From Rickettsiales bacterium (lineage in GTDB: Bacteria; Bacteroidota; Bacteroidia; Cytophagales; Cyclobacteriaceae), in the NCBI GenBank assembly GCA_002729235.1, contig PBTY01000106.1:1-64000 (forward strand): DNA of 64,000 nt, written 5' to 3'. Both the position numbers and the translations under genes were made by a program. Shown here one piece after another: positions 1 to 64,000 of the stretch (the stretch's first letter is position 1; every line of letters starts with the position of its first letter). The notes under the pieces were generated by a model. That model ran no database searches. It was not told the DNA's origin and worked only from the letters and a program-made list of their open reading frames with translations.

Positions 1-130
1 ACGGATGTGACCAGCAGTTGAAGGTCGAAATGTTGCTCAATCGCTGGTTAATATAGGGGATTTGATTGAATTAAAAACAAAATCAAATCAACATTTAGCT
101 GAACATCACAAAAGGAAAAATAAAAATTCT

Positions 131-242
131 GGCGAGGTAGTCATGCCTCTGTCGGCAGACAGGCTCAGACTAATTGCTAGGAAAGAATTGGAGCGTCGGA
201 TTGACACGCATGGTGTTATAGTCCGGAGATCTAAGGCTTGAA
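131..242 (+). pseudogene. degenerate tRNA-Met 5' fragment, copy 1
   Basis: It begins with the same ten bases as the intact tRNA at 362 (GGCGAGGTAG). The matching blocks GAGCGTCGGATT and TCCGGAG are then found, but extra DNA is inserted in the D arm (including an imperfect palindrome built on CTGTCGGCAGACAG) and in the anticodon arm. Similarity fades after the T-loop position, so no 3' acceptor strand exists and it cannot fold as a tRNA. It is a remnant, not a gene. Confidence 0.6.
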
Positions 243-257
243 AAATAAAATGAAAAT

Positions 258-349
258 GGCGAGGTAGCTCAGGCTACGCGCCCCGAATGGTTAGAGCGTC
301 GGATCGGCACGCGCAGTGTCATAACTCGAGAGGTCTAAGGTTCGAAAGA
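258..349 (+). pseudogene. degenerate tRNA-Met 5' fragment, copy 2
   Basis: A second partial copy of the tRNA at 362, with GGCGAGGTAGCTCAG intact. About 15 bp are inserted in the D loop and there is a hairpin-forming insert (GGCAC...GTGTC) in the anticodon arm, although CATAAC survives. It ends after a TTCGA T-loop without a 3' acceptor strand. The spacer ahead of it (AAAATAAAATGAAAA) is repeated ahead of the intact tRNA, so the copies arose by tandem duplication. Confidence 0.6.
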
Positions 350-361
350 TAAAATGAAAAT

Positions 362-435
362 GGCGAGGTAGCTCAGATGGTTAGAGCGTCGGATTCATAA
401 CCCGGAGGTCGGGGGTTCGATTCCCCCCCTCGCTA
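362..435 (+). tRNA. tRNA-Met (anticodon CAU)
   Basis: Cloverleaf by eye: acceptor GGCGAGG/CCTCGCT (one G-T pair), T8-A9, D stem GCTC/GAGC, anticodon loop TTCATAA, T stem GGGGG/CCCCC with loop TTCGATT, discriminator A. CCA is not encoded. The anticodon stem TCGGA/CCCGG has one A-C mismatch next to the loop. CAU could be elongator Met or a lysidine-modified Ile2 tRNA. The acceptor does not show the initiator 1-72 mismatch pattern clearly, so the subtype is open. It is the only complete copy among five related segments. Confidence 0.9.
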
Positions 436-438
436 CTA

Positions 439-468
439 AAGCACTTCAGGAAACTGAGGTGCTTTTTT
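439..468 (+). terminator. rho-independent terminator of the tRNA
   Basis: An 11-bp stem AAGCACTTCAG/CTGAGGTGCTT with a GAAA loop, followed by T6. It lies 4 nt after the tRNA. The same hairpin recurs at 551-581 and 905-936. Confidence 0.9.
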
Positions 469-495
469 ATATCCATCAATTATAAACAAAATATA

Positions 496-581
496 AGCGT
501 CGGATTCTTATCCGCCAGCTGGCGGACGGGGGTTCTGCCGATAGCTACAGAAGCACTTCAGGAAACTGTGGTGCTTTTTTA
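496..581 (+). repeat. tRNA-Met 3' half plus terminator, copy B
   Basis: It starts with AGCGTCGGATTC as in the intact tRNA. The anticodon region is replaced by a perfect 16-bp palindrome TCCGCCAGCTGGCGGA (511-526). It resumes with CGGGGGTTC, a decayed acceptor end (TAGCTAC) and the same hairpin terminator (551-577, one stem mismatch) plus a T-run. Together with the copy at 853-936 it brackets the GIY-YIG gene as a direct repeat. Confidence 0.75.
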
Positions 582-591
582 TTTTAGTGTT

Positions 592-849
592 ATGAACTAC
601 CACTTCGTTTACGCACTATACTCGAATACGCATAATAAAATTTATGTTGGACGAACTTCAAACATTAAAGCTCGACTCATGAGTCACTACTACACTGGCC
701 ACAAAGGATATACTATCAAGTTCAGACCTTGGAAATTGATCTTCCTTGAAAAATGTGATTCCATTACCGATTCAATCATTCGAGAAAAACAATTGAAATC
801 TGCTAAAGGAAGAGACATGATCTGGAAACTAATCCAGTCTAAAGACTAA
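592..849 (+). CDS. single-domain GIY-YIG endonuclease-like protein
   Basis: A small nuclease-fold protein of the UPF0213/GIY-YIG family, 85 residues from the ATG at 592. The family pattern is visible: VYAL in place of GIY (residues 6-9), then YVGRTSN (18-24), a conserved Arg at 28, and IREKQLK with the metal-binding Glu at 65. A GTG start at 568 would add eight residues encoded by the upstream terminator stem and T-run, so the ATG is preferred. The gene is bracketed by two tRNA 3'-half/terminator repeats (496-581 and 853-936), and no other gene is within 180 nt. Family members are proposed DNA-cleaving enzymes, but most are uncharacterised. I infer a link with the repeat array; a housekeeping repair role is the alternative. 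Confidence 0.85.
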   Translation: MNYHFVYALYSNTHNKIYVGRTSNIKARLMSHYYTGHKGYTIKFRPWKLIFLEKCDSITDSIIREKQLKSAKGRDMIWKLIQSKD

Positions 850-852
850 ATG

Positions 853-936
853 CTTCGGATTCTATCCGCCAGCTGGCGGACGGGGGTTCACCGATAGCTA
901 CTAAAAGCACTTCAGGAAACTGAGGTGCTTTTTTTT
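853..936 (+). repeat. tRNA-Met 3' half plus terminator, copy C
   Basis: A third copy of the 3' segment. CTTCGGATTC is followed by the same 16-bp palindrome (865-880), CGGGGGTTC, TAGCTACTA, the terminator stem (905-930, as strong as the original) and T8. It starts 3 nt after the GIY-YIG stop codon, so this hairpin would also end that transcript. Confidence 0.75.
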
Positions 937-1036
937 AATATTATTCCCTTTCATACATCAGTTGATCTCATCTATCAACAATCAGTTACTACTTTCAATA
1001 TATGCGTTAGATTTACGTTAAGGTAAAAATATGTGT

Positions 1037-1507
1037 ATGAAAAACTTTGTCTTAATCGCCATTACTATTTTAACCCTCCTCAGTTCCTGTAAAAAGGATG
1101 ACGAGGGAGTTTCGGCTAATTCCATTGTAGGAACATGGATATCTACTGAAAATAAAATCACTGGATGTACTGATGAAGCTTCTAACGGCACCTTCACTTT
1201 TGACTGTCCTACGAACTGCAGAATCTATTTGTTTGCCATTGACACAATTACAATCGACCAAAACGGCGAAGAACAAACAATTATTAACCAACTATATTCC
1301 CAATCCATCACTACCAACGGAACTACGGTTAATGAATCTGGCACATTCTCATTGAATGCGGGCTTAATCACTCTATGCTACGAAAATGATGAGGAAGAAG
1401 AAATCTGTCGTAACCTGAACATTAGCTTCAATGGCGATAATCTTTTTATCTTCAATACTAATGATCAGACAGGCTGTGAGGAACAAACTACTTACACACA
1501 GCAGTAA
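1037..1507 (+). CDS. outer-membrane lipoprotein, lipocalin-like
   Basis: 156 residues. The N-terminus is a lipoprotein signal peptide (basic MKN, hydrophobic stretch, LSSC lipobox) followed by KKDDEG, the polar tail usual for surface lipoproteins in Bacteroidota. After it comes SIVGTW, the start of a lipocalin-like/DUF-type small beta barrel, with several short beta-strand-like repeats and six Cys that could form disulfides. An in-frame ATG two codons upstream (1031) is equally possible. No partner gene is evident. The function is unknown; the lipocalin assignment rests only on the VGTW motif and the predicted strand pattern. Confidence 0.75.
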   Translation: MKNFVLIAITILTLLSSCKKDDEGVSANSIVGTWISTENKITGCTDEASNGTFTFDCPTNCRIYLFAIDTITIDQNGEEQTIINQLYSQSITTNGTTVNESGTFSLNAGLITLCYENDEEEEICRNLNISFNGDNLFIFNTNDQTGCEEQTTYTQQ

Positions 1508-1579
1508 ATTAGACTTGTATTAGAATTCTGAATTTTTCACTTTGTTCGACCCAAATGGCTTATTATTGCAATAGTCACC

Positions 1580-2458
1580 ATGCCCGAACAAAGTAAAAAC
1601 CCTTTGCGGTTAATCCTATATCGTCTAAGACATTTAGACGAGCTGAAGAGATTTCTTGAAACCAAGGAATTTCAATACACTATTATTGGGTTAATCTTAA
1701 TCAATGCCCTCACTATTGGATTGGAGACCTCCCCTTCCATTACCAATTCTGTTGGTCCCTGGCTAACACAAATTGACAAGTACATTCTCATCGTATTCAC
1801 CCTTGAGATTTCTCTCAAAATAGTTGCCTACAGGCATCGGTTTTTCACTAATGCCTGGAATCTTTTTGACTTTTTGATTGTAGCAATTGCCCTAATACCA
1901 GCGGCCGGACCATTGCACATATTAAGAACACTAAGAATCCTAAGAACTGCACGATTAATTAAAAACGTGCCTAAACTTCGTTTGATTATTGAATCACTTC
2001 TCAAATCCATCCCTAGTATTGGGTGGATCGCTGTTTTATTGTTCATGATTTTTTACATTTTCGCCGTAATTGGTACAGATCTTTATCAGGATGAGTTTCC
2101 ACAATGGTTTGGTGATTTAGGCAAGACATTCTTTACGCTATTCCAGATCATGACTTTGGAGAGCTGGTCAACTGGCATTGCCAGACCGATGATGGATGTT
2201 TTACCGCACGCTTACTTATTCTTTGTTCCCTTCATTCTATTAGCCACTTACACAACACTGAATGTATTCATTGCCATTGTGGTAAATACCATGAATGAGC
2301 TCAACAGAGCAGAGATGAAAGATGATGAGACCAGAACAAGAGAATTGATTCATGAAGAACACCATGAAATTTTATCTTACCTCAAAAGCATCCAGCGAAA
2401 AATGAATAGTCTTGAAAAAAGACTTGACGAAAAAGAACAAGATTCTGAAGTCCAGTAA
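1580..2458 (+). CDS. voltage-gated sodium channel, NaChBac type
   Basis: 292 residues, one six-helix domain of the bacterial voltage-gated ion channel family, acting as a homotetramer in the inner membrane. S1 starts near residue 33. S4 is recognisable by Arg at 116, 119, 122 and 125 (every third position). The pore loop carries TLESWS (192-197), nearly identical to the TLESWAS filter of NaChBac, which implies Na+ selectivity. S6 is about 213-240 and ends in NTMNELNRAEM. The C-terminus (255-290) is a charged amphipathic helix, as in the family's tetramerisation coiled coil. It stands alone. A paralogue with the same filter is at 31417-32259. Sodium channels of this class are common in marine and alkaliphilic bacteria. 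Confidence 0.92.
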   Translation: MPEQSKNPLRLILYRLRHLDELKRFLETKEFQYTIIGLILINALTIGLETSPSITNSVGPWLTQIDKYILIVFTLEISLKIVAYRHRFFTNAWNLFDFLIVAIALIPAAGPLHILRTLRILRTARLIKNVPKLRLIIESLLKSIPSIGWIAVLLFMIFYIFAVIGTDLYQDEFPQWFGDLGKTFFTLFQIMTLESWSTGIARPMMDVLPHAYLFFVPFILLATYTTLNVFIAIVVNTMNELNRAEMKDDETRTRELIHEEHHEILSYLKSIQRKMNSLEKRLDEKEQDSEVQ

Positions 2459-2511
2459 AACTTCAAAAATCACATTAGTCATAAAATGATTTAACATTCC
2501 AGACCGTTAAG

Positions 2512-2519
2512 TAGTTTTG
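2512..2519 (+). promoter_or_regulatory. candidate -7 box of the DinB-like gene
   Basis: TAGTTTTG matches the Bacteroidota -7 consensus TAnnTTTG. It ends only 9 nt before the ATG at 2529, so transcription from it would leave almost no leader. No convincing -33 TTTG was found at the usual distance. Confidence 0.35.
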
Positions 2520-2528
2520 TAAGTAACT

Positions 2529-3089
2529 ATGGAAAACGGATATCTGGACGAGTGGATTAAGCAAGCTGAAGAAGTACCAGCAAAAGTTGAAACTCTTTTT
2601 AGCAAAATCACTATAGAAGAACTCAATCACAAACCAAATTCTGAACAATGGAGTATTGGCGAGTTAATGGACCACATCATGGTGACCAATTCTCTATACA
2701 TCCCCAAATATCAAAAAGTCATTGAAGGCAATCATCGAAATCCATTTTCTGCTCGCTTCGGTTATGTCACGGATTTTCTGGGCAAATCCATCCTTCAATC
2801 TGTAAATCCGGAGAATCCTAAAAAGCTCAAAACGGTCAAGAAATTTGAACCAGTAAAAAGCGAATTCACATTAGATATAGCTGAAGAATTCAGAACAAAG
2901 CAAGTTGAACTGATTGAATTAGTTAAACAGACTGATTCAGTCAATCACAACAAAACTTACATCAACTCACCTGCTAGCCCATTGATTGTTTATTCATTGG
3001 AATATGCAAATCGCATTATTCTCTGGCATGAATTGAGGCATATCCAGCAAGCAAACGACTTGCTTAAACAAGAAGTGGTGAGAGTCTAA
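2529..3089 (+). CDS. DinB family protein
   Basis: 186 residues with the four-helix DinB/YfiT architecture. The family's metal-binding histidines are in place: H49 in LMDHI, and H167 and H171 in WHELRHIQQA near the C-terminus. The family includes thiol transferases (bacillithiol or mycothiol dependent) and DNA-damage-induced proteins of unknown activity. The sequence GELMDHIMVTNS...WHELRHIQQ is typical of the DinB_2 group in Bacteroidota. It stands alone between a sodium channel gene and a membrane protein gene on the same strand. The substrate cannot be inferred. Confidence 0.82.
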   Translation: MENGYLDEWIKQAEEVPAKVETLFSKITIEELNHKPNSEQWSIGELMDHIMVTNSLYIPKYQKVIEGNHRNPFSARFGYVTDFLGKSILQSVNPENPKKLKTVKKFEPVKSEFTLDIAEEFRTKQVELIELVKQTDSVNHNKTYINSPASPLIVYSLEYANRIILWHELRHIQQANDLLKQEVVRV

Positions 3090-3178
3090 TTACAATTCAG
3101 CAACTAAATACGACAGTTCAGTAATTTCAATTCTCAATCTACCATCCATCAGGCTTGATTTGAAGAAAATTCAAGCCT

Positions 3179-3850
3179 ATGCAAACTTTTCTAACATATT
3201 CACACGCAGCAGCAGGAGGAATAGTACTTCTTCTTGGACTTTTTAACTTTATCAATAGAACTGGTAACAAGAACCATATCTTAACTGGGAGAATTTATGT
3301 TGGAGCAATGTGGTGGATCTGCCTTAGTGCTTTCATCATCATCGCCTTTTATCGATTCAGTTTCTTTCTGATGGTCATTGGCGTATTGACCTTTTACTCT
3401 TCCTTTGTCGGAGTTCGTGTACTACGAAGAAGAAAATCGAACCGTGAAAAATGGTACGATTGGGTGGTATCCTTTTTAACCTCTGCCTTTGGTCTGGGCT
3501 TGATTGGGTACGCCATTTATATCTTTATTCAGGTTGGTTCTTTCCATTGGCTTGCTGCCCTGTCCGTATTGTTTGGATACTTTACCATGAGTAGTGGAAT
3601 AAAAGACATTAGCTTCTATCTATCCAACCGAAAGAAGGAAGACTTATGGTGGTTATCTCAACACATCAACGCTATCGGGGGAAGTTACGTAGCAGCAATC
3701 ACTGCCTTTGCAGTGCAAAATAGTCGATTCTTCATGCCTGAAGACTATAATTGGTTGGCATGGGTAGTACCACCGGCACTTCTTACTCCTCTGATATCCG
3801 GTATTGCCAAACGCTATAAACAAAAAAGAGCCAGACTCGCTGGCTCTTAA
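3179..3850 (+). CDS. multi-pass membrane protein, DUF2306-like
   Basis: 223 residues with about six or seven hydrophobic segments (roughly residues 8-26, 42-62, 62-80, 96-118, 122-142, 165-178 and 192-208). An N-terminal His (SHAAAGG) and the block NHILTGRIYVGAMW are the kind of conserved His/Gly-Arg features seen in DUF2306 and other small predicted heme-binding membrane families. No catalytic motif is clear. The 3' end of the gene forms half of a hairpin terminator, and argJ lies downstream on the opposite strand. The function is unknown. Confidence 0.7.
   Translation: MQTFLTYSHAAAGGIVLLLGLFNFINRTGNKNHILTGRIYVGAMWWICLSAFIIIAFYRFSFFLMVIGVLTFYSSFVGVRVLRRRKSNREKWYDWVVSFLTSAFGLGLIGYAIYIFIQVGSFHWLAALSVLFGYFTMSSGIKDISFYLSNRKKEDLWWLSQHINAIGGSYVAAITAFAVQNSRFFMPEDYNWLAWVVPPALLTPLISGIAKRYKQKRARLAGS
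3826..3850. terminator. bidirectional hairpin between converging genes
   Basis: Perfect 9-bp stem AAGAGCCAG/CTGGCTCTT with loop ACTCG. It overlaps the last codons of the membrane protein gene, with A-rich and T-rich flanks on its two sides. argJ ends 48 bp further on the other strand. Confidence 0.65.
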
Positions 3851-3897
3851 TTTCTTATGACGTTGTAAGGATGCTGAAATAAATTCAGCATGACTTT

Positions 3898-5121
3898 CTA
3901 TGTCGTGTACATTGAATTGAACATCACATAATCGGTTGTCAGGTCTGTCCCCCAGCCTATGGCTGAAGCTCTTCCTTCTCTTAATTTCATTTGAATGATG
4001 ATTTCAGACTGTTTAAGTATTCGCTTCACCAGATTCATATCAAACTCCAAAGGCCTTCCTTGTTCCAGCATCTTCACCTCCTCATTCTCATTACCCAACC
4101 ATAAGTCAACTTTGTCTGGATCAAATGCTATTCCTGAACGGCCCATAGCCGCCAAAACACGGCCCCAGTTTGGGTCACGACCGAACATCGCTGTTTTAAC
4201 CAAAGACGAGTCAGATACGACCCGAATCATCTTTCTAGCCTCTTCTTTGGATTTAGCTCCATTGAGGCGATATTCTATAAATTTACTAGCACCCTCACCA
4301 TCAGAGATGATCAGTTTGGCCAGATAAGTCATTAATTCATGTAGTTTTTCCTTAAAGGTCTGATAATGAGGGTCGCTTGCTGAGGTGATCATTTCATTAT
4401 CCGCCAAGCCATTGGCCATAATACTAGCCATATCATTAGTGGACGTATCACCATCTACCGTGATCATATTAAAAGAGTCATCCACAGCTTCCTTGAAAGC
4501 TTTATCCAGTAATTTTTGATCGATATTAAGGTCAGTAAAAGCAAAGGCCAACATGGTAGCCATGTTCGGATGAATCATTCCAGAACCTTTAGCGATTCCA
4601 CCTATATTGATGGTATTTCCATCGATCTGAAACTCTACAAAACCTTCTTTGGCGAAAGTATCTGTAGTTAGAATTGCATTAGCCGCAAAACTTCCAGCCC
4701 GTGAGTTCTCAGAGATTTTTTTGACATTTTCTTTGATGCCTTCTACCACCTCTTCAGTAGGAAAAGCTTTACCTATGATCCCAGTAGACGCTACCATTAC
4801 CTTATTGGTATCGATATTAAACTCTTTTGCAGCTGCCTCAGCCATTGCCAAAGCACCTTCTTCACCTTGCTTTCCAGTCACTGCATTTGCATTACCAGAA
4901 TTACAGATAATTGCCTGAGCCACATTATTGGTTTCATCAAGATGCTTTTTAGTCAACTTGATAGGCTCTGCAACAACTAGATTTTGAGTAAAGGTAGCTG
5001 AAACTTTAGCCGGTACTTCCGAATATAATATAGCCAGATCTCTGCGCATGGATTTCACCCCGGTATGGGCTCCCCAGCACTTGATCCCTCTAACATTCGT
5101 TATATTTCTAATCATGTTCAC
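3898..5121 (-). CDS. argJ: glutamate N-acetyltransferase / amino-acid acetyltransferase
   Basis: 407 residues, full length for ArgJ. It moves the acetyl group from N-acetylornithine to glutamate, closing the acetyl cycle of arginine synthesis, and bifunctional members also use acetyl-CoA. The self-cleavage site is in HPNMATML, where Thr189 becomes the N-terminal nucleophile of the beta chain. The oxyanion pair lies in MVASTGIIG (109-117). ICNSGNANA (72-80) and RDPNWGRVLAAMG in the C-terminal half are also diagnostic. It is the last gene of argD-argC-argJ on this strand, 17 nt after argC. Bifunctionality cannot be told from sequence by eye. Confidence 0.95.
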   Translation of the reverse strand: MNMIRNITNVRGIKCWGAHTGVKSMRRDLAILYSEVPAKVSATFTQNLVVAEPIKLTKKHLDETNNVAQAIICNSGNANAVTGKQGEEGALAMAEAAAKEFNIDTNKVMVASTGIIGKAFPTEEVVEGIKENVKKISENSRAGSFAANAILTTDTFAKEGFVEFQIDGNTINIGGIAKGSGMIHPNMATMLAFAFTDLNIDQKLLDKAFKEAVDDSFNMITVDGDTSTNDMASIMANGLADNEMITSASDPHYQTFKEKLHELMTYLAKLIISDGEGASKFIEYRLNGAKSKEEARKMIRVVSDSSLVKTAMFGRDPNWGRVLAAMGRSGIAFDPDKVDLWLGNENEEVKMLEQGRPLEFDMNLVKRILKQSEIIIQMKLREGRASAIGWGTDLTTDYVMFNSMYTT

Positions 5122-5138
5122 TATTACAAAAGTTTAGA

Positions 5139-6176
5139 TTATGGTTGTAATGGAGTTATGGTTAAGCCCGTAGTTTCTTCCAACCCGAGCATGATATTCA
5201 TGTTTTGAACTGCCTGACCAGCAGCACCTTTCACCAGGTTATCAATCACACCAATACTAATGATGGTGTTGGTACGATCGTCATAGGTTACGAATAAGTC
5301 GCAGTAGTTAGTACCTCTAACCTGCTTTAAATTGGGCAGATCATCTCCTACTCTGACGAACGGTTCATTGTCATAGTATTCGTGATACAACTTGTTTAAA
5401 TCTTCTGAAGATATATCTCTCGTCGGACGAGTGTAACACGTGGAAAGAATTCCTCTATCTACAGGCAGCAAATGAGGTGTAAACAATACAGAAGCGTCAG
5501 AATTAGCATACTTACCAATAATTTCTTGTATCTCGATCGTGTGACGGTGACTCTTGACTCCATAAGCGGTGAAGTTGTCATTAACCACTGGAAAGTGTGT
5601 ATTAGGCTTAGCCTTAATTCCAGCACCAGTAACCCCAGTCTTAGAGTCAACTGTGATGTGATCTTTATCAATAATTCCTTCTTTCAACAAAGGAGACAAT
5701 GCCAGAATAGCTGAAGTGGGAAAACATCCCGGATTCGCTACCAATTTTGCTTCTGCAATCCGTTTTCTGAACAATTCAGGTGATCCGAACACTGCAGACT
5801 CAAATCCCAGTTCAAAATTGTGATCTTTCTTATACCATGACTCATAGACTTTTTTGGAAGACAATCTAAAATCACCGCTGAGGTCAACGATTTTAAAATT
5901 TTTGTCATGGTTTTCCTTCACAAAATCCATGGAGACACCATGCGGTAGTGCAAGAAAAACTAGATCTAACTCGTAATTAGGAATATCCTCGATACTCACC
6001 AATGTTGGTTCAAAAATACCTCGGTACTGCGGATGCACATCCGAGAATTTCTCACCCTTTCTACTTTCTGACGTTATTGCACTAATGTGAATATCCGGAT
6101 GATTAATAAGGATTCTTACCAACTCTGACCCGGTATATCCGGTAGCTCCTACAATGGCTACGTTAAATTTTGACAT
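5139..6176 (-). CDS. argC: N-acetyl-gamma-glutamyl-phosphate reductase
   Basis: 345 residues. It reduces N-acetylglutamyl phosphate to the semialdehyde with NADPH, the third step of arginine synthesis. The Rossmann motif GATGYTGSELVRIL is at 10-23. The catalytic cysteine is C151 in ANPGCFPTS, the family signature, and HRHTIEIQEI further on carries the active-site His. The length is normal for type 1 ArgC. It sits directly behind argD (the argD stop and the argC start abut at 6176/6177) and ahead of argJ, so the three are very likely one transcript. Confidence 0.95.
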   Translation of the reverse strand: MSKFNVAIVGATGYTGSELVRILINHPDIHISAITSESRKGEKFSDVHPQYRGIFEPTLVSIEDIPNYELDLVFLALPHGVSMDFVKENHDKNFKIVDLSGDFRLSSKKVYESWYKKDHNFELGFESAVFGSPELFRKRIAEAKLVANPGCFPTSAILALSPLLKEGIIDKDHITVDSKTGVTGAGIKAKPNTHFPVVNDNFTAYGVKSHRHTIEIQEIIGKYANSDASVLFTPHLLPVDRGILSTCYTRPTRDISSEDLNKLYHEYYDNEPFVRVGDDLPNLKQVRGTNYCDLFVTYDDRTNTIISIGVIDNLVKGAAGQAVQNMNIMLGLEETTGLTITPLQP

Positions 6177-7373
6177 TTATCTATGTTCTTTGATTGATTT
6201 CAATAATACTTCGATGACGGTTTCCAGATCCTCCTGAGGAATATTCAATGGAGGAACCAAACGCACTACATTACCTGCAGTAGCATTGGCTATCACATGA
6301 TGCTTCAACATCATAGTTGTTACGATTGGCTTTGACTCAACAGTTAATTCAATTCCTAACATCAAACCATATCCTCTAACTTCTTTTATCTCTGGGTAGC
6401 CTGCTTTAACAGACTCTATTTTATCTTTTACCCACTGGCCTTTCTTTTCAGCTTCTGCCAATAAGTTTTCTTCTTCTATCACTTCCAAATTGGCTAACGC
6501 AGCCGCACACACCAATGGATTTCCACCATAAGTGGTACCATGATCTCCCCAGTCGATGGCCTGACCTGCTTTTTCGGTTGCTAATACTGCACCTATTGGG
6601 ACACCAGCTCCCAATCCCTTTGCCAGCGTCATCACATCTGGCTTTACACCAAAATGCTCATGAGCAAACATTTTCCCTGTTCTAGCTATACCACACTGAA
6701 CTTCATCAAATACCAATACCAGATTGTGCTCATCACAAAATGCCCTGAGATCTTTTAGGAATTGCTTATCTGCAGGATTGATACCTCCTTCGCCCTGAAT
6801 GGGTTCTAACATGATACCTCCTACTTCATCAGTCACCATGGATTTAATGGCATCTAAATCATTAAATGGAGCATGCATGAAACCTTCTGGAATTGGAGCG
6901 AACCCATTCATCATCACTTCTTTTCCTGTAGCAGCGACTGTAGCGAGAGTTCTACCATGAAAAGCATTTTTCATCGCAATGATTTTGCTACCTCTTCCAT
7001 TTTTAGAAGCATATTTACGAGCAATTTTGATGGCTCCTTCAGCTGCCTCCGCACCACTATTCCCAAAGAATACACGTTGCATCCCTGACAATTCAGCTAA
7101 CTTCTTAGCCAACTTCACTTGAGGTTCGCTTAAGAAAAAATTGGAGATGTGCACCAATTCATGCGCTTGTTTACTGATGGCCTCAGCGACTTTAGGGTGA
7201 CAGTTTCCAACATTGTTCACTGCAATTCCGGCAAGAGCATCGATGTACTCATTACCCTCCATGTCCCAAAGCCTGGATCCACTCCCTTTTTTGAATGCTA
7301 GCGGATACCTTTTGAATGTTGGTAAATAATATTGTTGATCTAACTGATGTAATTCTTCTGTTGAATAACTCAT
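6177..7373 (-). CDS. argD: acetylornithine aminotransferase (class III)
   Basis: 398 residues, a PLP-dependent class-III aminotransferase. The PLP lysine is K252 in TLAKGLGAGVPIG, and the pyridine-nitrogen Asp is D223 in VFDEVQCG. The phosphate-binding block GNSGAEAAEGAIK is at 104-116 and NAFHGRTLA at 136-144. It converts N-acetylglutamate semialdehyde to N-acetylornithine. It is first of the argD-argC-argJ set, which supports the ArgD reading over GABA or ornithine aminotransferase. A second, 374-residue homologue is next to proA at 18299-19423. Confidence 0.9.
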   Translation of the reverse strand: MSYSTEELHQLDQQYYLPTFKRYPLAFKKGSGSRLWDMEGNEYIDALAGIAVNNVGNCHPKVAEAISKQAHELVHISNFFLSEPQVKLAKKLAELSGMQRVFFGNSGAEAAEGAIKIARKYASKNGRGSKIIAMKNAFHGRTLATVAATGKEVMMNGFAPIPEGFMHAPFNDLDAIKSMVTDEVGGIMLEPIQGEGGINPADKQFLKDLRAFCDEHNLVLVFDEVQCGIARTGKMFAHEHFGVKPDVMTLAKGLGAGVPIGAVLATEKAGQAIDWGDHGTTYGGNPLVCAAALANLEVIEEENLLAEAEKKGQWVKDKIESVKAGYPEIKEVRGYGLMLGIELTVESKPIVTTMMLKHHVIANATAGNVVRLVPPLNIPQEDLETVIEVLLKSIKEHR

Positions 7374-7622
7374 TGGTTATTTTGATATGTTTATTGCTCT
7401 TTTGGTTTATTGATTAAAAAAATTTGGAGCTACCTGACAGCTACTTTGAGTGAACATCATACAAGATCTGATCAATGATCATAGCATATTCGCCATACTG
7501 GATAACTATTGTTTCTTTCAGGTCGATAAGTGTGTTCGTTAAAATTCAGGATAAAAATATTGCTCTAATTAAGTAAGAGTCGAAGAGCACAAAATGTTTG
7601 AAAAAAAGCAAATTTAAGCATT

Positions 7623-8783
7623 TTATTTAACAACCGTCCGAGGAATAGCCGCTGGAAGTCTGCTCAACATCTCGTTATTAAGTAGCTGAGTAACCTGTGT
7701 AAAAGAGCTGATATTTATTGTATTGCTTTTTTGTCTCCCAACTAAAACCACCTCTTCTCCCACTTCTACTCCTTTAATATGTGACACATCTACCATGAAT
7801 AAATTCATATTGATCAGTCCAACAACTGGTGCTTTCTTCCCTTTGATCAGTACGTGTCCACGATTTGACTGTCCACGAGGGTAGCCATTGGAATAGCCAA
7901 GTGGCAACACCGCCACTTCCATGTCTCGAGTAGCCTGGTAACTGGTGCCATACCCTATAAACTCCCCTTCTTTCACATGACGAAGGTCCATGACATCCGT
8001 TTTCCAGGTAAAGAGTCGCTTTAGTGCGCCATTGGAGCTTGTAGCACCTATTTCCTGAAGATGTGCATAATAGATGTCAGGACTTGGCCAAAAGCCATAT
8101 TGGGCTACACCGATTCTTACCATATCATATACTGTGTCAGGATACGCTAATGCTGCCGCAGAACAGGCAATGTGTTTGATTTTAGGCAGGATGTTCTTCT
8201 TCTTGCATTGTTTCAAAAACTCTTTGTAACGAGCATGCTGAGAATCAATCTTAAACTTATTGGCGAAACTCTCTGCTCCACCGAAATGCGTACACAAACC
8301 AGTGAACTCGATAAACTCCGCATTCTTCTTTAAGAAGGTAAGAGTTTTAGGAAAATCTGAAGCTTGCATCCCAGTTCTATTGGCGCCTGTCTCCACCTCT
8401 ATATGCACATGCGCCTTTTTTTCAAGCGCTCTCGCTTTCTGAAGAACAATTTCTAATCGCTCGTAATTGAAAACAAAAAACTCCACCCCATTTTCAATAG
8501 CCCAATCAATGTCTTCGTCATACAAAATACCCATGACCATCACGTCAGCTTTATCTGATTTGGCATCAAGAACTTCTTCTGCCTCAAAAGCAGACGCAGT
8601 AGCAAAGTGATTCACTCCAGATTTTTCTGCCATGCGAACAAAAGGTCCTATTCCATGGCCATAGGCATTGGCTTTTACAACAGATGAAATACGTACTCCA
8701 TCACCTACTTTCTTGCGAATGAAGTTGACATTGTTCGTTAATGAAGATTGACTCAGTTCTATTCTTGATGAGTGTCTTACCAT
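7623..8783 (-). CDS. alr: alanine racemase
   Basis: 386 residues, a fold-type III PLP racemase. PLP lysine K37 lies in VVKANAYGHG, the second catalytic base is Y278 in IGYGTSY, and RIGVAQYGFWP (223-233) is the family's R-x-G block. MVDVSH (330-335) and PLGYSNGYPRG are also conserved. It is a complete stand-alone enzyme, not fused to MurF as in many Bacteroidota, so it may not be the cell-wall housekeeping copy. Its start overlaps the end of the 662-residue gene by 7 nt, indicating translational coupling, and that gene follows an ATP-grasp ligase. I infer that it supplies D-alanine or another D-amino acid to a product made by its neighbours. Confidence 0.9.
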   Translation of the reverse strand: MVRHSSRIELSQSSLTNNVNFIRKKVGDGVRISSVVKANAYGHGIGPFVRMAEKSGVNHFATASAFEAEEVLDAKSDKADVMVMGILYDEDIDWAIENGVEFFVFNYERLEIVLQKARALEKKAHVHIEVETGANRTGMQASDFPKTLTFLKKNAEFIEFTGLCTHFGGAESFANKFKIDSQHARYKEFLKQCKKKNILPKIKHIACSAAALAYPDTVYDMVRIGVAQYGFWPSPDIYYAHLQEIGATSSNGALKRLFTWKTDVMDLRHVKEGEFIGYGTSYQATRDMEVAVLPLGYSNGYPRGQSNRGHVLIKGKKAPVVGLINMNLFMVDVSHIKGVEVGEEVVLVGRQKSNTINISSFTQVTQLLNNEMLSRLPAAIPRTVVK

Positions 8784-10765
8784 ATTTTTTGTTGATTATT
8801 CCAGGTATATGATTTACCCCAGCTGGACTTAGCCAGGTGTTCTACTTCTTTAAGTTCCGAATCAGGAACCTGATTTACTTTTTGAGCTACGTCTAAATGA
8901 CTGTAGTGAAATGCGTAAATACGCGCTGCAAACTGCGCTATCGGCAAACTAGATTCTCCGTGTTTTTCTCCATAACCAAAAACGGCGGGTTTAATCCCTT
9001 GTCCCCAATCTTGTCGTCCTTCATTGTTCGGATTTAAGAAATAAGCTCTAGCCTTCCCATTTTGATCTTTGGCTATTCGCAACAAGGAAATGGCATGAAA
9101 CCCAACCATATCTCCCTTAGACGATGTAATGAATATCCCAACCGGGTTCGGATAAGACATCTCCCGATCTCCATTAAAGTCTGGATGAAATGCGGCGTAA
9201 AAGATTCGTATAAATCCTTCAAAATCCAGAATAGAGTTGGTCAAATAATCGTAGCAAGAAGCAAAACTCAATTGTATCCACTGCCCATACATAGCAGGAT
9301 TCACCCACTTATGCGGGTCTTCAGCTCTTCCCGCAGATCGCTTCATCATCTCATTATATATCTTATCCAAATGAGGTACCAACAAAACAGAAACCGGATC
9401 GAGATTGTAATCCAATTTCTCAACCAATCCTTTGCCTAGTTGATTAGAAACCAAATCGTGATTTTCAAATCGCATAATCAAGTTGTTTTGAGTAGCAACT
9501 GTAATGATCATGTCTATGAGCTTCGCAGGAGCATGCTGACTCCACATACTCAGTCCTCTTGCTGACTGACAAGTAGGGTTATTTCCTTGCCCTACTCCCA
9601 ATGGTTGTCCCAGCATCTTAATAACTCCACCTAATAGGTATTGCTGTGCTGTCACATCCATATCTGGATGAATCAAAGATTTAATGATCCGCTTTTCTAC
9701 TTGCGGGTTCAATTTGATCTTTCTCAAATTCTCTAACCCAACTCGAACAGGTCGTCTGGAGAACAAGTTTTTACCCAGCATTCTAGCCAATCCATAAATG
9801 CATTGACAGTTATCAGGGCTAACAATTTCCAGAATCAAGGTTGTCACCAACTCATGAAATTTTTCCCATTCTGCTTTACCTCGATCATTCAAATCCAGAC
9901 AATTGGGCACTAGCTCAGGATGCTCTTTGACCAATTTCTTCAACAACAAAGGATGGTATTGACTTACCAAACCAGTTTGGTGCATGTAATAGCCAAAACT
10001 GTCAGCTTCATTCGTCAGAGTTCTGAGATTAGCATTATTCAAAAACTCCTGATAGTCTTCTAGGGATTGGTGAAGTATTGCATTCTGTGAAGGTTTGTAG
10101 ACCGAATTGATGTAAAGTCTTACCGATTTATCGACATCTCGATCTCCAGAGGTATCGAATCGAGTATCAACCAAACGTATTAATTCTCGGGCCTTTCTGG
10201 TAACAATTGGACGTTGCTCGCAAATCAAACGGATTTCCTCTGCCAGCTTATCATATACTCCTCCAAGGTCAATCTCCGAAATGATGAATCCGAACAGATT
10301 AAATGCCTTTTTCAGCTCACGCTCACTCATTACGGTACGAGTCTCTTCGGCTGGCTCTTTCAATGCAAACTCCAGATTATGAACAACCACCTCTTCCAGG
10401 AAATTCTGTGCTTCCGAGGCGTTAATCACCTCACTTTGCTGATCGCCATTGGCATAGGCCAACAATCTAAGCTCAGACATTAATTCGAAACTAGAAGATG
10501 GATGACCTGCCTTTAAGGTTCCTTTCACTAATGCTGGAACTAACTTATCAGGTTCATTCCATGCCGTACCAAAGAAAATACCAGCCTGATCTAATTCTCC
10601 GCTTTTCTCATATAAGTAAGACAGACCATCTCTGGTCAAACTGAGAATATCAATCTGTGATGCGAGCTTGGCTGCTTTATCTCTTTTGGTAAAATCAGGA
10701 GCCTCTTTGAACTCTAAAAAACTGTTTTCAAAATTTTCGAATACCCTATTGGAGGTTTCTTGCAT
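8777..10765 (-). CDS. uncharacterised 662-residue protein, possible Cys-His-Asn hydrolase fold
   Basis: I do not recognise the family. The first 380 residues look alpha-helical, with no signal peptide or membrane segment, so it should be cytoplasmic. The C-terminal part has an order typical of papain-like peptidases: C399 in NPTCQSARGLSMW, H557 in VGFHAISLLRI, and N578/N580 in AYFLNPNNEGRQDWG. The spacing words Cys...GLSxW, HA, and xNPN resemble YopT/AvrPphB-type (C58) cysteine peptidases, where the last is usually DPN. This is my inference from motifs. The gene lies 82 nt after the ATP-grasp gene and overlaps alr by 7 nt. An acyl-transfer or peptide-trimming role beside a ligase would fit, but a catalytically dead scaffold is also possible. 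Confidence 0.75.
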   Translation of the reverse strand: MQETSNRVFENFENSFLEFKEAPDFTKRDKAAKLASQIDILSLTRDGLSYLYEKSGELDQAGIFFGTAWNEPDKLVPALVKGTLKAGHPSSSFELMSELRLLAYANGDQQSEVINASEAQNFLEEVVVHNLEFALKEPAEETRTVMSERELKKAFNLFGFIISEIDLGGVYDKLAEEIRLICEQRPIVTRKARELIRLVDTRFDTSGDRDVDKSVRLYINSVYKPSQNAILHQSLEDYQEFLNNANLRTLTNEADSFGYYMHQTGLVSQYHPLLLKKLVKEHPELVPNCLDLNDRGKAEWEKFHELVTTLILEIVSPDNCQCIYGLARMLGKNLFSRRPVRVGLENLRKIKLNPQVEKRIIKSLIHPDMDVTAQQYLLGGVIKMLGQPLGVGQGNNPTCQSARGLSMWSQHAPAKLIDMIITVATQNNLIMRFENHDLVSNQLGKGLVEKLDYNLDPVSVLLVPHLDKIYNEMMKRSAGRAEDPHKWVNPAMYGQWIQLSFASCYDYLTNSILDFEGFIRIFYAAFHPDFNGDREMSYPNPVGIFITSSKGDMVGFHAISLLRIAKDQNGKARAYFLNPNNEGRQDWGQGIKPAVFGYGEKHGESSLPIAQFAARIYAFHYSHLDVAQKVNQVPDSELKEVEHLAKSSWGKSYTWNNQQKIW

Positions 10766-10788
10766 TGTTGATTGGGGTCAATAAAGAA

Positions 10789-10816
10789 CTTCTCGACAGC
10801 ATACACCATCGAGAAG
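10789..10816 (-). other. intercistronic stem-loop in the ATP-grasp operon
   Basis: Perfect 8-bp arms CTTCTCGA/TCGAGAAG around a 12-nt loop, in the 82-nt gap after the ATP-grasp gene. On the transcribed strand it is followed by TTCTTT, a weak U-run. It could act as a partial terminator that lowers expression of the two downstream genes, or as a processing site. Confidence 0.5.
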
Positions 10817-10847
10817 CAATAAATAATTGTATCTGATTATCAATTAA

Positions 10848-12071
10848 TTACACATAGAAATCTACTTCTTCATAGTGAAGCAGCAGCTCTGTCATTCGGT
10901 CCGGGTCTTCACCTTTGAAGTTAATCGTACCAAAGTGATTACCGAAACCTTCTCGACTATCGCTGATTTTCTGAGTACTCAAAGGTGGCACCAGCGTGTG
11001 ATCCACAAAGTAAGGTTCGTTATTCAGTTCCTCAGGAATCTCAAGTTTTGAGAAAGTTCGTTTCTGAGGATAAATCATCACGTTACCGTTGTAGTTATCT
11101 GGGAAATAATCTTTAGATGGGAATATTTCATCCAATTCTTCCTCTGTAATGTTTGGATCGTGACATAGTACAAATGCTGCTAGTGCATCAAATCCCCAGG
11201 ATTTACTAGCTAGTTCTAAAATATGACCTCCAGGAATTCTACAAGCTGTTTCTCCAAAGTTCAATTCATCATTTTCCGTTAAGAACCACTCTGGGTGCAC
11301 CATACCATACTCTATACCGAAGATGTCTACCAACTTCTGAACATGCTTATGAATGAGCTCTCGCTTAGAATTGAGGTAATGTCCTTCTGGAATGAAGTTG
11401 GAGTATCCAAGATGCACGTATTCTGTGATATTCAAGAAACGTACTTTTCCTTTGTTGATGAACGCCTCACAAGAAAACTCACGACCAGGCAAGTGGCTCT
11501 CAGCCAGACAAGGGAAATCGCTATCCTCACACTTCTCGTCAATATCTTTCATAGACTTCAATAACCTATGACCTACTGTACCTGCTGAAGCAAATGGTTT
11601 GATATGCACCCAGCTATCTTCCTCTCCATCTAATTGAAGATTGGCTTCATTGAGACGTTTCATGAAGGCTTTGACGCCTTCTTTGTTGTAAACTTCTTCA
11701 AATAGGCCTACTCGTAAGCCACCAATAAGGGCTTTACGCTTCATCATCGCCTTATTTCTAAATAAGAAAGCACGATTTAGTACACGTGGATCTCCACGAT
11801 AGATAGAATTCAGCGCTCCAGCCCATTCCACTGTTTCTTCAAACAACGGAACGGCCACATCTACTCCATAAGGTTGTAATTTTTCAAATAAATCCAACGA
11901 ATTGGACGTATCACTCCATTCATTTAGCTGATAAGAGACAAACGGAATGTTATTTTCTTTAGCATAAGGTTCAAAATCAGGAAAGGAAACCACAACATAG
12001 GGCTTACCAAGTTTTTCCATACTTTCGATGACGGGCAAACTCCACCCCATTAATGCGAAACATTTAGCCAT
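10848..12071 (-). CDS. ATP-grasp ligase
   Basis: 407 residues, cytoplasmic, an ATP-grasp carboxylate-amine ligase of the general type that forms peptide or amide bonds through an acyl phosphate. The N-terminal domain starts CFALMGWSLPVIESMEKLG. The adenine-side lysine is K158 in WVHIKPFASAGTVG, a glycine-rich loop. LAESHLPGREFSCEAFI (189-205) is the acidic strand pair. NFGETACRIPGG (271-282) carries the Mg-binding Glu274 and the Arg/Gly of the EinxRxgG motif. The family includes L-amino acid ligases and many biosynthetic enzymes, so the substrate is open. It is first of a three-gene set with a putative Cys-hydrolase and an alanine racemase. The 283-nt gap upstream, divergent from a lipoprotein gene, should hold the promoter. 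Confidence 0.88.
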   Translation of the reverse strand: MAKCFALMGWSLPVIESMEKLGKPYVVVSFPDFEPYAKENNIPFVSYQLNEWSDTSNSLDLFEKLQPYGVDVAVPLFEETVEWAGALNSIYRGDPRVLNRAFLFRNKAMMKRKALIGGLRVGLFEEVYNKEGVKAFMKRLNEANLQLDGEEDSWVHIKPFASAGTVGHRLLKSMKDIDEKCEDSDFPCLAESHLPGREFSCEAFINKGKVRFLNITEYVHLGYSNFIPEGHYLNSKRELIHKHVQKLVDIFGIEYGMVHPEWFLTENDELNFGETACRIPGGHILELASKSWGFDALAAFVLCHDPNITEEELDEIFPSKDYFPDNYNGNVMIYPQKRTFSKLEIPEELNNEPYFVDHTLVPPLSTQKISDSREGFGNHFGTINFKGEDPDRMTELLLHYEEVDFYV

Positions 12072-12354
12072 TATTATTATCGATTTTTGGTTTAAAGAAT
12101 TGATTGAAAAAGACAGATGTATCCTGTAGCGAGTAGTAAGGGCATATATGTCCTGTTATAGATTGATACATCTACTATAAGTAAGGAATAGCACTACAGA
12201 ATGTTCCAAAAAATCTCAATCCATTAGTTGAGTACAGTGATTTCTTAGAATTATTCAATCAAAGCCTACATTGTTAAAAAAACTCAATAAATGTTAAATG
12301 GATATGAACCTCGGAATGATCTCTCTAACTTAACGGTAAACCAAACTCAAAATC

Positions 12355-13443
12355 ATGACTAACTATCTAAAAATCATAACACTAATCCTCTTAACCTTCC
12401 TAATTTCTTGTGCTACCCCTAGTCCAGAGGAAGTATTAAACGACACTATTGAGAAATACAATGCCACGAAATTCATCAGCATTGAAGCAACATCTCTATG
12501 GCCCGACATGATTGGTGAAATCGATACAACCATTTATCAAATGGAGCTCCTAAATGATAATTCTCCTCATTTGGGTTACGGATTCATAGTGAAGCAAGAG
12601 AAATATGATGCGGTTTATATAGATGGTACCTATCAAATTTTGGAGCACGCTAATAAAGCACTTAGAACGTATGACTCTGTTGCCTTAAGTGAAGACAACA
12701 GTAGGATAACAAAAGGCATCATTGGACAATACAACCCTATCGCTCAACTACAATACGACTGGATCTTCCTTCAGGATAGTATTATGAATGACAACAAAAT
12801 GGTCGTTTACGAATACATAGATATGGATACTGTCTACGAAGGAATTGATGTGAAAGTAATCTTCAATCTTTATATCAATCCAGCCACTTATGAGGTGGTA
12901 CAGTTTGATCGAATAGCCTATCAGGATGATCAGCTGGGCCAAAAAATAGTCTGGACTTATTCTAACGCAGAATTTAGTAATGAGAAAACGGCTTTAAATT
13001 ATGATTTACCCGAGGGTTATGTTTCCATGACTGACTCAGGATACGAGTTGGTGAAAGTGGGTGACAAAGCTCCAGATTTCAAAGGGGTTACTCTGGCTGG
13101 AGATAGTATTTCACTATCTCAATATCTTGGAAAGAAGGTATTGCTGGACATATCAGTCATAAATTGTGGTTATTGTAAGGAGGCATTGAAATATATCAAT
13201 GAGTCTGATGGTTTCTCCAACAACATTCAAACAATTTACATCAACCCAACCGACAATGATAAGCGTATGCAATCCTACAAGGAACAAATCAATATCCCTT
13301 TCCCAGTGATAGCTGATAGAAAGGATTTAGGCAAAGCATATGGCGCTAATGGCTATCCTACTTTTATTCTGATTGATGAGAATGGGATCATTGAACAAGT
13401 GCAAGAAGGATATACCAAAGAATTTTTAGATCAGTTTATGTAA
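12355..13443 (+). CDS. thioredoxin-like lipoprotein (TlpA/ResA type)
   Basis: 362 residues. The signal peptide ends in the lipobox LISC with the lipidated C19. Residues 25-225 form a domain without clear motifs, rich in predicted strands, that resembles the N-terminal half of Bacteroidota TlpA-family lipoproteins. Residues 232-362 are a thioredoxin/AhpC-TSA fold beginning VGDKAPDFKG. It has the redox pair C271-G-Y-C274, the cis-Pro region at GYPTFILIDENG, and a short C-terminus. It probably acts as a membrane-attached disulfide reductase outside the cytoplasm. It is transcribed away from the ATP-grasp operon, and no cytochrome assembly genes are close. Confidence 0.85.
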   Translation: MTNYLKIITLILLTFLISCATPSPEEVLNDTIEKYNATKFISIEATSLWPDMIGEIDTTIYQMELLNDNSPHLGYGFIVKQEKYDAVYIDGTYQILEHANKALRTYDSVALSEDNSRITKGIIGQYNPIAQLQYDWIFLQDSIMNDNKMVVYEYIDMDTVYEGIDVKVIFNLYINPATYEVVQFDRIAYQDDQLGQKIVWTYSNAEFSNEKTALNYDLPEGYVSMTDSGYELVKVGDKAPDFKGVTLAGDSISLSQYLGKKVLLDISVINCGYCKEALKYINESDGFSNNIQTIYINPTDNDKRMQSYKEQINIPFPVIADRKDLGKAYGANGYPTFILIDENGIIEQVQEGYTKEFLDQFM

Positions 13444-13472
13444 AAAGTAAAACACTTGACTTGATCAGTTAG

Positions 13473-14060
13473 TTGATGGCATTGATAAATCAAAACCATC
13501 AACCAATGACTGTAAAAGAACTTAGACAACAACTCCATGAATGGATCGATCAGGGTGACACAAAAATCTTAAAAATGCTGTATGCGATCAGTAAAGTGTA
13601 CTTTACTGAAGTGAATCCAGTAAGAACCGATTCACCTCTTTATCGACTGGTATACTCCAGTGTACGATCTGAATCATGCGATCAGGAGTGTATTGACAAA
13701 ATTTTGGCTAGTTCAGTGAAGAACAATCCATCTAAAGACCTTACCGGAATGCTGTTGTATACGGAAGATCGCTTTATTCAAATACTAGAAGGTCCTCTTA
13801 TCAATGTGATGGAGACTTACAACATGATTTTGAAAGATAAGAGACATGGTGGATCTGTTATTAGATATTGTGCCCCAACAGAAGAGCGCTTCTTTGAAGA
13901 CTGGCACATGGGATCAAAGAGCATCGAAGAGTCTGTTCTTGAGTACAACACTGAGATATCAACTGAAGAAAGGAAACTATACAACTCTCTTGCGGACGGA
14001 AACCTATCTTCCTACAAAGATGACAGCATCAGAATGTTGAAGACATTTTTAGCATTCTGA
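13473..14060 (+). CDS. BLUF blue-light photoreceptor with N-terminal helical extension
   Basis: 195 residues. Residues 56-150 are a BLUF domain, which binds FAD and signals through a hydrogen-bond switch on blue light. The photocycle residues are all present: Y61 in YRLVYSSV, N84/N85 in NNPSKDLTGMLLY, Q103 in FIQILEGP, and W144/M146 in EDWHMGSK. Residues 12-46 (VKELRQQLHEWIDQGDTKIL and onward) form two amphipathic helices resembling the short antitoxin-like helical segment common in Bacteroidota small proteins. This could be a dimer or partner interface. No EAL, GGDEF or cyclase domain follows, so output must be through protein contact. Three nearby in-frame ATGs make the start uncertain by up to 11 residues. 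Confidence 0.9.
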   Translation: MMALINQNHQPMTVKELRQQLHEWIDQGDTKILKMLYAISKVYFTEVNPVRTDSPLYRLVYSSVRSESCDQECIDKILASSVKNNPSKDLTGMLLYTEDRFIQILEGPLINVMETYNMILKDKRHGGSVIRYCAPTEERFFEDWHMGSKSIEESVLEYNTEISTEERKLYNSLADGNLSSYKDDSIRMLKTFLAF

Positions 14061-14085
14061 GTAACATCTCTGAATTTGGCATAGC

Positions 14086-14113
14086 TCTTGGCTTTTATAT
14101 CCTAAAACCAAGA
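14086..14113 (+). promoter_or_regulatory. leader hairpin directly before a start codon
   Basis: Arms TCTTGG-C-TTTTA and TAAAA-CCAAGA pair over 11 bp with one bulged C. The hairpin ends 3 nt before the ATG at 14117, so it would cover the ribosome landing site. It may act as a translation control element or as the tail of the upstream BLUF transcript, although no U-run follows. Confidence 0.4.
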
Positions 14114-14116
14114 ACT

Positions 14117-14299
14117 ATGACTTTTAAAGTAATCGCAATCACATTAGTACTTATCGGATTTTTAGGTCTTACCTTCGGTGTTTTAGGAATCTTTGGAACG
14201 CCAGTAATCGCCTTAAACGCATGGGCAATGGCTATTTTGGGTTTCATTTTTTTCCTTTCAGGTATGGGCTTATTGAAACGTCAATTAGATTCCAAATAG
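14117..14299 (+). CDS. small two-helix membrane protein
   Basis: 60 residues, almost entirely two hydrophobic helices (about residues 5-27 and 32-52) with a short turn and the basic C-terminus KRQLDSK. No motif points to a function. The leader hairpin at 14086-14113 and the start codon spaced 57 nt behind the BLUF gene suggest it is a real gene on the same transcript or one nearby. Microproteins of this kind often accompany larger membrane complexes, but none is apparent here. Confidence 0.6.
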   Translation: MTFKVIAITLVLIGFLGLTFGVLGIFGTPVIALNAWAMAILGFIFFLSGMGLLKRQLDSK

Positions 14300-14413
14300 C
14301 CTTATTTGGATTCTCATTGTGAGAAAATGGTTTGTCAAATCGATAAAATCAACACTCAATCATTCATGATGTTTGCAAATTTTGGTAGTTTGGTTGTGAA
14401 CTAAACTCCGCGC

Positions 14414-15079
14414 ATGAAAAACATCAATTGGCCTGACCATCTCACGAACCTGATTGTAGTTATTCTCGGTATCACTATTGCCTTTTATCTGGAGGGTTGG
14501 AAAGAGAGTAAAAGGAGTGAAAAACTAGAGCAACAATACCTAACTAGTTTGGCCACTGACCTGCAGAGCGATCGTTATTACCTGGACACGATCATGATTA
14601 TCAATAAATCAGTTGGTAAAAGTCTAGAGATATTGTCTGGTGCGACTATTGGCAAGCCATATCCTGAAGATTCCTTACTGATTCATCTATATGCCACCCA
14701 ATTCATTCCTCCATTCAAACCACAAAAGGTCACTTACGAAACCCTGAAAGCGACCGGTGGTCTTGAAGTAATTAAGGATTTTGAACTAAGAAATAGAATT
14801 GTGGAACTGTATGAGCAGTATTATCGAGGTGGTCAGGAATTTGATCAGGCCATAACAGATCATACCCAGAATTATATCCAGCCATATTTCATCAAAAATC
14901 TAGTTTTCCTGGGGCCTAACCAGATTGACGCGTCCTTTTTACATGAAAATGAGGTTCGGAATATGCTTTTCGCTGAGAAGAACATTTTCAATCTCCGGTC
15001 CGACTTTTATAAAGTATTGGATGTAGAACTGAATGAAATTATGGAACAGGTCAATCAACAAATTGAACCAGAATCATGA
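14414..15079 (+). CDS. single-pass membrane protein, DUF6090-like
   Basis: 221 residues. The opening NWPDHLTNLIVVILGITIAFYLEGW is one transmembrane helix with the pattern seen in Bacteroidota DUF6090 proteins, including the EGWKE sequence that follows it. The rest is soluble, helical and charged and should face the periplasm or cytoplasm. No catalytic residues are recognisable. It ends in ATGA, overlapping the GNAT gene by 4 nt, so the two are translationally coupled. The function is unknown. Confidence 0.75.
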   Translation: MKNINWPDHLTNLIVVILGITIAFYLEGWKESKRSEKLEQQYLTSLATDLQSDRYYLDTIMIINKSVGKSLEILSGATIGKPYPEDSLLIHLYATQFIPPFKPQKVTYETLKATGGLEVIKDFELRNRIVELYEQYYRGGQEFDQAITDHTQNYIQPYFIKNLVFLGPNQIDASFLHENEVRNMLFAEKNIFNLRSDFYKVLDVELNEIMEQVNQQIEPES

Positions 15080-15582
15080 CCATCCGGCTGAAAAGTTTAC
15101 ACGAAGACCAGGCAGAAGTCCTGGCTAGTTTGGCCAACAACAGACACATCTGGGATAATGTGAGAGACTATTTTCCCTATCCATTTACCGTACTCGATGC
15201 TGTTGATTTTATCATGAAAAAAAAGCTGGATGAGCCTCCTACTCATTTCGGTATATTCAATGGTGATGAATTTACCGGTGTTATTGGTATTGATGTGATG
15301 AAAGATATTTTCCGAAAAACGGGTTATATCGGTTATTGGATTGGAGAACCTTATTGGGGAAAAGGAATAGCTACCGAAGCTATCCTTCAAATGGTAGATC
15401 ATGGATTCAAGACGCTGGGGTTGATTAAAATCCAGGCGGGTGTCTTTCATCACAATGCTGCTTCTATCAAAGTGCTTGAAAAAACAGGTTTCCAATTGGA
15501 AGGTCGATTGGTCAAAGGTGCCATCAAGAATGATGAAGTGATTGATCAACTGATCTATGGGATGGTCAATCCTAATTGCTGA
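15076..15582 (+). CDS. GNAT acetyltransferase, RimJ/RimL type
   Basis: 168 residues spanning the whole N-acetyltransferase fold. The acetyl-CoA pyrophosphate loop is in WIGEPYWGKGIATEAIL (about 91-107), matching the Q/RxxGxG/A signature as YWGKGIA. The C-terminal HHNAASIKVLEKTGFQLEGR is the motif-B region typical of RimJ/RimL and Acetyltransf_3 members. The substrate (protein N-terminus, amino acid or small amine) cannot be told. It is coupled by a 4-nt overlap to the preceding DUF6090-like gene. Confidence 0.88.
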   Translation: MTIRLKSLHEDQAEVLASLANNRHIWDNVRDYFPYPFTVLDAVDFIMKKKLDEPPTHFGIFNGDEFTGVIGIDVMKDIFRKTGYIGYWIGEPYWGKGIATEAILQMVDHGFKTLGLIKIQAGVFHHNAASIKVLEKTGFQLEGRLVKGAIKNDEVIDQLIYGMVNPNC

Positions 15583-15642
15583 TTAACTAATTAAAAAAAG
15601 AAAAACATCAATAAATTATTTGATTCAAGGATCAAAAAGTTC

Positions 15643-16140
15643 TTGGATAAGCATGGGTATTCACTGGCGTTAGGTGATAATGCTGTGGAGATTTTTTACG
15701 CTCAGCAGATCCAAAACTTCATAGTGGTGATGGGTATAATCGCTACTTTTATTTTCGCCATCATCGGATTAGCTAAGCCATATCTAGGATTTACTGCAGC
15801 CATACTTTCAATGGTCATCGCTATTATTTTAAGCCAGCGTGTAAGAGGCTCTTTAGTCCTAAGCATCGATTTAATGACGTCAAGAATTAAAATTGCGAAT
15901 CAACTCTTCACTTCCATTGAGAATATTGCTCAAATTACTATGGACAGTAATTTCACAGATGAATACTCAAGTGCCGATAAACAAACTTCTGAAGTTTATA
16001 CACACAGATTAATACTCATCGCTGTTGGCGGCAGACCATACAAAGTTTTTGAATTTGAAGAAGATTATGTTGAGCCCTCCGAGGGATTAGAGGCATTTTA
16101 TGAAGCCTTGAAAACAGTTCTAACTATATCTGAGATGTAA
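15643..16140 (+). CDS. two-helix membrane protein of unknown function
   Basis: 165 residues from a TTG start. The reading frame is open a further 48 nt upstream (KKFLDKHGYS context, with no ATG), so the true start may be a rarer codon such as ATC upstream, or the TTG. A hydrophobic hairpin occupies about residues 27-66 (two helices separated by a short KPYLG turn). The remainder resembles a small PH-like beta domain with a regular strand pattern ending YKVFEFEEDYVE. No enzyme motif is seen. It converges with the minus-strand gene at 16153, leaving 12 nt between the stops. Confidence 0.65.
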   Translation: MDKHGYSLALGDNAVEIFYAQQIQNFIVVMGIIATFIFAIIGLAKPYLGFTAAILSMVIAIILSQRVRGSLVLSIDLMTSRIKIANQLFTSIENIAQITMDSNFTDEYSSADKQTSEVYTHRLILIAVGGRPYKVFEFEEDYVEPSEGLEAFYEALKTVLTISEM

Positions 16141-16152
16141 CACACAAATGCA

Positions 16153-16662
16153 TTACTTCGGATCACCGTTTTCTTGTTCCTCAATATTTTCAATGGTAAA
16201 AACGATATCGTCCTCATTTTTTTGCTCCTCCCGATACACATTGTGTAAACCCAACATGTAGGCAACAATGATTGCCCAAATCTGCTTCTTCACATAGATC
16301 ACCAAGCCAGCGAATATTACTCGAGTCCTTGAGTGCAAATAATGGGATGCAATCAATATGATGATTAATTGAATGATCAAAACAACAGGATGCCATTGAT
16401 CTTTTACTAAGAGTACCACTTGGTTGACTAAAACCAGTCCCAAATACAAATTGAATGACCACTTTTTAGACTTCCACAGTCCGATCATGCAAACCAGATT
16501 AATGGCTGCTACAACTCCTGCATATGGGCCAAACCATACACCAATCTGCCTGGCTATCTCAGAAAATATCATTGGAATTGAGAGTGCTACTCCAACAAAG
16601 CCCATGATACAGATAATAGTGATGACAGGAGGACATTTGGCTAGAATCTGGATTTGGTTCAT
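16153..16662 (-). CDS. multi-pass membrane protein of unknown function
   Basis: 169 residues with four to five hydrophobic helices (about 12-33, 42-62, 70-88, 92-110 and 115-138) and an acidic C-terminal tail (NEDDIVFTIENIEEQENGD). It resembles generic small integral membrane proteins of Bacteroidota, and no motif is recognised. A second small membrane gene lies 53 nt upstream on the same strand (16716-17069), so the two may be co-transcribed. Confidence 0.65.
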   Translation of the reverse strand: MNQIQILAKCPPVITIICIMGFVGVALSIPMIFSEIARQIGVWFGPYAGVVAAINLVCMIGLWKSKKWSFNLYLGLVLVNQVVLLVKDQWHPVVLIIQLIIILIASHYLHSRTRVIFAGLVIYVKKQIWAIIVAYMLGLHNVYREEQKNEDDIVFTIENIEEQENGDPK

Positions 16663-16715
16663 CAGTCTGATATTGTTTCAAATAACATACACATGATTGA
16701 TACTCACGAGTGCTA

Positions 16716-17069
16716 TCACCCAAAATACCCCATATAAGTGAGAAAGGAGCCTATCAGGAATAAAATAATGACAAACACCCTGGTCACATTATTAACTGGA
16801 GCTTGTTTTGCCGCAGGTCTATACGACCGAAACACTCCTGCCAAAACGATCAACCATCCCATAACTGTCACCATCAATCTCCAATCAAATGTCCATACAT
16901 TGTGAAACCTCACAATGACTAAACCACTAATAAGTAACACCAATCCATTCAATGACACCACCGTTGGGTCAATGGTTTTCCAGATTTTGAGGTTGAAGAA
17001 TTCTGAGGAAGTCACCACCATTAAAACTGGCCCCAATATGCTGGCGATTTGAAACGAAATATCATCCAT
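16716..17069 (-). CDS. small membrane protein of unknown function
   Basis: 117 residues, with helices at about 10-25, 38-54, 62-80 and 94-113. The N-terminus MDDISFQIASILGPVLMVVT lacks a cleavage site, and the last helix ends at GYFG. It is likely co-transcribed with the next membrane gene. No family is recognised. Confidence 0.6.
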   Translation of the reverse strand: MDDISFQIASILGPVLMVVTSSEFFNLKIWKTIDPTVVSLNGLVLLISGLVIVRFHNVWTFDWRLMVTVMGWLIVLAGVFRSYRPAAKQAPVNNVTRVFVIILFLIGSFLTYMGYFG

Positions 17070-17415
17070 CTACTTTTACAAACTGATTTGAGACTCTTTG
17101 ATCATTTATTCATCAAGTTATGAAAATCCCAAGCCTCTTTCAAGAGGTGTGTGGTGAGGATTGCGTTATGTTTTCAATGATGATGCATTTCTAAGATAGT
17201 AAAAAATCTAAAACCATATATAGGAGTAGGTAAATGCATCAATCCCAGTAAATCTCGATAGTTATTGGTGTCAAAAGGTACAGAAAGGACTACATTTCCC
17301 ACCGGCCGGCAAGAAGGGACAGATGATTCATGGCCTATGTGGCGCGGTGAAGTTCGCTCTGAAGTCAGTAAAGTAGCTGTTGGCGCATTCGTGCTAGCGA
17401 TGTTAGAAACAATCA
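17070..17415. other. non-coding patch with unusual composition
   Basis: 346 nt without a convincing gene. The middle (17290-17400) is GC-richer than its surroundings and contains the palindrome CCGGCCGG. Open frames exist on both strands (17174-17416 minus, 17265-17540 plus), but they lack a domain, a leader or coding-like residue use. I read this as the remnant of a mobile or intergenic repeat flanking the gene at 17416-18198. Confidence 0.4.
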
Positions 17416-18198
17416 TTAATGGACGTCAATTCCGTCGAAGTAGATTTCAGAAATTACCGTGTCAGAATAGCGAGTTCCTTTATAAACGGCCAAAATCTCA
17501 AATTTTAAAGTCCAAGAGTTTTGTTGTTTTAGCAAATTGAAGTCAGTTCGTTCGCTGTTTCCAATAGGTTGGAATTCAAAGTGTTGTTCGGCTCTTATAT
17601 CCTTCAAGTTCAAATCGGCAAGGGGTTCATCGTTGTAATAAACTCTGAGCGTTTTAACCCTTGAGTTCGAATTCCAAGCGTTCGGATTTTTGACGTACCC
17701 GTTTACAACTATAATTTCCGTGATTCTAGGACTTTCCGGTGCAAATTCATAGGTTAATAATTCGCCAACCCCATATCCATCAACTCCTTCCACCCAAGCG
17801 TTCTGGTAGTTCAAATCATGAGCGTTTCTCGGTTCGTAGTTGTTTGTTCCTTGACTGGTTAGATAGCTGGATGCAGTTACAGATTTAGGGCCTCCACCAC
17901 AGTACCAACTACAACCACCGCCAACAATGTCCCAAACATCTTCTTTAATTTCATCACAGTACTTCATGATTTCAAGTTCGGTCTCAGTTAGTTGTTCCCA
18001 AGTTCGTCCGTCTGCATTCATCTGGTTATAAACCTTCTCACAGTCTTCAAATGCCTCAGCCGAGTTAAAGCGTTTGATAAAATCCTCACTGAAGTCAAAA
18101 GTTCGGCCAACTCTAGTTGGTTCCAATTGGGGGATTTCCTGAGCATAGAGTTCAACAGTCAGAAAAAGTAAAGCTACAATTAAGAGTTGGGTCTTCAT
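17416..18198 (-). CDS. secreted protein with glycan-binding-like (discoidin-type) domain
   Basis: 260 residues with a classical signal peptide ending at ELYAQ (residue 20). Residues 20-95 are acidic and helical. Residues 105-255 run SVTASSYLTSQGTNNYEP.., AHDLNYQNAWVEGVDGYGVGELLTYEF and RVKTLRVYYNDEPL. This is the strand pattern of a galactose-binding/discoidin fold, close to the NADase-type glycan-binding domain of Bacteroidota. Its mature start has a Cys-rich GGGCSWYCGGG turn. It probably binds a surface or host glycan. No NADase or toxin domain is attached, so it is a stand-alone binding protein. It is flanked by odd non-coding DNA on both sides, which suggests acquisition as a unit. Confidence 0.7.
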   Translation of the reverse strand: MKTQLLIVALLFLTVELYAQEIPQLEPTRVGRTFDFSEDFIKRFNSAEAFEDCEKVYNQMNADGRTWEQLTETELEIMKYCDEIKEDVWDIVGGGCSWYCGGGPKSVTASSYLTSQGTNNYEPRNAHDLNYQNAWVEGVDGYGVGELLTYEFAPESPRITEIIVVNGYVKNPNAWNSNSRVKTLRVYYNDEPLADLNLKDIRAEQHFEFQPIGNSERTDFNLLKQQNSWTLKFEILAVYKGTRYSDTVISEIYFDGIDVH

Positions 18199-18217
18199 TT
18201 ACGTAACGCGTATGGTT

Positions 18218-18262
18218 TCTAACACCTGGCTAACACGCACCGTGCACGTTATCCGGTATTCA
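18218..18262. repeat. attC-like imperfect inverted repeat
   Basis: AACACGCAC and GTGCACGTT form an imperfect hairpin preceded by a duplicated CTAACAC. The outer bases (GGCTAAC ... GTTATCC) are similar to, but do not fully match, the integron core pair RYYYAAC/GTTRRRY. It lies just upstream of the secreted glycan-binding gene. It may be a cassette recombination site or chance. Confidence 0.25.
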
Positions 18263-18298
18263 AAAATAAAATTCCGTATTTATAAATTCACTAAACAT

Positions 18299-19423
18299 CT
18301 ACAACGCTTTCCTAAACTCCTCCAGGAACTTCGAAGCCTCGGCCATGGACAAGTTCAATGCTGGTAGTAAGCGAATGGTGTTTTTACCAGAAGCAGAACC
18401 AGTAAAGACATGATGATCGAACAACAACTTCTTGCGAAGCTCCCCTACTTCAAACTCCATATCTATACCGATCATCAAGCCTCTACCACGAACCTCTACC
18501 ACTTTATCCATACCATTCAGCTCATCAATCAAATGGGTACCTACTTTTTTGGCATTCGCTAAAAGTCGCTCCTCTTCAATGACCTCTGCCACAGCCAAGC
18601 CAGCTGCACAGGCCAGGTGATTGCCGCCAAAGGTGGTACCCAACATCCCATATTTCGCTTCAAACTTTGGAGAGATCAACACCCCTCCTATTGGAAAGCC
18701 ATTACCCATACCCTTCGCCATGGTGAACAGATCGGCTTCTACTCCATAATGATCGTGTGCATAAAAGTCTCCCGTACGGCCATAACCACACTGCACCGCA
18801 TCCGCAATAAACACAGCCTCATTGGCATCACACAAGCTTCGGATCAACTGCATGAAGGTGGTGTTCGGGATATTGATACCACCAATTCCCTGGATTCCTT
18901 CGATAATTACGGCAGCTATTTCATACTGAGCAAATGCTTGTTTCAAAGCCACCTCATCATTGAAAGGTAAAATCAATGCATTCTCCGTTTCATTCACAGG
19001 GGCTACTATGTTCTTGTTATCTGTAACAGCTACCGCAAGAGAAGTTCTTCCGTGAAAGCCTTTGGTAAATGAAATAATCTTCTTCTTATCCGTATAAAAT
19101 GAAGCCAGTTTCAGTGCGTTTTCATTGGCCTCCGCTCCGCTATTGCAGAGAAATAAATTCCAATCAGGTCTACCCGCCAATGCTCCTACCTTTTCCGCAA
19201 GTTGCTCCTGCAATGGATTTTGAATGGAGTTAGAGTAAAACCCAAGCTCCTGCACCTGATCTGTAATGCGCTGCACATAATGCGGATGAGAATGACCAAT
19301 GGATATCACCGCGTGCCCTCCATAAAGATCCAGGTATTCCTGACCATTCTTATCGTATACGTAACTCCCTTTTCCACTCGCTATCTCAATCGGAAAAAGT
19401 GGATAAACATCAAATAATGCCAT
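18299..19423 (-). CDS. argD: class-III aminotransferase, ArgD-like (acetylornithine or ornithine)
   Basis: 374 residues. PLP lysine K237 is in TMAKGMGNGFPIGG, Asp208 in FIADAVQCGYGRTG, the phosphate-binding block is NSGAEANENALK (94-105), and GFHGRTSLA is at 122-130. It is shorter and clearly diverged from the argD at 6177. It follows proB-proA on the same strand (30 nt after proA), an arrangement common in Bacteroidota proline/arginine clusters. Two readings are open: an acetyl- or succinylornithine aminotransferase of a second arginine route, or an ornithine aminotransferase exchanging ornithine with the glutamate semialdehyde made by ProA. Confidence 0.82.
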   Translation of the reverse strand: MALFDVYPLFPIEIASGKGSYVYDKNGQEYLDLYGGHAVISIGHSHPHYVQRITDQVQELGFYSNSIQNPLQEQLAEKVGALAGRPDWNLFLCNSGAEANENALKLASFYTDKKKIISFTKGFHGRTSLAVAVTDNKNIVAPVNETENALILPFNDEVALKQAFAQYEIAAVIIEGIQGIGGINIPNTTFMQLIRSLCDANEAVFIADAVQCGYGRTGDFYAHDHYGVEADLFTMAKGMGNGFPIGGVLISPKFEAKYGMLGTTFGGNHLACAAGLAVAEVIEEERLLANAKKVGTHLIDELNGMDKVVEVRGRGLMIGIDMEFEVGELRKKLLFDHHVFTGSASGKNTIRLLPALNLSMAEASKFLEEFRKAL

Positions 19424-19453
19424 TTATATCAAAAACTAATCTTCTAAAACTTC

Positions 19454-20707
19454 TTAACTTCTTACTTGTCCATCACCTCTTACCACCCATTTGTAACTGG
19501 TAATTTCTCTCAATCCCATCGGTCCTCGAGCATGGAGTTTTTGGGTACTAATACCAATCTCTGCTCCCAATCCAAACTCTCCTCCATCTGAGAAAGCGGT
19601 GCTGGCATTCGCATATACGCAAGCCGCATCTACCTGTTGTAAAAACACATCTATTGCCTCCTGATTTTCAGAAACGATCGCCTCGCTGTGTTTGGAACTG
19701 TATAAAGCAATGTGCTCCAACGCCTCATCGAGTGAATCAACCACTTTAATGGACATCTGATAGGACAACCACTCCACTCCAAAATCGCCCTCAGCTGCTC
19801 TCGCTAATAAATCAGGATTATAGACTTCCTTCAACTCCTCATATGACCGATCATCAGCGTGAACTTTCACGGAATGCTCTGCATCCAGACCTTTCATGAT
19901 TTCAGGTAAGTCTTTTAATCGATCTACATGAACTACCAGACAATCAAGTGCATTGCAAACACTCACCCTTCTCGTTTTGGCATTCTGAACGATTGCCTTG
20001 GCCTTATCCAAATCAGCAGCGGTATCCACATAGGTATGAACGATACCAGCTCCCGTCTCTATGACAGGAATAGAAGCATTCTTCCTCACAAAACCAATCA
20101 ACCCCTGGCTTCCTCTCGGGATGATGCAATCGACCAATCCTTCAGCAGTTAATATGGTTGGCAAAGCTTCTCGCTCGGCAGGGGCTAACAACACTGTGTC
20201 CTCTAATTGGTATTTCGATAAAACCTCTCGAATAATGGCTACAATTGCCCCATTGGAATCCGCTGCATCTCGACTCCCTTTGAGCACACAAGCATTCCCT
20301 GTTTTGAACGTCAAGGCAAACACGTCAAAAGTCACATTTGGACGAGATTCATAGACTACTCCTATCACCCCGATTGGTACTGCAATACGCGCGATATGTA
20401 AGCCATTTTCCTTGGTGTGCTCTTCCAACACTTCACCCAAAGGATTGGGTAAATCTGCTACTCGACGCATATCTTCTGTGATGGACTGAAGTCGAGCAGT
20501 ATTTAACAGAAGTCGATCGTATTTCGGATCAGCGGGGTCCATTCGATCCAGATCTTTCTGATTGGCGTCCAGGATAATCTGTTCATTCTTAAGAGCCAAG
20601 TCAGCGACTTCATTGAGAATCTTTTTCTTCTGATCATCCGAAACAGCGATCAGCTTTCTACTTGCCTTTTGAATAGACTTTAAATCTTGAATTAGTTGCC
20701 CTTCCAC
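19454..20707 (-). CDS. proA: glutamate-5-semialdehyde dehydrogenase (gamma-glutamyl phosphate reductase)
   Basis: 417 residues, full length. It reduces gamma-glutamyl phosphate, made by the adjacent kinase, to glutamate semialdehyde, the proline precursor. It is an aldehyde-dehydrogenase fold: nucleotide-binding region VYESRPNVTFDVFALTFKTG at 118-137, VLKGSRDA at 141-148, and catalytic C251 in RRVSVCNALD. EFGLGAEIGISTQKLHARGPMG near the C-terminus is a ProA signature. Its start lies 1 nt from the proB stop, so proB and proA are translationally coupled. Confidence 0.95.
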   Translation of the reverse strand: MEGQLIQDLKSIQKASRKLIAVSDDQKKKILNEVADLALKNEQIILDANQKDLDRMDPADPKYDRLLLNTARLQSITEDMRRVADLPNPLGEVLEEHTKENGLHIARIAVPIGVIGVVYESRPNVTFDVFALTFKTGNACVLKGSRDAADSNGAIVAIIREVLSKYQLEDTVLLAPAEREALPTILTAEGLVDCIIPRGSQGLIGFVRKNASIPVIETGAGIVHTYVDTAADLDKAKAIVQNAKTRRVSVCNALDCLVVHVDRLKDLPEIMKGLDAEHSVKVHADDRSYEELKEVYNPDLLARAAEGDFGVEWLSYQMSIKVVDSLDEALEHIALYSSKHSEAIVSENQEAIDVFLQQVDAACVYANASTAFSDGGEFGLGAEIGISTQKLHARGPMGLREITSYKWVVRGDGQVRS

Positions 20708-20708
20708 C

Positions 20709-21467
20709 CTATTTCGTTAAAAACTTTGTCCCAATCTCTTTTCCTTGCACTATATCCAGGACTACATGATCCCGCTTACCATTGGCAATATATGTCTCCA
20801 CTCCATTGGCTGCACATAGGTTCGCAATCGCATATTTGGACTGCATTCCTCCTCTACCCATCCCTGACTTTTCGGTGGATATGAATGACTTCACCTCAGT
20901 ATTATTTAATGCCACTTCATGGATGACATTTTTCTCAGTATCATAAATTCCATCCACATTACTCAAAATGACTAGCTTTTTCGCCTTAACCATTCTCGCC
21001 GTGAGACCAGCCAATTCATCATTGTCGGTAAACATGAGTTCTGTTAGAGACACCACATCATTTTCATTGACAATCGGTACTATCCCCTCAGCAAGCAATC
21101 CTTCGAAGCAATTGATCATGTTTTGGTAATGCTCACCTTCTGTAAAGTCTTCTTTGGTAGCCAAAACCTGCGCGCAGACCACATCGTATTCAATAAAGAG
21201 TTCGAAGTAGCGTTTCATCAAGGTAGTTTGCCCAATAGCTGAAAACACCTGCCGCCGTATAGCTTCATTCTTGATTTGGCTTTCGCCCAACACACTTTTA
21301 CCTGCACCTACCGCCCCAGAAGACACTAATATGGGACACCAGCCCTCTCGCTTGAGTTTCACCAATTGTACAATAATCTCTCGGAATATCAAGGTATCTA
21401 GCTTGCCATCCTCCCTGGTGAGCACATTGGTACCCACCTTCACTACTATGCGGTTCTCCTGACTCAT
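20709..21467 (-). CDS. proB: glutamate 5-kinase, PUA-less short form
   Basis: 252 residues. This is the amino-acid-kinase domain only, without the C-terminal PUA domain present in the roughly 367-residue enterobacterial enzyme. The start RIVVKVGTNVLTREDGKL binds ATP phosphate, VSSGAVGAGKSVLG is the glycine loop, IVNENDVVSL holds the glutamate-site residues, and GMGRGGMQSKYAIANL is the late nucleotide region. It makes gamma-glutamyl phosphate, the first committed step to proline, and is usually feedback-inhibited by proline. It is first of proB-proA-argD. The 197-nt gap upstream is divergent from an esterase gene. Confidence 0.94.
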   Translation of the reverse strand: MSQENRIVVKVGTNVLTREDGKLDTLIFREIIVQLVKLKREGWCPILVSSGAVGAGKSVLGESQIKNEAIRRQVFSAIGQTTLMKRYFELFIEYDVVCAQVLATKEDFTEGEHYQNMINCFEGLLAEGIVPIVNENDVVSLTELMFTDNDELAGLTARMVKAKKLVILSNVDGIYDTEKNVIHEVALNNTEVKSFISTEKSGMGRGGMQSKYAIANLCAANGVETYIANGKRDHVVLDIVQGKEIGTKFLTK

Positions 21468-21664
21468 GTATTAATCGTTTGTGAGGGTGTGGGGTTAATG
21501 AGCCGGAAAATTAATCGGATTTTGAGGTATCTAAAAATTATATTTTACCAAATACACAACTTGTAAAATTTAATTTTAAATATCATTTCCTATTGGGATG
21601 ACTCCATTACAGCATATACCTTAGCTATTCTTAACGATCAACCCTTCAAAGACACATTGACCAA

Positions 21665-22486
21665 ATGAAAAAGCTTGCATTTTATCTTTTAGCCTTCTTC
21701 TTTCTTATCAACCTGTATGCCCAGACCACTTACAAGACACTGAAGGACATCAATTATTATACAGGTGAGCAAACAGCATACATGAAAGAACGCTCCAAAC
21801 TAGACTTATATGTTCCAGAAAACCTGACTGGTTACCCCACTGTCGTTTGGTTCCACGGTGGTGGATTGACAGGAGGATCTAAAGAACTTCCTGATGCTTT
21901 GAAAAACAAAGAAATGGCCATAATTGGTGTGAACTACCGCCTTTCTCCCAAGGTAAAAGTGGAAGATTGTATTGCTGATGCTGCAGCTGCAGTAGCCTGG
22001 GCTTTTGAACATATTGAAGAATATGGAGGAGACCCAAATTTGATTTTCGTTTCTGGTCACTCCGCTGGTGGATATTTGGCCAGTATGGTAGGTTTGGATA
22101 AGTCCTGGTTAGCCAAATGGTCAATCGATGCCAATGATATTGCAGGTCTGATTCCATTTAGCGGTCATACAATTACCCACTTTACTGCAAGACAAGAAAT
22201 GGGAATCCCAGGACATCAACCTATTGTTGATGAGTTAGCTCCGCTCTATTTTGTACGTGCTGATGCTCCTCCATTGCTCTTGATTACGGGTGATCGTGAG
22301 TTGGAAATGCTTGGCAGATATGAAGAAAACGCCTACATGATGCGGATGATGCGTGTAGCAGGCCATGAAGACACTCGTCTAATGGAAATGGACGGTTATG
22401 GACACGGCATGACCTACCCTGCTTTTCCACTCCTAATCAACGAGGTGAATCGAGTAAGGAAACTGGTTTATCCAGAGACCAAATGA
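21665..22486 (+). CDS. secreted alpha/beta-hydrolase esterase
   Basis: 273 residues with a signal peptide ending near YAQ (20). It belongs to the esterase/lipase group with an HGGG oxyanion motif (residues 64-67, VWFHGGG), nucleophile elbow GHSAGG with S133, a probable acid at LITGDREL, and the catalytic His in GYGHGMTYP near the C-terminus. Such enzymes hydrolyse short acyl or acetyl esters, often on polysaccharides. Export and the lack of a lid suggest an extracytoplasmic carbohydrate or xenobiotic esterase. It is transcribed divergently from proB. The natural substrate is unknown. Confidence 0.88.
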   Translation: MKKLAFYLLAFFFLINLYAQTTYKTLKDINYYTGEQTAYMKERSKLDLYVPENLTGYPTVVWFHGGGLTGGSKELPDALKNKEMAIIGVNYRLSPKVKVEDCIADAAAAVAWAFEHIEEYGGDPNLIFVSGHSAGGYLASMVGLDKSWLAKWSIDANDIAGLIPFSGHTITHFTARQEMGIPGHQPIVDELAPLYFVRADAPPLLLITGDRELEMLGRYEENAYMMRMMRVAGHEDTRLMEMDGYGHGMTYPAFPLLINEVNRVRKLVYPETK

Positions 22487-22557
22487 TTGGATTACCATTT
22501 GGAAATCTCAAAATAATTCCAGTAATTGATGGAGTTAACCGACAAACCTAATTTCTT

Positions 22558-22728
22558 ATGACTGTAGGATATATCATCGCCGTTGTATGTGCCATATGGG
22601 TAATTTATGACGTGGTATCAAACCAAAAACGCATGTCAGGTGGCACCAAAGCACTTTGGATCATCATGGCTCTCATCTTTAGCGTAATCACAGCTATTGT
22701 ATACTTCCTGGTTGTCAAAAAGAAGTAG
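22558..22728 (+). CDS. PLDc_N-type membrane microprotein
   Basis: 56 residues. Two hydrophobic helices (4-20 and 33-53) are joined by a polar turn with basic residues. The pattern AIWVIYDVVSNQKRMSGG..KALWIIMALIFSVITAIVYFLV matches the phospholipase-D nuclease N-terminal domain family (PLDc_N), which occurs both at the start of cardiolipin synthases and alone. Here it stands alone with a basic VKKK tail. It lies 71 nt after the esterase gene and 43 nt before the cytochrome gene on the same strand. The function of the stand-alone form is not known. Confidence 0.75.
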   Translation: MTVGYIIAVVCAIWVIYDVVSNQKRMSGGTKALWIIMALIFSVITAIVYFLVVKKK

Positions 22729-22771
22729 ACAAACCGCTCTCTAGATTATCTAACATTTACTAACCAACGAA

Positions 22772-23758
22772 ATGAAAGTTCTAAAAATCTTGGGCATTCT
22801 GATTGCCTGTGTCTTATTATTGGTGGTGATTGCTATCACCTATGTCAAAGTAGCCCTTCCTAACGTAGGAGATGCACCTGAATTGACCGTTAAATCAACC
22901 CCTGAAGTTTTAGCCAGAGGGGAATACCTTGCTAATCATGTGGCGGTCTGCGTAGACTGTCATTCCACCAGAGACTGGTCCAAATTCTCGGCACCTTTAG
23001 TTCCCGGAACTTTTGGTCAGGGGGGTGAAGTGTTCAATCATGACTTTGGATTTCCAGGTGTTTTTACCTCCAAAAACATCACTCCTGCGGGAGTCAAAGA
23101 TTGGACCGATGGGGAGCTTTACCGGTTAATCACCACTGGTGTTACCAAAAGTGGAGAACCTATTTTTCCTGTTATGCCTTATGGATCCTATGGCCAAATT
23201 GCTTCTGAGGATATCGAGGCAATTATTGCCTACATCAGAAGTCTAAATGCAATTGAAAACGAAGTTCCAACCTCTGAGGCTGACTTCCCAATGAGTCTAA
23301 TCCTGAACACCATTCCTCAGCCAGCTAATTTGCAACCGATTCCTGATAAATCGGATCAGGTCGCATATGGAAAATACGTTATGACAGTTGCTGCTTGTGG
23401 TGATTGCCATACCCCGCAAGATGATAAAGGTCAGCGACTTATGGACAAATACATGGCCGGCGGATTTGAATTCAAACTCCCTGGATTTGGCGTAGTAAGA
23501 TCAGCCAACATTACACCAGATGCAGCTAATGGAATTGGTGCCTGGAATGAAGACTTTTTTGTGCAACGATTCAAAGCCTATGCAGATTCATCTTATGTGC
23601 CTCATGAAGTTGCTAAGGGCGAATTTCAGACTGTCATGCCCTGGATGATGTATGCAGGCATGAAAGAAGATGATTTAAAAGCAATTTATGCTTATCTTAC
23701 CTCTTTGGATCCGAATCCAAATAAGGTTGAAAAATTCACATCAGAGGTGACAATGTGA
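22772..23758 (+). CDS. membrane-anchored diheme cytochrome c
   Basis: 328 residues. Residues 5-27 form an uncleaved-type transmembrane anchor, so the protein is tethered in the periplasm. There are two class-I heme c sites: C60-VD-C63-H64 and C209-GD-C212-H213. M135 (FPVMPYG) and the M of TVMPWMMY are likely axial sixth ligands. The two halves are duplicated heme domains, as in the cytochrome subunits of periplasmic alcohol and sugar dehydrogenases. No partner dehydrogenase is adjacent; the sugar-dehydrogenase-like lipoprotein at 32284 is a distant possible donor. A terminator follows. Confidence 0.9.
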   Translation: MKVLKILGILIACVLLLVVIAITYVKVALPNVGDAPELTVKSTPEVLARGEYLANHVAVCVDCHSTRDWSKFSAPLVPGTFGQGGEVFNHDFGFPGVFTSKNITPAGVKDWTDGELYRLITTGVTKSGEPIFPVMPYGSYGQIASEDIEAIIAYIRSLNAIENEVPTSEADFPMSLILNTIPQPANLQPIPDKSDQVAYGKYVMTVAACGDCHTPQDDKGQRLMDKYMAGGFEFKLPGFGVVRSANITPDAANGIGAWNEDFFVQRFKAYADSSYVPHEVAKGEFQTVMPWMMYAGMKEDDLKAIYAYLTSLDPNPNKVEKFTSEVTM

Positions 23759-23786
23759 GCAACTTAACCCGCGGATCTTTAAGAAG

Positions 23787-23827
23787 GCCATCAAGACGAT
23801 TCTGTCATGATGGCTCTTTTTTTTTTT
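23787..23827 (+). terminator. terminator of the cytochrome c gene
   Basis: Stem GCCATCA/TGATGGC (23787-23793, 23808-23814) followed by a run of 12 T. Confidence 0.8.
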
Positions 23828-23889
23828 GATAAGTGTGTAAGAAATACTAACTCAGTGATACCAATTAATAGAACACAAAGAATTGGATC

Positions 23890-24396
23890 ATGGTACTACA
23901 GCTAATAAGTAAAGGCAGAGATTACATTCTCAAAGAGCAAGCCAGTACACTGGGTTTATTAAAGTTTCCCAAATGGTATTCACAGAATGCCATCATTGAA
24001 TTGGATAAGCGCCAAATCGAAATTAAGAAGAATAGCATGTGGTCCAATTCCTTTCAAATCCTAGAAAGAAACGCTCCTATTGGTTCAATTAAATCTAATT
24101 GGAAAGGTAATTTAGTAATAGAACTGAAAGATCAAAATCGGAGATTAAAGACCTTCCGATTCAAATCAAAAGGAGTATTTAAAATGAACTTTCAGTTGTT
24201 CGATGAACGTCAAAAGCATTTACTCACTTTTCATCAGACTAGAAGCTGGAAGAAGATGAAAAGTGACTACCAGATAGAATTAATTGAACCGTTGCAAGAG
24301 TTAGATTTGAAATTATTGAGTCTATCAACTACCTTCTGCATTATTTTATTTGAAAGCCAAATTGCTACAGCTGGAGCAACTGGTGCTGTAGGTTAA
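23890..24396 (+). CDS. hypothetical protein, beta-rich
   Basis: 168 residues with many charged, alternating-pattern strands (residues 30-135), for example IIELDKRQIEIKK and NLVIELKDQNRRLKTFRFKSKG. This recalls small LURP/tubby-like or scramblase-like barrels. It ends in a hydrophobic segment (about 143-165, LSLSTTFCIILFESQIATAG) that may be a tail anchor. No catalytic motif is present. It lies 11 nt before the zinc-ribbon membrane protein gene, so the two are probably co-transcribed. I do not recognise a family. Confidence 0.6.
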   Translation: MVLQLISKGRDYILKEQASTLGLLKFPKWYSQNAIIELDKRQIEIKKNSMWSNSFQILERNAPIGSIKSNWKGNLVIELKDQNRRLKTFRFKSKGVFKMNFQLFDERQKHLLTFHQTRSWKKMKSDYQIELIEPLQELDLKLLSLSTTFCIILFESQIATAGATGAVG

Positions 24397-24407
24397 CTAA
24401 TTATTGG

Positions 24408-25046
24408 ATGGTAGAAATTGACGGAAAATCATACAAAGTATGGGGACAAACACATCACTCCATGCTTCATTTCAAGATCAATCCTGGACTTGCAATCAAT
24501 GAATTGGTATTTGGTCAAAGAATACCAAAAGAAATCTACTTTGAGCAGGTGGAAAATACACCTCTGATGGAAAGGCAGTATATCAGATGCCCGCACTGCG
24601 AAACGATGCATGATGGTAGGACCTGGTCCGTACAAAATAAGACTGCATTCAAAAATTGGTTTGGTCTATATTGTCCAGAATGTGGGGATACTATTCCTTG
24701 CACAAGAAACTACACCAGTTGGTTAATTCTGGCTCTCACCTATCTACTATGGTTTTGGTGGATCGAAAAATGGAAAACCAGTTGGAAAGCAAGCCAACCT
24801 AAAAGATATCAAAACATACAACTGGCAACGATTACAGTGCGCAATACAAACTGGGTAAATGCTGGTCTTTTATTCGGAATAGGGATGTTTCTAATTATGA
24901 CATTAGGTATGCCAGTCATCACCGGAACCGAAATAACCATAAAATCCATAATCATAGCTATTCCTATTTGGGCAATTGCTGGTTTCCTTTTTGCCTTTAT
25001 TCTGAAAAAAAGGATGAATAGACTTATGAAGACCTCAAAGACTTAA
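24408..25046 (+). CDS. zinc-ribbon membrane protein of unknown function
   Basis: 212 residues. The soluble N-terminal half includes a zinc ribbon with the knuckles C61-PH-C64 and C89-PE-C92, about 24 residues apart. After it come helices at about 103-122, 150-170 and 180-202 and a basic tail KKRMNRLMK. The ribbon is likely cytoplasmic. It follows the beta-rich hypothetical gene closely and converges on the ABC-F gene, with 17 nt between stops. No named family is recognised. Confidence 0.65.
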   Translation: MVEIDGKSYKVWGQTHHSMLHFKINPGLAINELVFGQRIPKEIYFEQVENTPLMERQYIRCPHCETMHDGRTWSVQNKTAFKNWFGLYCPECGDTIPCTRNYTSWLILALTYLLWFWWIEKWKTSWKASQPKRYQNIQLATITVRNTNWVNAGLLFGIGMFLIMTLGMPVITGTEITIKSIIIAIPIWAIAGFLFAFILKKRMNRLMKTSKT

Positions 25047-25063
25047 GCTGACTTATTTATTGA

Positions 25064-26956
25064 CTATCCCATTTTCTCTACCAACTCCTCCCATTTGGCA
25101 TGGAGTTTTTCTAGTTCTGCTTTTTTACTATTGTACTTATTGGTGGTCTTACTCATTTTCTGATCATCCTCGTACACTTCAGGCTTGGCCATTTCAGTTT
25201 CCAGGTTGGCAATCTCTGTTTCTAGCGTTTCGATCTTTGATTCTGTTTGTGCTATTTCTTTCTCAAGTTCTTTATGAGGTTGATCGTGTCTTGGCTTGGT
25301 GTTTACAGACTCCTTCTTCTCTTTTTTAGTATCGGCAGTTTCAACTGGCTTCTTCTTCTCTTGTTCTTTCGAATACCACCAGTGCCACTCTTCATAGGTT
25401 CCAGGATACTCCTTGATTTGCTGGTCTTCAATCCACCAGATTTTGTTAGCCACGTTGGCAATGAAATCCCTATCGTGACTGACCAGTAAAAATGTACCTT
25501 CGAATTGCTGAAGTGCTTGAACTAGAATACTCACCGAGAGCATATCCAGGTGGTTGGTCGGCTCATCGAGCATCAAGAAGTTTGATTCGGAAATAAGTGT
25601 CTTGGCAAGTGCTACTCGAGACTTCTCTCCCCCACTCAATACTTTGATCTTCTTAAACACTTCCTCATCTGAGAATAAGAAACAACCTAACACATTCCTT
25701 AGTTGCTGCTCAGTTTTACCTGACCCTGCTTGTTTCAGCTCTTCCAATATTTCATTGTCCACATGCAGTGATTCCAGTTGATGCTGCGCATAAAAAGCCG
25801 TAGACACATTATGCCCGGGCTCCAAAGTGCCTTCGTGTTTTTCTGTTCCCGCAACGATTCTCAGCAAAGTAGACTTCCCTTTGCCATTTGCACCAATCAA
25901 CGCAATTTTATCACCTCTCTCGATGTGCGCATCTGCATGTTTCAAGATTTGGAGGTCACCGTACGCTTTAGAAATATCCTGCAATCTGGCTACATGACGG
26001 CCAGACTGTGTTTTGAATTTAAACCGAAAATCAACTTGCATGGTATCGTCTACCACCTCTTGAATGCGATCCATTTTTTCCAGCATCTTCATTCTTGATT
26101 GAGCCTGCTTAGCCTTTGTTGCTTTCGCTTTGAATCGCTCGATGAACCGCTCCGCTTCTTTGATCTTTTGCTGCTGATTTTCAAAGGCATTCTGCTGAAT
26201 CTCGTTGCGTAGCTCCTTCTCTTCCAAATAAAAGTCATAATTACCGGCATACAGATTGAGCTGATAGCCAGTCACCTCTACGATCTTATTGATTGATGCA
26301 TTGAGAAAACGTCTGTCGTGCGAAACGATAATTACCGCACCCTCATACGATTGCAGGTAGTTCTCCAACCATTCAATAGATGGTAAGTCAAGGTGGTTGG
26401 TTGGTTCATCGAGCATCAATAAAGATGGCTTTTCCAAAAGCAGCTTGGCCAGCATAACTCGCATACGCCATCCTCCAGAAAACTCCCTTAAGGGTCGCTG
26501 TAAATCCTTCGTACTAAAGCCGATTCCTTCCAGGATTTCTTCCGCCTTAGCTTGCATGGAGTATCCTTCATTGGTTTCAAATCGATCCTGCAACTTGGCC
26601 AACTTATCAACCAAATCATCGCGGTAATTTTCTTCCATCTCCTTAAGAACAGAATCAATCTGTTCTTGAATTTTCAACGTCTCCTCAAAGGCCTGCATGG
26701 CCACATGTAGAATAGTATCATCAGTCAGGTAAGACAACAAGTCTTGATTTAGAAAACCAATAGTTGTATCATTACTCATATTGATCTCTCCAGAAGTTGG
26801 TTGATAATCTCCAACAATCATCTTCAACAAAGTTGACTTACCAGTCCCATTCAACCCAATGAGTCCTATCCTGTCCTTAGGACCGATAAATAAGGAAGCA
26901 CTATCATAAATAGGTCTGTCACCGATGTAATATGAGAGATCGTTAATACTAATCAT
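25064..26956 (-). CDS. ABC-F family ATPase
   Basis: 630 residues with two ABC ATPase domains in one chain and no membrane segments: Walker A GLNGTGKS (34-41) and GANGKGKS in the second half, signature FSGGWRM and LSGGEKS, and Walker B LLMLDEPTNHLD and FLMLDEPTNHLD. The linker between the domains is the charged helical P-site interaction motif region. The C-terminal 95 residues form a coiled coil (KELEKEIAQTESKIETLETE and onward), as in Uup-like members. ABC-F proteins act on ribosomes, either relieving stalled translation or conferring antibiotic resistance. A housekeeping translation factor is the likely role, since the protein is single-copy here with no resistance context. Confidence 0.9.
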   Translation of the reverse strand: MISINDLSYYIGDRPIYDSASLFIGPKDRIGLIGLNGTGKSTLLKMIVGDYQPTSGEINMSNDTTIGFLNQDLLSYLTDDTILHVAMQAFEETLKIQEQIDSVLKEMEENYRDDLVDKLAKLQDRFETNEGYSMQAKAEEILEGIGFSTKDLQRPLREFSGGWRMRVMLAKLLLEKPSLLMLDEPTNHLDLPSIEWLENYLQSYEGAVIIVSHDRRFLNASINKIVEVTGYQLNLYAGNYDFYLEEKELRNEIQQNAFENQQQKIKEAERFIERFKAKATKAKQAQSRMKMLEKMDRIQEVVDDTMQVDFRFKFKTQSGRHVARLQDISKAYGDLQILKHADAHIERGDKIALIGANGKGKSTLLRIVAGTEKHEGTLEPGHNVSTAFYAQHQLESLHVDNEILEELKQAGSGKTEQQLRNVLGCFLFSDEEVFKKIKVLSGGEKSRVALAKTLISESNFLMLDEPTNHLDMLSVSILVQALQQFEGTFLLVSHDRDFIANVANKIWWIEDQQIKEYPGTYEEWHWWYSKEQEKKKPVETADTKKEKKESVNTKPRHDQPHKELEKEIAQTESKIETLETEIANLETEMAKPEVYEDDQKMSKTTNKYNSKKAELEKLHAKWEELVEKMG

Positions 26957-27102
26957 AGCGCAAATTTATACGACCCACATTGCTAAACAAGTTCCTTAAT
27001 TCATTCATGTGAAGAGGAGACTTTCAGGAAGCCGTAGCATTGTAAATGCGATTGTGTATTTTTATCGTAATTTTTCAAAAGAAAGATACTAACTAAACGA
27101 TC

Positions 27103-30100
27103 ATGCGCCTTTTATTAACCCTGCTAGCTTTTACTTTTTTAGCATCTCATACACATGCCCAAACCTGGGAACAAGTATTCGCCAAAGCTGAAAAACAATA
27201 TACCAAAGGCAAATACGGCAAAGTCCAAAAACAAATTGACAAGCTCCGTACAAAACATATTACCAAGAAGTATGGAGGAGACTCCTCTTTGTATGCACTC
27301 ACTTATGTAATGGAAGCTAAAGCCAATATGGCTCTGGCTGAATATGATAAGATGTTCGCTAATATTGATAAATCACTTTCCAAATTGGACAAATGGAAGA
27401 ATGGTCATCAATACAACTACACCATGGGTCTTCTCAGACTTGCGGACCTCTATCAGGATTATGGCAATTTTCGAAAGGCTGACTCCATCATCACTATTAC
27501 AGAAAGCCTCTCCTCGAGCTATCTTCAGAGTGATGTTTTGCAAATGGAAATTCAAATTAGAAGGGCGATAACAAATGTTAGTTTAGGATATTACAATGAA
27601 GCCAAGCCAATGGTTGATCAATTGATCAATAGTTGGCCAACAAAACTTAAGCTATCATACAATTACGAATCAGTAACTTCTGCAGATGAAGCTTATAAGA
27701 ACCAATTATTAGTTCGATTATTCGCTGCTGAAGCCGCTTTGCTTAGAGGTAAAGGAGAATATGAAAAGGCAATAGAAGCATTAGAAAAAAGAGGCAAACA
27801 AGTCAACCGATTAGCAGATGGCAATAGTCCTGCATACGTGGAATTTCGCGTCACTGAGGCCTCAACCTATCTGGACTATGGCAACTCCTCCGAAGCTAGA
27901 AAAATAGCAGGCCGAGTCACTGCAATCAAACCTCCAGGAAGGCTCTATGAAAAAGCTGCAAACATTGATATCATGGCCTGTCTGGCAGAAGAAAAATTTA
28001 CCGATGCCATTGGGACTTACAACAACTTAGAATCACTTTTAATTAAAGCAGGTGTGAAGCGCGATTACGCCTATTTCATGTCCAACTTTTATGGTGCGTT
28101 ACTCCGAGCTCATGAGAACGACCCGAATCAAAACATCATTGTTAGGCTTGACGCCATTCTGGCAAAGTCCAGTTCGCTTGTTCCTCGTGACCACCTGATC
28201 AGAACATTAACCGCTGATGCAGCAATTAACTACATCTTCAGATCTAACAGGAGTCAGAACTATCCATATGCTGAAAAATTTTATACGGAGCTTGGTAAGT
28301 CTTTAAAGCTGAGATACAAACCCAATACATTGGCGATGGATATCTATAAGGTCAACTTTGCAGGCTATTATTTGAAATACTCGGAAAAACCGAAGAAAGC
28401 ATTTCAAATGCTGGCCTCACAACCTTACAAAAGGCCTTTGGAAGAATTATCCACTGTTCATCCAGACTATGCAAGAATTGTCAATGATCTGATGGAATAC
28501 TTTACGCTAGTTGGTAATTATGATTATCCAATCAAATTAACCCAACAAGTAGTAGATGCGATGAGGGCAAATCCAAACACCAATTCTGAGGATCTTGGTG
28601 ACAAACTGGTGGAATTAGCTCGATTGCAAGTGGAAGGTGGCTACTACAAGGAGGCAGAAACCAATGCGGACGAAGCTCTCAAACTGATCCGACGAGGCGG
28701 GGAGAGAAAATCCGAAGAATATGTAAAAGCATTGAACAATGCGGCCTATCTCTATGGCACCATTGGACTGTATAGTAAAGCTGTAAGACAGCTGAATAAG
28801 GCTGAATCCATTTTTGATAAGATCCCAACTGCCAACAAAGAGCTTAAACTGAACTCCATTACAGATTTGGCCTTCTTATATACTCAAATGGGTGAATATA
28901 GTAAGACGGAAGACCTTCTTGAAGACGTAATAAAAGAACGCAAAAGAACATTTGGTGCGGAGAGTCGACGTTTAATTAAACCATATTCTGCAATAGGAGA
29001 AATGTTCCTGATCAAAGGTGACTACCCCAATGCCGAGGATAATTTCAGAAAGAGCCTTAAAGTTTCAGAAGAGGTCTTTGGTGACACCACCCTGTTGTTT
29101 GCTAAGAACCTTAGTTACATGGTTAAATTATATGTGGAGCTCGGTAACTATAAGGCTGCATTGGTCAATGCAACAGATGTACTGAAAACCAGAGACAAAC
29201 TTCTAAGACCAGGTCACATACTTTTTGCAGACACCTATAATGACCTTGGCAATATTCACTACAATCTTGGCAGTGATCTAAACGTCGTAGACAAGTATTA
29301 CAGGCTGGCTATGGATATTACGGAGAAGAACTTTGGTCAAACACATCCATTGTATGCTGAGGCTTTAAAGAACGTAGCTTTTGTGCATGTACAACGCAAA
29401 GAATATGACGAAGCACTTACGCTACTAAATCAGGCCGATGATATCTGGAGAGATGCTTTGAGTAACTTGAATAAAAGCTCAGGAGAAGTTGCGCGTATCA
29501 AAGGTGATATCTACAGCTACAGAGGGCAATTCAGAGATGCTAGAAAGGAATACGAAAAAGCTGCCCGGTACTTCAAAGCGCTATTCAATGATCAGCACCC
29601 AGACTATCTAAATACACAAAGTAGACTGGCTCGAGCATATTGGATCAATGGAGAAGTCAGCAAAGTAGAGTCACTACTAAGTGAAACTACTGACTCCTAC
29701 CTTAACTATACGAAGGAGTTTTTCCCAACATTAAGTGAAGAAGAGAAAGCCAAGTTTTGGAATAAAATCAAGGGTGACTTTGAGTTTTACAATACGGTGG
29801 CGGTGGCATATAGTCAGGAAAAAGAAAAGTACCTGGAGAACATGTATGACTTTGCCCTGGCAACTAAAGGACTATTATTAAGTTCTTCAATCAAGACTCG
29901 TAATAGCATACTGAATAGTGGAGATCAGGAGTTGGTCGCATTATTTAAGGACTGGGTTCAAAAGAAAGAATTCCTTACAACGACCATTGCTCAAAATCAG
30001 GAACAACTTGCTGAGAATGAAGTGGATGTTCCAAAGTTAAAAGATCAGATTGCTGTTCTTGAAAAGAAACTTAGTGAAATGTCCGAGGATTTTGCAGACT

Positions 30101-31323
30101 CTTATGAGTTTAAGCTATACAGCTGGAATGATGTGAGGAAGTCTCTTGAGGAAAATGAAGCAGCGATTGAGATCATTAGATATAGATCATTTGACAATAA
30201 ATTCAATGAAGATAGCATTCGTTATGCAGCTTTGATCGTGACCAGCGATACGAAGAAAAACCCAGAACTGGTTCTACTTCCAAATGGTAGGGATATGGAG
30301 AAAAAGCATTTTTTGTATCATAGAAATGCCACCAAATATAAATTACCAGACAATCAATCATTTGACATTTTCTGGGCTCCAATCTACGAGAAGGTAAAAG
30401 ACAAAAACGTTGTTTTCTTATCTCCTGATGGAGTTTATAATCAAATCAACGTAGAATCCTTGTTAATGGATGATGGAGACTATGTGATTGATAAAATGAA
30501 TGTTCGGGTAATCAACAACACCAAAACCATTGCAGCACTAAGATCTCGTGAGGCACGAAAAGCTCAGAAAAGTGAAGCTCCTACAAATCTCAGCGCCATG
30601 TTGATGGGTAATCCAAAATACTATCAGGATGAGCAAAGTAAGAATCTTGCGGTGAGAGAAGCTAATAGAGGTAGACAAGTATACGTACCACAGTTGCCAG
30701 GAACAGAAAAAGAGGTGGAGACTATTACAGACCTTTTGAAAGACAAAGGATGGAAGATTGAGTACTACCTCGGAACAAATGCAACGGAAGATCAAATCAA
30801 AAATGCACAGAACTACACCCTGATTCACATTGCTACTCATGGTTTCTTTGAAGATCAAAAGCAACAAGAAGAAGACCAGAGTATTCTATTTGAAGATGAT
30901 GACAATCCTCTGGAAAGAGCTGGACTACTTGCCGAAGGTGGTGGAGACGTATTGGTGAATGCCACAAAGAATTACAACATTCAGGATGGTATTCTAACGG
31001 CTCATGAGGCTATGAACCTTAACTTTGAAAATACTGAACTTATCGTTCTTTCTGCTTGTGAAACAGGTCGTGGAGAAATCGAGCAAGGCGAGGGTGTTTT
31101 TGGGCTTCAACGTTCCTTCCTTGTTGCTGGAGCTGATGCGATTATCATGAGTTTGTTCCAGGTATCGGATGAAGTAACCCAGCAATTAATGGTTGAGTTT
31201 TACAACAACTGGATGAGTGGTCAAGATAAGCGTACAGCATTCAACAATGCTCAACGCAAAATCAAAGAAACGTTCAATGAGCCTATATACTGGGGAGCAT
31301 TTACCATGATAGCCAAGATATAG
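27103..31323 (+). CDS. secreted TPR protein with C-terminal CHAT (caspase-like) domain
   Basis: 1406 residues with a signal peptide ending near THAQ (20). Residues 20 to about 900 are mostly TPR repeats, including a run of TPR-12-like units (ALNNAAYLYGTIGLYSKAV, IGEMFLIKGDYPNAEDNF and similar). A coiled stretch follows (940-1010). The CHAT domain covers about 1130-1406 with H1246 in HIATHGFF and C1319 in VLSACETG, the His/Cys dyad of this caspase-like fold. Active CHAT proteases in defence complexes are cytoplasmic, whereas this one should be periplasmic or exported, a common but uncharacterised form in Bacteroidota. It is divergent from the ABC-F gene. The target is unknown. Confidence 0.9.
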   Translation: MRLLLTLLAFTFLASHTHAQTWEQVFAKAEKQYTKGKYGKVQKQIDKLRTKHITKKYGGDSSLYALTYVMEAKANMALAEYDKMFANIDKSLSKLDKWKNGHQYNYTMGLLRLADLYQDYGNFRKADSIITITESLSSSYLQSDVLQMEIQIRRAITNVSLGYYNEAKPMVDQLINSWPTKLKLSYNYESVTSADEAYKNQLLVRLFAAEAALLRGKGEYEKAIEALEKRGKQVNRLADGNSPAYVEFRVTEASTYLDYGNSSEARKIAGRVTAIKPPGRLYEKAANIDIMACLAEEKFTDAIGTYNNLESLLIKAGVKRDYAYFMSNFYGALLRAHENDPNQNIIVRLDAILAKSSSLVPRDHLIRTLTADAAINYIFRSNRSQNYPYAEKFYTELGKSLKLRYKPNTLAMDIYKVNFAGYYLKYSEKPKKAFQMLASQPYKRPLEELSTVHPDYARIVNDLMEYFTLVGNYDYPIKLTQQVVDAMRANPNTNSEDLGDKLVELARLQVEGGYYKEAETNADEALKLIRRGGERKSEEYVKALNNAAYLYGTIGLYSKAVRQLNKAESIFDKIPTANKELKLNSITDLAFLYTQMGEYSKTEDLLEDVIKERKRTFGAESRRLIKPYSAIGEMFLIKGDYPNAEDNFRKSLKVSEEVFGDTTLLFAKNLSYMVKLYVELGNYKAALVNATDVLKTRDKLLRPGHILFADTYNDLGNIHYNLGSDLNVVDKYYRLAMDITEKNFGQTHPLYAEALKNVAFVHVQRKEYDEALTLLNQADDIWRDALSNLNKSSGEVARIKGDIYSYRGQFRDARKEYEKAARYFKALFNDQHPDYLNTQSRLARAYWINGEVSKVESLLSETTDSYLNYTKEFFPTLSEEEKAKFWNKIKGDFEFYNTVAVAYSQEKEKYLENMYDFALATKGLLLSSSIKTRNSILNSGDQELVALFKDWVQKKEFLTTTIAQNQEQLAENEVDVPKLKDQIAVLEKKLSEMSEDFADSYEFKLYSWNDVRKSLEENEAAIEIIRYRSFDNKFNEDSIRYAALIVTSDTKKNPELVLLPNGRDMEKKHFLYHRNATKYKLPDNQSFDIFWAPIYEKVKDKNVVFLSPDGVYNQINVESLLMDDGDYVIDKMNVRVINNTKTIAALRSREARKAQKSEAPTNLSAMLMGNPKYYQDEQSKNLAVREANRGRQVYVPQLPGTEKEVETITDLLKDKGWKIEYYLGTNATEDQIKNAQNYTLIHIATHGFFEDQKQQEEDQSILFEDDDNPLERAGLLAEGGGDVLVNATKNYNIQDGILTAHEAMNLNFENTELIVLSACETGRGEIEQGEGVFGLQRSFLVAGADAIIMSLFQVSDEVTQQLMVEFYNNWMSGQDKRTAFNNAQRKIKETFNEPIYWGAFTMIAKI

Positions 31324-31384
31324 GCACTTAGAAGGTATTATTACCATCCGTAAAAACACTGACTAAGCTTTGAGGACTGGAAAT

Positions 31385-31392
31385 TATATTTG
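31385..31392 (+). promoter_or_regulatory. candidate -7 box for the second sodium channel gene
   Basis: TATATTTG is an exact match to TAnnTTTG, 24 nt before the ATG at 31417. It overlaps an in-frame TTG (31390), which argues against that TTG as the start. Confidence 0.45.
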
Positions 31393-31416
31393 TACCTACA
31401 TCAAATAGGTGCCTGT

Positions 31417-32259
31417 ATGACACGAACCAAGATGCGAAACCTCATTGAAACTTCCTGGTTTCAACGCACTATTGTTGGTTTAATCCTCATTAATTCGATT
31501 TTAATAGGGCTGGAAACAAGTCCCGAATACATGAATGCATTCGGGACCTATATTGATCAAATTGATCGAATCATTCTTTTCATTTTCATTTTCGAAATCC
31601 TGTTTAAGCTCTATGCATATGGCTGGGATTTTTTCAAAAGCCCATGGAATCTATTTGATTCCATTGTTATCCTGGTATCGGTCATTCCTAGTGTAGGTGC
31701 TTCGTTTGCGGTGATGAGAGCCTTGAGAATATTGAGGACATTAAGACTGCTTAAGAATATCCCAAAACTCAAAATCATCATAGAGTCGTTATTGCACGCC
31801 ATTCCAAGCATTGGTTGGATTGGGGTGCTGCTCATGATCATCTTCTACATCTTTGCAGTAATAGGCAATAATTTATTTGGTGATGCTCATCCAGAATACT
31901 TCGGCTCTTTGACCGATTCCTTATTCACGCTATTTCAGGTAATGACACTGGAAAGTTGGTCTTCTGGTATTGCTCGTCCAATCATTGGAGAGATGCCTTT
32001 TGCAACGATCTATTTCATCATTTTTATATTGATTGCTACCTATACCACGCTAAATATCTTCATTGCTATTGTAGTGAATACAATGAACGAACTGCATCAA
32101 AGAAGTTTACAAGAAGAAGAGCAGCATATTAAGCAGTTTGTACATGTAGAACATGAGCAATTGATTGATCACATGAACAATCTGCAACAGGAACTTACTG
32201 AGATCAAAGGCCTGCTAAAAGCACAACAAAGGAATCTATCTGAACAAAAGTCTAGCTAA
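31417..32259 (+). CDS. voltage-gated sodium channel, NaChBac type (second copy)
   Basis: 280 residues from the ATG. It is a single six-helix channel domain: S4 with Arg at 101, 104, 107 and 110, selectivity filter TLESWS at 177-182, S6 ending NTMNELHQRS, and a C-terminal coiled coil (about 235-280). It shares the filter, the GLETSP S1-S2 sequence, LLKNIPKLKIIIESLL and PSIGWIGVLL with the channel at 1580-2458, so they are clear paralogues. Having two suggests different voltage ranges, or formation of heterotetramers. A sugar-dehydrogenase-like lipoprotein gene follows 24 nt downstream. Confidence 0.92.
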   Translation: MTRTKMRNLIETSWFQRTIVGLILINSILIGLETSPEYMNAFGTYIDQIDRIILFIFIFEILFKLYAYGWDFFKSPWNLFDSIVILVSVIPSVGASFAVMRALRILRTLRLLKNIPKLKIIIESLLHAIPSIGWIGVLLMIIFYIFAVIGNNLFGDAHPEYFGSLTDSLFTLFQVMTLESWSSGIARPIIGEMPFATIYFIIFILIATYTTLNIFIAIVVNTMNELHQRSLQEEEQHIKQFVHVEHEQLIDHMNNLQQELTEIKGLLKAQQRNLSEQKSS

Positions 32260-32283
32260 TCACTTGTATTAAAAACTACACAC

Positions 32284-33474
32284 ATGAAACATACATACTT
32301 TCTCTTACTAGGTATCTGGATGGTCGTAACAAGTTGTGACCAACCTACCAACCAACAATCCGATAATTCAGAGGTAAATACCTGGAGTGCATCAATGGAG
32401 ACCGATGGTTTGCAAGACATGACAGGAATTGAATTGGATCAGCTCACACTTCCTGATGGGTTCAAAATTGATTTGTATGCACGTGTAAAGAATGCCCGCT
32501 CCATGGCTCTTAGTCCATCGGGAACTGTTTATGTGGGTAATCGACGTGGTGGAAATGAAGTCTATGCAATCAAAGACACCGATGGAGACTTTAAAGCAGA
32601 CGTAAGGTATGTTCTGGACACTGGTATGCGCATGCCTAATGGCGTAGCTTTTCACGATGGGGATCTCTATGTTGCCGAGGTAAGTAAACTATGGAGATAC
32701 GAAAACATCGAAGAGGACTTTGAAAAAGTGAGTAAAACATTGATCTATGATGACTACCCCACCGATGCACATCATGGATGGAAATTCATTGATTTTGGTC
32801 CTGACGGCAAGCTATATGTACCTGTAGGAGCACCATGTAATATTTGTGAAAGTAAGGATAGTATCTACGCTTCTATCACCCGAATGAATCCAGATGGTAC
32901 TGGTAGAGAAGTATTTGCTCACGGCGTGAGAAACACCGTTGGGTTCACGTGGCATCCGGAGACGGGAGACATGTATTTTACAGACAATGGAAGAGATGCC
33001 CTTGGAGACACCATCCCTCCTTGTGAACTGAACAGAGCCACAGAAGCTGGGCAGCATTTTGGTTATCCCTATTGCCATGGTGGATATATTGCAGACCCGG
33101 AATTTGGAGATAAGTATCCTTGTGAGGATTTTGTGCAACCAGCACAAAAACTAGGACCACATGTTGCTCCTTTAGGCATTAAATTCTATGATGGAAACAT
33201 GTTTCCTAAAGAATTCAATATGCTCGCGTTCATAGCCGAACACGGATCATGGAACCGATCTCAAGAGGCTGGGCACACTGGTCATAAAATAACCACTGTA
33301 AAAATCGAAGATGGTCAGGGAGTAGCTTACGAAGACTTCATTACAGGATTTCTGAATAAGGAAACCAACATTGCATGGGGTCGACCAGTGGCTATTTTAT
33401 TCCTTGAAGATGGCTCTATGCTCATCTCGGATGATTTGAAAGGGGCTATTTACAGAGTAACCTACGAAGGCTAA
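32284..33474 (+). CDS. PQQ-type sugar/sorbosone dehydrogenase-like lipoprotein
   Basis: 396 residues with lipobox VTSC and lipidated C18. A six-bladed beta-propeller is suggested by LTLPDGFKIDLYARV, SGTVYVGNRRGG, MPNGVAFHDGDLYVAEV, WKFIDFGPDGKLYVPVGAPCNICE, FAHGVRNTVGFTWHPETGDMYFTDNGRD and IAEHGSWNRS. These are the calcium/PQQ-site sequences of the glucose/sorbosone dehydrogenase family. It is presumably outer-membrane attached and oxidises a sugar or alcohol, passing electrons to a c-type cytochrome. The cofactor is inferred from the family, not seen. It is 24 nt downstream of the sodium channel gene and 29 nt upstream of an ABC ATPase gene. Confidence 0.85.
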   Translation: MKHTYFLLLGIWMVVTSCDQPTNQQSDNSEVNTWSASMETDGLQDMTGIELDQLTLPDGFKIDLYARVKNARSMALSPSGTVYVGNRRGGNEVYAIKDTDGDFKADVRYVLDTGMRMPNGVAFHDGDLYVAEVSKLWRYENIEEDFEKVSKTLIYDDYPTDAHHGWKFIDFGPDGKLYVPVGAPCNICESKDSIYASITRMNPDGTGREVFAHGVRNTVGFTWHPETGDMYFTDNGRDALGDTIPPCELNRATEAGQHFGYPYCHGGYIADPEFGDKYPCEDFVQPAQKLGPHVAPLGIKFYDGNMFPKEFNMLAFIAEHGSWNRSQEAGHTGHKITTVKIEDGQGVAYEDFITGFLNKETNIAWGRPVAILFLEDGSMLISDDLKGAIYRVTYEG

Positions 33475-33503
33475 GTTTTCTACATTAACTTCGCCTCCTC
33501 ACA

Positions 33504-34472
33504 ATGAATCCAATATTAGAGGCAAAAAATATCAACAAAGCCTACGAAGGTAGAGCTATATTGGAGAACATCTCCCTTGATTTAGTCAAAGGAGATGTTC
33601 ATGTTTTATTGGGCCCAAGTGGTTCAGGGAAAACCTCATTGCTGCGAATCTTGGCAGGATTACTGGATTCTGATTCTGGTGAAGTTCTATTGGATGGTGA
33701 AGCAATTGAAGGACCTAAAGACAGACTGGTTCCGGGATATGAGGAGATCAGTATTGCTCACCAGGACTTCAAGCTTAAACATAAGATGTCGGTGTTTGAA
33801 AACATCCGGTATGAGCTCCTTTCCTACACCAAAGACTATCAACTGGAACGTATCGAGGCACTCCTTAGCCTTTTCAGAATCCAACACCTTCGCGATAAAG
33901 ACATCTCCCTCCTATCTGGTGGTGAAAAACAACGTGTAGCCATCTCCAGAGCTATGGCACATGAACCAGATGTCTTATTGATGGATGAGCCTTTTTCCAA
34001 TCTCGATCTAGGGAGCAAATCTTCTTTACTCAGAGAAATCCGAGAGTTGGCTCGTAAAACCGAAACAGCCATTTTATTGGTAACGCATGACACTAGAGAT
34101 GCGCTGCAAGTAGCTGACAAAATATCTGTACTTCACAATGGAAGTCTAATCCGTCAGGGAACGCCAAAAGAGATCTATGATGATCCTCAGAAAGAAGTTG
34201 TCGCCACACTATTTGGCCCATACAATGTGATTGAACACAAGAATTTTGAAAAACTGGGTATTCAAAGCGAAGAGAAGAAAGTTGGAATTTGGCCAGAGAA
34301 TGTTCTAATCTCAGAAGATGTAGAATCAGACAACCAATTGATTAGTAGCACTTTCATGGGGCATTACTGGAAGAATGTAATTAGTTCTCAAGGGCAAGAA
34401 ATAGTTCAATATGGAGTTAAATCCTATTCTAGTGGCAATGTTACCATTAATAGCTATTTCACAATTGAGTAA
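33504..34472 (+). CDS. ABC transporter ATP-binding protein without neighbouring permease
   Basis: 322 residues. Walker A GPSGSGKT (37-44), Q-loop Q87, signature LSGGEKQ (137-143), Walker B ending in D161-E162, H-loop H195. The last 85 residues, after NVIEHKNFEKLG, look like a short TOBE-type beta domain, as in iron, molybdate, spermidine or sugar importers. No permease or binding-protein gene is adjacent, so it must energise a transporter encoded elsewhere or serve several. The neighbour upstream is the sugar dehydrogenase-like lipoprotein. Confidence 0.85.
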   Translation: MNPILEAKNINKAYEGRAILENISLDLVKGDVHVLLGPSGSGKTSLLRILAGLLDSDSGEVLLDGEAIEGPKDRLVPGYEEISIAHQDFKLKHKMSVFENIRYELLSYTKDYQLERIEALLSLFRIQHLRDKDISLLSGGEKQRVAISRAMAHEPDVLLMDEPFSNLDLGSKSSLLREIRELARKTETAILLVTHDTRDALQVADKISVLHNGSLIRQGTPKEIYDDPQKEVVATLFGPYNVIEHKNFEKLGIQSEEKKVGIWPENVLISEDVESDNQLISSTFMGHYWKNVISSQGQEIVQYGVKSYSSGNVTINSYFTIE

Positions 34473-34529
34473 GCGTTCTTATTCAAACCTAAGCTTGCTG
34501 CAATTGTATAGATCACATAGCTTTATTGT

Positions 34530-36329
34530 GTGAAGTTCCTGATTTCCATGAAATGTATTATGGTTTGCATTGTTGTGCTGGCTCAAACACATGAGCTGGA
34601 AACCATCCGTGAGCTCATCAATAAACACGAGTTTGATTCTGCCAAACATCTACTAAAAGCCGCTCAAAACAATTCCAACTCTCCTGAATTGGATTACACA
34701 TTCAGCATGTATTTCATGAAAAGAAACCTCCCGGACTCTGCTCTTTTTTACGGAGAAAAAGCTCTTGAAAAAGCCTCTCCATCAGATAGCTCCTTGCTTG
34801 CTGATATTCAGAATGTTATGGGAGGAAGCTTCTATCAAAAAGCTGATTACACAAGAAGTTTAGAGTCATACCTGGCAGCTGCTCGTTTTTATGAAAAGGA
34901 GAATTCTGACAAGCTTGGGATCATTTATGTCAATCTCGGAATTATTTTGAGTGCTCTAGAGCGCTTTGAGGAGTCCATGGAATACCAACATAAGGCTTTC
35001 GAACACATACCCACTGATGATATTCAGTCCATTTTCTTCAATCTGGTAAACCTATCTGTCAATCATCGAAGGATGGAACAAATGGATAGTTCATTCATAT
35101 ACCTCCAGCGTGCACTCCAACTCAGTAAAGACAATGAGTTCAAACCTGGCATTATTCAAGCTTATGCCTCATTAGCTAATATGCATTTGAGAAACCAGGA
35201 ATACGAACAAGCTATTGACATGGCTGAGTCAGTACTAAATGACAAGGAATCGTCTGATCGGGCAAAAGCTCAGGCAGCATATGTAATTGCCAGCGCATAC
35301 AATGAACTTGAACAACCATACAAAGCCCTTGCCCCTGCTCAAGAATCTCTTAGAATAGTTGAAAGTCTTGGTATGACTGGCTTGATCACGTCATTACATG
35401 AGTTACTCTATGAGATTGAGTTGAAATCTAAAAACTATCAGGCCGCACTTGACCATTACACGATCTACCATTCCATTGAAGACAGCATTAATAGAAGCAC
35501 CAATATCAAGCAACTCAACGAACTGGAGCTGCAGTATGAAACAGAGAAAAAGGATAATCAAATCCAATTTTTAAATCAAGAGAAATCACTAGCAGAATTA
35601 GAGCTCAAACAAAGAAATTTCCAGCTTTACGGTTCCATAGTATTGGCCATCGTTCTCATTTCATTTGGCTTACAATACTTCAGACAAAGGACTCTCCGTT
35701 CTCAGTTATCTATTGACCAGTTGAATCAAAAACTACTCAAATCGCAATTAAATCCTCATTTCCTGTTCAATGCACTTAATGCAATCCAGCAGCAAATATT
35801 GGTGGAAAATGACAAAACGAAAGCGGCAGATTATCTTGCACGATTCAGTCAAATGACACGTCAAATTCTGGAAACAAATCGATTGGAACTAGTCACTCTG
35901 GAGGAGGAAATAATGCTTCTTGAGAATTATGTCGAATTGCAAAAACTCAGAAGTTCTAATACCATAACAGTAACCATCAATGTAGATGATGAGCTGGAAA
36001 TAGACCGAATAAAAATTCCTCCAATGCTAACTCAACCACTAGTTGAAAATGCCTTTGAACATGGCCTACTTCCTAAAAAAGCTGAGGGCAATTTGATCAT
36101 TAAGTTCAATGCTTCTGAACATCAACTAATCATTCAAATCATGGACGATGGAGATGGTATTAATTCCCAAAAGAAAGAAGGACATACATCGGTGAGTAAG
36201 CAAGTGACCATGGAGCGGCTGCAATTATTAGAAAAGCAAACAGGTAAGAAGTCGTCCTTGAATTTTTCACGTAATCAACAAGATTTACATACCTTCACTG
36301 TTGTAACATTAAGTATTCCACTTCTATGA
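34530..36329 (+). CDS. LytS-type sensor histidine kinase with periplasmic TPR sensor
   Basis: 599 residues. The N-terminal hydrophobic segment (residues 1-19, MKFLISMKCIMVCIVVLAQT) acts as a signal or anchor. Residues 45-330 are TPR repeats, presumably outside the cytoplasm, then a coiled coil (330-362) and one membrane helix at 367-383. The kinase core is of the His_kinase (LytS/YehU) type with phospho-acceptor H410 in LNPHFLFNALNAIQ, and the ATP-binding N-box VENAFEHGLLP with GDG motifs follows. It is coupled to the LytTR regulator by a 4-nt overlap. A TPR-fused LytS kinase with a LytTR partner is typical of Bacteroidota. The signal sensed is unknown. Confidence 0.92.
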   Translation: MKFLISMKCIMVCIVVLAQTHELETIRELINKHEFDSAKHLLKAAQNNSNSPELDYTFSMYFMKRNLPDSALFYGEKALEKASPSDSSLLADIQNVMGGSFYQKADYTRSLESYLAAARFYEKENSDKLGIIYVNLGIILSALERFEESMEYQHKAFEHIPTDDIQSIFFNLVNLSVNHRRMEQMDSSFIYLQRALQLSKDNEFKPGIIQAYASLANMHLRNQEYEQAIDMAESVLNDKESSDRAKAQAAYVIASAYNELEQPYKALAPAQESLRIVESLGMTGLITSLHELLYEIELKSKNYQAALDHYTIYHSIEDSINRSTNIKQLNELELQYETEKKDNQIQFLNQEKSLAELELKQRNFQLYGSIVLAIVLISFGLQYFRQRTLRSQLSIDQLNQKLLKSQLNPHFLFNALNAIQQQILVENDKTKAADYLARFSQMTRQILETNRLELVTLEEEIMLLENYVELQKLRSSNTITVTINVDDELEIDRIKIPPMLTQPLVENAFEHGLLPKKAEGNLIIKFNASEHQLIIQIMDDGDGINSQKKEGHTSVSKQVTMERLQLLEKQTGKKSSLNFSRNQQDLHTFTVVTLSIPLL

Positions 36330-37066
36330 GAGCAGTCATTGTTGATGACGAAAAACATTTTCAAGATAGTTTGTCCTCTCTGATTCAAGATCATTGTCCC
36401 TCCATTAAATTGGTAGGTTTTGCGGATTCAGTTGATTCGGGAGTGCAATTAATTCAAAATGAGAATCCTGATTTAGTCTTTCTTGATGTTGAACTAGGAA
36501 ATCAAAAAAGCTTTGACATATTGAAGAAAATCGGTTCGCCTAAATTTCAAGTCATTTTCGTAACTGCTCACGATCACTATGCTATCAACGCTTTTCGCTT
36601 CAGCGCAATAGACTACTTACAAAAACCAGTGGTTTTGGGTCAGCTTCAAGAAGCTGTCTCAAAAGTTGAACGAATTCTGGATAGCCAACAAATAGAAAAC
36701 CAGCTTCAAGTGTTGAGTCAAAATCTGAACCAGATTTCTGATCAGGACCGAAAAATTGTCCTCAAAGGTCAAGACTCGCTGCACATCGTCAAGTTGAGTG
36801 AAATACTTTGGTGTAGTGCCGAGGGAAGTTACACCAGCTTTCATTTGGTCAATGGTCAGAGTGTCATCATTTCTAAACACCTCAAAGAATACGAAAACCT
36901 ATTAAGTTCGGAACGTTTCTTTCGAGTGCATCGCTCCTACCTGGTTAACCTCAATCACATTACAAGATATGATCGATCAGAAGGATTATTGATTTTTGAT
37001 CATCAGCACACGCTACCGGTTTCTCTCAAACGAGAACGTATGGATGAGTTACTAGAAAAGATCTGA
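36326..37066 (+). CDS. LytTR response regulator (pair 1)
   Basis: 246 residues. The receiver domain (1-120) has acidic pocket DDE at 7-9, phospho-acceptor D54 in VFLDVELG and K100 in YLQKP. The LytTR DNA-binding domain (about 145-246) carries KGQDSLHIVKLSEILWCSAEGSY and RFFRVHRSYLVNLNHI. LytTR proteins bind two direct repeats about two helical turns apart. The start overlaps the kinase stop by 4 nt. The next gene downstream is a T9SS-exported protein, and repeats of fitting spacing occur before three large genes in this region (40814, 46430, 52211). Confidence 0.93.
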   Translation: MRAVIVDDEKHFQDSLSSLIQDHCPSIKLVGFADSVDSGVQLIQNENPDLVFLDVELGNQKSFDILKKIGSPKFQVIFVTAHDHYAINAFRFSAIDYLQKPVVLGQLQEAVSKVERILDSQQIENQLQVLSQNLNQISDQDRKIVLKGQDSLHIVKLSEILWCSAEGSYTSFHLVNGQSVIISKHLKEYENLLSSERFFRVHRSYLVNLNHITRYDRSEGLLIFDHQHTLPVSLKRERMDELLEKI

Positions 37067-37184
37067 TTTCTCTTTATCAATTGTAGTCCACACTTCACCA
37101 ATCACAACCGCCACTACATCCATCCGCCCGGATGTATTCATTGATTAGTACCAATTTTTCTTAAAATTTTGAAAATCTGGTATT

Positions 37185-40100
37185 ATGAAATCACTGTTAA
37201 TCAAAGCTAAGTTGCTTGTGGGCATCTTCGCTATATCTTATCAACTCACTGCACAAACTATCATTTATGTTGATGTAGACGCAACGGGTTCCGATAACGG
37301 AACTTCCTGGTCCCATGCATACAATGACCTACAGGATGCACTTACCTATGCCTCCAGTAATTCACCAGCTCAAATTTGGGTTGCTGAAGGTACTTATACA
37401 CCTGGTAGTTCTTCAAGCGATAGTTATACCATGCTGCCTGATGTGGAAATTTATGGCGGGTTCGTGGGCACTGAAACCTCCTTGACACAACGTGATTTCA
37501 GAAGCAACACCACCATTCTGTCTGGAAACCTTGGAGCCCAGCAAGCTGAACACATTATTAACAATACCTATAGTATAGGTATCCGCTTAAACAATTCTGC
37601 CGTGTTGGATGGATTCCACATTCGGGATGGCTTATCTTCTAGTAATTATGGAGCTGCTATCTACAATGAGTATGCCTCACCAATAATTCGAAATTGTAAT
37701 TTTTATAACAATACAGCCTATTATGGTGGTGCTGTTTATAACTATTACTCAAGTTCTACCTATCTCAATTGCCGATTTTATGACAATACTGCCTCCTCTG
37801 CTGGGGGTGCAGTCTATAACATTGGCGATAGTAACACTTCCCATATTGTAACCTATACCAATTGTGCTTTCTACAGGAATTCAGTAAGAATTCCCTCAGG
37901 TAACAACAATGGATATGGTATGGCATTATTCTCTGGGTCGGGAGTAATCTGCAAAATTTACAACTCTAACTTTTATGATAATGATTGCATCTCGTGTAAT
38001 AGCGGTTTAGGTGTATTGTACACGGTAGGTGTCGCTCTTGAACTAATCAATTCAATTATATACGACAATAACGGAATCAATTCAATTAAAGATTTTAGTG
38101 GATTCGCCTCAGTAGGTAATTGCATTATTGAAGGAGGATTTGCCACTGGCTCTGATATTCTTGCCAGTGATCCCCTATGGTCTGACCCAGCAAACGGTGA
38201 TTTTTCATTAGACTTTTGTTCACCCGGAGTTGATTTTGGCGTATCTGGAGTTCTATTTGGAATAAGTGAAGATCTTTTAGGTAATACACGAATTGTCGGA
38301 ACGGATCCAGATCTTGGCGCCGTAGAATACCAGGATGGGGTGAGTTTTACTACTGTTGCTGAATCTTGTGCAAACAAACCTGATGGCCAAATCATCATAC
38401 ACACAACTGGTAACAACTCATTCCAATACAGCATCGATAATGGGGAGACGTATACTTATGGAAATGTCTTCAACAATCTTTCATCTGGAAACTACGATAT
38501 TCTTATTAAAGAAGTGAGCACTGGATGCGTGAAGACGTTCTCTACGCTCGTAACGACTACTGCTCCTATCACCATAATCAACACAGTAACCGATGCCTCC
38601 TGTAAAGACAATACTGATGGTGAAATAAGTGTTAGCGTCACGGCTTCTAACCCACCAGTTACTTACAGTTTGGATGGGACCACTTATCAATCTGGCAATG
38701 TATTCACTAATCTATCAGCAGGTGACTATACAGTCTATGTGAAAGATAATAATGGCTGCATACGCACTGCAACAGAAGAGATCGGCCCTGATGAGAGTTA
38801 TACCGTAGATGTCTCACATGTCACCTGCACAGGATCCTCTGATGGACAAATTCAGATCAGTGTAGATGGAGCAGATTCACCATACACCTTCACATTCGAA
38901 TCAGACCCACCTACGCCAGTTGGAGATTTCCAGAATCTGAGTCCTGGTACTTACAATATTGTTGTGGAAACTGGAACAGGCTGCATTTGGAACACCATCT
39001 CAGTCACCGTTTCAGAGACAGTTGACTGGGTTGGAACCACCTCTGACTGGCAAACTACTTCCAATTGGTGCAACAATGCACTTCCAGGAAACAAAGCGAA
39101 AGTAACCATTCCCACAAGTGCATCCACTATGCCTGTCATTTCCGGAGAGGTAAGATTATCTGATTTGAACATGGAAACCTCAACCATGTTAACTGTTGAA
39201 TCAGGAGGTGCTTTGCTTCTTACTGGCGATTTCACTGGTCAAGGTGAGGTTAATGCACAAAGAAACTTGAGGGGATCGGGTAGTTACAATTTGATGGGTA
39301 CTCCGTTGGCCGGGGTATTAACATCAGACTTACAAGCAACCCATATCTTCGAATGGGATGGGTCTAGTTTTACTGTTCCTTCCGGAGCTCTACAGCCTGG
39401 TAAAGGGTATTTTGTAGCAACAGGAGGCTCCAATCCAACTCTGGATATAACCGGCAAACCTGTTACCGGACAAGTGAATATTGTCATCTCAAACTCTGGT
39501 GATGCTTACAATGCAGTAGCCAACCCCTATTTAGCCGCTATTGATCGATCAGCATTTATCGCCGCAAACTCCACAGCAATTGATGGAAATATCTGGCTCT
39601 GGAATGATGGCGGATCCAATGTTGGTGGCAGTAGAGGGGGTGATTATGTACTCATAAATAACCTGGGTGTAGCATCTACTGTAGACCTGGGAGATGGTGT
39701 GAGTGGAACCAAATCGCTCCCATCTAATAATTCTCCAATCACTTCATTTCAAGGCTTCTTAGTTTCGGCCACTGCCAATGCCAGCATTTCATTCACTCCT
39801 TCCATGCAGGTTTCTACCACTGGATCAAATGCGGATGGAAATTTTTATCGAGTCGATAATGAGTCAGTGAGTACCTTAAAACTTTCTCTCTCTAATGAAA
39901 ACCATTACAATGAAACACTTATTGGATTTACCAAAGAAGCTACTGAAGGTTTGGATTACGCATTAGACGGAGCGTATCGCTCAGTGAATCCAGACTTTGC
40001 ATTTTATTCCTTATCTGGTGAGACACCTCTTGCAATACAGGGACTACCGTTGGCGAATCAAGTAGAAGTCGAAGTTAAACTTGGTTTCGAACTAAGATCC

Positions 40101-40517
40101 TCCGGAACTTACCATTTGCAAGTAGAGGAGATGCAAAACATCACTGGATCAGCGTTTCTACTTGATAAAAAAACCAATTCCCTGACCCTATTAGATGGTT
40201 CAACTTCTCTTGAAATAGAACTGTCACCTGGTAAGAACTTGGATCAATACTCCATTCTCTTTTCTCCATATGAGGTACTAAGCAGCGAGAGGATGAAAGA
40301 CAAAATACTTATCTATGGATCCACACAAAAACTCCATCTGACCACCTCTCTTCAGGGAAATCATCAGGTGACTATTCATGACCTATCAGGCAAAGTGATT
40401 CATCATGAGCAGGTAAAATTCGACAATGGTCATGCAGGTTTTCCAATCAGTCTCCACCAAAACCAAATCTATGTTCTCCGTGTAGATCAATCCAGGCGGA
40501 AATTCATTGTGAAATAA
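37185..40517 (+). CDS. T9SS-exported beta-helix protein with SprB repeats
   Basis: 1110 residues with a signal peptide ending at LTAQ (24). Residues 27-385 are a right-handed beta-helix of the choice-of-anchor-Q type (IIYVDVDATGSDNGTSW..IWVAEGTYTPG.., repeated NCxFYxNTAxxGGAVYN units). Residues 390-610 hold three SprB-type repeats (for example DGEISVSVTASNPPVTYSLD). Residues 615-1000 include a module with NAVANPYLAAIDRSAFI and IWLWNDGGS that also occurs in the protein at 52323. The last 75 residues are a T9SS sorting domain ending RKFIVK. It is cell-surface or secreted, perhaps an adhesin or carbohydrate-binding protein. A PID-type microprotein gene follows 20 nt downstream. Confidence 0.88.
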   Translation: MKSLLIKAKLLVGIFAISYQLTAQTIIYVDVDATGSDNGTSWSHAYNDLQDALTYASSNSPAQIWVAEGTYTPGSSSSDSYTMLPDVEIYGGFVGTETSLTQRDFRSNTTILSGNLGAQQAEHIINNTYSIGIRLNNSAVLDGFHIRDGLSSSNYGAAIYNEYASPIIRNCNFYNNTAYYGGAVYNYYSSSTYLNCRFYDNTASSAGGAVYNIGDSNTSHIVTYTNCAFYRNSVRIPSGNNNGYGMALFSGSGVICKIYNSNFYDNDCISCNSGLGVLYTVGVALELINSIIYDNNGINSIKDFSGFASVGNCIIEGGFATGSDILASDPLWSDPANGDFSLDFCSPGVDFGVSGVLFGISEDLLGNTRIVGTDPDLGAVEYQDGVSFTTVAESCANKPDGQIIIHTTGNNSFQYSIDNGETYTYGNVFNNLSSGNYDILIKEVSTGCVKTFSTLVTTTAPITIINTVTDASCKDNTDGEISVSVTASNPPVTYSLDGTTYQSGNVFTNLSAGDYTVYVKDNNGCIRTATEEIGPDESYTVDVSHVTCTGSSDGQIQISVDGADSPYTFTFESDPPTPVGDFQNLSPGTYNIVVETGTGCIWNTISVTVSETVDWVGTTSDWQTTSNWCNNALPGNKAKVTIPTSASTMPVISGEVRLSDLNMETSTMLTVESGGALLLTGDFTGQGEVNAQRNLRGSGSYNLMGTPLAGVLTSDLQATHIFEWDGSSFTVPSGALQPGKGYFVATGGSNPTLDITGKPVTGQVNIVISNSGDAYNAVANPYLAAIDRSAFIAANSTAIDGNIWLWNDGGSNVGGSRGGDYVLINNLGVASTVDLGDGVSGTKSLPSNNSPITSFQGFLVSATANASISFTPSMQVSTTGSNADGNFYRVDNESVSTLKLSLSNENHYNETLIGFTKEATEGLDYALDGAYRSVNPDFAFYSLSGETPLAIQGLPLANQVEVEVKLGFELRSSGTYHLQVEEMQNITGSAFLLDKKTNSLTLLDGSTSLEIELSPGKNLDQYSILFSPYEVLSSERMKDKILIYGSTQKLHLTTSLQGNHQVTIHDLSGKVIHHEQVKFDNGHAGFPISLHQNQIYVLRVDQSRRKFIVK

Positions 40518-40537
40518 CCTCCTAAACAATCCAAATC

Positions 40538-40708
40538 ATGAAAACTAAAATTATAATTACCATAGCCAGCGTATTCTCTGTATTACCATTACTTGCACAG
40601 TCAGCGCCTCCCGCCACACCTATCGATGGAGGTTTATCCCTCCTGCTTGCTGCGGGTGGTGCTTATGGAGTGAAGAAACTTATTGATAGCCAAAAAAAGG
40701 ATACTTAA
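40538..40708 (+). CDS. PID-CTERM-like microprotein 1
   Basis: 56 residues, too short for many gene finders. The signal peptide (1-21) ends LLAQ. The mature remainder is PPATPIDGGLSLLLAAGG (24-41) plus AYGVKKLIDSQKKDT. The order is a PID motif, a hydrophobic segment, then basic residues, the tripartite layout of C-terminal sorting signals and matching what is called PID-CTERM in Bacteroidota. Nothing else is left, so the mature protein is essentially only a sorting signal. It is 20 nt behind the T9SS beta-helix gene and ahead of a terminator, so it shares that transcript. A near-identical partner is at 54672-54839. Confidence 0.85.
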   Translation: MKTKIIITIASVFSVLPLLAQSAPPATPIDGGLSLLLAAGGAYGVKKLIDSQKKDT

Positions 40709-40754
40709 AACATTAAAACTACGCGGGTTAGATAAGCACTATCTGACGGAATAT

Positions 40755-40786
40755 GGACCCGGTCAAATTGATTGGGTTCTTTTTTT
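40755..40786 (+). terminator. terminator after microprotein 1
   Basis: A 10-bp stem (40755-40764 with 40770-40779, three G-T pairs) with a 5-nt loop, then T7. Confidence 0.75.
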
Positions 40787-40813
40787 AATCTCCCTCTACT
40801 TACCTATCCATAT

Positions 40814-40846
40814 CCTTCACTAAAAACATTTAACCGTTAACTAAAA
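40814..40846. promoter_or_regulatory. tandem 21-nt-spaced motif, probable LytTR site
   Basis: CCTTCACTAAAA at 40814 and CGTTAACTAAAA at 40835 start exactly 21 nt apart, 55 nt before the RCC1 gene. Read on the other strand they give TTTTAGTGAAGG and TTTTAGTTAACG, close to the LytTR half-site ACNGTTNAG. LytTR dimers bind direct repeats at this spacing. Confidence 0.6.
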
Positions 40847-40901
40847 GGGTATTTCATCGCATAGCGTTTATCGCCACTTTGCCAAAAAACTAAACGCTCT
40901 T

Positions 40902-43502
40902 ATGAAAACTCTTTACTCAATTATTTTAAGCTTCCTGATACTAGCAGTATCCGCAAAGGATCGTAGCAGGAATGACAGCACCACTCCAACCATGACAGAG
41001 AAGGCCATCTCTGCAGGATTTAATCATACATTAATCATTCAGGAAGGTGAAGTATGGGCTTGGGGAGAAGGAATTTACGGACAACTTGGAAACGGAGGTT
41101 TTGACCCATTCGGTGTTGAGGCACAAGTAGTAAACCTTGATCACATCATAGCGGTTTCAGCAGGAAAAAGACACAGTATGGCGCTTCGTGCTGATGGTGT
41201 CGTATTCGTATGGGGAGACAATACATATGGACAACTTGGAACTAGTCCTAGTCCTGCAGTTCCCGTACCTGTACAAGTGCCATTACTTACGGACGTAATT
41301 GACATTCAAGCAGGGGACTTCCATTGCCTGGCTCTGAAAAGTGATGGCACCGTAATTAGCTGGGGAGCCAACGCGAATGGAGAGCTCGGTCAGGGCACTA
41401 CCTCAACATTTGCTGGACCGGCTAACGTACTAGACCCTTCTGGTTCTAGTAATCTTTCAGGCATTACACTCATATCGGCAGGAGCCAGACATAGTCTAGC
41501 AATCCTGGATGGAGAAGTACTTGCCTGGGGTGATAACTCAAACACTCAGCTTGGCCTATACCCTTCAACAACAAATAGCAGTATTCCTATATTTATTCAG
41601 ACTGGAAAGTTTTTCCGCACCATCAATCTTAACAATATTATATCCCTTTCAGCAGGTGAGACACACTCCATGGCTATTGATGTGGAAGGTCAATTATGGA
41701 CCTGGGGAGAAGGGGTCTATGGGCAATTAGGAATTGGCACTGTAGATCCAATGAACCCGGCAACGTACAGAAGACGTACTGCTAAAAATGTGGCTTCCAA
41801 AGTACGGACCATGGCTGCAGGTGCCACCCATAGTATGTACATTGATAGTCGGGGAGAGTTACACTTTTTCGGAACCAATTATTTAGGTCAATTAGGAATT
41901 CCAGTTACCACACCTAGAGTCTTGTCTGATAGTACAATTGGTCTTAATAAAATGGTAGCACTGGCTTGTGGAAATGATTTTACGGTAGTCTTGAAAGCCG
42001 ATGGCACTATCCATGGCGCTGGAGATGCCGCCCATGCTCAAATAGGAACTCCGACATATGCACCATTTTATGACACACTTAATCACTTCTACACTAAAAC
42101 CGGTAGAATCGCTCAGGTTGCTAACCAAGACAATTCCTATGTATTAAAAGCTGATGGTACCGTATGGTCCTTTGGACACAAGGACTACCTGGGCTTTTAT
42201 TCATCAAGTGATGTTAGTACACCAACTCAAATTCCTGCGCTATCTAATATCATAGCAATAGGTGGAACCAACTCTAGTGGATTGGCTTTGGATGTAGAAG
42301 GTAAAGTATGGTCCTGGGGTGAAAACATATCAGGAGTTTGTGGACAAGGTGACACCATATCATTGCATACCTTACCCGACACCATTCCCGGATTACATGA
42401 TGTTGTTTATGTAGATGGAACTATACAAGGCTACATTTCTTTAGATGGCGGATCTAGTGCATGTGCATTAAAAGTAACTGGAGAATTGTATACCTGGGGT
42501 AATAATTTCAATTATATGCTTGGAGATGGCAGTACTATCAAGAGACTAAGCCCAGTCAGCTCCACAATCACTTCAAAGGACTTTAGCGTATCCATGTCAC
42601 GTGGTAATACCTTCGTCTTGAATGCGGATAACTCGGTAGATGTATGGGGTGAATGGAAACATGACGGGAGTACTTTGAGCTCAGGAACTTACAATGTAAT
42701 CCGACAAATTAATACAACCAGCAAGGTCAAGTCAATTAGTACTACAAGAGACATACGAATGGCACTCATAGTTGACGGCACCATGGAGGTATGGGGTCTA
42801 TCTGATAAATTCGACAACCCTGATTTTTTTCAAATATGCAAAGGAAGTAGTCCATTTTACACTTGTACTTACCCCTCAAAAGTTTATGTAAGCCCAACAT
42901 CTTCAACTCTAATTGATAATATTAAATTCATTGAATCTGGTGATGATGTTGCCTTTTTTATAACTGCTAATGGTAATACCTTGGGTTGGGGAGAAAATAA
43001 ATATGGACAACTTGGCCTTGGATATATTTCTGCTTCAGAATTTATTCCTGCCCCTATTTCATGTACAGCTACTGGTTATGGGGTCTCCATGTACTCATCT
43101 CTATCATTCGAGCATCATTCCCTTGCCAATGAAGTTGAAAAAGAAATTGTTAGTTGGGGAGCCACTAATCACCATGCAACATCTGTAATCCATGATCCTA
43201 AAATAGGATATACCTTGGCATGTAATTCTGCTTTAAGAATCGCTTTTTTTGAGGATTCACCAGAAGAAATAATCCTGAGTGTCTACCCTAATCCCGCCAC
43301 CACAGAAATCAATATTGCATTTGGTGAAGAATCAGGAGAGTTTGAGTACCAGCTTCTGGATGCCAGTGGTCGAAGAATTCGGTCCGGTAAAAGCTCTAAA
43401 GGAGAATCCATTATTCAAACAACAAACCTATTACCAGGACTCTATTTTATAGAAGTGAATACGGGAGAGTATTCGGAGACTAAGCGAGTGGTCATTCAAT
43501 AA
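40902..43502 (+). CDS. T9SS-exported RCC1-repeat protein
   Basis: 866 residues with a signal peptide (1-18). Residues 30-760 are built from RCC1-type propeller repeats: at least ten segments of the form xVxAWGxNxxGQLGxG (for example VWAWGEGIYGQLGNG, VWTWGEGVYGQLGIG, LGWGENKYGQLGLG) alternating with VSAGxxHSMAL. Two seven-bladed propellers are likely. The C-terminal 75 residues, starting LSVYPNPATTEINI, are a T9SS sorting domain. Bacterial RCC1 proteins are mostly surface binding scaffolds with unknown partners. It is preceded by a tandem LytTR-like site and followed by a terminator and the second kinase gene. Confidence 0.92.
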   Translation: MKTLYSIILSFLILAVSAKDRSRNDSTTPTMTEKAISAGFNHTLIIQEGEVWAWGEGIYGQLGNGGFDPFGVEAQVVNLDHIIAVSAGKRHSMALRADGVVFVWGDNTYGQLGTSPSPAVPVPVQVPLLTDVIDIQAGDFHCLALKSDGTVISWGANANGELGQGTTSTFAGPANVLDPSGSSNLSGITLISAGARHSLAILDGEVLAWGDNSNTQLGLYPSTTNSSIPIFIQTGKFFRTINLNNIISLSAGETHSMAIDVEGQLWTWGEGVYGQLGIGTVDPMNPATYRRRTAKNVASKVRTMAAGATHSMYIDSRGELHFFGTNYLGQLGIPVTTPRVLSDSTIGLNKMVALACGNDFTVVLKADGTIHGAGDAAHAQIGTPTYAPFYDTLNHFYTKTGRIAQVANQDNSYVLKADGTVWSFGHKDYLGFYSSSDVSTPTQIPALSNIIAIGGTNSSGLALDVEGKVWSWGENISGVCGQGDTISLHTLPDTIPGLHDVVYVDGTIQGYISLDGGSSACALKVTGELYTWGNNFNYMLGDGSTIKRLSPVSSTITSKDFSVSMSRGNTFVLNADNSVDVWGEWKHDGSTLSSGTYNVIRQINTTSKVKSISTTRDIRMALIVDGTMEVWGLSDKFDNPDFFQICKGSSPFYTCTYPSKVYVSPTSSTLIDNIKFIESGDDVAFFITANGNTLGWGENKYGQLGLGYISASEFIPAPISCTATGYGVSMYSSLSFEHHSLANEVEKEIVSWGATNHHATSVIHDPKIGYTLACNSALRIAFFEDSPEEIILSVYPNPATTEINIAFGEESGEFEYQLLDASGRRIRSGKSSKGESIIQTTNLLPGLYFIEVNTGEYSETKRVVIQ

Positions 43503-43534
43503 TACTTTTTGGTCAAAGTAGTTGCGGTAACTAG

Positions 43535-43564
43535 ACCTGGACTGGAAACAGTTCAGGTTTTTTT
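43535..43564 (+). terminator. terminator of the RCC1 gene
   Basis: Stem ACCTGGACTG/CAGTTCAGGT (10 bp, one G-T) with a GAAA loop and T7. Confidence 0.85.
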
Positions 43565-43630
43565 ATTACTCCTAATGGAATAAATCAATTCAAACTTTGA
43601 TTGTTCCAACTGAGATTGCTTAATTTCAGG

Positions 43631-43658
43631 TGAATAATTGTTCCACAGCAATTATTCA
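43631..43658. promoter_or_regulatory. perfect inverted repeat before kinase gene 2
   Basis: TGAATAATTG-N8-CAATTATTCA, 10-bp perfect arms, ending 34 nt before the ATG of the second histidine kinase gene. There is no U-run after it. It is a candidate operator of a dimeric regulator. Confidence 0.45.
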
Positions 43659-43692
43659 TAACGCAACCGTACACTACTGTCCTACTTGAAAG

Positions 43693-45564
43693 ATGAGATA
43701 TTCGCCTAGATTCTATCTGTTCATCACATTTTTAATATTCAACACAGTTATTGTTTCTGCTCAATATGACTCATCGGCATTAATCTACCTAAAAAAAGCT
43801 CGGGCATTTCTAAATCAAAACAGTGATTCAGCTCGTCTGTATGTAAAAACAGCCTTGCAAAAAGCCAAATCATCCAACTACAAATCACTCATTGCTGATT
43901 CTTACAATGTCTTTGGGGAATGGCATTATCACAAATCCGATATGGAGATGAGTAGGTCATATTATGACTCTGCTTTCACCCTTTATACAGAACTGAAGGA
44001 TGATATTGGTCGAGCTGAAGTTTTATCTAATCAGGCGTTTTTAGTTCAGAAAGGCGGAAATATTGTAATGGCCGTAGACCTGCTACTACAATGTCAGAAA
44101 ATCTATCAAGAGTACAATAGACCACATAAATTAGCTCAAGTAAACGCTAGTCTTGGCAACAGTTATTTTAGACTAAGAGCCTATGATAAAGCAAAGGAAA
44201 AATACCTGGCTAATTTGAAATTGTTCCAGCAGTCAGATGAGTCTTCTGATACCGATATTGGAGGAATATATCTAGCTCTGGGCGGAGCATACAAAGCCCT
44301 GGTGCAATATGACTCCAGTGAATACTATTATCGTTTGGCACAAAGTACCCTACCTAAAGATAACCTTCTAGCTATGTCCTTTTTCTACAATAACATAGCT
44401 AGCTTATTTCACCTCCAAGACAAGCTTGATAGTGCTGAATCTAACTACATCAAATCCATAAACATCAAAAAGGATCTCGGTCATATCCGTGGATATGTGG
44501 GGTCAATTAAAAATTTAAGTGAAGTTCTTTTAGCAAAGAATGATAAAGAAAAAGCCTTAGAATACCTGGAGTATGCCAATCAAGAAGTAGCCGCGACACA
44601 AGATAGCTTCCTTATCAGAGATGTTTATTTTGACCTGGCTGAAATATATTATCAAACAGGTAATTATTCTAAGAGTAATGAGTTTTATCGACAATTTATA
44701 AAACTTGAACAACGCTTATCTGGCCTTGAAAAAACCCAATCAATTGCAGAGATTGAAGAGAAATACGAGAATGAGAAAAATCAGACACGAATAGCTGAAT
44801 TAGAATTGAGGAATCAACAAGCACTTAATCAAAGGAACCTCATTATTTTCGGAGCTTTGACACTTGGCCTGATAGCCATCTTCTTATATTTCCAGGCATA
44901 TCAACGAAAAAAAACAAGTCGATTATTGACTGAAAAAAATCATCAAATCAGTCAAGCTCTTGGTGAGAAAGAAACGCTCCTCAAAGAAATTCATCATCGC
45001 GTCAAAAACAACCTTCAAGTAGTATCCAGCTTACTCAATTTACAAGCAAATACTCTGACTGATGATGCAGCTGAAGCCATTAAAGAAGGCCAAATGCGTG
45101 TAAAGTCCATGGCATTGATACATCAAAAACTGTATCAAGAAAATGATCTTATGGGTATCGAGGTACAGGGATATCTGGAAAATTTACTTGCTGAATTATT
45201 GGCTTCATTTAATCAGTCTGATGAAATTAGTTATCAAATTGATGCGAATCACCTGAAGTTGGATGTAGACACCATGGTGCCTATTGGATTGATTATCAAT
45301 GAGTTGATTACCAATAGTCTCAAGTACGCATTCGAAAAATCGGCTGAGGGAATTCTTACGATTAACATGCAGGAAGAAGACACAAAATTGAAAGTAACTG
45401 TGACTGACAATGGTAAAGGGATGTCCAGTGGCGAAGCGTCCAGTCAATCGTTTGGATGGAAAATGATTAAATCGCTATGTCGTCAATTAAAAGCGGACGT
45501 GTCGGTGGAATCCATAAATGGAACTGAAGTAACTTTGATGATAACACGGTATAAACTTATCTAA
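43693..45564 (+). CDS. HisKA_2-type sensor histidine kinase with TPR sensor
   Basis: 623 residues with a signal peptide ending VSAQ (24). Residues 30-340 are TPR repeats predicted outside the cytoplasm, followed by a coiled coil (350-380) and a membrane helix at about 383-401. The kinase is of the HisKA_2 class: KEIHHRVKNNLQVVSSLLNL with H434/H435, then the ATP-binding N-box NELITNSLKYAF and GKGMS. The class differs from the LytS-type kinase at 34530, yet the sensor halves are similar. It ends 1 nt before the start of the LytTR regulator, so the two are a coupled pair. Confidence 0.92.
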   Translation: MRYSPRFYLFITFLIFNTVIVSAQYDSSALIYLKKARAFLNQNSDSARLYVKTALQKAKSSNYKSLIADSYNVFGEWHYHKSDMEMSRSYYDSAFTLYTELKDDIGRAEVLSNQAFLVQKGGNIVMAVDLLLQCQKIYQEYNRPHKLAQVNASLGNSYFRLRAYDKAKEKYLANLKLFQQSDESSDTDIGGIYLALGGAYKALVQYDSSEYYYRLAQSTLPKDNLLAMSFFYNNIASLFHLQDKLDSAESNYIKSINIKKDLGHIRGYVGSIKNLSEVLLAKNDKEKALEYLEYANQEVAATQDSFLIRDVYFDLAEIYYQTGNYSKSNEFYRQFIKLEQRLSGLEKTQSIAEIEEKYENEKNQTRIAELELRNQQALNQRNLIIFGALTLGLIAIFLYFQAYQRKKTSRLLTEKNHQISQALGEKETLLKEIHHRVKNNLQVVSSLLNLQANTLTDDAAEAIKEGQMRVKSMALIHQKLYQENDLMGIEVQGYLENLLAELLASFNQSDEISYQIDANHLKLDVDTMVPIGLIINELITNSLKYAFEKSAEGILTINMQEEDTKLKVTVTDNGKGMSSGEASSQSFGWKMIKSLCRQLKADVSVESINGTEVTLMITRYKLI

Positions 45565-45565
45565 A

Positions 45566-46258
45566 ATGAAAGCATCAGTTTTGATCGTTGAGGATGAAGC
45601 ATTAATTGCAGATGATATCGCCAGTATCCTTGAAAAAAATGGGTATTCAGTAACCGATATTGTAGACAATTCAGCTGATGCACTGGAGTCCATAGCTCAA
45701 TCCAAACCTGATGTTGCTCTTCTGGATATCAACATTAAAGGAGATCACGATGGTATTGAATTGGCTCCTAAATTGGATGTACCATTTGTCTTTTTGACTT
45801 CCTATTATGATCAAAACACCATCAACCGTGCTAAGTTAGTTAATCCATCAGGTTACATTGTCAAGCCTTTCGCCGAGAAGGATCTTATTGTCAATGTAGA
45901 ACTTGCTTTCAGAAAAAAAACTTTGATAAAGCCGACAGCCAATTCACCGGTAAAACTATTTGTACGAAAAGATCAGGAAATTGTAGCCCTAAACTCTGAC
46001 AAAATCATTTTTGCTGAAGCCTTCGACAACTACACCTATGTCTATTCCGAAACAGATAAGTACATGATCAGTCATACACTCAAGAGTGTTGAGGAGAAAT
46101 TAAGTCAACTGGGCTTTATCAGAGTTCATCGTTCTTTCCTTATCAACTTCCAGGCAATTGATAACATCCAGGATAACACCATTTTTCTAAAAGGGCACAA
46201 GGTGTTGATTGGCAAATCATACCGCAAAGATTTCTTCAATCAACTGGAGCTTCTCTAA
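45566..46258 (+). CDS. LytTR response regulator (pair 2)
   Basis: 230 residues. Receiver (1-118): acidic pocket EDE at 9-11, phospho-acceptor D54 in ALLDINIKGD, K100 in GYIVKP. LytTR domain (about 130-230): FVRKDQEIVALNSDKIIFAEAFDNYTYVY, then GFIRVHRSFLINFQAID. It is distinct from the regulator at 36326, with which it shares only the family pattern. It lies directly upstream of the tandem CCTTCACTAAAAA site and the 1852-residue exported protein, making it the nearest candidate to bind those sites. Confidence 0.93.
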   Translation: MKASVLIVEDEALIADDIASILEKNGYSVTDIVDNSADALESIAQSKPDVALLDINIKGDHDGIELAPKLDVPFVFLTSYYDQNTINRAKLVNPSGYIVKPFAEKDLIVNVELAFRKKTLIKPTANSPVKLFVRKDQEIVALNSDKIIFAEAFDNYTYVYSETDKYMISHTLKSVEEKLSQLGFIRVHRSFLINFQAIDNIQDNTIFLKGHKVLIGKSYRKDFFNQLELL

Positions 46259-46429
46259 CTGAAATAGATAGTTAAAAACTAGAGGTTCTAACACAAGTTA
46301 ATTGTTTTAAATCTCGTGAGTATTGTCTTCGTCAAGCCTGGATCTTTGTTTTCTCTATAAATTATGGAAAAACTGCTTTGTTTTCGAATATGAAATAACC
46401 GGAGTTTTAATCCACTTGTCAAACAGGTT

Positions 46430-46463
46430 CCTTCACTAAAAATTTATAACCCTTCACTAAAAA
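46430..46463. promoter_or_regulatory. tandem perfect CCTTCACTAAAAA, 21-nt spacing
   Basis: Two identical 13-mers start at 46430 and 46451, 21 nt apart, 68 nt before the ATG at 46532. They are enclosed by the inverted pair ACAGGT (46423) and ACCTGT (46465). This is the clearest of three such sites and is interpreted as a LytTR operator. Confidence 0.7.
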
Positions 46464-46531
46464 TACCTGTTGTGTGCCGGTCTAAAATGTGAAATTCACC
46501 TTTAAAGACCTTTTTTAGACCCTAACACACC

Positions 46532-49500
46532 ATGATGTCAATTAAATTTCACAAGAGGACTAGCCTTTGCATTCAGTTATTCATGTTCAGCCTTATGTCC
46601 TTTTCCTTCCTGTCTCTTAATGCTCAAGACTATTATTGGGTAGGTGGAACAGGAAACTGGTCAGACTATGAAAATCACTGGGCTACTTCATCAGGTGGTA
46701 CTACTTTCCATACCAGCGCTCCATCAGCCACTAACAATGTCTATTTTGATGCTAACTCTTTTTCTGCCGCAGACCAAATTGTGAATATAGATGAAGAGGC
46801 GTACTGTCTGGGTATGGACTGGACTGGTGTCACCAACACTCCGATGTTAGATGGAGGCACAGACCACTTAAACATTGCAGGATCACTCACCCTTATTGCA
46901 GATATGATCTTGGATCATCGCTACTTTGATTTCGAATCCGATCTAACGACCAACACCATAACCACAGGAAACATTGACAATTCTTATCTGGAACTTGACT
47001 TTTTTGGAACTGGTAAGTGGGCATTACAAGATTCTATAAAAGCAAAAGAAATAATTACGAGCAATTCAGTCACTGTTGACTTAAACGATCAATATGTAAC
47101 TCTTTTCAGCATTTACACATACAGTTCCTCTGTAGTCGATTTAGGAGCTTCAGAAATTCATTTGGTTAATTTCAGAATATCAAGTACAGCAATAGAGCCA
47201 ATTGTTCCGGGGAACTCTGTAGTCTATATAAACAACTCTTTCTATACTGGAGGTGCTTCTTTCAATAAAATCATACTCGATGTTCCCCTTGTTTCTCAAG
47301 TTTCACAGCAGGATGATGCCACCATAGACAGCTTGGTTTTATTAGCTGGTACTACCGTCAACTTTGAAGCAGGTTCTACCCTTACGGTCAATCAGCTCAT
47401 AGCAGAAGGAACCAAGGCCGAAAACATTGAGGTCTATACTTCGGTGTCTGGTACGCAAGTCACCATTTCTCAATCAAGTGGAACTGTTAACGCCGAATAC
47501 CTGAGCATGCAAGACATTGCTGCAACCGGAGGGGCTACTTTTAACGCTACCAACTCTATTGATAACGGCAATAATTCTGGGTGGACAATCACAGGACTCA
47601 CAGGATCCAAATTTTATTGGACAAATGGCACTGGGAGCTGGTCAGACTATGAAAACCATTGGGCCACTACCTCAGGAGGAAGCACAATGCACACGGAAGT
47701 GCCAGGCCAATTAGATAGTATCTTTTTTGATGCAAACTCATTTAGTTCTGATGATACCGTCACCGTAGATATAGACGCCTCATGTGCCAATCTTGACTGG
47801 ACAGGTACTGACCAAAGCATTCTATTTACGACCACAGATAGTAAGGAAACACTCTCTATCTACGGATCTCTCGTAATCACCGAAGATGTTACTCCTGATT
47901 TTGATGAAATTCATTTTTTATCTGACAGCACTGGCAACAATATCTATACTAACAATCAGAGTTTGGGACGAAATTCAGAGCTATGGTTCTCTGGAAATGG
48001 TGGTTGGACACTCCAGGATTCCCTTTTCATTGGAGACATGACTATTGAGTCTGGAACTTTAGACTTTAATGATCAATATGTAGAAATCATTAATCGATTG
48101 AGTATTAGCTCTACAGATTCAAAAACAGTGGATTTCGGTACATCAGACCTTCATCTCGAATCCTACTATTATACAACTAGCGGACTCACGCTAGATGCAA
48201 GTGAAGCTACTATTTATCTAGACGGAAATAATAGTAGATTCCGTGCTAACCCAACGTCTGACATCACTTACAACAAAGTAATTATTGATGGTAAAACGGT
48301 TTTTGACTTCTACGACCATACTATTGATACACTAGAGGTGAGACCGGGTTCATGGCTATCCATTGCTGGTGGCGATACCCTATTTCTGAATTCATTCAAA
48401 GCTGAAGGGACGCTAGCTGATTCCATTACTATCAAATCAGCTGACCCTGGTGTACAAGCTGTAATCAAAATTGAATCAGGAACAGTAGAAGGATCATATC
48501 TCAAAATATCAGACAATGTTGCTACCGGAGGTGCCACTTTCTCGGCATTCGAATCCAAAAATGAAGGCAATGTAAGCGGTTGGGATTTTATGGAAGATAC
48601 TACAGCTCCGGAATTTATCTCTGGTTATCCTGAACTTGATTCACTCGAAGGAACAATCGCCTATTACAATTTAAAAACAAATGAACCAGCCTATGTATAC
48701 TACGTGGTATTAGCTGAAGGGGCCACACAGCCTTCTGCGGCACAAATCATTTTAGGAACTGACGCCTCTGATGCGGACGCAATCATTTCTGATAGTGTTA
48801 TAGTAGAGCTGGCAGATGAACTCACCAGTATGGACATTGAAGGTCTTGAAGAAGAAACTAATTATGAGATATTCTTTGCCATAAAAGATGCAGCAGACAA
48901 CATCCAAAGCAGCGTAAACCAAAGTAGCATTACTACTCCAGATACATCTGCCCCAGAGTTTGCTGATGGTTATCCTGTAATATCAACTACTGGAAGTACA
49001 GACATTACTTTAGACGTCTCCTTAACAGAAGCAGGAACTGTTTATTACGTGGTATTGGCTAATGATGCTACAGAACCAAGCCCTTCACAAGTTAAGTCAG
49101 GAGTAGACGCATCCGATAGTTCCCCAGCGGCAAGTGGAAATATAGAGGTGACGGCCATTGAAACTTCCATAAGTAAAAGCATTGAAGGATTAACAAGTGA
49201 AACAAATTATGACATCTACCTAGCAACCGAAGACGATCTTAGCAATCTTTCCTCTTCTGTTCAGCTTCTTGAAGTACTTACAGAAGCTGAAGCAAAGGAC
49301 TTCTACTGGGTTGGCGGCTCCGGTAACTGGTCTGAGTTTGCCACTCATTGGGCTACATCGAGTGGCGGCTCTACCTTTCATACCGTAGCGCCATCCAGTA
49401 TAGACAATGTGTTCTTTGACGCCAATTCATTTTCAGATGCAGAACAGTCCATTACCATAGATGAAGTAGCGTACTGCAACGATATGGATTGGTCAGCTGT

Positions 49501-52090
49501 TTCTAACGCTCCAACACTTGAAGGCTCTACCAATACCTTGAATATTTCTGGATCGTTGATTTTGACCGAATCAATGACTGTGAGTCATCGCTCCATCGAT
49601 TTTGATTCGAATGACCTTGGTAATACCATAACAACGGCCAATCATACTATGTCCAACCTTAACATTCGTTTCTATGGATCGGGATCATGGATTTTACAAG
49701 ACAGCTTAAAAGCTGGTGAGGTTAATAGCTATGAGACAACCACAGTGGATTTTAACGATCAATATGTATCACTAAACAGTCTGTATCCTCGAGGGTCTTC
49801 AACAATTGATTTTGGAGCTTCAGAAGTGTTTTTGGTTAATTTGAGAAATAATAGTTCTGCCACTGAACCGATTATTCCAGGCTCTTCCTCTATTACGATT
49901 GATAACTCTTTCTACGCTGGAGAGTCCACGTACAACAAGATCATTCTGGATGGAGATTCTGGAGATGAGATAGTCCTACAAGATAACTTTGAAGTAGATT
50001 CTCTGGTCATCAAAGCTGGTCTTAGCATCAATTTCGAGGCAGGAACAACAATCACTGTAGGCCAATTAATATCTGTAGGAACAAAAACAGATAGCATTTC
50101 TCTGTTTACTTCTACTCCAGGCTCTCAAGTGACCATTTCGCAAGCTAGTGGTACTGTAGCTGGAGAATACCTCATCCTTCAAGACATTGAAGCCACTGGA
50201 GGAGCAACATTTACGGCTAGCAATTCTCAGGATAACGGTAACAATACAGGGTGGACATTTACAGGAGATGATACTGCCCCATCGTTTAACACTGGTTATC
50301 CAGCTATTGATTCCATATCATCAGAGCGAGTTTATATTCAGGTGAGTGTAGACGAACCATCTACTGTTTATTACGTCTTCCTTGATAGTGAATCCACTAC
50401 TCCATCAGCGAGTCAGATACTTGCTGGTACAGATAGCTCAGATGAAGAAGCACTTGTTTCAGGGTCAGAGAGTATTGATTCGTTTGACACAGAAGAAATA
50501 ATAGAAATTACAGGGCTATCCCCTAATACAGACTATGACTTGTACTTAGCACTAGTAGATGCATCTGACAATATCCAGTCAAGCGTGTCTACCCTATCAA
50601 TAAGTACAGAAGAGACCAAAGAAGAACAAACAATCACCTTCACTGATGACCTAACTGGTCTGACATATGGAGACTCAGATATTACACTAAATGCGACTGC
50701 AAGCTCAGGTCTTGATATCACCTATGAGTTTACAGGCCCTGTAACCATAGAGGGAACTACACTACAAATAACTGGTGCTGGTGAAGCCACTGTTACTGCC
50801 TCACAAACAGGTGATGACACGTATGAGACAGCTGAACCAGTGGAAATTTCCTTTACTATCTCAAAGGCAGAGCTTACTGTGACTGCTGATGATCAGTCCA
50901 TCACTTATGGAGATGAGCTACCTGAATATACAGTTAGTTACTCTGGGTTTATTGGAACAGATGACGTTTCCGTTCTCGATACAACACCTACAGTATCGAG
51001 TGATGCTTCAACTGCCAGTAATGCAGGAGAATATAGTCTGTCCGTAGATGGTGCATCAGATGACAACTATAGCTTCAGCTACACAGAGGGTACACTTACG
51101 ATTGCAAAAGCCAATCAGACCATAACCTTTACGCAGACTGATGTAGATATCTCTGATTCACCAATTATACTGTCAGCAACTAGTTCAGTTGGCCTGGATG
51201 TCACTTTCACTCTGATCAGCGGATCCGCAACATTGGAAGGAAGCACACTCACATTCTCCACTACAGGTTCAATCACCGTGGAAGCCAGTCAATCTGGAAA
51301 CACCAACTATAATGCAGCCACTAGTGTATCTGTCACTTTTAATGCTACAGATACGAGTAAAGATGATCAATCCATCACCTTCGACGCAATATCGAGTACA
51401 ACTTATGGAGATGTAGTTACTTTATCTGCATCGACCAGTTCATCATTGGATGTCACTTTTGAGCTTGTATCTGGAGAAGGAGAAATCAGTGGAAATAAGC
51501 TAAGTATTTTAGGTGTTGGTGAGTATACGGTTAGAGCACTTCAGTCTGGAAATGACTCCTTCAACCCTGCTAATCCTGTCGATGTGGAATTCACAGTTGA
51601 GAAAGCATTACTAACAGTAACAGCTGATGATCAAGAGATCGAAGCTGGTGATGATATGCCATCATTTACCATTAGTTATTCAGGATTTGTGCTTTCAGAA
51701 GATGAGAGCTCACTGGACACTACTCCCACGGCAACTACTTCTGTAACATCAACTGATACCAGCGGCTCTTTTGACATCACCCTCAGTGGCGGCGATGATG
51801 ATCATTACTCATTCACTTATGTCAATGGTACGCTAACTATCATTGAGGTTTTGTCTAGTCTTACAAATTCTGAGGTTGAGGTATATCCGAACCCGTTTGT
51901 TCATTCTATCCAGATAAAGAAACGAGGTTATGAAGAAGCAGTAATCATCGATGTTTCAGGAACGATCATAGTTCGAAGCAATCAAATCGAAAGCATCGAT
52001 TTGTCACCACTTCCAGCAGGGATCTATTACCTTCAAGTAACCTACCGAGATGGAAGATCAACAAAAACTAAAATCATCAAAAAGCACTAA
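46532..52090 (+). CDS. giant T9SS-exported multi-repeat protein
   Basis: 1852 residues with a signal peptide ending LNAQ (32). A roughly 330-residue unit beginning YYWVGGTGNWSDYENHWAT occurs three times (starts near 33, 358 and 922), each with FFDANSFS and DLN(D)QYV landmarks. This module resembles G8/PKD-less surface repeats. Fn3-like segments starting DTTAPEF or DTSAPEF follow units 2 and 3. Residues from about 1366 on are MBG-type domains (ITYGDELPEYTVSYSGF; SFTISYSGFVLSED). The last 70 residues (VEVYPNPFVHSI.. to KIIKKH) are the T9SS sorting domain. It is likely a long surface fibre or adhesin. Confidence 0.88.
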   Translation: MMSIKFHKRTSLCIQLFMFSLMSFSFLSLNAQDYYWVGGTGNWSDYENHWATSSGGTTFHTSAPSATNNVYFDANSFSAADQIVNIDEEAYCLGMDWTGVTNTPMLDGGTDHLNIAGSLTLIADMILDHRYFDFESDLTTNTITTGNIDNSYLELDFFGTGKWALQDSIKAKEIITSNSVTVDLNDQYVTLFSIYTYSSSVVDLGASEIHLVNFRISSTAIEPIVPGNSVVYINNSFYTGGASFNKIILDVPLVSQVSQQDDATIDSLVLLAGTTVNFEAGSTLTVNQLIAEGTKAENIEVYTSVSGTQVTISQSSGTVNAEYLSMQDIAATGGATFNATNSIDNGNNSGWTITGLTGSKFYWTNGTGSWSDYENHWATTSGGSTMHTEVPGQLDSIFFDANSFSSDDTVTVDIDASCANLDWTGTDQSILFTTTDSKETLSIYGSLVITEDVTPDFDEIHFLSDSTGNNIYTNNQSLGRNSELWFSGNGGWTLQDSLFIGDMTIESGTLDFNDQYVEIINRLSISSTDSKTVDFGTSDLHLESYYYTTSGLTLDASEATIYLDGNNSRFRANPTSDITYNKVIIDGKTVFDFYDHTIDTLEVRPGSWLSIAGGDTLFLNSFKAEGTLADSITIKSADPGVQAVIKIESGTVEGSYLKISDNVATGGATFSAFESKNEGNVSGWDFMEDTTAPEFISGYPELDSLEGTIAYYNLKTNEPAYVYYVVLAEGATQPSAAQIILGTDASDADAIISDSVIVELADELTSMDIEGLEEETNYEIFFAIKDAADNIQSSVNQSSITTPDTSAPEFADGYPVISTTGSTDITLDVSLTEAGTVYYVVLANDATEPSPSQVKSGVDASDSSPAASGNIEVTAIETSISKSIEGLTSETNYDIYLATEDDLSNLSSSVQLLEVLTEAEAKDFYWVGGSGNWSEFATHWATSSGGSTFHTVAPSSIDNVFFDANSFSDAEQSITIDEVAYCNDMDWSAVSNAPTLEGSTNTLNISGSLILTESMTVSHRSIDFDSNDLGNTITTANHTMSNLNIRFYGSGSWILQDSLKAGEVNSYETTTVDFNDQYVSLNSLYPRGSSTIDFGASEVFLVNLRNNSSATEPIIPGSSSITIDNSFYAGESTYNKIILDGDSGDEIVLQDNFEVDSLVIKAGLSINFEAGTTITVGQLISVGTKTDSISLFTSTPGSQVTISQASGTVAGEYLILQDIEATGGATFTASNSQDNGNNTGWTFTGDDTAPSFNTGYPAIDSISSERVYIQVSVDEPSTVYYVFLDSESTTPSASQILAGTDSSDEEALVSGSESIDSFDTEEIIEITGLSPNTDYDLYLALVDASDNIQSSVSTLSISTEETKEEQTITFTDDLTGLTYGDSDITLNATASSGLDITYEFTGPVTIEGTTLQITGAGEATVTASQTGDDTYETAEPVEISFTISKAELTVTADDQSITYGDELPEYTVSYSGFIGTDDVSVLDTTPTVSSDASTASNAGEYSLSVDGASDDNYSFSYTEGTLTIAKANQTITFTQTDVDISDSPIILSATSSVGLDVTFTLISGSATLEGSTLTFSTTGSITVEASQSGNTNYNAATSVSVTFNATDTSKDDQSITFDAISSTTYGDVVTLSASTSSSLDVTFELVSGEGEISGNKLSILGVGEYTVRALQSGNDSFNPANPVDVEFTVEKALLTVTADDQEIEAGDDMPSFTISYSGFVLSEDESSLDTTPTATTSVTSTDTSGSFDITLSGGDDDHYSFTYVNGTLTIIEVLSSLTNSEVEVYPNPFVHSIQIKKRGYEEAVIIDVSGTIIVRSNQIESIDLSPLPAGIYYLQVTYRDGRSTKTKIIKKH

Positions 52091-52210
52091 GGCTGGCATC
52101 TGAATTTTGAATTGGGTTGCCACAAAATCCACTTCTACCCTCCCAGAGCAGAGGGTAGAGTGGTAAATCCTATCGAAAGGATTTCTTCAATTTATTAGAA
52201 CTATTGTAGT

Positions 52211-52244
52211 CCTTCACCTGAAATAAGACTCCCTTCACTAAATT
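52211..52244. promoter_or_regulatory. tandem 21-nt-spaced motif before the LamG-type gene
   Basis: CCTTCACC at 52211 and CCTTCACTAAA at 52232 are 21 nt apart. A weaker third match (CACTGGCTAAAA) begins at 52253, again 21 nt on. TTGTAGTCC just before (52204-52212) also occurs at 37081, ahead of the related gene at 37185. Confidence 0.55.
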
Positions 52245-52322
52245 TTTTAGTTCACTGGCTAAAAAGCACTATCATATATATCTGAAAGATTGAATATTCA
52301 GGCCTCAATCAAATATCAATTC

Positions 52323-54644
52323 ATGAGGCCTCAACAAATTACAAGATGGATATGGCGTCCAATTAATGCCATTAAAAAGAAAATCCTTTACACTCTAGAA
52401 TCAATTGAAAATTCTAAAAGATTATTGGTTAAAGTAGTTTTCATGACTATGTGTCTCTGGTCATTTTCACCTGGCTATGGACAAAACTATTCTTTAGAGT
52501 TCGACGGAATCGATGACAAGATTTCTGTCTCCACACTTGGCACATCAAGTTCATTCACTGCAGAAATGTGGGTTTACAAACCAGAAGACAAATCAGGTTT
52601 TGTCACTTTACTAGATTTTAATGATGACAAACCATGGATAGGTGTCAATAGCAACATATTCGCTGTATGGAGTTCTTTCACTTATTCATCTTCCAGTACA
52701 CACAAAACTTCAGGATGGACCCACTTTGCCGCTACTTATGATGGTACCACACTTACACTTTATGAGGATGGAATCGAAGTTTATCAAGATAACGTGTCTG
52801 TTACCACGGGAAATACAGGAATGACAATCGGTTTCAGCACGGGAGATCTATATTTCAAAGGTCGAATCGATGAACTAAGAATCTGGGACGACGTGCGAAC
52901 TGAGTCTGAAATTCAAGACAACCTCTTCGTCACATTAACAGGTAGTGAATCCAACCTGGTGGCTTATTATGATTTTAACGAAGGTACTGGCACCACTCTA
53001 ACCGATGCTACTTCTAACAATCATGATGGTACCATTACCAATTTCGCTTCAAGTGCCTGGGTTCATGGCGCACCTGTCGATCTAAACATTTGGAACGGAT
53101 CTACCTGGAGTGATGGAACCCCTTCCTCCTCTTCAGATGTGAGATTTGATGAGGATTATGACTTCAGTCTTGGAGGATTATCTGTCAACTCAGCCTTCAT
53201 CGTTGACACAGCAGTAGTAAGTGTAGAAGACACCTATCTCGAAATAAAAGAAGCTATTCAAAATGACGGAACGCTATTAATTGAATCGGGAGCATCATTA
53301 ATGACCTATGAGGACAATGATTTCATGGGAGAAGCTCTAATCGACCGCTCAACTACATTCTCCACAGAAACTGGGCAATACTCTATTGTTGGTAGTCCTG
53401 TTCAAACCGAAACATCAGACGCTTTAGGGTCATTGGTTTATAGTTATGATGAAACGACTGAATACAATTCAAGTACAGATAATCCTGGATCAGGAAATGA
53501 CGGATTGGACCGATTTGATGTGGTAAGCTCAGGAACAGACATTCTACCTGGAGTTGGTTATTTTTCTGCCTTCACTGGGGATATTCGCTTTGAGGGAGTG
53601 CCCAATGCAGGAGATATTAGTCAAGACCTTTCCTTCACAGATCATGATGCAACGGATCTAACGGATGAAAACAATTACGAAGGTTTTAACCTGGTTGCCA
53701 ATCCATATCCAAGTGCCATTAAACTTTCATCATTCGTGAATGGAAATACAGACATTGCCGGATCTATTTACCTCTGGGATGATGGCGGCTCTTCTACAAG
53801 AAGAACCAATTCAGATTACATTGTAGCAAACAAAATGGGTGCATCAGGCGGTAGTAGTAGATCAGGAGACTGGGATGGTTATATACGTTCTACACAAGGG
53901 TTCTTTGTCAAGTCATTGGATGTTTCCTCCCCACAAGTATTGTTTGCGGATAGCATGCGAGTATTGGACAACAACACCGATGATGGCTTCTTCCGCAAAA
54001 CGAATAAGTACCCATTGCTAAGAATTGAAATTCAGGGTGAAGAAGACTTTGGTGAGACACTCCTTGGGTTAGCACCTGATGCAACACAAGACTATGACGC
54101 CCAGTATGACGCTTTCAAACCAACCAAAGAAGGGTTGATGATGTATTCATTACTAAAAAATCAACCACAAGCGATACAAGGTTTGCCAGATGATTTTGAG
54201 GGAATCATTCCGTTAGGAGTTCAATTGGCCGAAGCGGGTATTTATCAACTCAATATAACTGCCAATGATTGGCCACAAAAAGTTGTCTTGCTCGACCAAC
54301 AATTAAATCAAGAAATATCTTTGGACGAGACTTCCTATTCGTTTCAAAGTGATGCAGGTAAAATAAATGATCGATTCTTTCTGAAAGTAACGAATCGGGT
54401 CACTGAATCTCTTAAAGAACCACAAGTCAAAGTCTGGTACAGTCAAGGCACTTTTTATATCAACAACTTGATCAATGATGAACTGAAATTGTCTGTCATT
54501 GCAATGGATGGAAAACTCATGAAAGAGCAATCTATCTCTCCAGGTTATCAACAGATTGACTGGTCAAATAACGGCATTTACATCTGTGTGTTAAAAAGGA
54601 AGAATCAAATCATTTCTACTCAGAAAATCTCAACCAAAAGGTAA
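52323..54644 (+). CDS. T9SS-exported LamG/concanavalin-like protein
   Basis: 773 residues from the ATG at 52323; a TTG at 52290 would add 11. The signal segment is unusually internal: about 35 mostly basic residues precede the hydrophobic stretch (36-50) ending PGYGQ (54). Residues 56-210 are a LamG/concanavalin-like jelly roll (SLEFDGIDDKISV, FTAEMWVYKPEDK, WTHFAATYDGTTLTLYEDG, GRIDELRIWDDVRTESEI). Residues 400-560 share NLVANPYPSAIKLSSFV and IYLWDDGGSSTRRT with the protein at 37185. The C-terminal 70 residues are T9SS-type. It is followed 27 nt on by microprotein 2. Confidence 0.87.
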   Translation: MRPQQITRWIWRPINAIKKKILYTLESIENSKRLLVKVVFMTMCLWSFSPGYGQNYSLEFDGIDDKISVSTLGTSSSFTAEMWVYKPEDKSGFVTLLDFNDDKPWIGVNSNIFAVWSSFTYSSSSTHKTSGWTHFAATYDGTTLTLYEDGIEVYQDNVSVTTGNTGMTIGFSTGDLYFKGRIDELRIWDDVRTESEIQDNLFVTLTGSESNLVAYYDFNEGTGTTLTDATSNNHDGTITNFASSAWVHGAPVDLNIWNGSTWSDGTPSSSSDVRFDEDYDFSLGGLSVNSAFIVDTAVVSVEDTYLEIKEAIQNDGTLLIESGASLMTYEDNDFMGEALIDRSTTFSTETGQYSIVGSPVQTETSDALGSLVYSYDETTEYNSSTDNPGSGNDGLDRFDVVSSGTDILPGVGYFSAFTGDIRFEGVPNAGDISQDLSFTDHDATDLTDENNYEGFNLVANPYPSAIKLSSFVNGNTDIAGSIYLWDDGGSSTRRTNSDYIVANKMGASGGSSRSGDWDGYIRSTQGFFVKSLDVSSPQVLFADSMRVLDNNTDDGFFRKTNKYPLLRIEIQGEEDFGETLLGLAPDATQDYDAQYDAFKPTKEGLMMYSLLKNQPQAIQGLPDDFEGIIPLGVQLAEAGIYQLNITANDWPQKVVLLDQQLNQEISLDETSYSFQSDAGKINDRFFLKVTNRVTESLKEPQVKVWYSQGTFYINNLINDELKLSVIAMDGKLMKEQSISPGYQQIDWSNNGIYICVLKRKNQIISTQKISTKR

Positions 54645-54671
54645 GCCATTCACCATTCAAAACGACGATTC

Positions 54672-54839
54672 ATGAAAAATCTATTATACTTATTATCCTT
54701 CCTTTTGATCTTTATTGTTCCATTTTCAGTAATGGCCCAAGGAGCACCACCTGCCACACCAATTGATGGTGGTCTAAGCTTATTATTAGCAGCAGGCGGC
54801 ATCTATGGAGCCAAGAAAATTTATGATAAAAGGAAATAA
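54672..54839 (+). CDS. PID-CTERM-like microprotein 2
   Basis: 55 residues. The signal peptide ends VMAQ (23). The mature part is GAPPATPIDGGLSLLLAAGG followed by IYGAKKIYDKRK: a PID motif, a hydrophobic stretch, then a basic tail, essentially the same as the protein at 40538. It follows the T9SS gene sharing the NPY/WNDGGS module by 27 nt and is followed by a terminator. In both cases a T9SS protein and this microprotein are paired, so I infer a joint role at the cell envelope. No sorting enzyme gene is in the window. Confidence 0.85.
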   Translation: MKNLLYLLSFLLIFIVPFSVMAQGAPPATPIDGGLSLLLAAGGIYGAKKIYDKRK

Positions 54840-54884
54840 ACAGGATTGACATTAAAATTTACTTACTAAAGAACCCGTCAAACT

Positions 54885-54914
54885 AAAAGACCGAGTAGAT
54901 ATACTCGGTCTTTT
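54885..54914. terminator. bidirectional terminator between converging operons
   Basis: Perfect 12-bp stem AAAAGACCGAGT/ACTCGGTCTTTT with a 6-nt loop. It serves the T9SS/microprotein transcript and the sulfur operon from the other side. Confidence 0.9.
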
Positions 54915-54928
54915 GCGTTACGAGAAAC

Positions 54929-55390
54929 TTAGTGTCCTCCCATTGCTCCATCTGACGGAACATTAGAAGCTAATTTCTTCTCTTTTAGTGGTGGTATATA
55001 GACTGAGATTGAATCATACCCTAGCTGCGTTAAAAGCATCCAGGCTTCATTTGCATGAATTGGATCTGTAGAACCGAGTATTACCTTCGGTTGGTCCTTG
55101 TTAATTATATCCAGATTATCATCATCCAAAAGAGCCGACAGAGGAATATTGATTGCTCCTGGCATGTGATCAATTAAATAGGATTCTTCATCTCTTATAT
55201 CAATTAATATTGGATTTTGTAAATCTGAAAAACTTACTGAATCCAATTCGTAATTGGTCGCCATTACTTTGTCGTGCATCTCTTTTCCAGACAATTCAAA
55301 TTGGCTCTTATCAGCATAAAATGACACAATCAATAAAAACCCAAAAAGGGATACAACGATGATAGCCAGAGGTCGAATAGAATTTTTCAT
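54929..55390 (-). CDS. membrane-anchored rhodanese-like protein without catalytic Cys (1)
   Basis: 153 residues. Residues 7-25 are a membrane anchor. The rhodanese fold follows: ILIDIRDEESYLIDHMPGAINIPLSAL (61-87) is the IDvRexxEyxxGHIpgAxniP block, and KVILGSTDPIHANEAWMLLTQLGY (102-125) is where the active-site loop CxxGxRS should be. The catalytic Cys is missing (GSTDPI), so normal sulfur transfer cannot occur. It is the last gene of the sulfur operon and may bind persulfide or polysulfide, or act as a structural partner. It follows another Cys-less homologue by 12 nt. Confidence 0.85.
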   Translation of the reverse strand: MKNSIRPLAIIVVSLFGFLLIVSFYADKSQFELSGKEMHDKVMATNYELDSVSFSDLQNPILIDIRDEESYLIDHMPGAINIPLSALLDDDNLDIINKDQPKVILGSTDPIHANEAWMLLTQLGYDSISVYIPPLKEKKLASNVPSDGAMGGH

Positions 55391-55402
55391 TTCTTTAAAT
55401 TT

Positions 55403-56011
55403 TTAACTACAACCACCTTGTACTTTTTTCTTTTTCCTTCCCTGAATCGGAGCTATTGGTGTAAACTCAACCTTTGGTAAAGACTTGGCACCAGTGAAGA
55501 ACTGCCTGGAAGCCATACGCTGCTCATACAAATCAAACTCATCTTTTGAAGCAGTTTGAGATGGATACTGAGGATCCAATATGGATTTGTTCCATTCCTC
55601 CAGACCACCTTTAAGCAAATAGTTATTCTTGTAACCCAGTTGCTTGGTAATCATCCACACTTGCGTTGCCAATCGATTATCCAAGCCATAAATGACGTTT
55701 TTCTTAAGCGACTGATCAAAGAAGTAAGCATAGTTTTCTGAAAACAAGCTGTCGATCGGGATATTAATTGCTCTAGGCAGTGGTTCCTTAAAATCGCTAG
55801 CAGGTCGTACGTCAATCAACTGAATAGACGGATCCCCAGATATCAACAGGTGAGCCAATTCATCCACAGAGATGTAGTTCGTTTCCAACAACATCTCTTG
55901 AAGCAACTCTTTTTCATTCAGTGCAATGGAGTCATTCTTCCTACCTGGAAGCATAGCACCCATTATACCCAACGAAATGATAATAATTGAAAGTATTTCT
56001 CGACTTTTCAT
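55403..56011 (-). CDS. membrane-anchored rhodanese-like protein without catalytic Cys (2)
   Basis: 202 residues with an N-terminal hydrophobic anchor (5-21). Rhodanese fold: IQLIDVRPASDFKEPLPRAINIPIDSL (63-89), NVIYGLDNRLATQVWMITKQLGY (105-127) and LKGGLEEWNKS (133-143). The catalytic loop again has no Cys (YGLDNR). The protein ends KKKKVQGGCS, and its only Cys (C201) is two residues from the C-terminus, an oddity that could be a mobile sulfur carrier, by analogy with GG-C tails of sulfur relay proteins. It lies between the YeeE half genes and the other rhodanese gene. Confidence 0.85.
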   Translation of the reverse strand: MKSREILSIIIISLGIMGAMLPGRKNDSIALNEKELLQEMLLETNYISVDELAHLLISGDPSIQLIDVRPASDFKEPLPRAINIPIDSLFSENYAYFFDQSLKKNVIYGLDNRLATQVWMITKQLGYKNNYLLKGGLEEWNKSILDPQYPSQTASKDEFDLYEQRMASRQFFTGAKSLPKVEFTPIAPIQGRKKKKVQGGCS

Positions 56012-56022
56012 GACATCATGAT

Positions 56023-56625
56023 TTATAGTTCTTTAGAAATATCAGGTCTCTTGAATTTCTTCTCTGCCCACTCTCCTACCCAAAACATGACCACAGCTGC
56101 CACTATCACCAACAGCACCATTACGCCATCACTGAGCCCGAGAGTAGTTGATAATTTGATTCCACCCAGATAGTTTTTCATGTAGATCTCTTTCCAAAGT
56201 GGATAGGTTTCTCCAAAAATGAAAATCCCAATCAAACTTCCGCCGAGATAAGCCAGTGCGTCCAACTTGCCAATTGCTGCAGCACACACGCTAGTACCTG
56301 GACAGAAGCCTCCAACAATAAACCCGACTCCCATGATCACTCCACCAATAATCGCAGAATTGATAAAGTATTCGTTCACATAAACAATGCTCATATCAAT
56401 CATCTCGAAGTAGTTTAGGAACAAGATTCCGATCATGGCAACGATAGCAGCCGTAAAAAACACTTTCAAAACCGTGGTATCGTATCCATAAAACATCCCA
56501 GCGAGTTTTCTGCTTGAAGAAAAACCCGCTTGTTCAAGTGCAAACCCAAAGCCAATTCCTATGATGAAGGCAATTAGAAAATTGAGCTCTTGTGATATCT
56601 CGTATATTGGTATGACAGGTCCCAT
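56023..56625 (-). CDS. YeeE/YedE sulfur permease, C-terminal half
   Basis: 200 residues from the internal ATG at 56625; an earlier ATG at 56676 would overlap the upstream gene by 50 nt. There are about five helices. The conserved VGGFCPGTSVCAAAIGKLDALAYLGGSL carries the Cys residues that relay thiosulfate or other sulfur anions in YeeE/TsuA-type transporters. FIIGIGFGFALEQAGFSSSRKL matches the start of the second internal repeat. It lies 1 nt from the upstream half, so the two halves are likely co-translated and pair to form one transporter. Confidence 0.85.
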   Translation of the reverse strand: MGPVIPIYEISQELNFLIAFIIGIGFGFALEQAGFSSSRKLAGMFYGYDTTVLKVFFTAAIVAMIGILFLNYFEMIDMSIVYVNEYFINSAIIGGVIMGVGFIVGGFCPGTSVCAAAIGKLDALAYLGGSLIGIFIFGETYPLWKEIYMKNYLGGIKLSTTLGLSDGVMVLLVIVAAVVMFWVGEWAEKKFKRPDISKEL

Positions 56626-56626
56626 A

Positions 56627-57166
56627 TTAAATCCAGTTTTTTCTAAAGAAATAAGCAAACAAATAGGCCGTACCAAATATGGCGATCATGGTAACAAACC
56701 CAGCTAATGACAGTGTAGCCATTCCACTCAAGGCTGCTCCACTCGTACAACCCCGGCCAAACTGAGATCCAAACCCAAACAAGGCGCCACCTAGAATAGC
56801 CATAACAATTCTCCGTTTCTTGGTAATGTTCGGTGAGTGTTCCGTTTTAAGAGATAGCCTACCAGACAATGCTCCTGATAAGAACCCTCCAACAACCACT
56901 CCTAATACTTGAAAGACCAACCAGCTATTCATTGGATTCTGTCCATTGGCAATGTACTTGCTATAAAACCCAGACTCTTCAGCTTTGACATGAGAGACGG
57001 TCTCTACTGTAGTCACTACCACACTTTTCATCGCCCCACTAGCACCCAGTCCTCTTCCTGTGAGATAAAATGACAACAGCAACACAAGCCCTAATATGAT
57101 CCCTGCTAGATAGGGATTCATATACTTCGTTTTCCCGGTAATATAATTGTGATGTGACATGATCAA
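56627..57166 (-). CDS. YeeE/YedE sulfur permease, N-terminal half
   Basis: 179 residues. Helices are at about 18-36, 78-98, 112-132 and 148-168. The Cys motif FGRGCTSGAALSGMATLSLAGF is the first-repeat relay Cys of the YeeE/YedE family. NPYLAGIILGLVLLLSFYLTGRGLGASGAM is the usual start of these proteins. It overlaps the NrfD gene stop by 4 nt. Many genomes have the two repeats in one chain of about 350 residues. Here they are separate, adjacent genes, a known organisation in sulfur-metabolising bacteria. Confidence 0.86.
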   Translation of the reverse strand: MIMSHHNYITGKTKYMNPYLAGIILGLVLLLSFYLTGRGLGASGAMKSVVVTTVETVSHVKAEESGFYSKYIANGQNPMNSWLVFQVLGVVVGGFLSGALSGRLSLKTEHSPNITKKRRIVMAILGGALFGFGSQFGRGCTSGAALSGMATLSLAGFVTMIAIFGTAYLFAYFFRKNWI

Positions 57167-58104
57167 TATAAGTATCTACTTGCCTGTCCGGCATAAACAA
57201 TGATAAATCGTAACATAATATTCCCTACCAGAATCAAGATAACTGGAATGATCACCGGGATCTTCTGACCTCTTAATTCGAGTAGTTCTAAAAGAGCAGG
57301 AACCACCATTCCAATAAACACTACGAATATCCAGAATGGTAAAGTGTATGGCCCACCAAGGAACAACTGTGCTGCCTCTATTTGAACTTCGGTACTTGCC
57401 AAAAGGCCCATGAATAAGTGAATAATGAAAAACAACTCCACTGCTATAATTACCAGGTCCAACTGGCTAAATAAACGTCGCTCCAGTTCATTTTTAGAGA
57501 AACCCATGATTACCGCTGCACCTGCCGACAATCCCGAAGCCAGGAATAATGGACCAAGTATTGATGTATTCCATAGTGGTCTTGCATTGAATGCGGACAA
57601 TAAGATCCCTGTATATATCCCCAGAATTACTGAATAGAATACCATGATCCAGGCCAATACTCTTCGATGCTTAATGAAGAATGCCTCCACGTCATACAAC
57701 CACTTAAACTTCCAATCCCAATTGGGCCACAATTCTCGCAAGTAAGTGGCACTCCAGATCACTGAAAGCGGTGTTACCACCATCAACGTCCAGGCTCCCC
57801 ATGACATTGGAGACTGTAACCTGACGGTAGTATATAATCTCCAGAAATATAGTTTATGGTGTAAATCCAGGAATAAAGCTCCCAATCCAAGGACCAAAAT
57901 AAATGGAGCAATCATCGGGGCCCATTTCACTGCAGAAGGCAATTCTTTGTCCTTGCCTCGCAGGTAATAAAAAGAGGCAAAAAACAAAATTCCTGCTGCC
58001 AATCCTCCAACAAATAGATAAAATGCAATCTCCCATCCCCAGATGTGTAGGAAAGGATCTACTTTGTGATTCATTCTACCGCTTATAATTATTTCTTCTT
58101 CCAT
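57163..58104 (-). CDS. psrC: NrfD/PsrC-type membrane subunit
   Basis: 313 residues with about eight or nine membrane helices and no heme motif. The N-terminus HIWGWEIAFYLFVGGLAAGILFFASF is the conserved NrfD quinol-site sequence, with the Gly-rich helix and Glu26. The protein anchors the molybdenum enzyme and exchanges electrons with menaquinol. It is third in the operon after the catalytic and iron-sulfur subunits (6 nt after the latter) and overlaps the permease half by 4 nt, which supports a PsrABC/PhsABC-type complex. Confidence 0.9.
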   Translation of the reverse strand: MEEEIIISGRMNHKVDPFLHIWGWEIAFYLFVGGLAAGILFFASFYYLRGKDKELPSAVKWAPMIAPFILVLGLGALFLDLHHKLYFWRLYTTVRLQSPMSWGAWTLMVVTPLSVIWSATYLRELWPNWDWKFKWLYDVEAFFIKHRRVLAWIMVFYSVILGIYTGILLSAFNARPLWNTSILGPLFLASGLSAGAAVIMGFSKNELERRLFSQLDLVIIAVELFFIIHLFMGLLASTEVQIEAAQLFLGGPYTLPFWIFVVFIGMVVPALLELLELRGQKIPVIIPVILILVGNIMLRFIIVYAGQASRYLY

Positions 58105-58110
58105 GGCTCG

Positions 58111-58644
58111 TTAGATTAAGAAGTACAATTGAGGGTCAGTTCCAGCCTCAGTTTTGAGGCGTTTGTATTTGCGTTCCTTTATTTTTTTAGAAACGTCACT
58201 ATTCGGATCATCCAAATCGCCAAAATACAAGCAGTTAGTTGGACAAACCTCTACACAAGCAGGCTGCTCCCCTTTTCTCACTTTATGAATGCAGAACGTA
58301 CATTTATCTACATATCCATCTGGATGAGGATAGCGCGCGTCATAAGGACAAGAAGCAATACAAGCTCCACAGCCAATGCATAAGTCTGGTGTCACCAAAA
58401 CCACTCCTCCTTCTTCGATATGACTTGCCCCAGTAGGGCAACATCTCACACAAGGTGCATTGGCACAGTGATGACATCTTTCTGATCTAAACTCCAGTTC
58501 CAGATTGGGGTAAGTCCCGGTGGTCGTTTCCACGATCCAATCTCTACAGTACCCGATAGGTACTTTATTTTCCAGCTGGCAAGCAACCACACAGTCACTA
58601 CAACCTACACACTTCTTGGTGTCAATAGCCATTGCGTATCTCAT
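58111..58644 (-). CDS. psrB: four-cluster ferredoxin subunit (PsrB/PhsB type)
   Basis: 177 residues, an electron-transfer subunit with four 4Fe-4S cysteine sets: C12/C15/C18/C22, C57/C60/C65/C69, C89/C92/C95/C99 and C115/C118/C130/C134. This is the pattern of DmsB/PsrB/NrfC proteins. It carries electrons between the NrfD membrane subunit and the molybdopterin subunit. It lacks a signal peptide and would be exported with the Tat-bearing catalytic subunit. Its start overlaps the stop of that gene by 4 nt (ATGA). Confidence 0.92.
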   Translation of the reverse strand: MRYAMAIDTKKCVGCSDCVVACQLENKVPIGYCRDWIVETTTGTYPNLELEFRSERCHHCANAPCVRCCPTGASHIEEGGVVLVTPDLCIGCGACIASCPYDARYPHPDGYVDKCTFCIHKVRKGEQPACVEVCPTNCLYFGDLDDPNSDVSKKIKERKYKRLKTEAGTDPQLYFLI

Positions 58645-60878
58645 GATGCTTCTACAGTTTCAGGTTTTTCAGTCAAAATGGTTACAAAATTTCCCCGCAT
58701 GCCAGTACCCCCCATTACAGGATCTAGCTTTACGTTACTTATCAGTTCAGTATCACTCGCTCCTTTGCCAAAGGCGCGACTCAGCTTCTTCTGAGTATGT
58801 CCAAAACCATGGGCCATGTAAACGGAATCCCACCGAATGCGCTCCGTAATACGCACCTTAATAGAAAAAGTAGAGACTTTATCATTCTGATTTTTCAACC
58901 ACACATACTGTCCGTTTTTCAAGGCCCATAGTTTGGCTACTTTTGGGTTTACCCACAACTCATTTTCAGGCATTATATCAACCAGATTTGGGTTATTGGA
59001 CGTACGGCTAAAGGTATGAGCCGGAGCTCGACCGTAGTTCAATCGATAATATCCAGGTTTTGGTTGTTCATGTTCGGTATAGACCGGCATTGGCGGATGA
59101 CCAGCATTGGCTAAATCAGTCGCATACAATTCGATTTTACCGGTGTTGGTATTGAATGCAAAGTCCTGACCAGGTTGAAAATACAGGTCATCGTATTCAC
59201 GCTTGAATTTCTTCACTCCAATTCGTTTCATCTCTTCAAGAGAACTGCCTACCTTTTTCAATTGCCAATCCAATACCTCTTCTATGTCTTTGAATTGGAA
59301 GTATTTATCTAATCCTAATTCAAATCCCAATTGCTGAGCGATCCACCAATCTGGCTTGGAGTTATATTTTGGTTTCACTGCAGGCATTCGTAGAGAAATG
59401 ACTGGTTCACGATGTGGAGAATCCCTGATGGCATCGTAACGCTCGAGGTAGGTACACTCAGGCAATACCACATCCGCATATCCCGTGATTTCCATTGGCA
59501 TAGTATCGATCACTACTAACAATTCTAAAGCTTCAATAGCTTTCATGGTGAGTGACTGATCTGGGAGCGTATGGATTAAATTAGTACCATTAACTATCCA
59601 TCCTTTGATGTTCCAATCACGACCTTCTGTAGGAATGGTCGCATCAACAAGCGCATTCGAAACCACCTCAGTGGCCATATCAAATTTACCATTGGCTGCA
59701 TCTCTCCAGGTATGTTTGAATTCAGGGTAAGGAGGATGAGGGAAGTTTGGAATAGAAACTTTTTCAGGACTGTAGAATCCTCCTCTTCTACCCCATGATC
59801 CAAGCAAGGCATTGAGAATAGCTACCGCTCTTAATCGCTGGGTATCATCACCATACCAGGTGACGTGTCGTCCTGGGTGAATAATGACTGCCGGAGAGGC
59901 ATTGGCCATTTCCCTTGCCGTTTCACGTATTATTTTAGGCTCTATCGTGGTGATCCCATAGGCCCATTCTGGCGTGAAAGATTGAACATGATCCTTTAAT
60001 TGATCGAATCCAAACGTATACTTTTCTACATATTCTTTGTCGTACCATCCTTCATTGATGATTACGTTCATCCAGGACAGCAACAATGCTATATCTGTGG
60101 AAGGTTTGATTGGCAACCAGAACTTGGACTTGCTGGCTGCTGTAGAGAATCGAGGATCTACTGTAATAATTGTAGCTCCTTTGTCAATGGCTTCAGACAT
60201 TTCCTGTACCTGTCCATTGTGCATGTTTTCACCAATATGGCTCCCAATAAGCACTAGACATCTGGTATCTCTGATATCTGTTCGTTCTGGTGAATAGATT
60301 CCTTCTCCAAAAGTAGATATGAAAGCTACTTCTCTAGGTCCACGACACTGAGCAAAGCTTGGAGCAGTGATATTGGACGAACCATATGCTTTCATCAAGT
60401 GACCCAAAAACTTACCACCAGAACCATGGGTAAACAAGGCCATGCTATCCGCACCATATTTAGTGGATATGGCTTTCATTTTGTCACCAATCACTTTGAA
60501 AGCTTCCGGCCAGGTAGCTTGTTTAAATACTTGCTTACCGTCCTTTTCAACACGTATAAGTGGAGTTTTCAAGCGGTCCTCGTCATGATACATACCCACT
60601 CCGGCAGTACCACGAGGACATAGTCGACCATTACAATGTGGATCATCCTTATGCCCTTCCACTTTCCAAATCTCACCATCTTCATTCTTGGTTACCCAAC
60701 CAGCACACTTCCAGAAGCACACTTCACAGTAAGTAGGTGTAATTGAAGGGTTTTTAGGTTCGGAAATGACATTATTGAGGAGATCTCCATTCGCCCAGCT
60801 AATAACCGATCCGCCAAGAGTAGCCGTACCGATTCCAGCACTGGAAATTTTAATAAAGTTTCGTCTGTTCGTTTTCAT
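58641..60878 (-). CDS. psrA: Tat-exported molybdopterin oxidoreductase (polysulfide/thiosulfate reductase-like)
   Basis: 745 residues from the ATG at 60878, chosen because it places the twin-arginine motif NRRNFIK at the N-terminus; an upstream in-frame ATG adds 24 residues without a signal. The 4Fe-4S site is C51-EV-C54-FWK-C58 then C87. The molybdenum ligand is C178 in SFAQCRGPRE, as in PsrA/PhsA and unlike Ser-ligated DMSO reductases. The rest has two pterin-binding lobes (KGWIVNGTNLIH, RAPAHTFSRTSNN). It probably reduces polysulfide, thiosulfate or tetrathionate. Sulfur-permease and rhodanese genes in the operon favour a sulfur compound. Reverse (oxidising) function is possible. Confidence 0.9.
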   Translation of the reverse strand: MKTNRRNFIKISSAGIGTATLGGSVISWANGDLLNNVISEPKNPSITPTYCEVCFWKCAGWVTKNEDGEIWKVEGHKDDPHCNGRLCPRGTAGVGMYHDEDRLKTPLIRVEKDGKQVFKQATWPEAFKVIGDKMKAISTKYGADSMALFTHGSGGKFLGHLMKAYGSSNITAPSFAQCRGPREVAFISTFGEGIYSPERTDIRDTRCLVLIGSHIGENMHNGQVQEMSEAIDKGATIITVDPRFSTAASKSKFWLPIKPSTDIALLLSWMNVIINEGWYDKEYVEKYTFGFDQLKDHVQSFTPEWAYGITTIEPKIIRETAREMANASPAVIIHPGRHVTWYGDDTQRLRAVAILNALLGSWGRRGGFYSPEKVSIPNFPHPPYPEFKHTWRDAANGKFDMATEVVSNALVDATIPTEGRDWNIKGWIVNGTNLIHTLPDQSLTMKAIEALELLVVIDTMPMEITGYADVVLPECTYLERYDAIRDSPHREPVISLRMPAVKPKYNSKPDWWIAQQLGFELGLDKYFQFKDIEEVLDWQLKKVGSSLEEMKRIGVKKFKREYDDLYFQPGQDFAFNTNTGKIELYATDLANAGHPPMPVYTEHEQPKPGYYRLNYGRAPAHTFSRTSNNPNLVDIMPENELWVNPKVAKLWALKNGQYVWLKNQNDKVSTFSIKVRITERIRWDSVYMAHGFGHTQKKLSRAFGKGASDTELISNVKLDPVMGGTGMRGNFVTILTEKPETVEAS

Positions 60879-60970
60879 GGTGCTCTTGATTGCTACCACA
60901 AGGTAAGGCGCATACCTGGCAGCATTAATGACCCATGAACGAGTATACAATGATACTAATCAGCCATTTA

Positions 60971-60986
60971 TGTAACCTTTGTTACA
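60971..60986. promoter_or_regulatory. CRP/FNR-type palindrome upstream of the sulfur operon
   Basis: TGTAACCTTTGTTACA: perfect 6-bp arms TGTAAC/GTTACA with a 4-nt centre. It ends 93 nt before the ATG at 60878 on the transcribed strand. The arrangement fits a CRP/FNR-family dimer. Redox or sulfur control of the reductase operon would be logical. Confidence 0.65.
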
Positions 60987-61166
60987 CAACTTAAAGGAAC
61001 GTTTTATCGGCTGTTAGTTGAAATAGCGCTTTCATCAATCGATAACCCGCGTTTATCAATCCAGCGATTATTCAATTCATCCACGGACTATATTCGTATT
61101 GCATGGTTGATATAAACACATTTCGAAATTAGGTCATTACATCAACCGTGCGTTGCGGAATAGACA

Positions 61167-61198
61167 AAGAAGCTTGACATGTGCAAGCTTCTTTCTTT
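61167..61198. terminator. hairpin terminator
   Basis: Stem AAGAAGCTTG/CAAGCTTCTT with a 7-nt loop, followed by TCTTTT on the plus strand. Confidence 0.75.
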
Positions 61199-61224
61199 TC
61201 TTCTGGTTAGAGTGATTGCAAAAT

Positions 61225-61249
61225 AAAACCCCACGATCGGTGGGGTTTT
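61225..61249. terminator. bidirectional hairpin terminator
   Basis: Stem AAAACCCCAC/GTGGGGTTTT, 10 bp perfect, loop GATCG. It can end transcription from both sides. Confidence 0.8.
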
Positions 61250-61426
61250 GGTGTAGATAATACATTTCAAATCCTAAAAAACTTTCATGTATTGATCCTT
61301 ACACTAGAAGATATTTTAAATTCCTGTAATCAAGTCAGCTACTTGTTTGCTTGATTTGATATGATGAAGGTAGACCTATTCTTTCAAACATTTTCTGACA
61401 AAAGTTTGATTCACAATTGACTATTC

Positions 61427-63193
61427 TCAGTTCTGTGGCAAGTCAGAGAAAATTTCCTCCTCTTCTTCTACATCTCCGGTCAGGACTAATTGATCTGTTG
61501 CTTGTTTCAACGTATCTGAAATGATTTTGAATCGATTAATCTTATCATTAAATGACTCCATACCACTAGATAACTCCGACGCTGAACTGGCGATCTCTTC
61601 CGTACCTGCGGCAGTTTGCTCGGCAATCACCACAATATTCTCTGAAATAGAAACTACAGATGTAATCTGATCCAATTGTTTCTTTGCAGAAGTTAATATC
61701 TCACCAGAAAGGTGAAGACTACTCTTGGATGAATCGAAAATCTTTTGGAAGGTCTCAGAAGCTTCTTTTGATTTAGTCTGTCCAACACCAATACGATTAT
61801 TCATTTCATCCATAGCCTGGCCAGCATCCGTAGTATCTCGTTGCACGTTAGACACTAACTCCTCAATTTCTTTGGCTAATCTCTTCGAATCCTCGGCTAG
61901 TTTACGTATTTCCTCTGCCACAACCGCAAAACCTCTTCCAGCATCACCTGCCTGTGCTGCTTCAATCGCCGCATTCAAAGCCAACAGGTTCGTTTGTGAT
62001 GAAATCTCTGTAATCACACTTAGCGCTTTGCTAATTTGACTTGACCGCTGCTGCAGGACCTCCATGGAATGATTCGCACGTTTTGCATAATCCGAGATCT
62101 CTGAAATACTGTTCAACACCTCACCTGACATCTCCATACCCTGGGCACTGAGATCAGAACCCAATACAGTAGTTTCGTTGATATCTTCTGCCTTCTTACC
62201 CATCTCCTCGGCTGAACTTCTTACCTGTTCTATGACAGAGGAAGCCTCATCTACCTTTACCACCTGAGTTTGTGCTCCAGTACTCATCTCTCCAATCGAG
62301 GAGGCGATCTCACTCGTATTGATACTCATTTCCTGGCTGGTGAAAGACATCTCTGCTGAAGACGACTCTATGTCCGAGGCACTCTCAATGACGCCTTTGA
62401 GCAATTGCTCCAGGTTGTCCATGGCGTCATTCAGATTATTCTTTAATCTACCGATATCACCCTCGGCTTTTTGAATGTAGCGTTTGCTGAAATTTCCACG
62501 GGATAGTGACTCAATTATTTGATTTAACTGGGCAAACGGAGTAGCAAACGTGATGAGTAACTCGTTGATTGAGTAGCTCAACTCCTTCCATGCACCATTT
62601 TTATCCCCTACATCTACTCGAACACCAAGGTTACCATAGGTGCCTGCCTCCTGAACAACTCGTTTGATATCTTCAATGCCAACATTGAGTTGATCACGCA
62701 TCATAATAAGTGACTTACCCAGGTTGTCCTGATTACTTTTTAGTTTGTATTCGGTATTGAGTTCACCTTTGCCAATTTCCCCTGCAAACACAGTAACTTC
62801 CTGAACAGTTTCGATGTATCGGGCAAATGACCTAAACACATCTCCTATCTCATCCTTCTTCTGCTGTAATTTTTCATTTACATTGATGTTGGTATTACCC
62901 AAACTCAGCAACTCAATATCAGCAGTAATCTGCTGCATTGGATTCCTAATCATATAAATCAGGAAGTGAAATAGTGCTAATACCCCTGAAACCCCTATCG
63001 GAGCTGCCCAAAATAAATGGCTCAATCCGAAGTTACCCGTGATGTACCCTAAAAAGGCAATTGAAGCACATACTGCTACAATTCGAATCCCAAACCGAAA
63101 GAGAAAGGACTTCTTTAAAACAAAGTATAAGACAGCAACGAGAACAATCACACAGCCGAATATGGCTATGCTGAAAATGGCAAAATCACTCAT
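61427..63193 (-). CDS. methyl-accepting chemotaxis-type protein
   Basis: 588 residues. Three hydrophobic helices (about 3-25, 33-50 and 55-75) are at the N-terminus, with no large extracellular sensor. A HAMP-like linker follows (76-125), then a long helical region with poly-HAMP character (126-290). The signalling hairpin has [45 protein letters not shown], the highly conserved tip contacting CheA/CheW. It lacks a C-terminal CheR-binding pentapeptide. No che gene is adjacent. It may serve gliding or another behaviour, because swimming is absent from most of this group. Confidence 0.9.
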
Positions 63194-63389
63194 TTATTTG
63201 CGTTTAGGTTAATGATAAGGTGAGTTCTCGTTTTCCAATAGCTCCCCTAATTTCGACAAATAATTAATCAAAACCATACCGATTTGTCTAAGTAATCAAT
63301 TTCAACGTTGAGAGTAGACATTGCTTCGACAAATAGAAACATGACATCAAAATAGTGGACGAATCCCTATAATCTTCTAATTTTGGCCT

Positions 63390-63872
63390 ATGATAAAGCC
63401 TGCATTTGATGACATCTTCATGGAGTTAGCCGTGAATCTTGCAAAAAAAAGCCATTGTATTAAGAGACATGTGGGTGCGGTACTTACAAAAGACACACGC
63501 ATTATTTCTATTGGGTATAATGGTCCCCCTGCAGGTACTCACAACTGTGACGATGAATTCCCAGAATCGGGTTGTCCACGTGATTCTAAAGGTGGTTGCT
63601 CACTGGCGATTCATGCGGAGCAAAATGCCATCCTTTATGCCGTAAAAAACAAAGCCACTGTAGAGGGCTCAACTTTGTATGTTACGCTTTCGCCATGTTT
63701 GGCATGTGCTAGAATTATTTACACTGCAGGAATAGAGAAAGTCATCTACCTCAACTCTTATGCAGAGCACAAAGGAATAGCTAATGATGAAGGAGTAGAT
63801 TTCTTGCAAAAATTTGGAATCAAAGTAGAAAAATACACCGGCCAGATAGAACACATTACAGATCTTATTTGA
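63390..63872 (+). CDS. deoxycytidylate (dCMP) deaminase
   Basis: 160 residues. The zinc site is H75-A-E77 in IHAEQNAI and C103/C106 in SPCLACARI, the cytidine/deoxycytidylate deaminase pattern. NGPPAGTHNCDDEF (44-57) and the ComEB-like order mark the dCMP type. It converts dCMP to dUMP for dTMP synthesis. The stop codon is only 6 nt from that of the converging T9SS gene at 63879, with no terminator between. The upstream 196 nt are divergent from the chemotaxis gene. Confidence 0.93.
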   Translation: MIKPAFDDIFMELAVNLAKKSHCIKRHVGAVLTKDTRIISIGYNGPPAGTHNCDDEFPESGCPRDSKGGCSLAIHAEQNAILYAVKNKATVEGSTLYVTLSPCLACARIIYTAGIEKVIYLNSYAEHKGIANDEGVDFLQKFGIKVEKYTGQIEHITDLI

Positions 63873-63878
63873 TCTTCC

Positions 63879-64000
63879 TTACTTAGTTTTCACCAATCGT
63901 ATTTTTGAGGTAAAGTCTTGTCCAGAGACCTTCATCAAATACGTTCCGCATGGAACATCTTGATGAAGTTGGATTGTATTAGAATTTAAAAAATTTCCAG
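63879..64000 (-). CDS. partial T9SS-exported protein, C-terminal end
   Basis: Only the last 40 codons are inside the window; the gene continues past its right edge. Read on the minus strand the frame gives NSNTIQLHQDVPCGTYLMKV and then GQDFTSKIRLVKTK and a stop. This is the final part of a T9SS sorting domain: LxxGxYxxxV, then a basic last strand. The nature of the main domain cannot be told. It is the fifth T9SS-type protein in the window. Confidence 0.8.
   Translation of the reverse strand, partial: GNFLNSNTIQLHQDVPCGTYLMKVSGQDFTSKIRLVKTK

What the first reader, a model, noticed from the sequence alone, without database searches (positions are those of the whole stretch)
7623..12071. Three-gene operon: ATP-grasp ligase, 662-residue triad protein, alanine racemase
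The last two genes overlap by 7 nt, and the first is separated from them by 82 nt containing an 8-bp stem-loop. ATP-grasp K158/E274 and racemase K37/Y278 are intact. The middle protein is unfamiliar but has C399 (CQSARGLSMW), H557 (GFHAISL) and N578 (YFLNPNNEG), resembling the Cys-His-Asp/Asn order of YopT-type peptidases. A ligase plus a D-amino-acid source plus an acyl-transfer-type fold suggests production of a D-amino-acid-containing peptide, or of an amide-modified target.
Basis: partly seen in the sequence, partly recalled or inferred. Interest (0 to 1): 0.78.

Follow-up and report, generated by a model that had tools for sequence, protein, structure and literature searches.

The report
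Ligase and papain-like enzyme metabolic operon
A marine bacterium carries an undescribed, widely conserved gene pair, a peptide-bond-forming ligase plus a papain-like enzyme of no known family, together with its own amino-acid racemase and ornithine-making genes, which most likely builds a small peptide-like molecule that protects cells from salt.

Summary
The operon is real. Its core is two genes, not three: an L-amino-acid-ligase-type ATP-grasp enzyme (ATPG) and the 662-aa protein (MID). ATPG lies directly upstream of MID in 93 of 101 MID places not at a contig edge. MID has no credible match in Pfam, NCBIfam, PHROGs or PADLOC, yet at least 566 relatives. Its C-terminal half is modelled as papain-like; C399, H557, N578 and Q393 are invariant in 105 of 105 aligned copies. 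The racemase follows MID in 53 of 105 places but in none of 34 Bacillota-type loci, so a D-amino acid is no universal ingredient. Three linkages point to a diamino-acid solute. A second arg set, holding the genome's only argJ, adjoins the operon in several lineages. A beta-lysine acetyltransferase (AblB) adjoins it in 13 loci. An extra ectoine synthase (EctC) follows MID in two. Best reading: a biosynthetic operon for an ornithine- or acetyl-diamino-acid-based peptide osmolyte, MID being a cysteine acyltransferase. The product is not identified. Ectoine-synthase co-occurrence in 299 genomes was not significant (p = 0.16).

The parts
10848..12071 (-). ATPG: 407-aa ATP-grasp ligase of the L-amino-acid-ligase type
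   Evidence: Pfam ATP-grasp_4 E 2.9e-5, 24.2 bits, just under its cut-off of 27; profile hit to 4wd3 E 2.7e-12; model pLDDT 91.6 and Foldseek hit to RizA E 1.8e-23; K158, E274, R278 invariant in 89/89
10789..10816 (-). 8-bp-stem hairpin between ATPG and MID, possible attenuator
   Evidence: of 11 loci folded, hairpins also lie in the same gap in L014 (near-identical sequence) and, with other sequences, in L015, L023 and L028; none where the gap is short
8777..10765 (-). MID: 662-aa protein, helical N-terminal region (about 1-357) plus papain-like domain (about 358-621)
   Evidence: no credible family match; model pLDDT 91.1, pTM 0.85; papain-like alignments
9569..9571 (-). codon of C399, predicted nucleophile, first residue of a helix
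   Evidence: invariant 105/105; helix 399-411
9587..9589 (-). codon of Q393, six residues before C399, predicted oxyanion-hole residue
   Evidence: invariant 105/105; the papain spacing is recalled
9095..9097 (-). codon of H557, predicted general base
   Evidence: invariant 105/105; in strand 553-566
9032..9034 (-). codon of N578, predicted third triad member
   Evidence: invariant 105/105; just after strand 572-577
7623..8783 (-). ALR: alanine racemase of a separate, operon-bound group
   Evidence: TIGR00492 281.5 bits over cut-off 168; K37, Y278 51/51; A379 51/51 where six of six solo paralogues fetched have N or D and the fused Alr has R
6177..7373 (-). argD, acetylornithine aminotransferase (second arg set)
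   Evidence: TIGR00707 491.4 bits over cut-off 410.05
5139..6176 (-). argC, N-acetyl-gamma-glutamyl-phosphate reductase (second copy)
   Evidence: TIGR01850 426.9 bits over cut-off 233.6; another argC (39% identical) on contig C21 in a larger arg cluster
3898..5121 (-). argJ, ornithine acetyltransferase/N-acetylglutamate synthase
   Evidence: TIGR00120 453.6 bits over cut-off 298; no other argJ in the genome except the identical copy on contig C1

Best explanation
The operon makes a small, amide-bonded amino-acid solute (osmolyte). In this organism, dedicated argJ/C/D genes (with an argB from elsewhere) make L-ornithine from glutamate. ATPG activates one amino acid as an acyl phosphate and joins it to the amine of a second, as L-amino-acid ligases do. 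MID takes the acyl group of that product, or of a related donor, onto C399 and passes it to the final amine, giving the finished neutral or zwitterionic compound. ALR supplies D-alanine, or another D-amino acid, as a building block in the Bacteroidota and Balneolota version. In some Bacillota, AblB acetylates the side-chain amine instead, and in two lineages an extra EctC cyclises the product. Shown here: the gene set, its conservation, the modelled folds, the invariant residues and the linkages. Inferred: the substrates, the acyl-transfer step and the solute role.
For: ATPG-MID adjacency in 93 of 101 non-edge places, in records titled Bacteroidota/Balneolota genera, Gemmatimonadetes, Bacillota genera and Halomonas. 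Ligase fold nearest RizA; BL00235 and BacD are ranks 3 and 4. Papain-like domain and invariant Q-C-H-N, with many other invariant polar residues, as I would expect of a specific small-molecule enzyme. Second arg set: operon-type argC and argJ are each in 9 of 10 MID-positive relatives and 2 of 29 MID-negative ones, Fisher p = 2.4e-6. In 6 of those 9 genomes the set adjoins the operon (G000, G001, G002, G004, G005, G033). It also adjoins in G262, on the other side; argC and argB lie just upstream of MID in a Planctomycetota MAG (L068) and argC upstream of ATPG in another MAG (L082). The genome's larger arg cluster on C21 has no argJ. AblB adjoins in 13 of 34 Bacillota-type loci (over its cut-off in the three copies scanned). 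EctC stands 51 and 64 nt behind MID in L076 and L092 (over its cut-off), each genome having one more EctC elsewhere. Named hosts are mostly marine, soda-lake or halophilic genera (titles; habitats recalled).
Against: No product, expression or salt-induction datum was seen. Ectoine synthase is not significantly more frequent in MID-positive genomes of the Halobacillus order: 18 of 47 against 69 of 252, p = 0.16. G017 has the operon without the second arg set; G003 and G022 have the set without the operon; in G006, G008 and G016 the set lies elsewhere in the genome. The Fisher p treats related genomes as independent (5 of the 10 are one genus) and overstates. In the seven Cyclobacterium-type loci the adjoining arg genes form a cluster with argG and argF and may be there by chance. 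ArgJ is common elsewhere in the phylum, 155 of 395. 21 of 34 Bacillota-type loci have no AblB within the stretch held. The helical N-terminal half of MID could equally bind a protein partner. The habitat argument has no control set.
Confidence: 0.45

Rival explanations
1. MID is an amidase that breaks the ATPG product, so the pair sets the level of a small peptide by synthesis and hydrolysis, as glutathionylspermidine synthetase/amidase does (recalled).
For: Papain-like folds are mostly hydrolases; calpains and other peptidases lead the list. Orphan MID paralogues in L133-L135 stand divergent from a gene that exceeds the cut-off of an NCBIfam dipeptidase model in the two copies scanned.
Against: Tandem MID-MID copies behind one ligase (L072, L136, L137) and a nearly fixed order are odd for a degradative partner. 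EctC and AblB in line suggest synthesis.
Confidence: 0.22
2. ATPG and MID modify a protein or a small precursor peptide: the ligase adds an amino acid and MID, gripping the target with its helical half, transfers or trims it.
For: The helical half resembles HEAT/ARM-type solenoids in weak matches (E about 0.3 to 2).
Against: Metabolic partners (arg, AblB, EctC) recur in the neighbourhood instead. The solenoid matches are weak. My maps list only ORFs of 80 or 90 aa and more, so small precursor or carrier genes were not tested.
Confidence: 0.13
3. The operon makes a secreted D-amino-acid peptide (antibiotic or signal).
For: A dedicated racemase distinct from the fused and the solo Alr. RizA and BacD make antibiotic dipeptides (recalled).
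Against: Among 149 flanking proteins the only exporter-type family in the 25 of 189 families shown is ABC_tran, in 2. The racemase is absent in the Bacillota-type loci. Spread across phyla is unlike most antibiotic clusters (recalled).
Confidence: 0.1
4. The operon serves cell-wall peptides: ornithine and D-alanine joined by the ligase and cut by a papain-like enzyme.
For: D-alanine and ornithine are wall components in some Bacillota (recalled).
Against: The ligase is nearest the L-amino-acid type by structure; no D-Ala-D-Ala ligase is among the 50 rows shown. I see no signal peptide in MID by eye (not tested). AblB and EctC do not fit.
Confidence: 0.05

Closest known systems
L-amino-acid ligases RizA (4wd3), BL00235 (3vot), BacD/YwfE (3vmm)
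   Same: ATP-grasp fold, Foldseek E 1.8e-23 to 4.5e-20; profile hit E 2.7e-12 to 4wd3
   Different: About 15-18% identity; below the Pfam ATP-grasp_4 cut-off; fixed partner MID, which those systems lack as far as I recall
Papain-like cysteine enzymes (clan CA: calpain, staphopain, C1-type aminopeptidases)
   Same: Order Gln-Cys-His-Asn, Cys at a helix start, His in a strand; aligned over 358-621
   Different: No sequence family match; 357-residue helical region in front; paired with a ligase
Glutathionylspermidine synthetase/amidase; BtrJ-BtrH of butirosin; phytochelatin synthase after GshB (all recalled)
   Same: An ATP-grasp ligase working with a papain-like amide enzyme
   Different: None of their families was listed for these proteins; ligase and papain-like enzyme are separate genes here
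N-acetylglutaminylglutamine amide (NAGGN) osmolyte pathway (genes recalled; solute named in PMC1224877, passages seen)
   Same: Would also be an ATP-grasp-made small-peptide solute
   Different: No acetyltransferase domain in ATPG and no NAGGN synthetase model listed for it
AblA/AblB N-epsilon-acetyl-beta-lysine and EctABC ectoine pathways
   Same: AblB and EctC genes stand beside ATPG-MID in some Bacillota
   Different: ATPG and MID belong to neither pathway; I noted no ectA or ectB beside these two EctC genes, by eye only

Membership tests
L-amino-acid ligase (ATP-grasp) | Fold nearest to solved L-amino-acid ligases | tested here: met
   Foldseek ranks 1, 3 and 4 are RizA, BL00235 and BacD, E 1.8e-23, 1.5e-21 and 4.5e-20; rank 2 is 4dim, a putative phosphoribosylglycinamide synthetase
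L-amino-acid ligase (ATP-grasp) | Conserved ATP and Mg ligands | tested here: met
   K107, K158, E261, E274, R278 invariant in 89/89; their roles are recalled, not mapped on a structure
L-amino-acid ligase (ATP-grasp) | Dipeptide formation with ATP to ADP | not testable with these tools
   needs an enzyme assay
Papain-like (clan CA) | Papain-like fold of the catalytic domain | tested here: inconclusive
   Papain-like chains lead the list, best Z 7.3, rmsd 4.4, 203 residues, but Z is below 8 and the best Foldseek E is 0.023
Papain-like (clan CA) | Gln-Cys-His-Asn order, invariant | tested here: met
   Q393, C399, H557, N578 in 105/105
Papain-like (clan CA) | Triad residues close in space | not testable with these tools
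   model coordinates are not released
YopT-type (C58) peptidases | Sequence or structure match to C58 | tested here: inconclusive
   no C58 family in the Pfam list at E 1; no C58 chain noticed among the 50 rows shown, which excludes nothing
Alanine racemase | TIGR00492 equivalog score | tested here: met
   281.5 bits over cut-off 168
Alanine racemase | Catalytic Lys and Tyr | tested here: met
   K37 and Y278 in 51/51
Alanine racemase | Alanine as the substrate | not testable with these tools
   needs an assay; A379 and N327 differ from the solved Alr rows shown and from the fused Alr
NAGGN synthetase | Acetyltransferase domain joined to the ATP-grasp domain | tested here: not met
   ATPG, 407 aa, shows no acetyltransferase match
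Glutathionylspermidine synthetase/amidase | Ligase and amidase in one chain | tested here: not met
   separate genes

The most novel reading that the evidence does not exclude
MID founds a new family of cytosolic papain-like acyltransferases. With its ligase it makes a so far unknown class of ornithine-based (or acetyl-diamino-acid-based) peptide osmolytes, spread across at least five phyla by record title. In some Bacillota the product is further cyclised by a second, operon-bound EctC, which would give one class of unexplained extra EctC proteins a function.
Probability: 0.3. Interest if true: 0.87.

Novelty: new variant of a known kind. Interest (0 to 1): 0.72.

Why it matters
A gene pair found in at least 566 matched places of a species-level genome set has no model in four family libraries and no description in the papers that my searches listed. 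If it makes an osmolyte, it would help explain how bacteria without ectoine synthase, such as the window's own genome (no PF06339 match), cope with salt. It also gives a concrete setting for the open question of what solitary or extra EctC proteins do (called unresolved in PMC5924519, passages seen). The test is simple: delete one gene in a laboratory Halobacillus or Marinoscillum strain and compare metabolites at low and high salt.

Tried and rejected
Viral origin: 20 pattern matches in viral contigs, none encoding a relative. Defence or phage role: no PADLOC or PHROGs match at E 0.1 for any of the three proteins. Ectoine as a general partner: not significant. YopT relation: no support found, not excluded. 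Mechanosensitive channels near the operon (L125; 3 of 149 flanking proteins, L094's probably among them) are common genes and I give them little weight. Racemase as housekeeping enzyme: rejected, since an 808-aa frame taken to be a MurF-Alr fusion (not scanned) and a solo Alr lie elsewhere in the genome. Literature: eight searches listed no paper that I recognised as describing the operon; only openly licensed PMC papers are held, listings were capped, and only three papers were opened, as passages. One Rfam search of window 1-30000 gave only the tRNA.

My first regular-expression check of the triad was off by one residue and useless; the alignment replaced it. One search tried to compare the operon EctC with canonical copies but recovered, of six extra loci, only the operon copy itself, so it says nothing about canonical EctC.

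Full report
WHAT IS THERE. The 7-nt overlap and the 82-nt gap with an 8-bp perfect stem are correct. Next on the same strand come argD, argC and argJ (7373-3898), each over the cut-off of its NCBIfam model.

HOW CONSERVED IT IS. Among 39 genomes around the window's own (own included), 10 have MID, and the same 10 have full-length ATPG and the operon-type ALR (68% identity or more); the other 29 have none of them. In a spread of 395 genomes of the phylum, 4 have MID, own genome included. In 299 genomes of the order of a Halobacillus genome, 47 have MID. One of 72,556 plasmid records has it, from Halomonas, again with ATPG in front. The window is probably Marinoscillum: L014, titled Marinoscillum pacificum, is 97% identical in MID.

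THE CORE IS TWO GENES. I mapped 102 sequences by tblastn: the window, the 80 kept loci, the Halomonas locus and 20 chosen stretches, with some redundancy between them. Of 105 MID places, 4 lie at a contig edge; of the other 101, 93 have ATPG directly upstream on the same strand. The 8 others are second copies (L085, L136, L137), orphan paralogues (L133-L135), L067, and L068, where ATPG lies on the other strand. The tandem second copy of L072 was merged with the first in this map. ALR follows MID directly in 53 of 105 and in none of the 34 Bacillota-type loci (23 of the 80 by title or, for L072, titled Chryseobacterium, by company; 11). So the racemase is an accessory of one branch.

ATPG. Its Pfam score is just under cut-off, but its profile finds the L-amino-acid ligase 4wd3 (E 2.7e-12). 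Its model (pLDDT 91.6) is closest to RizA, with BL00235 and BacD at ranks 3 and 4. It is a peptide-bond-forming ligase by fold; its substrates are unknown.

MID. No credible family match: one protein in four libraries and 56 members in two (four families, each weakly hit by a single member). The model is confident (pLDDT 91.1, pTM 0.85). The first 357 residues are helical. Residues 358-621 align to calpains (Z 7.3, rmsd 4.4, 203 residues) and 388-622 to staphopain (Z 6.6, rmsd 3.9, 137 residues). These Z values are middling, and the Foldseek E-values are weak (best 0.023), so the fold alone would not settle the matter. The residue pattern does more: Q393, C399, H557 and N578 are invariant in 105 of 105 aligned ORFs, among them copies only 31% identical to the window's. 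C399 opens a helix, H557 sits in a strand and N578 follows the next strand, as in papain (recalled). Distances between them could not be measured.

ALR. The genome has an 808-aa frame with an Alr part, taken to be the MurF-Alr fusion, and a solo Alr besides. Operon ALRs share A379 (51 of 51), where six of six solo paralogues have N or D and the fusion has R. This suggests a special role or substrate, not housekeeping.

ORNITHINE LINK. The operon-type argC and argJ are each present in 9 of 10 MID-positive relatives and in 2 of 29 others (p = 2.4e-6, which treats related genomes as independent). In 6 of the 9 the set adjoins the operon; in G006, G008 and G016 it lies elsewhere. It also adjoins in G262, on the other side of the operon; argC and argB precede MID in a Planctomycetota MAG, and argC precedes ATPG in another MAG. 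The genome's other arg cluster, on C21, reads, by my reading of the ORFs and tblastn of argG, argC, argF and argB, acetyltransferase-argG-argC-proC-argF-argB-argE-argH, and the only argJ of the genome is the operon one with its contig-C1 copy. In relatives of this kind arginine is made through N-acylated citrulline (recalled), so ArgJ would be the route to free ornithine; an ArgE-type deacetylase could in principle also supply some. Against the link: ArgJ is common elsewhere in the phylum (155 of 395), G017 lacks the set, G003 and G022 have it without the operon, and the Cyclobacterium loci adjoin a cluster that includes argG and argF. The window's genome and G005 lack the operon-type argB, which G001, G002 and G004 have.

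SOLUTE LINK. In 13 of 34 Bacillota-type loci AblB adjoins: 10 upstream on the same strand, 3 downstream and convergent. The three copies I scanned exceed the AblB cut-off. In L076 and L092 an EctC gene follows MID by 51 and 64 nt, and each genome has one more EctC elsewhere. N-epsilon-acetyl-beta-lysine (acetyltransferase gene known) and ectoine (made by EctC) are compatible solutes (PMC1224877 and PMC5924519, passages seen). Named hosts are mostly marine, soda-lake or halophilic genera; the habitats are recalled and there is no control. A direct test, ectoine synthase against MID in 299 genomes, gave 18 of 47 against 69 of 252, p = 0.16: no significant link.

READING. I propose a biosynthetic operon for a small amide-bonded amino-acid solute built on ornithine or an acetylated diamino acid, with ATPG as ligase and MID as cysteine acyltransferase. 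The main rival is that MID hydrolyses the ligase product. Known pairs of an ATP-grasp ligase and a papain-like enzyme (glutathionylspermidine synthetase/amidase, BtrJ-BtrH, phytochelatin synthase; all recalled) show that both modes exist.

NOVELTY. Each half belongs to a known kind; I found no description of the pairing, the MID family or the genomic setting in the listings of eight paper searches.

Noticed in passing
window 361-8414: Contig C1 of the same genome repeats this stretch at 99.9% identity, beginning inside ALR. It may be an assembly duplicate or a strain mixture (contamination 4.64%).
   Followed up: partly
window 7374-7622: Relatives L014, L015 and L144 have a gene of about 270 aa (no NCBIfam match at 1e-6 in L014) and argB between ALR and argD; both are missing here, and no operon-type argB is found in the genome.
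   Followed up: partly
L133, L134, L135: A MID paralogue without ATPG stands divergent from an M20-type dipeptidase gene. Ten of the 47 MID-positive genomes have a second copy of this identity band (53-54%), of which I looked at the surroundings of three.
   Followed up: partly
L072, L136, L137: Two MID copies in tandem behind one ATPG, the second shorter and more divergent yet with the triad intact.
   Followed up: no
L015, L023, L028 between ATPG and MID: Stable hairpins of unrelated sequence in the same intergenic gap (11 loci folded), suggesting a recurrent drop in expression between the two genes.
   Followed up: no
L125 14123-15037: A small-conductance mechanosensitive channel gene directly follows argJ behind the operon.
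   Followed up: no
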